Positions 1 through 17,309 of a stretch of DNA of 17,309 nucleotides are shown one piece after another. The stretch comes from Dethiosulfatibacter sp. (GTDB lineage Bacteria > Bacillota > Clostridia > Tissierellales > Dethiosulfatibacteraceae). A program made the translations under genes and the position numbers. Under the pieces are notes generated by a model. It was not told where the DNA came from, did no database searches, and saw only the letters and a program-made list of their open reading frames with translations. Location of the stretch: assembly GCA_030591825.1 (NCBI GenBank), contig JAUVAG010000001.1, positions 1-17,309 of the forward strand, given 5' to 3'. Each line of letters starts with the position of its first letter. Within the stretch, counting starts at the first letter, position 1.

Positions 1-93
1 AGGTATTTTGTGAGTGTAGGATTTCTTCAATAAAGAAAATTTAAATTTTCCAACGGATAGGTGTATTTTTGTTATACCCAAATTCCGTTGAAT
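1..93. other. Gene-free left edge with palindrome and hairpin
   Basis: No coding signal is visible. A perfect 16-nt palindrome (GAAAATTTAAATTTTC) lies at 35-50. A hairpin follows directly: CAACGGA at 51-57 pairs with TCCGTTG at 84-90, and inside it GGTGTA at 60-65 pairs with TATACC at 73-78. The CAACGG/CCGTTG stem is also found inside the second structured repeat downstream (252-257 with 264-269), so this may be the end of a further, partial repeat unit. Confidence 0.4.
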
Positions 94-350
94 AAGAAAG
101 CAGCTACGCTGCGTTATCCGGGTCACGATTCATGTGACCATAACGGATATTAAGAGGTCGCAGAAAGTTTCCTTAACGGCGTAATACCAACGCTTCAAGG
201 GATTACGCATTTTTAACTTTCTTAGACTACAAGAAAGCAGCTACGCTGCATCAACGGTACAAGCCGTTGTTCAAACGCGTGGAAAGTTTTCCTTAAACGC
301 ATAAAACCAACGATTCACAGGTTTATGCATATTTTAACTTTCCTAAGCTG
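94..350. repeat. Tandem pair of structured elements, family A
   Basis: Two head-to-tail units begin at 94 and 231. They share AAGAAAGCAGCTACGCTGC exactly (94-112 and 231-249), a GAAAGTTT(T)CCTTAA block (163-176 and 282-296) and a TTTTAACTTTC block (211-221 and 332-342). Each unit folds the same way. An outer helix pairs 162-169 with 215-222 in unit 1 and 281-288 with 336-343 in unit 2. An inner helix pairs 179-185 with 202-208, and 299-305 with 322-328. Three base pairs differ between units but stay paired (162-222 A-T to 281-343 G-C; 181-206 G-C to 301-326 A-T; 185-202 T-A to 305-322 A-T), which argues for selection on an RNA or single-stranded DNA fold. The + strand is likely because a terminator follows. 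The family is not one I recognise. Confidence 0.6.
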
Positions 351-394
351 CAAGAAGAAGTCTTAATAAACAATTTACCATTTATACGGAATAT

Positions 395-427
395 AAACTG
401 TAGACTTCTACAGTTTTTTGTTTTTTT
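395..427 (+). terminator. Rho-independent terminator after family A repeats
   Basis: AACTGTAGA (396-404) pairs with TCTACAGTT (407-415) around a very small loop and runs into TTTTGTTTTTTT. It would end any + strand transcript carrying the family A repeats before the family B repeats begin. Its 5' arm could alternatively be disturbed by AAGAAGTCT at 355-363, which is complementary to 402-409 inside the hairpin. Confidence 0.7.
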
Positions 428-443
428 GAGACTTCTTATACAA

Positions 444-682
444 GGTAGTTTAATGCCACTCTAAGTTTCATCCCAATTCATGCATTCACATTATCCCGTT
501 GAAGCATCGAGATAATATTCATACACGAATTGATTCAACTACAGTGTGACATTGAAACTTAGGTAGTTTAATGCCACTCTAAGTTTCGTACTTATTTATC
601 CAATAATCAGTATCCAGTTGAAGCATCCAGATACTTTTATTGTATAAATAAACTCAACTACAGTGTGACATTAAAACTTAGG
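444..682 (+). ncRNA. Tandem pair of ~118-nt structured elements, family B (candidate leader RNA)
   Basis: Copy 1 spans about 444-561 and copy 2 about 562-681, end to end. The left arms (26 nt) are identical and the right arms (about 27 nt) differ at one base. Left and right arms are complementary: CTAAGTTTC with GAAACTTAG, and GTAGTT with AACTAC. The central parts differ in sequence but both form a long hairpin: copy 1 pairs 474-479 with 527-532 and 490-495 with 511-516; copy 2 pairs 592-599 with 644-651, 601-606 with 637-642 and 609-614 with 630-635. Both present the conserved loop GTTGAAGCATC. Pair 491-515 (T-A) becomes 610-634 (G-C). Copy 2 ends on the ribosome binding site of the next gene, so a cis-regulatory leader is possible; a mobile repeat is the alternative. 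I do not recognise a known riboswitch or ribozyme class. Confidence 0.55.
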
Positions 683-690
683 AGACCATA

Positions 691-2592
691 ATGAACAATA
701 AAATTTTTGAAAAACTAAATTACTATGATATTAAAGAAGAACTTAAAAACCATGCTTTGAGCGAACTAGGTAAGGATAAGATAGAAAAACTCGAACCTTT
801 AACCTCAAGAAAAGGTATAGAAAATAGTCTTGAAAAGACAACTGAGGCAGTTGAAATACTGAGTCAGGGTCGAGGAGTTCCAATGTACGGACTTTCAGCA
901 GTGAATGCTTATATTGACAAAGCTGATAAGGGGGTAATCCTTAAACCATCGGAGCTTGTGAAGATTGCAGACTTTCAGCGGGGCTGCCTTTCAATGAAAA
1001 AATTCATCCAGGACTTCAAGTACATGGCTCCGGTCCTGTCATCATTTTCTGTAAACCTCAACGAATGTGGCAGTCTGGAGGATGAAATACTCGCTTGCAT
1101 AGGTGGTTCAGAACTGAGACAGGATGCTTCTCCGAAACTTGGGAAACTGAACAAGAAGAAGAAATCAGCAGAAGACAGGATAAGGACAAAACTTGAATCA
1201 TTGATATCCAACTCAAGTTATTCAAAATATCTACAGGATTCCTTTGTGGCAGAAAGGATGGGGAAATACACTCTCCCTGTAAAAAGGGCATACAAAAGCA
1301 TGGTGAAAGGATCCGTAATCGATGAAAGTTCAACGGGATCCACTGTTTTCATAGAGCCCGATTCAGTTAAGAAGATGACTGTGGAAATGGAACATATAAA
1401 TGCTGAAATCCAGGAAGAGGAATATCAAATCCTTTCATCACTGACAGGCTTTGTTTCAATGTATAAAAGAGAGCTTGTAATGAATGCAGACATAATGAGC
1501 GAGTATGATTTTGCCTTTGCCAAGGGAAAATACAGTCTGTCAATAAATGGAACCCAGCCTGAAATATCTCATGGAGATGAATTCAGGATAAGAAGAGGAA
1601 AGCATCCCCTGATTGAAGATCCCGTACCCCTAAATTTTCAAGTAGGAAAAGATTTTCGGACACTGGTGATAACAGGTCCAAACACTGGTGGAAAGACAAT
1701 AGTACTAAAGACTGTAGGTCTAATGACTCTTATGCTTCAGTCCGGACTTCATGTACCTGTTGGAGAAGGAAGCACATTCCCCGTCTTCGACAATGTATTT
1801 GTTGATGTTGGAGATGCACAGGATATAAAAAATTCACTGAGTACATTTTCAGGGCATATGAAAAACCTGGTGGACATAACTAACAAGGCAGATTCAAAAT
1901 CCCTTGTACTTCTTGACGAAATAGGTACTGGAACAGATCCCCGGGAAGGAGCAGCAATAGGTTCTGCAGTTCTTGAGGACCTTTATAAGAACGGTGCCCT
2001 TACTGTTGTCACCACCCACTACAGCAAAATCAAGGATTTTGCCGAAGAAATGACAGGATTTCAAAATGCCAAGATGCTCTTTAACGCTGAAACGCTGGAG
2101 CCTTACTACGAGCTTGTCATAGGTGATGCGGGAGAAAGTAATGCACTTTGGATATCTGAACGCCTTGGCCTTAAAAAGTCAATACTGAAAAGGTCCTTGG
2201 AACTTACTGGTGAGAAGGAAATTTCAGCAGTCATAAGAGCAAAAATAATAAGTCCAAAAATCAGAAAGCCAGATAAGGAAAGGGTAAAAAAGGAGAAGAC
2301 ACTCTTCAAGGGAGACCTTGTTTTAAGCCTTGAAGACAATGAAAAGGCAATAGTATTCGAAGGTACCGACGAAAAAGGAATGATTACCCTTTCAAGGGAC
2401 TACAGCTTCTTCAAGCTGCCTGTCAAAAGAGTAAAGCTTCTTGGAAAGGCATCGGAACTCTATCCCCCGGACTACGATATGGACCAACTCTTCTATTCCT
2501 TCAAGGAAAGGAAATTCGACAAGGATGTAACCAAGGGAAGGATGAAAAGCTTTAAAGATTTAAAGGAAAGACTTGAAAATATAAAGAATTAA
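691..2592 (+). CDS. MutS2-like DNA-binding ATPase without Smr domain
   Basis: The 633-residue product matches the MutS2 branch of the MutS family from its N-terminus. Residues about 1-290 form the core/clamp region. The ATPase follows, with Walker A GPNTGGKT at 329-336, a signature segment STFSGHMKN near 387-395, and Walker B LLDEIGTGTDP with D409-E410. The His of TTHYS follows as usual. Typical MutS2 is about 780 residues and ends in an Smr endonuclease domain; here the protein stops after a short beta-rich, KOW-like stretch (about 550-600) and a basic tail, with no Smr motif. Family role: binding branched DNA or collided ribosomes and limiting recombination, driven by ATP. Without Smr a nicking activity is not expected. 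The start is set by GGAG at 681-684. The gene directly follows the family B repeats. Confidence 0.88.
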   Translation: MNNKIFEKLNYYDIKEELKNHALSELGKDKIEKLEPLTSRKGIENSLEKTTEAVEILSQGRGVPMYGLSAVNAYIDKADKGVILKPSELVKIADFQRGCLSMKKFIQDFKYMAPVLSSFSVNLNECGSLEDEILACIGGSELRQDASPKLGKLNKKKKSAEDRIRTKLESLISNSSYSKYLQDSFVAERMGKYTLPVKRAYKSMVKGSVIDESSTGSTVFIEPDSVKKMTVEMEHINAEIQEEEYQILSSLTGFVSMYKRELVMNADIMSEYDFAFAKGKYSLSINGTQPEISHGDEFRIRRGKHPLIEDPVPLNFQVGKDFRTLVITGPNTGGKTIVLKTVGLMTLMLQSGLHVPVGEGSTFPVFDNVFVDVGDAQDIKNSLSTFSGHMKNLVDITNKADSKSLVLLDEIGTGTDPREGAAIGSAVLEDLYKNGALTVVTTHYSKIKDFAEEMTGFQNAKMLFNAETLEPYYELVIGDAGESNALWISERLGLKKSILKRSLELTGEKEISAVIRAKIISPKIRKPDKERVKKEKTLFKGDLVLSLEDNEKAIVFEGTDEKGMITLSRDYSFFKLPVKRVKLLGKASELYPPDYDMDQLFYSFKERKFDKDVTKGRMKSFKDLKERLENIKN

Positions 2593-2677
2593 TACAGGTC
2601 TTCTTTATTTTCTCTATTGCTATAATAACTAATATATTAGCATCATTGTATTTAATTGCAACTATAATAAATTTAAC

Positions 2678-2705
2678 TTGAATATTACAAGAAAAGTTAT
2701 ATAAT
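2678..2705 (+). promoter_or_regulatory. Promoter for the M-box/corA transcript
   Basis: A -35 element TTGAAT (2678-2683) and a consensus -10 TATAAT (2700-2705) are 16 nt apart. Transcription would begin near 2712, just ahead of the riboswitch aptamer. Confidence 0.7.
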
Positions 2706-2728
2706 AAGAGTGTACATATTACTTTTAT

Positions 2729-2878
2729 GGACCTGGTTAGGAGAGGTTCCTATACAGATACATGCCACTGCCCAGAAACATCCAGAGATGCCAACGGGTC
2801 AGCAGATATTATCGACAAGGTTATATCTAATGTGGCCGGCGTTACGCCTATGCTGTATAGTGCTAAAACCCAACAGGA
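2729..2878 (+). promoter_or_regulatory. M-box (ykoK) magnesium riboswitch aptamer
   Basis: The sequence matches the Mg2+-sensing M-box closely: GTTAGGAGAGGTTCCTATA (2735-2753), then ACATGCCACTGCCC, AGAAACATCCAGAGATGCC, a GGGTCAGCAGA segment, ATCGACAAGG, and a 3' part with CCTATGCTGTATAGTGCTAAAA. CCTG near 2732-2735 and CAGG at 2874-2877 can close helix P1. High Mg2+ is known to stabilise this fold and expose the downstream terminator, shutting off transport genes. The gene after it is corA, which fits. The two short open frames that cross this region are not genes. Confidence 0.95.
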
Positions 2879-2889
2879 AAGGGCTAATT

Positions 2890-2927
2890 CCCTATGTCTG
2901 TTTGCGGACATAGGGTTTATTTTATTT
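2890..2927 (+). terminator. Riboswitch-controlled terminator
   Basis: CCCTATGTC (2890-2898) pairs perfectly with GACATAGGG (2907-2915) and runs into TTTATTTTATTT. It sits about 12 nt after the M-box and before corA, the expected place for the expression platform. The preceding AGGGCTAATTCCCT region offers a competing pairing. Confidence 0.9.
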
Positions 2928-3085
2928 ATGAGAGGAAGTGAAGAAACGTGGACGACGGGCCTATGGTCAGAAAGTTTTATCTAACAATAAAAAACCGAAT
3001 AGTTCCTTGCTTTCAACGTTTCTCAAATAAAAACTGAACTTGTTGAATTAGGGACTTACCAATTAAATAAGCGAGGTGAATAAAT
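2928..3085 (+). other. corA leader downstream of the terminator
   Basis: This 158-nt stretch is read only when the M-box terminator is bypassed. I see no gene and no good second promoter. GAAACGTGGA (2943-2952) can pair with TCAACGTTTC (3013-3022) with one mismatch, enclosing about 60 nt. The corA ribosome binding site GAGGTG is at 3073-3078. Confidence 0.4.
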
Positions 3086-4024
3086 ATGATCAATATCTAT
3101 AAAACTGTTGACGACAATCTGTTTACTTTGAAGGAAATCGAGGACGGAGCTTGGATAAGTCTTATAAGTCCTACACCAGAAGAGCTTGAGTTCATAGAAG
3201 ATGAGCTTAATGTGGACATAGACTTCCTGAGAGCTGCCCTAGACGAAGAGGAATACTCACGTATAGAGATAGAAGATGACCAAACTCTTATACTGGTAGA
3301 CATTCCCTTTCTAGACGACGAAGATGAAGAACACCCATTCTATTCCACCCTGCCTTTTGGCATCATAATAGCTGGAAAGAATATCATTACCGTATGTTTG
3401 GAAGATACCATAGTAATCGACCAGTTTGAAAAGAACAGCGTAAGGTCATTCTATACATTCAAAAGATACAGGTTTCTACTTCAGCTGCTGTTCAAGATAT
3501 CAAAAAGGTACCTTCTATATCTTAAACAAATAGACAGGACGAGTACAAGCATAGAAAGGCAACTTCACAAATCTATGAAAAACAGAGAACTCATACAGCT
3601 TCTGGACCTGGAGAAGTCTCTTGTTTACTTTAGTACATCTTTAAAAACTAACGAAGTTGTACTAAATAAAATGATGAAGCTGGATGCAATAAAGCGCTAT
3701 CCAGAGGACGAAGACCTTCTCGAGGATGTAATAATAGAAAACAAGCAGGCCATTGAGATGGCAAGTATATACAGTGGAATTCTAAGTGGAATGATGGACG
3801 CCTTCGCCTCTGTCATATCCAACAATCTCAACATAGTCATGAAAATGCTGACATCAATTACAATAATCATGGCCATACCAACAATGATAGCAAGCTTCTA
3901 TGGAATGAACGTGAGATGGCTACCCATGTCAAACAATCCAAATGCATTCTGGATGATAATGGTAATATCTGGAATATTGTCCCTCATTGCAGGAATCTTA
4001 CTAACAAAGAAAAAGATGTTTTAG
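3086..4024 (+). CDS. corA: CorA-family magnesium transporter
   Basis: The 312-residue product is a CorA-type divalent cation channel of normal length. A large acidic cytoplasmic N-terminal part (about 1-245, rich in Glu/Asp) is followed by two C-terminal membrane helices (about 250-270 and 288-306). The signature YGMNV is present with G273-M274-N275 at the end of the first helix, and a basic tail (TKKKMF) closes the protein. CorA proteins form pentamers that let Mg2+ (sometimes Co2+ or Ni2+) in, gated by the cytoplasmic domain. The gene has its own promoter, an M-box riboswitch and a terminator upstream, so it should be expressed when Mg2+ is low. GAGGTG lies 7 nt before the ATG. A terminator follows at 4052-4085, making it monocistronic. 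Confidence 0.95.
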   Translation: MINIYKTVDDNLFTLKEIEDGAWISLISPTPEELEFIEDELNVDIDFLRAALDEEEYSRIEIEDDQTLILVDIPFLDDEDEEHPFYSTLPFGIIIAGKNIITVCLEDTIVIDQFEKNSVRSFYTFKRYRFLLQLLFKISKRYLLYLKQIDRTSTSIERQLHKSMKNRELIQLLDLEKSLVYFSTSLKTNEVVLNKMMKLDAIKRYPEDEDLLEDVIIENKQAIEMASIYSGILSGMMDAFASVISNNLNIVMKMLTSITIIMAIPTMIASFYGMNVRWLPMSNNPNAFWMIMVISGILSLIAGILLTKKKMF

Positions 4025-4051
4025 TCAATATAACAAATACTTAATAAACTC

Positions 4052-4085
4052 AAGGCTTCCTGAATTTCGGGGAGTCTTTTATATA
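4052..4085 (+). terminator. Terminator of corA
   Basis: AAGGCTTCC (4052-4060) pairs with GGGAGTCTT (4070-4078), including two G-T pairs, and ends in TTTT followed by an AT stretch. It lies 28 nt after the corA stop codon. Confidence 0.75.
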
Positions 4086-4117
4086 TATATTTACTAAGTT
4101 AATATCACAGAGATTCG

Positions 4118-4134
4118 ATACCCTCACAGGGTAT
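4118..4134. other. Small perfect hairpin between corA and the CoA-binding gene
   Basis: ATACCCT (4118-4124) and AGGGTAT (4128-4134) form a 7-bp stem with the 3-nt gap CAC. There is no U-tract, so it is not a convincing terminator. It lies just upstream of a promoter and could be an operator, but nothing else supports this. Confidence 0.3.
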
Positions 4135-4140
4135 TTCTGG

Positions 4141-4169
4141 TTGATAAAATAATTGTCATATGATAAAAT
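4141..4169 (+). promoter_or_regulatory. Promoter for the CoA-binding protein gene
   Basis: TTGATA (4141-4146) and TAAAAT (4164-4169) are separated by 17 nt. A 7-bp hairpin, ATCAAGC (4184-4190) with GCTTGAT (4196-4202), lies in the resulting leader just ahead of the GGAGG at 4208-4212. Confidence 0.55.
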
Positions 4170-4218
4170 ATAAAAACAAGAATATCAAGCAACAAGCTTG
4201 ATACATCGGAGGTAAACT

Positions 4219-4596
4219 ATGAAATCTAAAAAAATGCTTGATCTTCAAAAATGGGCTGTGGTTGGAGCAACAAAAAAAAAGGACAAGTTCGGATACAAGA
4301 TGTTCAGGTCACTTCTAGACAATGGAAACATTGTATATCCTGTCTCTCTAAAATATGCTGAGATTGACGGAGTAAAGACATACAAGTCTATAAAGGATAT
4401 CCCAAGTGACATCGATGTTGTAGGATTCATAGTAAATCCAACAGTTGGTTTGGAGCTTATACAGGATGTTATAGACCTTGGTATCAAAAATATTTGGATG
4501 CAGCCTGGAACTAGGGATCCAAAAATAGTGAAGATTGCAACAGACAATGACATAAATGTAATATTTTCATGCGTAATGGTAGAGTTGGGTGTTTAA
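4219..4596 (+). CDS. CoA-binding domain protein (YccU-like)
   Basis: The 125-residue product is a single Rossmann-type CoA-binding domain like E. coli YccU. Visible are the first beta strand and glycine turn WAVVGATKKKDKFGYKM (about 12-28), YPVSLKYAEIDGVKTYKSI, the DVVGFIVNP strand, and the IWMQPGTRDPKIVKIA segment (about 93-108) typical of these small proteins, where it resembles part of the alpha subunit of succinyl-CoA synthetase. No catalytic domain is attached; the cellular role of stand-alone members is unclear. The start is supported by GGAGG at 4208-4212, 6 nt before the ATG. The gene is alone, with its own promoter, and its terminator hairpin contains the stop codon in the loop. Confidence 0.85.
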   Translation: MKSKKMLDLQKWAVVGATKKKDKFGYKMFRSLLDNGNIVYPVSLKYAEIDGVKTYKSIKDIPSDIDVVGFIVNPTVGLELIQDVIDLGIKNIWMQPGTRDPKIVKIATDNDINVIFSCVMVELGV

Positions 4597-4611
4597 ACCT
4601 AGCTCTTTTTT
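4581..4611 (+). terminator. Terminator overlapping the stop codon of the CoA-binding gene
   Basis: AGAGTTGGGT (4581-4590) pairs with ACCTAGCTCT (4597-4606) with two G-T pairs, followed by T4606-T4611. The 6-nt loop GTTTAA includes the TAA stop (4594-4596), so the last coding bases form the 5' arm. Confidence 0.8.
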
Positions 4612-4619
4612 ATATTACA

Positions 4620-4895
4620 TCATCTACCCCTTGATACTGGCTGTGCAAGTTCTCTAAACTTGTCATATGAATATTCGTGAAAATTGTAAAAAGCCTTGCA
4701 GAAATAATTTTTCATGACGTCGTCAGCTCCAAAGTCAGTCTTGTGCCTCCTGCATCCACCTCTGCATATATTCAGACACTTGCAGTTCTTGCAATCCTCA
4801 GTAATCACCAAGGAGCTTTCTATATCGTGAATATATTCAAGGCTGGAACTAAAGCCAAAAATGGGAAGATCTCTATAATTTAAATAGCATTGTTT
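4620..4895 (-). pseudogene. Remnant of a radical-SAM/SPASM anaerobic sulfatase-maturase-like gene
   Basis: On the minus strand the frame from 4895 to the stop at 4620 reads about 91 residues of what looks like the C-terminal SPASM region of an anaerobic sulfatase-maturating enzyme or close relative. The key motif is CKNCKCLNICRGGCRR (Cys-x2-Cys-x5-Cys-x-Gly-Gly-Cys), followed by NYFCKAFYNFHEYSYDKFREL, split here as NYFCKAF then YNFHEYSYDKF. These cysteines bind an auxiliary iron-sulfur cluster in full-length enzymes of about 370-400 residues. The N-terminal radical-SAM barrel with its CxxxCxxC is missing: a TAG stops the frame at 4896-4898, and the LysR gene occupies the space. Only a TTG at 4811 without a good ribosome binding site could start translation. 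I read it as a truncated relic, not a functional small protein. Confidence 0.7.
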
Positions 4896-5790
4896 CTATA
4901 TATGAAAATAGATGCTTATTGAATAATTCAATGTTTTTTTCGATTACAGGTAACTGTGTAGAATGTGTCAATCTGTATACCTTCCTTTCTGGAGGCGGTG
5001 GATCCAGTCGTAAAATCTTTATACCATACTGTTCCTTTAATCCCATTGCATTTGAAAGTGGCACTATTGACCAAAAGTCTTCTCCAGTAAGAAAATATGA
5101 TAGCATCGTTATACTCGTAGCTGACACCAGTGGACATACAGATGCATCAAACCATTTGTCGTGCCACATTTTAAAAATAGGACCCCAGCCAATATTCAAG
5201 TTGTCCTTGGATCCTATGTACAGTTCCCTGCTTGAATCAAGATTTTCCGGATGTATCACTCCACCTGAACCGTCATAGTTTTCAGGCACTATAACAACCA
5301 TTTCATCAGACATTATCTCTTCAATGATTACATCGGGATATTTTATTTCATATAGAGCAAAACCTATATCGACTATTTTCTTACTGACCAATTCATATAT
5401 CATGTCTGCTGGATAACATTTTATATCAATGTTAAAATAGGGCTCTTCATATACAAGCTTTCGGTACAGATCGACGAACCCGAATTCTAGAACACTATCA
5501 ACAGTTGCAATGGAAAGATATGGTTTATCCACTGTATTCTTAAGTCTGCTGCACTCATTCCACAACACCATCCAGTCTTTTGCTATACCAATAAATTCTT
5601 CTCCCTTTTTTGTAAGCTGAATCTCTTTAATGCCTTTTTTTCTAACTATCAGTTCAACTCCAAGTTCCTTTTCCAACATGCTTAGTCTTGTCCCTATAGT
5701 AGAAGGTGAAAAATAAAGCAATGCTGATGCCTTTGAAATGCTCTTTTCAGAAACTATTGTAAGAAATATTTCAATATCCTTTTTATCCAT
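4873..5790 (-). CDS. LysR-family transcriptional regulator
   Basis: The 305-residue product has the standard LysR length and layout. Residues about 1-60 form the winged helix-turn-helix (DIEIFLTIVSEKSISKASALL, cut here for length at ALL, then SPSTIGTRLSMLEKELGVEL and LTKKGEEF). The rest is a periplasmic-binding-protein-like effector domain from about residue 90. LysR proteins bind as tetramers and respond to a small metabolite, often one handled by the divergent operon. Here the divergent genes encode a PLP lyase and a TauE/SafE exporter, so these are its likely targets. The start is supported by GGGAGG in the minus-strand leader, about 6-8 nt before the ATG. The last codons overlap the 5' end of the SPASM relic in another frame. 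Confidence 0.92.
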   Translation of the reverse strand: MDKKDIEIFLTIVSEKSISKASALLYFSPSTIGTRLSMLEKELGVELIVRKKGIKEIQLTKKGEEFIGIAKDWMVLWNECSRLKNTVDKPYLSIATVDSVLEFGFVDLYRKLVYEEPYFNIDIKCYPADMIYELVSKKIVDIGFALYEIKYPDVIIEEIMSDEMVVIVPENYDGSGGVIHPENLDSSRELYIGSKDNLNIGWGPIFKMWHDKWFDASVCPLVSATSITMLSYFLTGEDFWSIVPLSNAMGLKEQYGIKILRLDPPPPERKVYRLTHSTQLPVIEKNIELFNKHLFSYIETMLFKL

Positions 5791-5854
5791 AGATGTTCCT
5801 CCCTTGTTGAAGAAAAGGCTTTATTTATAAAACCTAATTATACCATGTTTTTAC

Positions 5855-5890
5855 AATTTTCAAAAGATTGAAAATTCGTGATTAAATCAC
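5855..5890. promoter_or_regulatory. Two palindromes in the LysR/lyase divergent region (candidate operators)
   Basis: AATTTTCAA (5855-5863) and TTGAAAATT (5868-5876) form a perfect inverted repeat with a 4-nt gap. Two bases later GTGATT-A-AATCAC (5878-5890) is a second perfect palindrome. Both lie between the LysR start (5790) and the -10 element at 5940-5945. LysR regulators usually bind dyads of the T-N11-A type at such positions, so one or both are likely sites. Confidence 0.5.
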
Positions 5891-5916
5891 TGTTTTTATA
5901 TGTTGGCTTTATCCGC

Positions 5917-5945
5917 TTTTTGTAAAGAAATTGTAATGCTATAAT
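5917..5945 (+). promoter_or_regulatory. Promoter for the PLP lyase / exporter operon
   Basis: A consensus extended -10, TGCTATAAT (TG at 5937-5938, TATAAT at 5940-5945), has only a poor -35 (TTTTTG at 5917-5922). A weak -35 with a strong extended -10 fits an activator-dependent promoter. Confidence 0.55.
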
Positions 5946-6003
5946 TGAATTAGCAATGCAACCTTAGATGCAAACAATAAATTTAATTCAGGAGATGATA
6001 ACA

Positions 6004-7107
6004 ATGACAAATAAAACTGTTAACACTTTTACCCTTGATGAACTCGAAAAACTATTCATAAATATACCCAGAAAAAAACTGCTTTTTGGACCAACTCCAT
6101 TCCACAAGCTTGAAAACATTTCTAAAGACTATGAAGTTGATATTTTCATGAAACGCGAGGAAGTAGGCGGACCTAGTAACTTTGGAGGTAATAAAATTCG
6201 GAAACTTGAATTCATAATGGGACAGGCTATAGAAGACAAAACAGACTATATAATAACCTATGGGGCATATCAGTCGAATTCAGCAATGCAAATAGCAACT
6301 GCCTGTAACATTTGTGGTATTAAACCTATACTTTTTTTAGGTGACACGAAGGCACAGAGAATAATTGAAGAACCTACGGGTAATCTATTTCTTAGCCGAA
6401 TGTTAGACGCAGAAATAATAAATGTAGACAAGCCTGAACCTGTTGATTCACTAGACTTGAATCCATTATGGAATAAGGTTATCAATGAATGCCATAAGAA
6501 AAAAGAAGAGCTTGAATCCAAAGGTTATAAGGTTTTATTCTTACCTGTTGGTTCAACTCATGAATATGGCTTTGTTTCCGATGTGCTAATGTTCAAGGAA
6601 CTATTGGAACAAAGTGAAAAAGAAGGTGTAGAACTGGATTATATTTTCCACACAAATGGTTCAGGTGGAACCCTCCCCGGTATGATAGCTGCAAAATTAA
6701 TGACTGGTTTAAATATTAAACTAAGATCAATAAATGTACGAACATGGAAAGAAGGCAGCTTAATTACTAAAAAAATCTGCCTGGAGAGAGTAAAGTATAT
6801 TTTCGATAGACTGATTGTACCTTGTCCTTCAGACGAAGAAATTTACGCTGAAATGAATATAGATGAAAATTATATGCATCCAGGATATGGAATTCCAAAC
6901 CCTGCAGCGGAAGATGTGATAAGGGAACTCGCTTGCAAAGAAGGATTATTCGTAGACTACACTTATTCCGGAAAAGGATTCAGCGGACTTAAAGACTATA
7001 TTCAAAAAGGTCTTGTACCTAAAAACAGTAAAGTTGTTTTTATTCATACAGGTGGAGTTGTTGCATTGTTTTCCGATCCTGCTATGGTAAAAAATCTTTA
7101 TAAATAA
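6004..7107 (+). CDS. PLP-dependent D-cysteine desulfhydrase / ACC deaminase / cysteate sulfo-lyase family enzyme
   Basis: The start at 6004 (367 residues) is preferred over an upstream ATG at 5968 because CAGGAG ends at 5994, 9 nt before it. The protein belongs to the fold II PLP family of D-cysteine desulfhydrase and ACC deaminase. The PLP lysine is K64 in GGNKIRKLEF. The QSNS motif at 90-93 stands where the family has QSN followed by H or Q. The phosphate-binding loop GSGGT is at 219-223, and the C-terminal THTGG-like segment reads FIHTGGVVALFSD. Such enzymes release ammonia and pyruvate (plus sulfide from D-cysteine or sulfite from cysteate) or open ACC. The neighbour 15 nt downstream is a TauE/SafE exporter, as in known cuyA-cuyZ cysteate clusters, so sulfo-lyase activity is a reasonable inference but not proved by any residue I can see. 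Confidence 0.85.
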   Translation: MTNKTVNTFTLDELEKLFINIPRKKLLFGPTPFHKLENISKDYEVDIFMKREEVGGPSNFGGNKIRKLEFIMGQAIEDKTDYIITYGAYQSNSAMQIATACNICGIKPILFLGDTKAQRIIEEPTGNLFLSRMLDAEIINVDKPEPVDSLDLNPLWNKVINECHKKKEELESKGYKVLFLPVGSTHEYGFVSDVLMFKELLEQSEKEGVELDYIFHTNGSGGTLPGMIAAKLMTGLNIKLRSINVRTWKEGSLITKKICLERVKYIFDRLIVPCPSDEEIYAEMNIDENYMHPGYGIPNPAAEDVIRELACKEGLFVDYTYSGKGFSGLKDYIQKGLVPKNSKVVFIHTGGVVALFSDPAMVKNLYK

Positions 7108-7122
7108 ACTAAAGGATCTAAA

Positions 7123-7872
7123 ATGATTACAATTATCGCAATTTCAAACTTAATAGTAGGTGCTTTCATAGGAATTTCAGGAATTGCAGGCTTTCTGCTA
7201 CCGATCCTATATACAGGTGCTTTTGGTTTAATGGTAGCGGACAGCATGACTATGAGCTTTGCCGCATTTCTGGTATCCGGTATTATCGGTGCGTATTTCT
7301 ATTTCAGGTCTGGTGATATAGATATACCAATATCGTTAAAGATGGGGGCAGGAAGTCTGGTAGGTTCCCTCCTAGGTGTGTTTTTTAACAGCCTTGTGCC
7401 TGTACTATTGGCAAAGTGTGCATTGTACATAATGGTATTGCTGTCAGGGGCATCATTGATACTGAGGAAGCAGAAGAATTCCAGCATACAAACTCGTTCA
7501 CCATTAATTGACAGCAGTCTATTCCTTTTCTCAATAGGATTATTCATTGCTCTAATAAGCTCATTTACAGGAGCAGGTGGACCAATACTATCGGTACCTT
7601 TGTTGACAAATCTGGGAATAAGTATAAGAAAGTCCGTGGGAATCAGCTTGTTCACATCAATATTCATAGCTTTGTCAGCATTCATCGGTTATCAACAGTA
7701 TACTACCTTGCCTAATATTTCCACCCTTATCATACTTTGCATGGTAACTCATGGACTTGGTGTAATGTTTGGTGCTGCAATATCAGAAAAGATAAACCCA
7801 AAGCTGTTGAAGAATTTCATAGCTTTCGTTTCAGTATTCTTCTCTGTATTCATGCTGTATAAGGTATTCTAA
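7123..7872 (+). CDS. TauE/SafE-family (TSUP) membrane exporter
   Basis: The 249-residue product is almost wholly hydrophobic, with about eight membrane segments in two similar halves. The second half carries the family motif SSFTGAGGPILSVPLL (147-162, GAGG at 150-153, then Pro154); the first half has the weaker counterpart FIGISGIAGFLLPIL. The length is normal for TSUP proteins, which are linked to export of sulfite, sulfonates and other small organosulfur anions. It follows the PLP enzyme by 15 nt with AAGGAT as ribosome binding site, so the two form an operon. If the lyase frees sulfite from a sulfonate such as cysteate, this protein would remove it from the cell. The substrate is inferred from context only. 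Confidence 0.85.
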   Translation: MITIIAISNLIVGAFIGISGIAGFLLPILYTGAFGLMVADSMTMSFAAFLVSGIIGAYFYFRSGDIDIPISLKMGAGSLVGSLLGVFFNSLVPVLLAKCALYIMVLLSGASLILRKQKNSSIQTRSPLIDSSLFLFSIGLFIALISSFTGAGGPILSVPLLTNLGISIRKSVGISLFTSIFIALSAFIGYQQYTTLPNISTLIILCMVTHGLGVMFGAAISEKINPKLLKNFIAFVSVFFSVFMLYKVF

Positions 7873-7886
7873 AACTCTATACTTGT

Positions 7887-7924
7887 AAAATATGCATAAC
7901 ACTTTAAGGTGTTATGCATATTTT
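7887..7924. terminator. Bidirectional terminator after the exporter gene
   Basis: A perfect 16-bp stem (7887-7902 with 7909-7924) around the loop TTTAAG has A-tract and T-tract ends, so it can act on either strand. Its main role is likely to end the lyase-exporter operon. Its 3' part shares 18 bases with the family A repeat near position 323. Confidence 0.85.
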
Positions 7925-7939
7925 AACTTAAGCTATAAC

Positions 7940-7970
7940 AAAACCGCCTGATGCTATTTCAGGCGGTTTT
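7940..7970. terminator. Bidirectional terminator after the racemase-family gene
   Basis: AAAACCGCCTGA (7940-7951) pairs perfectly with TCAGGCGGTTTT (7959-7970), 12 bp with a 7-nt loop and A/T ends. It sits 30 nt past the stop of the convergent minus-strand gene at 8000 and would end that operon. Confidence 0.9.
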
Positions 7971-7999
7971 GCTTGTCAGTTATATAAACTATGCAGCTA

Positions 8000-8794
8000 T
8001 TAAACTTCCACAGCCTCATCAAGCACATTCAAAAAATCATTCAATAGTTTTTCGGAAACCCTAACTTTCTCTTCTCCACCCGAATTGTAAACCTCATAAG
8101 CCGGTTTACATTCTTCACATAAAAGACTTTTTTCAGTAAGAATTTTACTCAGACTTTCTGTAACACCGATTCCTCCGTCTGCAATTTTAACATTTTCACC
8201 AAGGACTTTTTTGATAGTATCGGCTAAAAATCCAAAGTGAGTGCAGCCTAGAACTACAGTAGTTGATTCATCCATTTTAAAACCCTTGAAATATTCTTTT
8301 ATCAGAGTCTCCATTTCTTCGCCTTCAACAGTGCCATTTTCAACGAGTGAAATAATCTCGGGACAAGCCAGCTTGTAGATTCTTTTACCTCTGCCATGTT
8401 TACTTATTAAATCATGTACCGTCTTGCTAGCCAACGTTGTTTCAGTAGCCATTACAATAACCTTGCCATCAACTTCCATTTCAATTGCAGGCCTTATTGC
8501 AGGCCACATACCCAGTATGGGTACATCAACGGCTTCTCTCATAGCATCTATAGCAACCATAGTCGCAGTATTACAGGCAACAACTATTGCCTTTGATCCC
8601 TTTTCAACTAGAAACCTGCAGTTTTCAACACATAATTCTATGAGTCTGTCCTTTGGTTGATCTGTATAGGGCTGATTTATGGAATCTCCAAGATATATGT
8701 ATTTTTCATCCGGCATTTTTTTCATTGCTCTTACAATAACACTAACGCCACCCATGCCTGCGTCAAAGAAACCAATTGCTCCGTTTTTATTCAT
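8000..8794 (-). CDS. Glutamate racemase (MurI) family protein, divergent
   Basis: The 264-residue product has the aspartate/glutamate racemase fold and the two catalytic cysteines of MurI: C74 in VACNTAT and C184 in LGCTHF. Cofactor-free racemases use these cysteines as acid/base pair to interconvert D- and L-glutamate, the D form feeding peptidoglycan. Several usually fixed positions differ: the N-terminal D-S-G is D11-A12-G13, P-Y-G is P-Y-T (42-44), the GVIEPG segment reads GMWPAIRPA (95-103), and the late IDSG reads ADGG (205-208). It may therefore serve a different substrate or a catabolic role. It follows the aminotransferase by 24 nt with GGAGG before the ATG, so the pair is an operon; a true murI sits more often with cell-wall genes. 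A terminator follows. Confidence 0.8.
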   Translation of the reverse strand: MNKNGAIGFFDAGMGGVSVIVRAMKKMPDEKYIYLGDSINQPYTDQPKDRLIELCVENCRFLVEKGSKAIVVACNTATMVAIDAMREAVDVPILGMWPAIRPAIEMEVDGKVIVMATETTLASKTVHDLISKHGRGKRIYKLACPEIISLVENGTVEGEEMETLIKEYFKGFKMDESTTVVLGCTHFGFLADTIKKVLGENVKIADGGIGVTESLSKILTEKSLLCEECKPAYEVYNSGGEEKVRVSEKLLNDFLNVLDEAVEV

Positions 8795-8818
8795 TTCTCT
8801 TATCCTCCATAACCGTTC

Positions 8819-10009
8819 TTACTTTAATTTACCAAATGCTTCTTCCATTCTATTCATTCCCTCTTTTATGTTATCAAGGGAGTTGGAATATGCAATCCTT
8901 ATATTGTTGGGCATTTCAAAGGCTTTTCCAGGAACAACTGCAACCTTAGCTTCATCAAGAAGATAATCCGCCATATCGAATGAATCGTTTATACTATACT
9001 CATTATAACTCTTTCCAAAGAATTTGGAAATATTGGGAACAAGGTAGAATGCTCCAGTAGCCTTTGCACATGAAATGTTTTCCATTTCATTCAATCTTTT
9101 AAAAAGAAATTCTCTTCTATTTGCATACTCTGACACCATATGAGCTACTGGTTCTTGAGTACCTTCAAGTGCCGCCACAGCAGCTTTTTGCGCTATTGAA
9201 TTTGTAGCCGAAGTGGAATGACCCTGAATTTTAATAAGTTGCTTCATAAGGTCCTTGTCTCCTGCAACATATCCTATTCTCCACCCAGTCATTGCAAATG
9301 CCTTGGCAAATCCATTTATTGTCAGTGTGAGTTTATTTATATCTTCATTAAAGGAAGCTATTGAATGATGCTGTCCATTTTCATAAAGAAGTTTTTCATA
9401 TATCTCATCTGATATTACATAGATATTGTTTGCAACAGCCAGCTCAGCCAGCTCTTCAAGGGATGCTCTTGTATATACTGCACCAGTAGGATTATTTGGC
9501 GTATTGATTATTATAGCCTTTGTTTTATCAGTTACTGCTTTCTTCAGGTTGTCAATATTAAGTAGAAAATCCTCTTCCTCTTTTGTTTCAACAAGTACAG
9601 GAATTGCTCCTGCCAGTGTTACCATTTCAATATAGCTTACCCAGCATGGCGTCAGTACTATTACCTCGTCGCCTTCGTTGCAAAGTGCAATAATTGAATT
9701 GTATACAGCCTGTTTTCCACCAACAGTTACAGCTACATTTTCCGCAGCGCAATCTATCCCGTTTTCATTTTTCAGTTTTTTTGCTATAGATTCCCTCAGT
9801 TCATGTATTCCCGCAACAGCTGTGTATCTTGTGAATCCGTTATCAAGGGCAAGCCTTGCTTCATCACAAATATGTGCTGGAGTATCAAAATCCGGTTCCC
9901 CAACATTAAACTGCATCACGTCAATCCCTCTTCTTTTATAGTCAGCAACTTTTCCAATAAGCTCCGCTGTTGCAGACGGTTTTACATTAAGTACTCTTTT
10001 ATTAAACAT
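8819..10009 (-). CDS. Class I/II pyridoxal-phosphate aminotransferase
   Basis: The 396-residue product is a full-length fold I aminotransferase of the aspartate aminotransferase I-beta/gamma type. Landmarks are the N-terminal GEPDFDTP (37-44), the glycine-rich VGGKQAV, NTPNNPTG (169-176), the PLP-pyridine Asp in VISDEIYE (D201), the Schiff-base lysine K236 in NGFAKAFAMTGWRIGY, and a C-terminal IRIAYS whose Arg should bind the substrate carboxylate. It would transfer an amino group between an amino acid and a 2-oxoacid in the cytoplasm. Its place beside 2-oxoacid oxidoreductase genes and a racemase-family gene suggests it supplies the 2-oxoacid for fermentation. The start is set by AGGAGG 5-6 nt upstream. 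A terminator-like hairpin lies directly before that site, so expression may be attenuated. The substrate cannot be read from sequence. Confidence 0.92.
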   Translation of the reverse strand: MFNKRVLNVKPSATAELIGKVADYKRRGIDVMQFNVGEPDFDTPAHICDEARLALDNGFTRYTAVAGIHELRESIAKKLKNENGIDCAAENVAVTVGGKQAVYNSIIALCNEGDEVIVLTPCWVSYIEMVTLAGAIPVLVETKEEEDFLLNIDNLKKAVTDKTKAIIINTPNNPTGAVYTRASLEELAELAVANNIYVISDEIYEKLLYENGQHHSIASFNEDINKLTLTINGFAKAFAMTGWRIGYVAGDKDLMKQLIKIQGHSTSATNSIAQKAAVAALEGTQEPVAHMVSEYANRREFLFKRLNEMENISCAKATGAFYLVPNISKFFGKSYNEYSINDSFDMADYLLDEAKVAVVPGKAFEMPNNIRIAYSNSLDNIKEGMNRMEEAFGKLK

Positions 10010-10033
10010 AAATTCCTCCTAATTTTAAAATAA

Positions 10034-10082
10034 AAAACCAACTTAAACAAGCATACTTAGTATGCTGTTTAAACTGGTTTTA
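10034..10082 (-). terminator. Terminator hairpin in front of the aminotransferase (candidate attenuator)
   Basis: A long hairpin pairs AAAACCA (10034-10040), TTAAAC (10043-10048) and GCATAC (10051-10056) with their complements up to 10081. On the minus strand it is followed by TTTTTTATTTT and, within about 15 nt, by the aminotransferase AGGAGG. Since no promoter fits between hairpin and gene, transcription must pass through it. It either trims read-through from the DUF3870 gene or works as a switch. Confidence 0.7.
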
Positions 10083-10094
10083 TTTACACTTTTT

Positions 10095-10150
10095 CAACCC
10101 CTTTTCAAGGTTGTGGTGTCAATATACAGTCACGTTATTAAATTAATCAA
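10095..10150 (-). promoter_or_regulatory. Promoter and leader hairpin upstream of the aminotransferase
   Basis: On the minus strand TTGATT (10150-10145) and TATATT (10126-10121) are 18 nt apart. Transcription would begin near 10114 and at once form a hairpin, CAACC (10113-10109) with GGTTG (10099-10095), before reaching the terminator hairpin. The promoter is moderate and unproved. Confidence 0.45.
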
Positions 10151-10151
10151 A

Positions 10152-10490
10152 CTAAAAATCAGTCTTTATCTTATGTTTTTCAACAAATCTTAGGTATTTC
10201 TTGTTAATTTCTACTATAGCCTTTACCAAAGCTTTTTGAACCTCTCCCTGATGTCTGAACTGAATCTCATCAACCATCTTATCAAGATCTGTTACAATAT
10301 TTTTATTCTTTACATAGCTATCAACCATTTTTCTTGCCAATTCCGAAGGAAGTGTAGCTGAAGTGTTAAGAATAATTCCCTTCACAATATCAATCTCCAG
10401 ACCAATTGCCAGTTTAATATATTGATCACTTGCTGGGATTTCTCCCGGCAGTCTAGCATATGTAACAAAGTATACCGTTTTATATTGCAT
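10152..10490 (-). CDS. DUF3870 domain protein
   Basis: The 112-residue product matches the small DUF3870 family: an N-terminal strand TVYFVTYARLP, then P-A-S/K-x-x-Y, a GLEIDIVKGIILNTSATLPSE split as GLEIDIVKGII and ATLPSELARKM, and C-terminal helices rich in Lys and Glu. No catalytic motif is visible and the function is unknown. Members often sit beside amino-acid catabolic genes, as here. It starts after GGGGG 7 nt upstream and has its own likely promoter (extended -10 TGATATAAT at 10533-10525), so it may be expressed apart from the genes upstream. Confidence 0.7.
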   Translation of the reverse strand: MQYKTVYFVTYARLPGEIPASDQYIKLAIGLEIDIVKGIILNTSATLPSELARKMVDSYVKNKNIVTDLDKMVDEIQFRHQGEVQKALVKAIVEINKKYLRFVEKHKIKTDF

Positions 10491-10524
10491 TCAAGTACCC
10501 CCAACAACTATTCATACTACAAAC

Positions 10525-10533
10525 ATTATATCA
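10525..10533 (-). promoter_or_regulatory. Extended -10 promoter for the DUF3870 gene
   Basis: The minus strand reads TGATATAAT (10533-10525), a consensus extended -10. A poor -35 (TAAATA, about 16 nt upstream) is the best available. Start of transcription would be near 10518. Confidence 0.5.
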
Positions 10534-10563
10534 TACGAGAAGTACTTATTTAATGCTTAATTT

Positions 10564-10797
10564 CTACAAATATTCAGGATATATTCTGCCAACAAATCTT
10601 ACAGTGTCCCTATCCTCAAGAATCTTGTTGGTTGATATGGGTTTGTTGTTTATTATAACAATTCCAATACTTTTTTCTTCAAATCCAAGGTTTTTAATTA
10701 TATCCATTACCTTTTCCTTTCTGTTGCACTCATATAGAAACCATCTGTTAAAAGGCAGTCCTTCCTTGTAAACTTCTGTTTTAACGCTGTATTTCAT
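10564..10797 (-). CDS. MoaD/ThiS-like beta-grasp protein without C-terminal Gly-Gly
   Basis: The start at 10797 (77 residues) is chosen over a GTG at 10845 because AAAGGGATG lies just upstream of it. The pattern of two strands, a helix (KEKVMDIIKNLGF), then IGIVIINNKPISTNKILEDRDTV, broken here as IGIVIINNKPIS and ILEDRDTVRFV, matches the ubiquitin-like MoaD/ThiS fold, in which N-G-x-x-(V/I) and (L)xDGDxV are typical. Real sulfur carriers end in Gly-Gly, which is thiocarboxylated; this one ends in RIYPEYL, so sulfur transfer by that route is not possible. It lies between a DASS transporter (71 nt upstream) and the DUF3870 gene. The role is unknown; a regulatory or protein-binding role is conceivable. 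Confidence 0.6.
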   Translation of the reverse strand: MKYSVKTEVYKEGLPFNRWFLYECNRKEKVMDIIKNLGFEEKSIGIVIINNKPISTNKILEDRDTVRFVGRIYPEYL

Positions 10798-10868
10798 AAC
10801 ATCATCCCTTTTTAAATTATTTATTATGTCAAAGAAACAAGTCACATTTTTTAGAAATAGATACGTTG

Positions 10869-12338
10869 CTATATTATACTGTATGCCGGCCAGTAATTAA
10901 GAAACAAGTACCCCACAAGTGTTACTGTCACTAGTGACAACACAACTAGCATCATTCCTCTTTTTAAAAGTATCTGAGGATCCAATCCGTATCCTACCGG
11001 TATTGCTCTAACTGAAGTAGGAAGTATATAAGCGCAGTTGCATGCCACTGAAGTTATGTATATAAATCCTATTGGATTAAGGTCCAGCATTTGTGCAACC
11101 TTTATTACAATAGGTATAGCTATAGCACAGGCCGCCGTATCACTGGATACATTACACAGAAATATTCCGAGAGCGACAAATATGGATATCATCAGCAACC
11201 CTCCCTCGAGATTCATTTGAGTAATCAAATCAGCAATGGACCCGGCGGCACCTGATACTATCAGCATCTTCCCAACTGCCATACCTCCTGCAAATAGATA
11301 GAATAGTCCCCACATTAATTTTGGTGAAGTATAATTCCACGTAAGCAGTCTCTTCCCATTATTACCCGGCACTACAAAGGCCATAAATCCAAATAGTAAA
11401 AAGGCAAATGCGGGCTTCATTCCTGGTAGAATATCTGAATATAAGGGTCTTGTAAATGCAGCTACAGTGGCCAAAATAAATAGCCACAATCCCCATTTCT
11501 CGGCCGTAGTAATATTACTCATCTTCTTGTATTCATTCAAGAAGAAATCTTTAGATCCATTAAGCTGCTTCACTTCTGTCTTCATTCCAAAAAGATATAT
11601 AATATTTATTGCCGAAACAATTATTAACATTGGCATCATCCTGATTACCCAATCAAGATACATATATTCCGTTCCTGTTATTTCTTCTATATAGCTTATT
11701 GACACCAGATTCATAGATCCACCTAAAGGAGATCCAAATCCTCCAAGTCCAGCTCCCCATGCAATAGCAAGTAGGATTACAGTAGCAACTTCACTTTTTG
11801 ACACTTCATCTTCACCAATAAATTTAAGCATGGATATTGCAACCGGTACAAGAACCGCACATACTATTGTATTAGGTAAAAATATTGAAAGTACAACACC
11901 TATAGAGAACCATACAACAATTTGCTGTTTTACTGACGGACCAATCATGCATAATGCCCTAAGAGCAATCCTATTGTCAAGTCCACTTGCACTCCAAGAA
12001 ACCGTTATAATGTTTGCCCCCAGTAGTAAAATGACCACTTCACTTGCATAATTTGTTAGTACATTTGTCATGGGAATAAATCCAAAAATTGCATTTATTA
12101 ATATGGGCAATAGCGAAGTTACTCCAAGCGCAATTGGTCTTGTTATCCACCACGCTATCATCCATGTCATGGTAGCAAGAGATCCTCTTGCCGCAAATGA
12201 AAATATAGAATCCGGTAATAAAAACAATACCATTATAAAAAGTACAGGCCCCATAGCTAAATCAATATATTTTTTACTCGGACTTTGTTTTTTAATTGGT
12301 TCATTTTTTTTATCTTTTGGTTTAGTTATTTGTTCCAT
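10869..12338 (-). CDS. DASS/SLC13-family anion transporter
   Basis: The start at 12338 gives 489 residues and has AAGGATG about 8 nt upstream; a longer frame from 12398 has no such site. The protein has a short basic cytoplasmic N-terminus and about 11-12 membrane segments in two repeated halves, the layout of the divalent anion:Na+ symporters (CitT, SdcS, VcINDY). The two Ser-Asn-Thr motifs that bind Na+ and the substrate carboxylate in studied members appear in altered form: P155-N156-T157 in FLPNTIVCAV and S399-D400-T401 in NVSSDTAACA. The GSPLGGSMN segment (203-211) replaces the usual GTPPN. Family members move succinate, malate, citrate, sulfate or other anions. It follows the ligase genes, so import or export of their acid is likely. 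Confidence 0.85.
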   Translation of the reverse strand: MEQITKPKDKKNEPIKKQSPSKKYIDLAMGPVLFIMVLFLLPDSIFSFAARGSLATMTWMIAWWITRPIALGVTSLLPILINAIFGFIPMTNVLTNYASEVVILLLGANIITVSWSASGLDNRIALRALCMIGPSVKQQIVVWFSIGVVLSIFLPNTIVCAVLVPVAISMLKFIGEDEVSKSEVATVILLAIAWGAGLGGFGSPLGGSMNLVSISYIEEITGTEYMYLDWVIRMMPMLIIVSAINIIYLFGMKTEVKQLNGSKDFFLNEYKKMSNITTAEKWGLWLFILATVAAFTRPLYSDILPGMKPAFAFLLFGFMAFVVPGNNGKRLLTWNYTSPKLMWGLFYLFAGGMAVGKMLIVSGAAGSIADLITQMNLEGGLLMISIFVALGIFLCNVSSDTAACAIAIPIVIKVAQMLDLNPIGFIYITSVACNCAYILPTSVRAIPVGYGLDPQILLKRGMMLVVLSLVTVTLVGYLFLNYWPAYSII

Positions 12339-12373
12339 AATACACATCCTTATTATTATTAACAAATATGCTA

Positions 12374-12391
12374 TGCCGTCGCATGACGGCA
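12374..12391. other. Intercistronic hairpin between the ligase and transporter genes
   Basis: TGCCGTC (12374-12380) and GACGGCA (12385-12391) form a perfect 7-bp, GC-rich stem with a 4-nt loop. The minus strand continues TAGCATATTTG, too weak a U-tract for a firm terminator. It may stabilise the upstream mRNA segment or reduce read-through into the transporter gene. Confidence 0.4.
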
Positions 12392-12407
12392 CATACACAC
12401 TATCACT

Positions 12408-13286
12408 TTATTTGACCAAGGCACCTTTTAGCATATCCACTACTTGTCCCAGTGTATCTGCCACCTGAACTCCCGCCTTGTTGAGCATTGTAATCTTTGA
12501 TTTTGCGGTTCCCATGTTTCCTGATACTATTGCTCCGGCATGACCCATTTTTTTGCCTTCCGGTGCTGTTCTTCCTGCAATGAAAGCATATACAGGCTTT
12601 GTATATCCATTGTCTATCATATACTGTGCTGCAAGTTCTTCTCCAACTCCGCCGATTTCACCTATAAGAACTACAGCCTTGGTGTCTTCATCATCTCTGA
12701 AAAGTTCAAGAGCTTCCCTGTGAGTCATTCCTATTACAGGGTCTCCTCCTATTCCAATACAAGTTGATTGTCCAATTCCATTGTGAGTAAGGTTTGATCC
12801 CATTTCATGAGTCAAGGTACCGCTTCTGGATATTATTCCTACATTTCCCTTGCTGTATATGTATCCAGGCATTATTCCAACCTTTGATATTCCCGGTGAA
12901 ATAACACCGATGGTATTTGGTCCAACAATCTTTACACCATTCTCATTAGCAAGTTCAACAATTTCCATTGAATCGTGAACAGGAACAAATTCAGTTATAA
13001 GAACAACAAGCTTTATTCCAGCTTCAATAGCTTCTGTAGCCGATGCCTTTACAAACTTTGCAGGTACAAGAATAAGAGAAGCATTTATCTCCGGATGTTT
13101 TTCAAGAGCTTCCTTCACAGTGTTGTAAACAGGTACTCCTTCAACATTTTGTCCACCCTTATTTGGTGTAACACCTGCAACAAGATCAGATCCATATTCC
13201 AGCATTTTTTTCGTATGATACATTCCCTGTTTTCCAGTAATTCCCTGTATCATGGCTTTAGTTTCATTGTTAACAAGTATAGCCAT
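12408..13286 (-). CDS. sucD: Succinyl-CoA synthetase-like alpha subunit (CoA ligase, ADP-forming)
   Basis: The 292-residue product is a complete SucD-type alpha subunit. The CoA-binding Rossmann domain is at about 1-120 (GITGKQGMYHTKKM; GVTPNKGG at 38-45), the ligase domain follows, and the phospho-carrier His is H249 in GKKMGHAGAIVSG. The alpha/beta enzyme makes ATP (or GTP) from an acyl-CoA through a phosphohistidine. Differences from well-studied succinate enzymes are GVTPNKGG for GVTPGKGG, GPNTIG for GPN(C/T)PG, SGTLTHE for SGTLTYE (H160), and GDPVIGMTHREAL for GDPxxGxxFxD. The acyl group may therefore not be succinyl. It overlaps the beta stop codon by one base (TAATG), so translation is coupled. 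Confidence 0.9.
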   Translation of the reverse strand: MAILVNNETKAMIQGITGKQGMYHTKKMLEYGSDLVAGVTPNKGGQNVEGVPVYNTVKEALEKHPEINASLILVPAKFVKASATEAIEAGIKLVVLITEFVPVHDSMEIVELANENGVKIVGPNTIGVISPGISKVGIMPGYIYSKGNVGIISRSGTLTHEMGSNLTHNGIGQSTCIGIGGDPVIGMTHREALELFRDDEDTKAVVLIGEIGGVGEELAAQYMIDNGYTKPVYAFIAGRTAPEGKKMGHAGAIVSGNMGTAKSKITMLNKAGVQVADTLGQVVDMLKGALVK

Positions 13287-14419
13287 TATCTAACCTCCAT
13301 TTTTTCCAGAAGCAGATTTACTGCATCATCTGTAGTTCCATGCTTAACCTGGTGTATTCCAAGTTCTTCATAAATTGCCCATCCCTCTTCCTGTGAATGT
13401 CCTCTGCTCTTTACAACAACCGTCTGGTTTTCACCAAATTCTTCGACAGCAGATTTTATTCCCTTTGCCATTACTTCACAGTTGTTGATTCCACCAAATA
13501 TATTTACTACTATTCCATCAACCTTCTTATTTGTTAGAAGAAGCTCCATTGCCTTCTTGGTTTTTTCAGATGTTACTCCACCTCCAAGATCAAGGAAGTT
13601 TACCGGCTTTCCACCGTAATATCTGATTGTATCCATTGTTGCCATTCCTATTCCGGCTCCGCCAGCTATTAGTCCAATATTTCCATCATCATCAAGATCT
13701 ACATATATAAGATCTGCATCTTTCGCCTTCTTGTTGACTCCGTCTGCCTTGTCCTCTTCTCTATCTATAAGCTGATATTTATCTTGTCTGAACATTGCAT
13801 TATCATCAATAACAAGCTTTGCATCTATTGCAATAAGATTGTTGTCTCCATCTACTGCAAGAGGGTTTATTTCTACAGTAGTTGCATCTACTCCGTTAAA
13901 CAATATTACAAGATTTTCAATAATTTCTATAAGTTGCTTTTCTATATTTTCATCAAGATTGAATTCTCCAATACCTTCAAGAAGTACATCCTTGTCTATT
14001 TCACTCGTAAAGTTCATCTTGAAAATTTTATCTGGCTCATCCTCAGCAAGCTCTTCAATTTCCATGCCTCCATAGGGAGAAAACATTAGTAGTGACTGTT
14101 TGTTTATTGGATCTATGGTGATTCCAAGATAATATTCCTTTGCAATGTCAATCATTTCAGCAACAAGTATTGCATCAACCTTGTTACCATATACTTCCAT
14201 TTCGAATATTTCCTTTACTGCCTCTTCCATTTCTTCATAGTTGTGGGCAAACTTTATTCCGCCTGCTTTTCCTCTTTTGCCACTAAGCACCTGAGACTTT
14301 ACAACACATGGATAAGTGAACTCCTTCAGATCAGAGGGGCTTGTAAGGAGCATTTCTTCTGATGTTTTTATATTATATTTTCTAAAAACATTCTTACCTT
14401 CAAATTCATAAAAATCCAT
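13286..14419 (-). CDS. sucC: Succinyl-CoA synthetase-like beta subunit
   Basis: The 377-residue product (slightly shorter than the usual 385-400) has the ATP-grasp domain at about 1-235, with KSQVLSGKRGKAGGIK (41-56), VEINPLAV (182-189) and the metal-binding IDAK. The C-terminal ligase domain includes NFLDLGGGVT (274-283) and NIFGGI (306-311). Positions near the active site differ from typical succinate enzymes: QVHAGGRGKAGG is QVLSGKRGKAGG, the NGAGLAM segment is GGAGIGM (253-259), and GGI-V/M-R-C-D is GGI-N-N-C-E (309-315). With the alpha subunit it should conserve energy as ATP from an acyl-CoA. The gene starts one base after the oxidoreductase gamma stop (TAA-t-ATG) with AAGGAG within the end of that gene. 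Confidence 0.9.
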   Translation of the reverse strand: MDFYEFEGKNVFRKYNIKTSEEMLLTSPSDLKEFTYPCVVKSQVLSGKRGKAGGIKFAHNYEEMEEAVKEIFEMEVYGNKVDAILVAEMIDIAKEYYLGITIDPINKQSLLMFSPYGGMEIEELAEDEPDKIFKMNFTSEIDKDVLLEGIGEFNLDENIEKQLIEIIENLVILFNGVDATTVEINPLAVDGDNNLIAIDAKLVIDDNAMFRQDKYQLIDREEDKADGVNKKAKDADLIYVDLDDDGNIGLIAGGAGIGMATMDTIRYYGGKPVNFLDLGGGVTSEKTKKAMELLLTNKKVDGIVVNIFGGINNCEVMAKGIKSAVEEFGENQTVVVKSRGHSQEEGWAIYEELGIHQVKHGTTDDAVNLLLEKMEVR

Positions 14420-14420
14420 A

Positions 14421-14951
14421 TTAAACTCCTTTTCCGTAGCCTATGTCTATTGCCTTGAAATTTAATTCGTGGGTTTTTGACGGCATTAGTACTTCAACTG
14501 ATTTTTTAATTGATTCAACATTCAGCGAATCAAGCTTTGAAGCCATGTATCCCAACATTACAATATTTGTATTGAAAGGCTTAAGTTCTTCTTCTGCTAT
14601 TTGGGTAGCAGGTATTTTATATACATTCTTGTATCCTTCAAGGACCTCATCCTTTATGAATGTACTGTCAACAAACAACATTGCATCATCACCCAGTGAA
14701 CCTTTGTAAGTGTTGAAAGCCAACTCATTGAAAGCAATAAATACATCTGTGTTTCCAACCTTCATATAATCAATCTTTTCATCGGAAACAATAAGCTCTG
14801 CCTTGCAGGCTCCACCTCTTGCTTCTGGTCCATAACTCTGTGTCTGTGCTATTTCGTAATTTTCAAACAATCCAAAGTCATTTGCCAAAACAACGGATGC
14901 CATTATTACTCCCTGTCCACCTGATCCAGCTATTCTAATATCTGTTCTCAT
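14421..14951 (-). CDS. korC: 2-oxoacid:ferredoxin oxidoreductase, gamma subunit
   Basis: The 176-residue product is the gamma subunit/domain of the 2-oxoacid:acceptor oxidoreductase family. It has the N-terminal signature IAGSGGQGVIMAS (about 7-19), then QTQSYGPEARGGACKAELIVS, split as QTQSYGPEARGG (37-48) and KAELIVS, both standard for KorC/OorC. It supplies part of the CoA-binding and subunit interface in the four-part enzyme. AGGAGG lies before the ATG and the gene is 9 nt after the ferredoxin gene, in one operon. 2-Oxoglutarate is the default substrate for this subunit arrangement, but branched 2-oxoacids are possible. Confidence 0.93.
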   Translation of the reverse strand: MRTDIRIAGSGGQGVIMASVVLANDFGLFENYEIAQTQSYGPEARGGACKAELIVSDEKIDYMKVGNTDVFIAFNELAFNTYKGSLGDDAMLFVDSTFIKDEVLEGYKNVYKIPATQIAEEELKPFNTNIVMLGYMASKLDSLNVESIKKSVEVLMPSKTHELNFKAIDIGYGKGV

Positions 14952-14960
14952 AATATCCTC

Positions 14961-15161
14961 CTATCCGTTGATTTCTATGCATAAATCCGGGCATATTTTT
15001 TCACACATTTTGCAGTTTATACAGTTCTCAATATTTACAGCTTCAGGCATAAGATAACCTTTGGCACTTCTTTTTTTCGACATTTCAAATACATCTTTAG
15101 GACAGTAATTCATGCACAATTCACAGCCCTTGCAATATTTTTCATCAATAATTATTTGCAT
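14961..15161 (-). CDS. korD: Two-cluster [4Fe-4S] ferredoxin subunit of the 2-oxoacid oxidoreductase
   Basis: The 66-residue product is a bacterial-type ferredoxin with two motifs: CKGCELCMNYCP (about residues 9-20) and CINCKMCEKICP (about 47-58), each C-x2-C-x2-C-x3-C-P, so two [4Fe-4S] clusters. It is the delta subunit that carries electrons from the TPP centre to soluble ferredoxin. Its start overlaps the end of the beta subunit gene by 10 nt and has AAGGAGG upstream, consistent with translational coupling. Confidence 0.93.
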   Translation of the reverse strand: MQIIIDEKYCKGCELCMNYCPKDVFEMSKKRSAKGYLMPEAVNIENCINCKMCEKICPDLCIEING

Positions 15162-15964
15162 TGTGCTTCCTCCTTAATACTCTGTAAAGTATCAGTATAT
15201 TCAACTACATCATCTTCAACATATAATGTTCCCAAAGGCATTTTACCGTCCTTAATTTTAGCAACATCACCCTTCTTATGCATATAGGTGTTTTCCTTGT
15301 ACCACTGGATCATTTTGTATGGATCCTTTGTGTTGAACATGCTTCTTCCCGCTTGAGTAGGACATTGTGACAACACTTCAACAAATGAAAATCCCTTGTG
15401 GTTTATTGCATCCTTCAAAGCCTTTTCCAATTGAACCGGATGTCCAGCAGTCCATCTTGCAAAGAATGTAGCTCCGGCTCCTACAACCAGGTTGTATACA
15501 TCAAATGGTCTTTCATCATTTCCACGAGGTGATGTTTTTGTTATTGCACCCATTGGAGTTGTTGGCGCCTTCTGACCGCCTGTCATTCCATAAATATTGT
15601 TCGTAAGCATAACTACAGTAAGGTCTATGTTTCTTCTTGCTGCATGTATAAGGTGGTTTCCACCTATTCCCGTACCGTCTCCGTCTCCAGTGAATACAAC
15701 TATCTTTTTGTCAGGTCTTGATACCTTAAGACCTTCTGCGAAAGGTATGGCCCTTCCATGTATGGTATGAAGCACATCTACATCAAGATATACAGGAGTC
15801 CATGATGAACATCCGATACCACTTACACAAGCAAGGTCTTCACGTATTCCCATCTCGTCAATTGTTCTAATGAAGGAATTCAAAACTGTTCCGTCTCCGC
15901 ATCCAGGGCAGAAAATCAAAGGCAGTGCTTCCTTTCTTATATACTGTTCAGCCAATTTGTTCAT
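15152..15964 (-). CDS. korB: 2-oxoacid:ferredoxin oxidoreductase, beta (TPP-binding) subunit
   Basis: The 270-residue product binds thiamine pyrophosphate. The N-terminal cluster/TPP motif CPGCGDGTV (19-27) is followed by GIGCSSW and HGRAIPFAEGLK, and the TPP/Mg motif GDGDGTGIGGNHLIHAARRN, with Asn at the end of the NNIYGMTGGQ segment after it. It decarboxylates a 2-oxoacid and passes the acyl unit to CoA. Its ATG follows the alpha stop directly (TAAATG), with GAGGTG inside the end of the alpha gene. Length and motifs fit 2-oxoglutarate-type enzymes. Confidence 0.94.
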   Translation of the reverse strand: MNKLAEQYIRKEALPLIFCPGCGDGTVLNSFIRTIDEMGIREDLACVSGIGCSSWTPVYLDVDVLHTIHGRAIPFAEGLKVSRPDKKIVVFTGDGDGTGIGGNHLIHAARRNIDLTVVMLTNNIYGMTGGQKAPTTPMGAITKTSPRGNDERPFDVYNLVVGAGATFFARWTAGHPVQLEKALKDAINHKGFSFVEVLSQCPTQAGRSMFNTKDPYKMIQWYKENTYMHKKGDVAKIKDGKMPLGTLYVEDDVVEYTDTLQSIKEEAQCK

Positions 15965-17128
15965 TTATATCACCTCACTCAAATTGTTTGCAATTATTTC
16001 TTCAATCTTTTCAACTATCATTTCAGGTCTGTGAAGCTTTCCTCCAAGAGATGGAATTCCAACTACCTTGTCCTGTTCTGTAACTCTTTCAATTTCTCTG
16101 TTGTACTTTCCAACATTCATTTCTGGAACTATAACTTTCTTTACCTTTGCACATGCACTTTTGATTTCCTTTTCAGGGAATGGCCAAATAGTGTTGACCT
16201 TGAGCATACCTACTTTTATTCCCTTTTCTCTCGCCAGCTTCATAGCTTTGATAGAAGGTCTTGCTACACTACCATATGAAACTATAAGATATTCAGCATC
16301 TTCAACCATGAATTCTTCTATATCTGTTATTTCATCAATATTATCAAGTATCTTGTCGTTGTATCTATTAACTGCTGCTGCACTGATTTCAGCTATATGT
16401 CCTGCTCTTATTCCTCTATCATCATGTAATTGTCCATCTACTATTACATTATGTCCCTCGAAAAAGCTAATTCTAGGTGGAATCTTCTTCTCATCAGGCT
16501 TGTAGTACTCCTTGCAGATTCCTTCAAATTTTTCTTCAAATATTTCAACCTTTTCAGGTATTACAATCTTTTCTCTCATATGACCAATGGTTTCATCTGT
16601 CAATAATATTACTGGAACTCTGAATTGTTCTGAAAGATTGAAAGCTCTAACTGTAAAGTCAAAAGTTTCCTGTACAGATGACGGACAAAGTACGATTAAT
16701 TCATAGTCTCCGTGTGATCCGTATTTCGCCTGGTATATATCCTGCTGGGCAGATGATGTAGGCTGTCCTGTTGAAGGTCCACCCCTCATTACATTTAGGA
16801 TTACCATTGGAGTCTCTGTTACTATTCCGTATCCCAATCCTTCCATCATCAATGAAAAACCTGGTCCCGAAGTTGCAGTCATTGACTTGCTTCCGCCCCA
16901 TCTTGCACCCATAATGGCACAAACTGAAGCCAGCTCATCTTCCATCTGCGTAAAGTATCCACCCACTTCAAAGATTCTCTGGGAAATGTGCTCGGGAACC
17001 TCTGATGCTGGTGTTATTGGGTAACCAGCAAAAAATGTACATCCTCCAGCCAGTGCACCTTCTGCACAGGCAACATTGCCTTGCATTATTTTAACGCCAT
17101 GATTATCAAGTGTTTTTTCTATCATCAT
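15965..17128 (-). CDS. korA: 2-oxoacid:ferredoxin oxidoreductase, alpha subunit
   Basis: The start at 17128 (387 residues) is preferred over in-phase codons further upstream because AGGAG lies about 8 nt before it and the family begins there. Landmarks are MQGNVACAEGALAGGCTFFA (15-34) followed by GYPITPASEV, QMEDELASV, MTATSGPGFSLMMEG, NVMRGGPSTGQPTSSAQQD (split here as NVMRGGPSTG then QPTSSAQQD), GSHGDYELIVLCPSSVQE, and GHMREK near the middle. These are the KorA hallmarks for the 2-oxoacid-binding subunit. The C-terminal transketolase-like domain, with PEMNVGKYNREIE near the end, is complete. It is the first full gene of the operon; the operon promoter is outside the window or in the last bases. 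Confidence 0.94.
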   Translation of the reverse strand: MMIEKTLDNHGVKIMQGNVACAEGALAGGCTFFAGYPITPASEVPEHISQRIFEVGGYFTQMEDELASVCAIMGARWGGSKSMTATSGPGFSLMMEGLGYGIVTETPMVILNVMRGGPSTGQPTSSAQQDIYQAKYGSHGDYELIVLCPSSVQETFDFTVRAFNLSEQFRVPVILLTDETIGHMREKIVIPEKVEIFEEKFEGICKEYYKPDEKKIPPRISFFEGHNVIVDGQLHDDRGIRAGHIAEISAAAVNRYNDKILDNIDEITDIEEFMVEDAEYLIVSYGSVARPSIKAMKLAREKGIKVGMLKVNTIWPFPEKEIKSACAKVKKVIVPEMNVGKYNREIERVTEQDKVVGIPSLGGKLHRPEMIVEKIEEIIANNLSEVI

Positions 17129-17129
17129 T

Positions 17130-17309
17130 TCAATCACTCCTATATAATTTATAATTCTCAGGACATGCGTCCTTTGGACAATCTGACATTCCAATAGGTA
17201 CGTCACATTTTCAGTCGTGGTTTGCTTTTTCTTCAGCTCCTTAATCTCTATTTCCAGGCGGTCCAAGCGTTCAGCATCTGTTTCTGCTGACACTGTCATT
17301 GACATCAAC
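17130..17309 (-). other. Probable 3' end of an upstream gene, with frame change
   Basis: Upstream of korA the frame stays open in phase with it to the window edge and encodes a charged coiled-coil-like run (AERLDRLEIEIKELKKKQ). A second frame, one base back, reads DVPIGMSDCPKDACPENY then KLYRSD and stops at TGA 17132-17130, one base before the korA ATG and overlapping its ribosome binding site. That spacing is typical of a coupled operon gene. The best reading is a short upstream protein, N-terminal part outside the window, with a frame change near 17200, either real decay or a sequence error. It could also be non-coding leader. Confidence 0.35.

Follow-up and report, generated by a model that had tools for sequence, protein, structure and literature searches.

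The window, that is, the whole stretch of 17,309 nucleotides analysed here, contains a tandem of two copies of an element of about 115 nt (approximately 443-561 and 561-682), located just upstream of a MutS2-like gene. This gene (691-2592, plus strand, start at 691) encodes a protein of 633 aa that matches the mutS2 profile TIGR01069 with 593.5 bits and also MutS_V. The TIGR01069 match covers only positions 1-518 of the 790 of the profile, so this protein either lacks the C-terminal part of MutS2 or has a different one. The Shine-Dalgarno (SD) sequence of the gene, AGGAG (680-684, plus), adjoins the second copy. An SD-like sequence, AGGTAG (561-566, plus), links the two copies, and another, AAGGT (442-446, plus), forms the left junction of the first copy, to the right of which lies the second copy alone, with no directly adjoining SD. 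About 20 nt before the first copy is a terminator-like stem with a T-rich tail (395-427, plus); positions 1-760 hold three terminator-like sites, compared with 0.4 expected. Further downstream, an M-box (ykoK) riboswitch found with Rfam (2726-2888, plus, 131.4 bits) precedes an ORF (3086-4024) which, by eye, resembles a CorA-type transporter.

The sequence-only reading had described two tandem structured copies in which arms and loop are conserved and the stems are copy-specific but compensated, and this description was confirmed. The left arms are identical over all 27 nt (443-469 and 561-587) and the right arms differ by a single base. Both copies carry GTTGAAGCATC (498-508 and 617-627), and the T-A pair 491-515 of copy 1 is replaced by G-C at 610-634 in copy 2. 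Both elements fold better on the minus strand. Copy 1, the distal one (447-558), reaches 78.1 bits with the covariance model R1 described below, with folding z-scores of -7.8 on the minus and -1.6 on the plus strand; the corresponding values of the gene-proximal copy 2 (565-677) are 100.1 bits, -6.9 and -2.4. Copy 1 is built of an outer stem, AGTT/AACT, a GA/GA internal loop, a variable stem and a 9-nt loop, ATGCTTCAA. Copy 2 is the reciprocal best match of a copy that precedes the same gene in Dethiosulfatibacter aminovorans (L088:3006-3116) and, judged by sequence, is its orthologue. Sequence similar to the 395-427 stem also precedes the L088 copy.

When the genome from which the window comes (G000, 68% complete) was searched with the window stretch, more dispersed copies were obtained. 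Eighteen aligned copies of this genome, including both window copies, served as the seed of R1, a covariance model on the minus strand. At 50 bits or more, 66 copies were detected, 28 in the own genome and 38 in D. aminovorans DSM 17477 (G001). They are what remained of 108 R1 match rows once reverse-strand matches to copies already counted, doubles due to overlapping loci, and six forward rows below 50 bits (L096, L079:2920, L088:3755, L084:2951, L056:1385 and L044:1111) had been removed. Of the 66, four are truncated at the end of a stretch. With its R1 scores and tens of relatives, the window pair is beyond chance, both copies being part of the R1 seed, and the element is dispersed and not special to the MutS2-like locus.

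The distribution of the element appears genus-specific. Among 60 genomes of relatives, R1 matched in two, both of them Dethiosulfatibacter, and had no match in the 58 others; within the family, two of eight genomes were positive and six gave no match. Across the class, one of 291 genomes, the own genome, was positive in an insensitive run in which 12 candidates were scored per genome. A pattern scan of genome contigs returned 14 stretches, nine of them from D. aminovorans. The other five (Mucilaginibacter, two Bacteroidetes, Lachnospiraceae and Spongiibacteraceae) have no R1 match and were rejected as chance. Viral contigs had no match to the one pattern searched. A check against Rfam gave no family at the gathering score and weak matches at relaxed thresholds, in agreement with the earlier failure to assign the pair to a known RNA class. 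Narrow literature searches gave no description of the element, and no SD-targeted repeat family appeared either in these searches or in the available parts of PMC3049150, PMC6006769 and PMC3446304.

Read on the minus strand, the element forms a single nested rod. Its outer stem, GTTTTA...TAAAAC, is followed inwards by a short unpaired segment, AGTT/AACT, a 2x2 GA/GA internal loop, GT/AC and a 2-nt bulge, and the tip is a sequence-variable stem of some 26 pairs capped by the 9-nt loop A[TC]GNTTCAA. Among 36 D. aminovorans copies, none of which belongs to the R1 seed, AGTTGAGT and ACGAAACT are almost invariant, while two-sided changes occur at 36 of 45 pairs. The covariation score of these copies is 0.466, compared with 0.176 (sd 0.009) in shuffles and at most 0.127 with slid partners, in an alignment that was fitted to the R1 structure and is thus biased towards it. 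The 18 seed copies show two-sided changes at 35 of 45 pairs. These changes bear out the proposal of a compensated structure as opposed to a simple repeat. The pseudoknots or mutually exclusive folds that had been deduced from non-nested complementary blocks were not supported: the GTAGTT/AACTAC and CTAAGTTTC/GAAACTTAG blocks are not conserved, and 58.9% of their cells pair in the 18 copies, compared with 57.8% in shuffles.

An SD-like motif and an ORF start lie just to the right of 42 of the 66 copies (14/28 in the own genome and 28/38 in D. aminovorans), with a distance of 0-3 nt between element and SD in 39 of the 42. Among the 24 remaining copies are upstream units of tandem arrays, isolated copies and some truncated at a contig end. 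In a logo of 41 copies, the left junction is mostly AA[GT]GA and the right one C[TC]AGGAGG or A[TC]AGGAGG, so that SD-like sequence is present at both. It differs in length and origin between sites, and L029 and L078 have some 25 additional nt on the left side of the element; a target duplication is read from few sites. Shortened or halved derivatives were also found at SDs. The downstream proteins, judged from their first residues, are of many unrelated kinds. The sequence-only reading had set a structured RNA against a repeat scattered at random sites in the manner of a transposable one; dispersal of that type is largely what was found, but it is not random, since 42 of 66 copies abut an SD and a start. 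Where the downstream gene of a tandem array is identified, the gene-proximal copy has the highest score in seven of eight arrays (L051 is the exception), as an arrival of new copies at the SD would predict. The arrays L033, L052 and L023, which have no identified downstream gene, are outside this count. Upstream of aspS (L039), at least six short tandem units of the AAGGATGTTTTAATTCACACATTAAATC type, which look like derivatives consisting of the outer stem only, lie between a T-box and a full copy.

Filled and empty sites were compared between the two species. At four genes (L118, L121, L158 and L159), one species has the element and the orthologue in the other has an element-free SD, the direction of gain or loss being unpolarised. 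For copies present only in the own genome, the D. aminovorans orthologues of six genes were checked. Two have element-free SDs (L118 and L121), the leader of a third is element-free (L117), and L116 is an element-free upstream region, the counterpart of an own-genome copy that does not abut its SD. By eye, L119 retains a decayed right half, and L120 bears a shortened copy of 69 nt which was detected by R1. In the reverse comparison, the 68%-complete own genome was queried with twelve D. aminovorans gene starts; three were matched, two of which are orthologues (L158 and L159, both with element-free SDs) and the third, L160, is not. R1 gave no match at the sites in L116-L119, L121, L158 and L159, and a weak match of 17.4 bits elsewhere in L118. 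At L058/L159, a lysine riboswitch precedes the gene in both species (L058:1229-1402 and L159:1212-1389; the D. aminovorans gene starts with MKSVIRIRMSSHDAHYGGG), and only in D. aminovorans is the element found between the riboswitch and the SD. Similarly, aspS (L039/L117) has a T-box in both species and the element only in the own genome.

Flank comparison also revealed 12 loci common to both species. Reciprocal best matches were found at four of them (window/L088, L025/L053, L028/L054 and L044/L084), and at two others (L034/L051 and L040/L090) similarity is no higher than average, which suggests that some copies may have descended in place and others may have been replaced. The copies at shared loci differ by 39 two-sided Watson-Crick changes, 33 single changes to other mismatches, and 30 exchanges between Watson-Crick pairs and minus-strand wobbles compared with seven involving plus-strand wobbles. 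Identities are 0.64-0.90 for the elements (12 loci) and 0.42-0.89 for the upstream flanks (11 loci), several of which are themselves element relics, so these mixed values are no clean proof of constraint in place. A role for the host in the leader is nevertheless possible, as twelve loci are common to the species and their pairs are kept.

The strand under constraint could be recognised from the folding and from the imperfect pairs. With RNA parameters, the minus strand gives the better fold in 59 of 63 full copies (mean -37.8 kcal/mol, compared with -28.3 for the plus strand), and with DNA parameters it is again the better one in 59 of 63. Counts of imperfect pairs may be skewed when the pair set is selected on one strand: the RNAalifold plus-strand set leaves out A.C-rich columns and shows little bias, and the minus-derived set favours G.U. 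The mismatches were therefore recounted with a strand-symmetric pairing, in which the arms were paired by Watson-Crick matches alone with equal penalties and 63 of the 66 copies could be parsed. The stems contain 139 mismatches that are A.C on the plus strand (G.U on the minus) and 20 that are G.U on the plus strand; copy by copy, 54 lean to the minus strand, two to the plus strand and seven are ties. The bias is 90 to 18 without the four loop-adjoining pairs, 71 to 10 in 27 representatives below 80% identity (R1 alignment), 74 to 4 in copies away from an SD, and 10 to 0 in the few copies, three in all, that lie opposite to, or away from, the neighbouring gene. It is weaker in the outer stem (32 to 15). 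For one hairpin from another repeat family of the same genomes, the count in 23 copies was 6 to 3, with no clear bias. These results indicate that the constraint acts on the strand antisense to the gene, either as RNA or as single-stranded DNA. The tandem G.A motif would suit both.

Taken together, these features favour, with a probability of roughly 0.6, the reading of the window pair as a tandem of a genus-specific, non-autonomous family of mobile hairpins of about 115 nt that inserts at SDs.

The first alternative, which we consider improbable although it survives best, is a cis-acting leader RNA, a rod in the sense-strand mRNA beside the SD which would control translation or mRNA stability of many genes and would have spread by duplication. 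The element abuts the SD, the shared loci keep their pairing, the plus strand folds as well (mean -28.3 kcal/mol), and promoter-like scores upstream of the elements are slightly raised (6.32, compared with 5.66 in shuffled sequence). However, such an RNA would have to carry mainly A.C mismatches (139, compared with 20 G.U), its downstream genes are of many kinds, some orthologues lack it, a T-box or lysine riboswitch already lies upstream at two genes, and homologues outside the genus are absent from the genomes searched. For the same reasons, namely the constrained antisense strand, the unrelated genes, the element-free orthologues and the riboswitches already upstream, the earlier suggestion of a tandem riboswitch or ribozyme in the mRNA was not supported.

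An ordinary MITE, mobilised in trans by a DDE transposase acting on its double-stranded terminal repeats and with the SD duplicated as target, would fit the terminal GTTTTA/TAAAAC, the SD-like sequence on either side and the element-free sites, but it leaves the strand bias and the conserved internal and apical loops unexplained and is quite unlikely. Slightly less credible still is an antisense RNA made from each copy and functioning in place on the minus strand. The differences between orthologous copies (30 to 7 towards minus-strand wobble) would agree with it; against it stand the element-free orthologues and the first 120 nt to the right of the elements, where minus-strand promoter-like sites are not in excess (5.76, compared with 5.70 shuffled). 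In the next 120 nt some excess was found (6.22 and 5.39). Finally, template-switch correction within hairpins can mimic covariation, but neutral palindromes kept symmetrical in this way, with no selected structure, should have as many G.T as A.C mismatches and lack a conserved internal loop, in contrast with the ratio of 139 to 20 and the almost invariant AGTTGAGT and ACGAAACT of the 36 copies, and are very improbable.

Under the mobile hairpin reading, movement probably takes place via a single-stranded intermediate. The folded antisense strand would be recognised by the mobilising machinery as single-stranded DNA or RNA. The target would be the SD itself, CCTCCT on the antisense strand, beside which the element would be joined, and repeated insertion at one SD would give rise to arrays. 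A Y1/HUH enzyme would account for the strand, the hairpin and the fixed target, whereas an RNA intermediate primed at the SD would account for the SD-like sequence at both ends. Neither type of enzyme is linked to the element; an HUH single-strand transposase of the Y1/REP type is somewhat more likely than an RNA intermediate. Some copies may also act as 5' UTR modules, as suggested by the shared loci.

Both species have a RAYT-like Y1 transposase gene of 277 aa (L100:1036-1869 and L103:1036-1869, minus strand), the start and end of the two sequences being nearly alike. These Y1_Tnp proteins score 72.2 and 77.5 bits with NF047646, below the NCBI cut-off of 80. The gene is not flanked by the element, as R1 had no match in L097-L103, and the second repeat family described below is likewise absent beside it. 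HUH transposition predicts a lagging-strand preference with copies head-on to replication; by GC skew, 18 of 27 copies are co-directional. No reverse transcriptase was found in the 68%-complete own genome; D. aminovorans has two, one of them with an internal stop. A search with half-elements revealed no transposase gene and no ORF-bearing, autonomous version within the stretches examined. The second family of dispersed hairpins is represented in the window at 94-356 (plus) and in L104-L115, with 44 matches in the own genome and 42 in D. aminovorans. In the own genome, many of its copies are 92-99% identical and they frequently lie at the end of a contig. Among its hairpin loops, two (GCTTCAT and AACGCTTCAA) resemble the minus-strand loop of the first element.

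Going further, we tentatively propose, at less than even odds, a class of RBS-homing elements. Their antisense strand, carrying tandem G.A and a conserved loop, would form a rod of nearly fixed length and would move as a single strand, guided to the SD by a short anti-SD-like target or tail (CCTCCT/TCCTT); the SD would be left intact, and some copies would become 5' UTR modules. In such a class, the hosts would tolerate the element because the SD is kept after insertion. If this holds, a mobile element can exploit ribosome-binding sites as a safe place to insert, a logic comparable to that of mobile elements targeting tRNA genes or glmS. The element also calls for caution in RNA discovery. Tens of covarying copies in front of genes resemble a riboswitch class, and the test of G.U against A.C reveals that the other strand is constrained. 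Furthermore, filled and empty sites in two related species make the effect on translation directly testable.

The element is one of the broad kind of small interspersed bacterial repeats that includes REP/REPIN, bcr and BOX. Like it, REPs and REPINs are dispersed imperfect palindromes, thought to be moved on one single strand by a Y1 transposase, the RAYT, and a RAYT-like gene is also present in both Dethiosulfatibacter species. In the available part of the source, REPs measure 20-40 bp (PMC3733652), whereas the element is about 115 nt long, lies mostly at gene starts and has no copy beside the RAYT-like gene. The IS200/IS605 family shares strand-specific hairpins with the element, and CCTCCT would suit its mode of joining, next to a short fixed target on a single strand. 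In the element, by contrast, no transposase gene and no lagging-strand bias were found, and SD-like sequence is present at both junctions. BOX differs in being modular, with boxA, boxB and boxC. BOX, RUP and SPRITE of pneumococcus are, like the element, parasite-like interspersed repeats, and one BOX forms a composite with T-box riboswitches; the available part of the source gives no SD targeting for them (PMC3049150). The bcr1-3 repeats of the Bacillus cereus group, called MITE-like, are also group-specific, non-coding, hairpin-forming and often located in UTRs, but the element abuts the SD and has an antisense-strand bias, neither of which is described for bcr in the part of PMC3446304 available. 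Finally, the riboswitch classes of 5' UTRs share with the element a compensated structure before the start codon, whereas the element is constrained on the antisense strand and precedes unrelated genes that have element-free orthologues.
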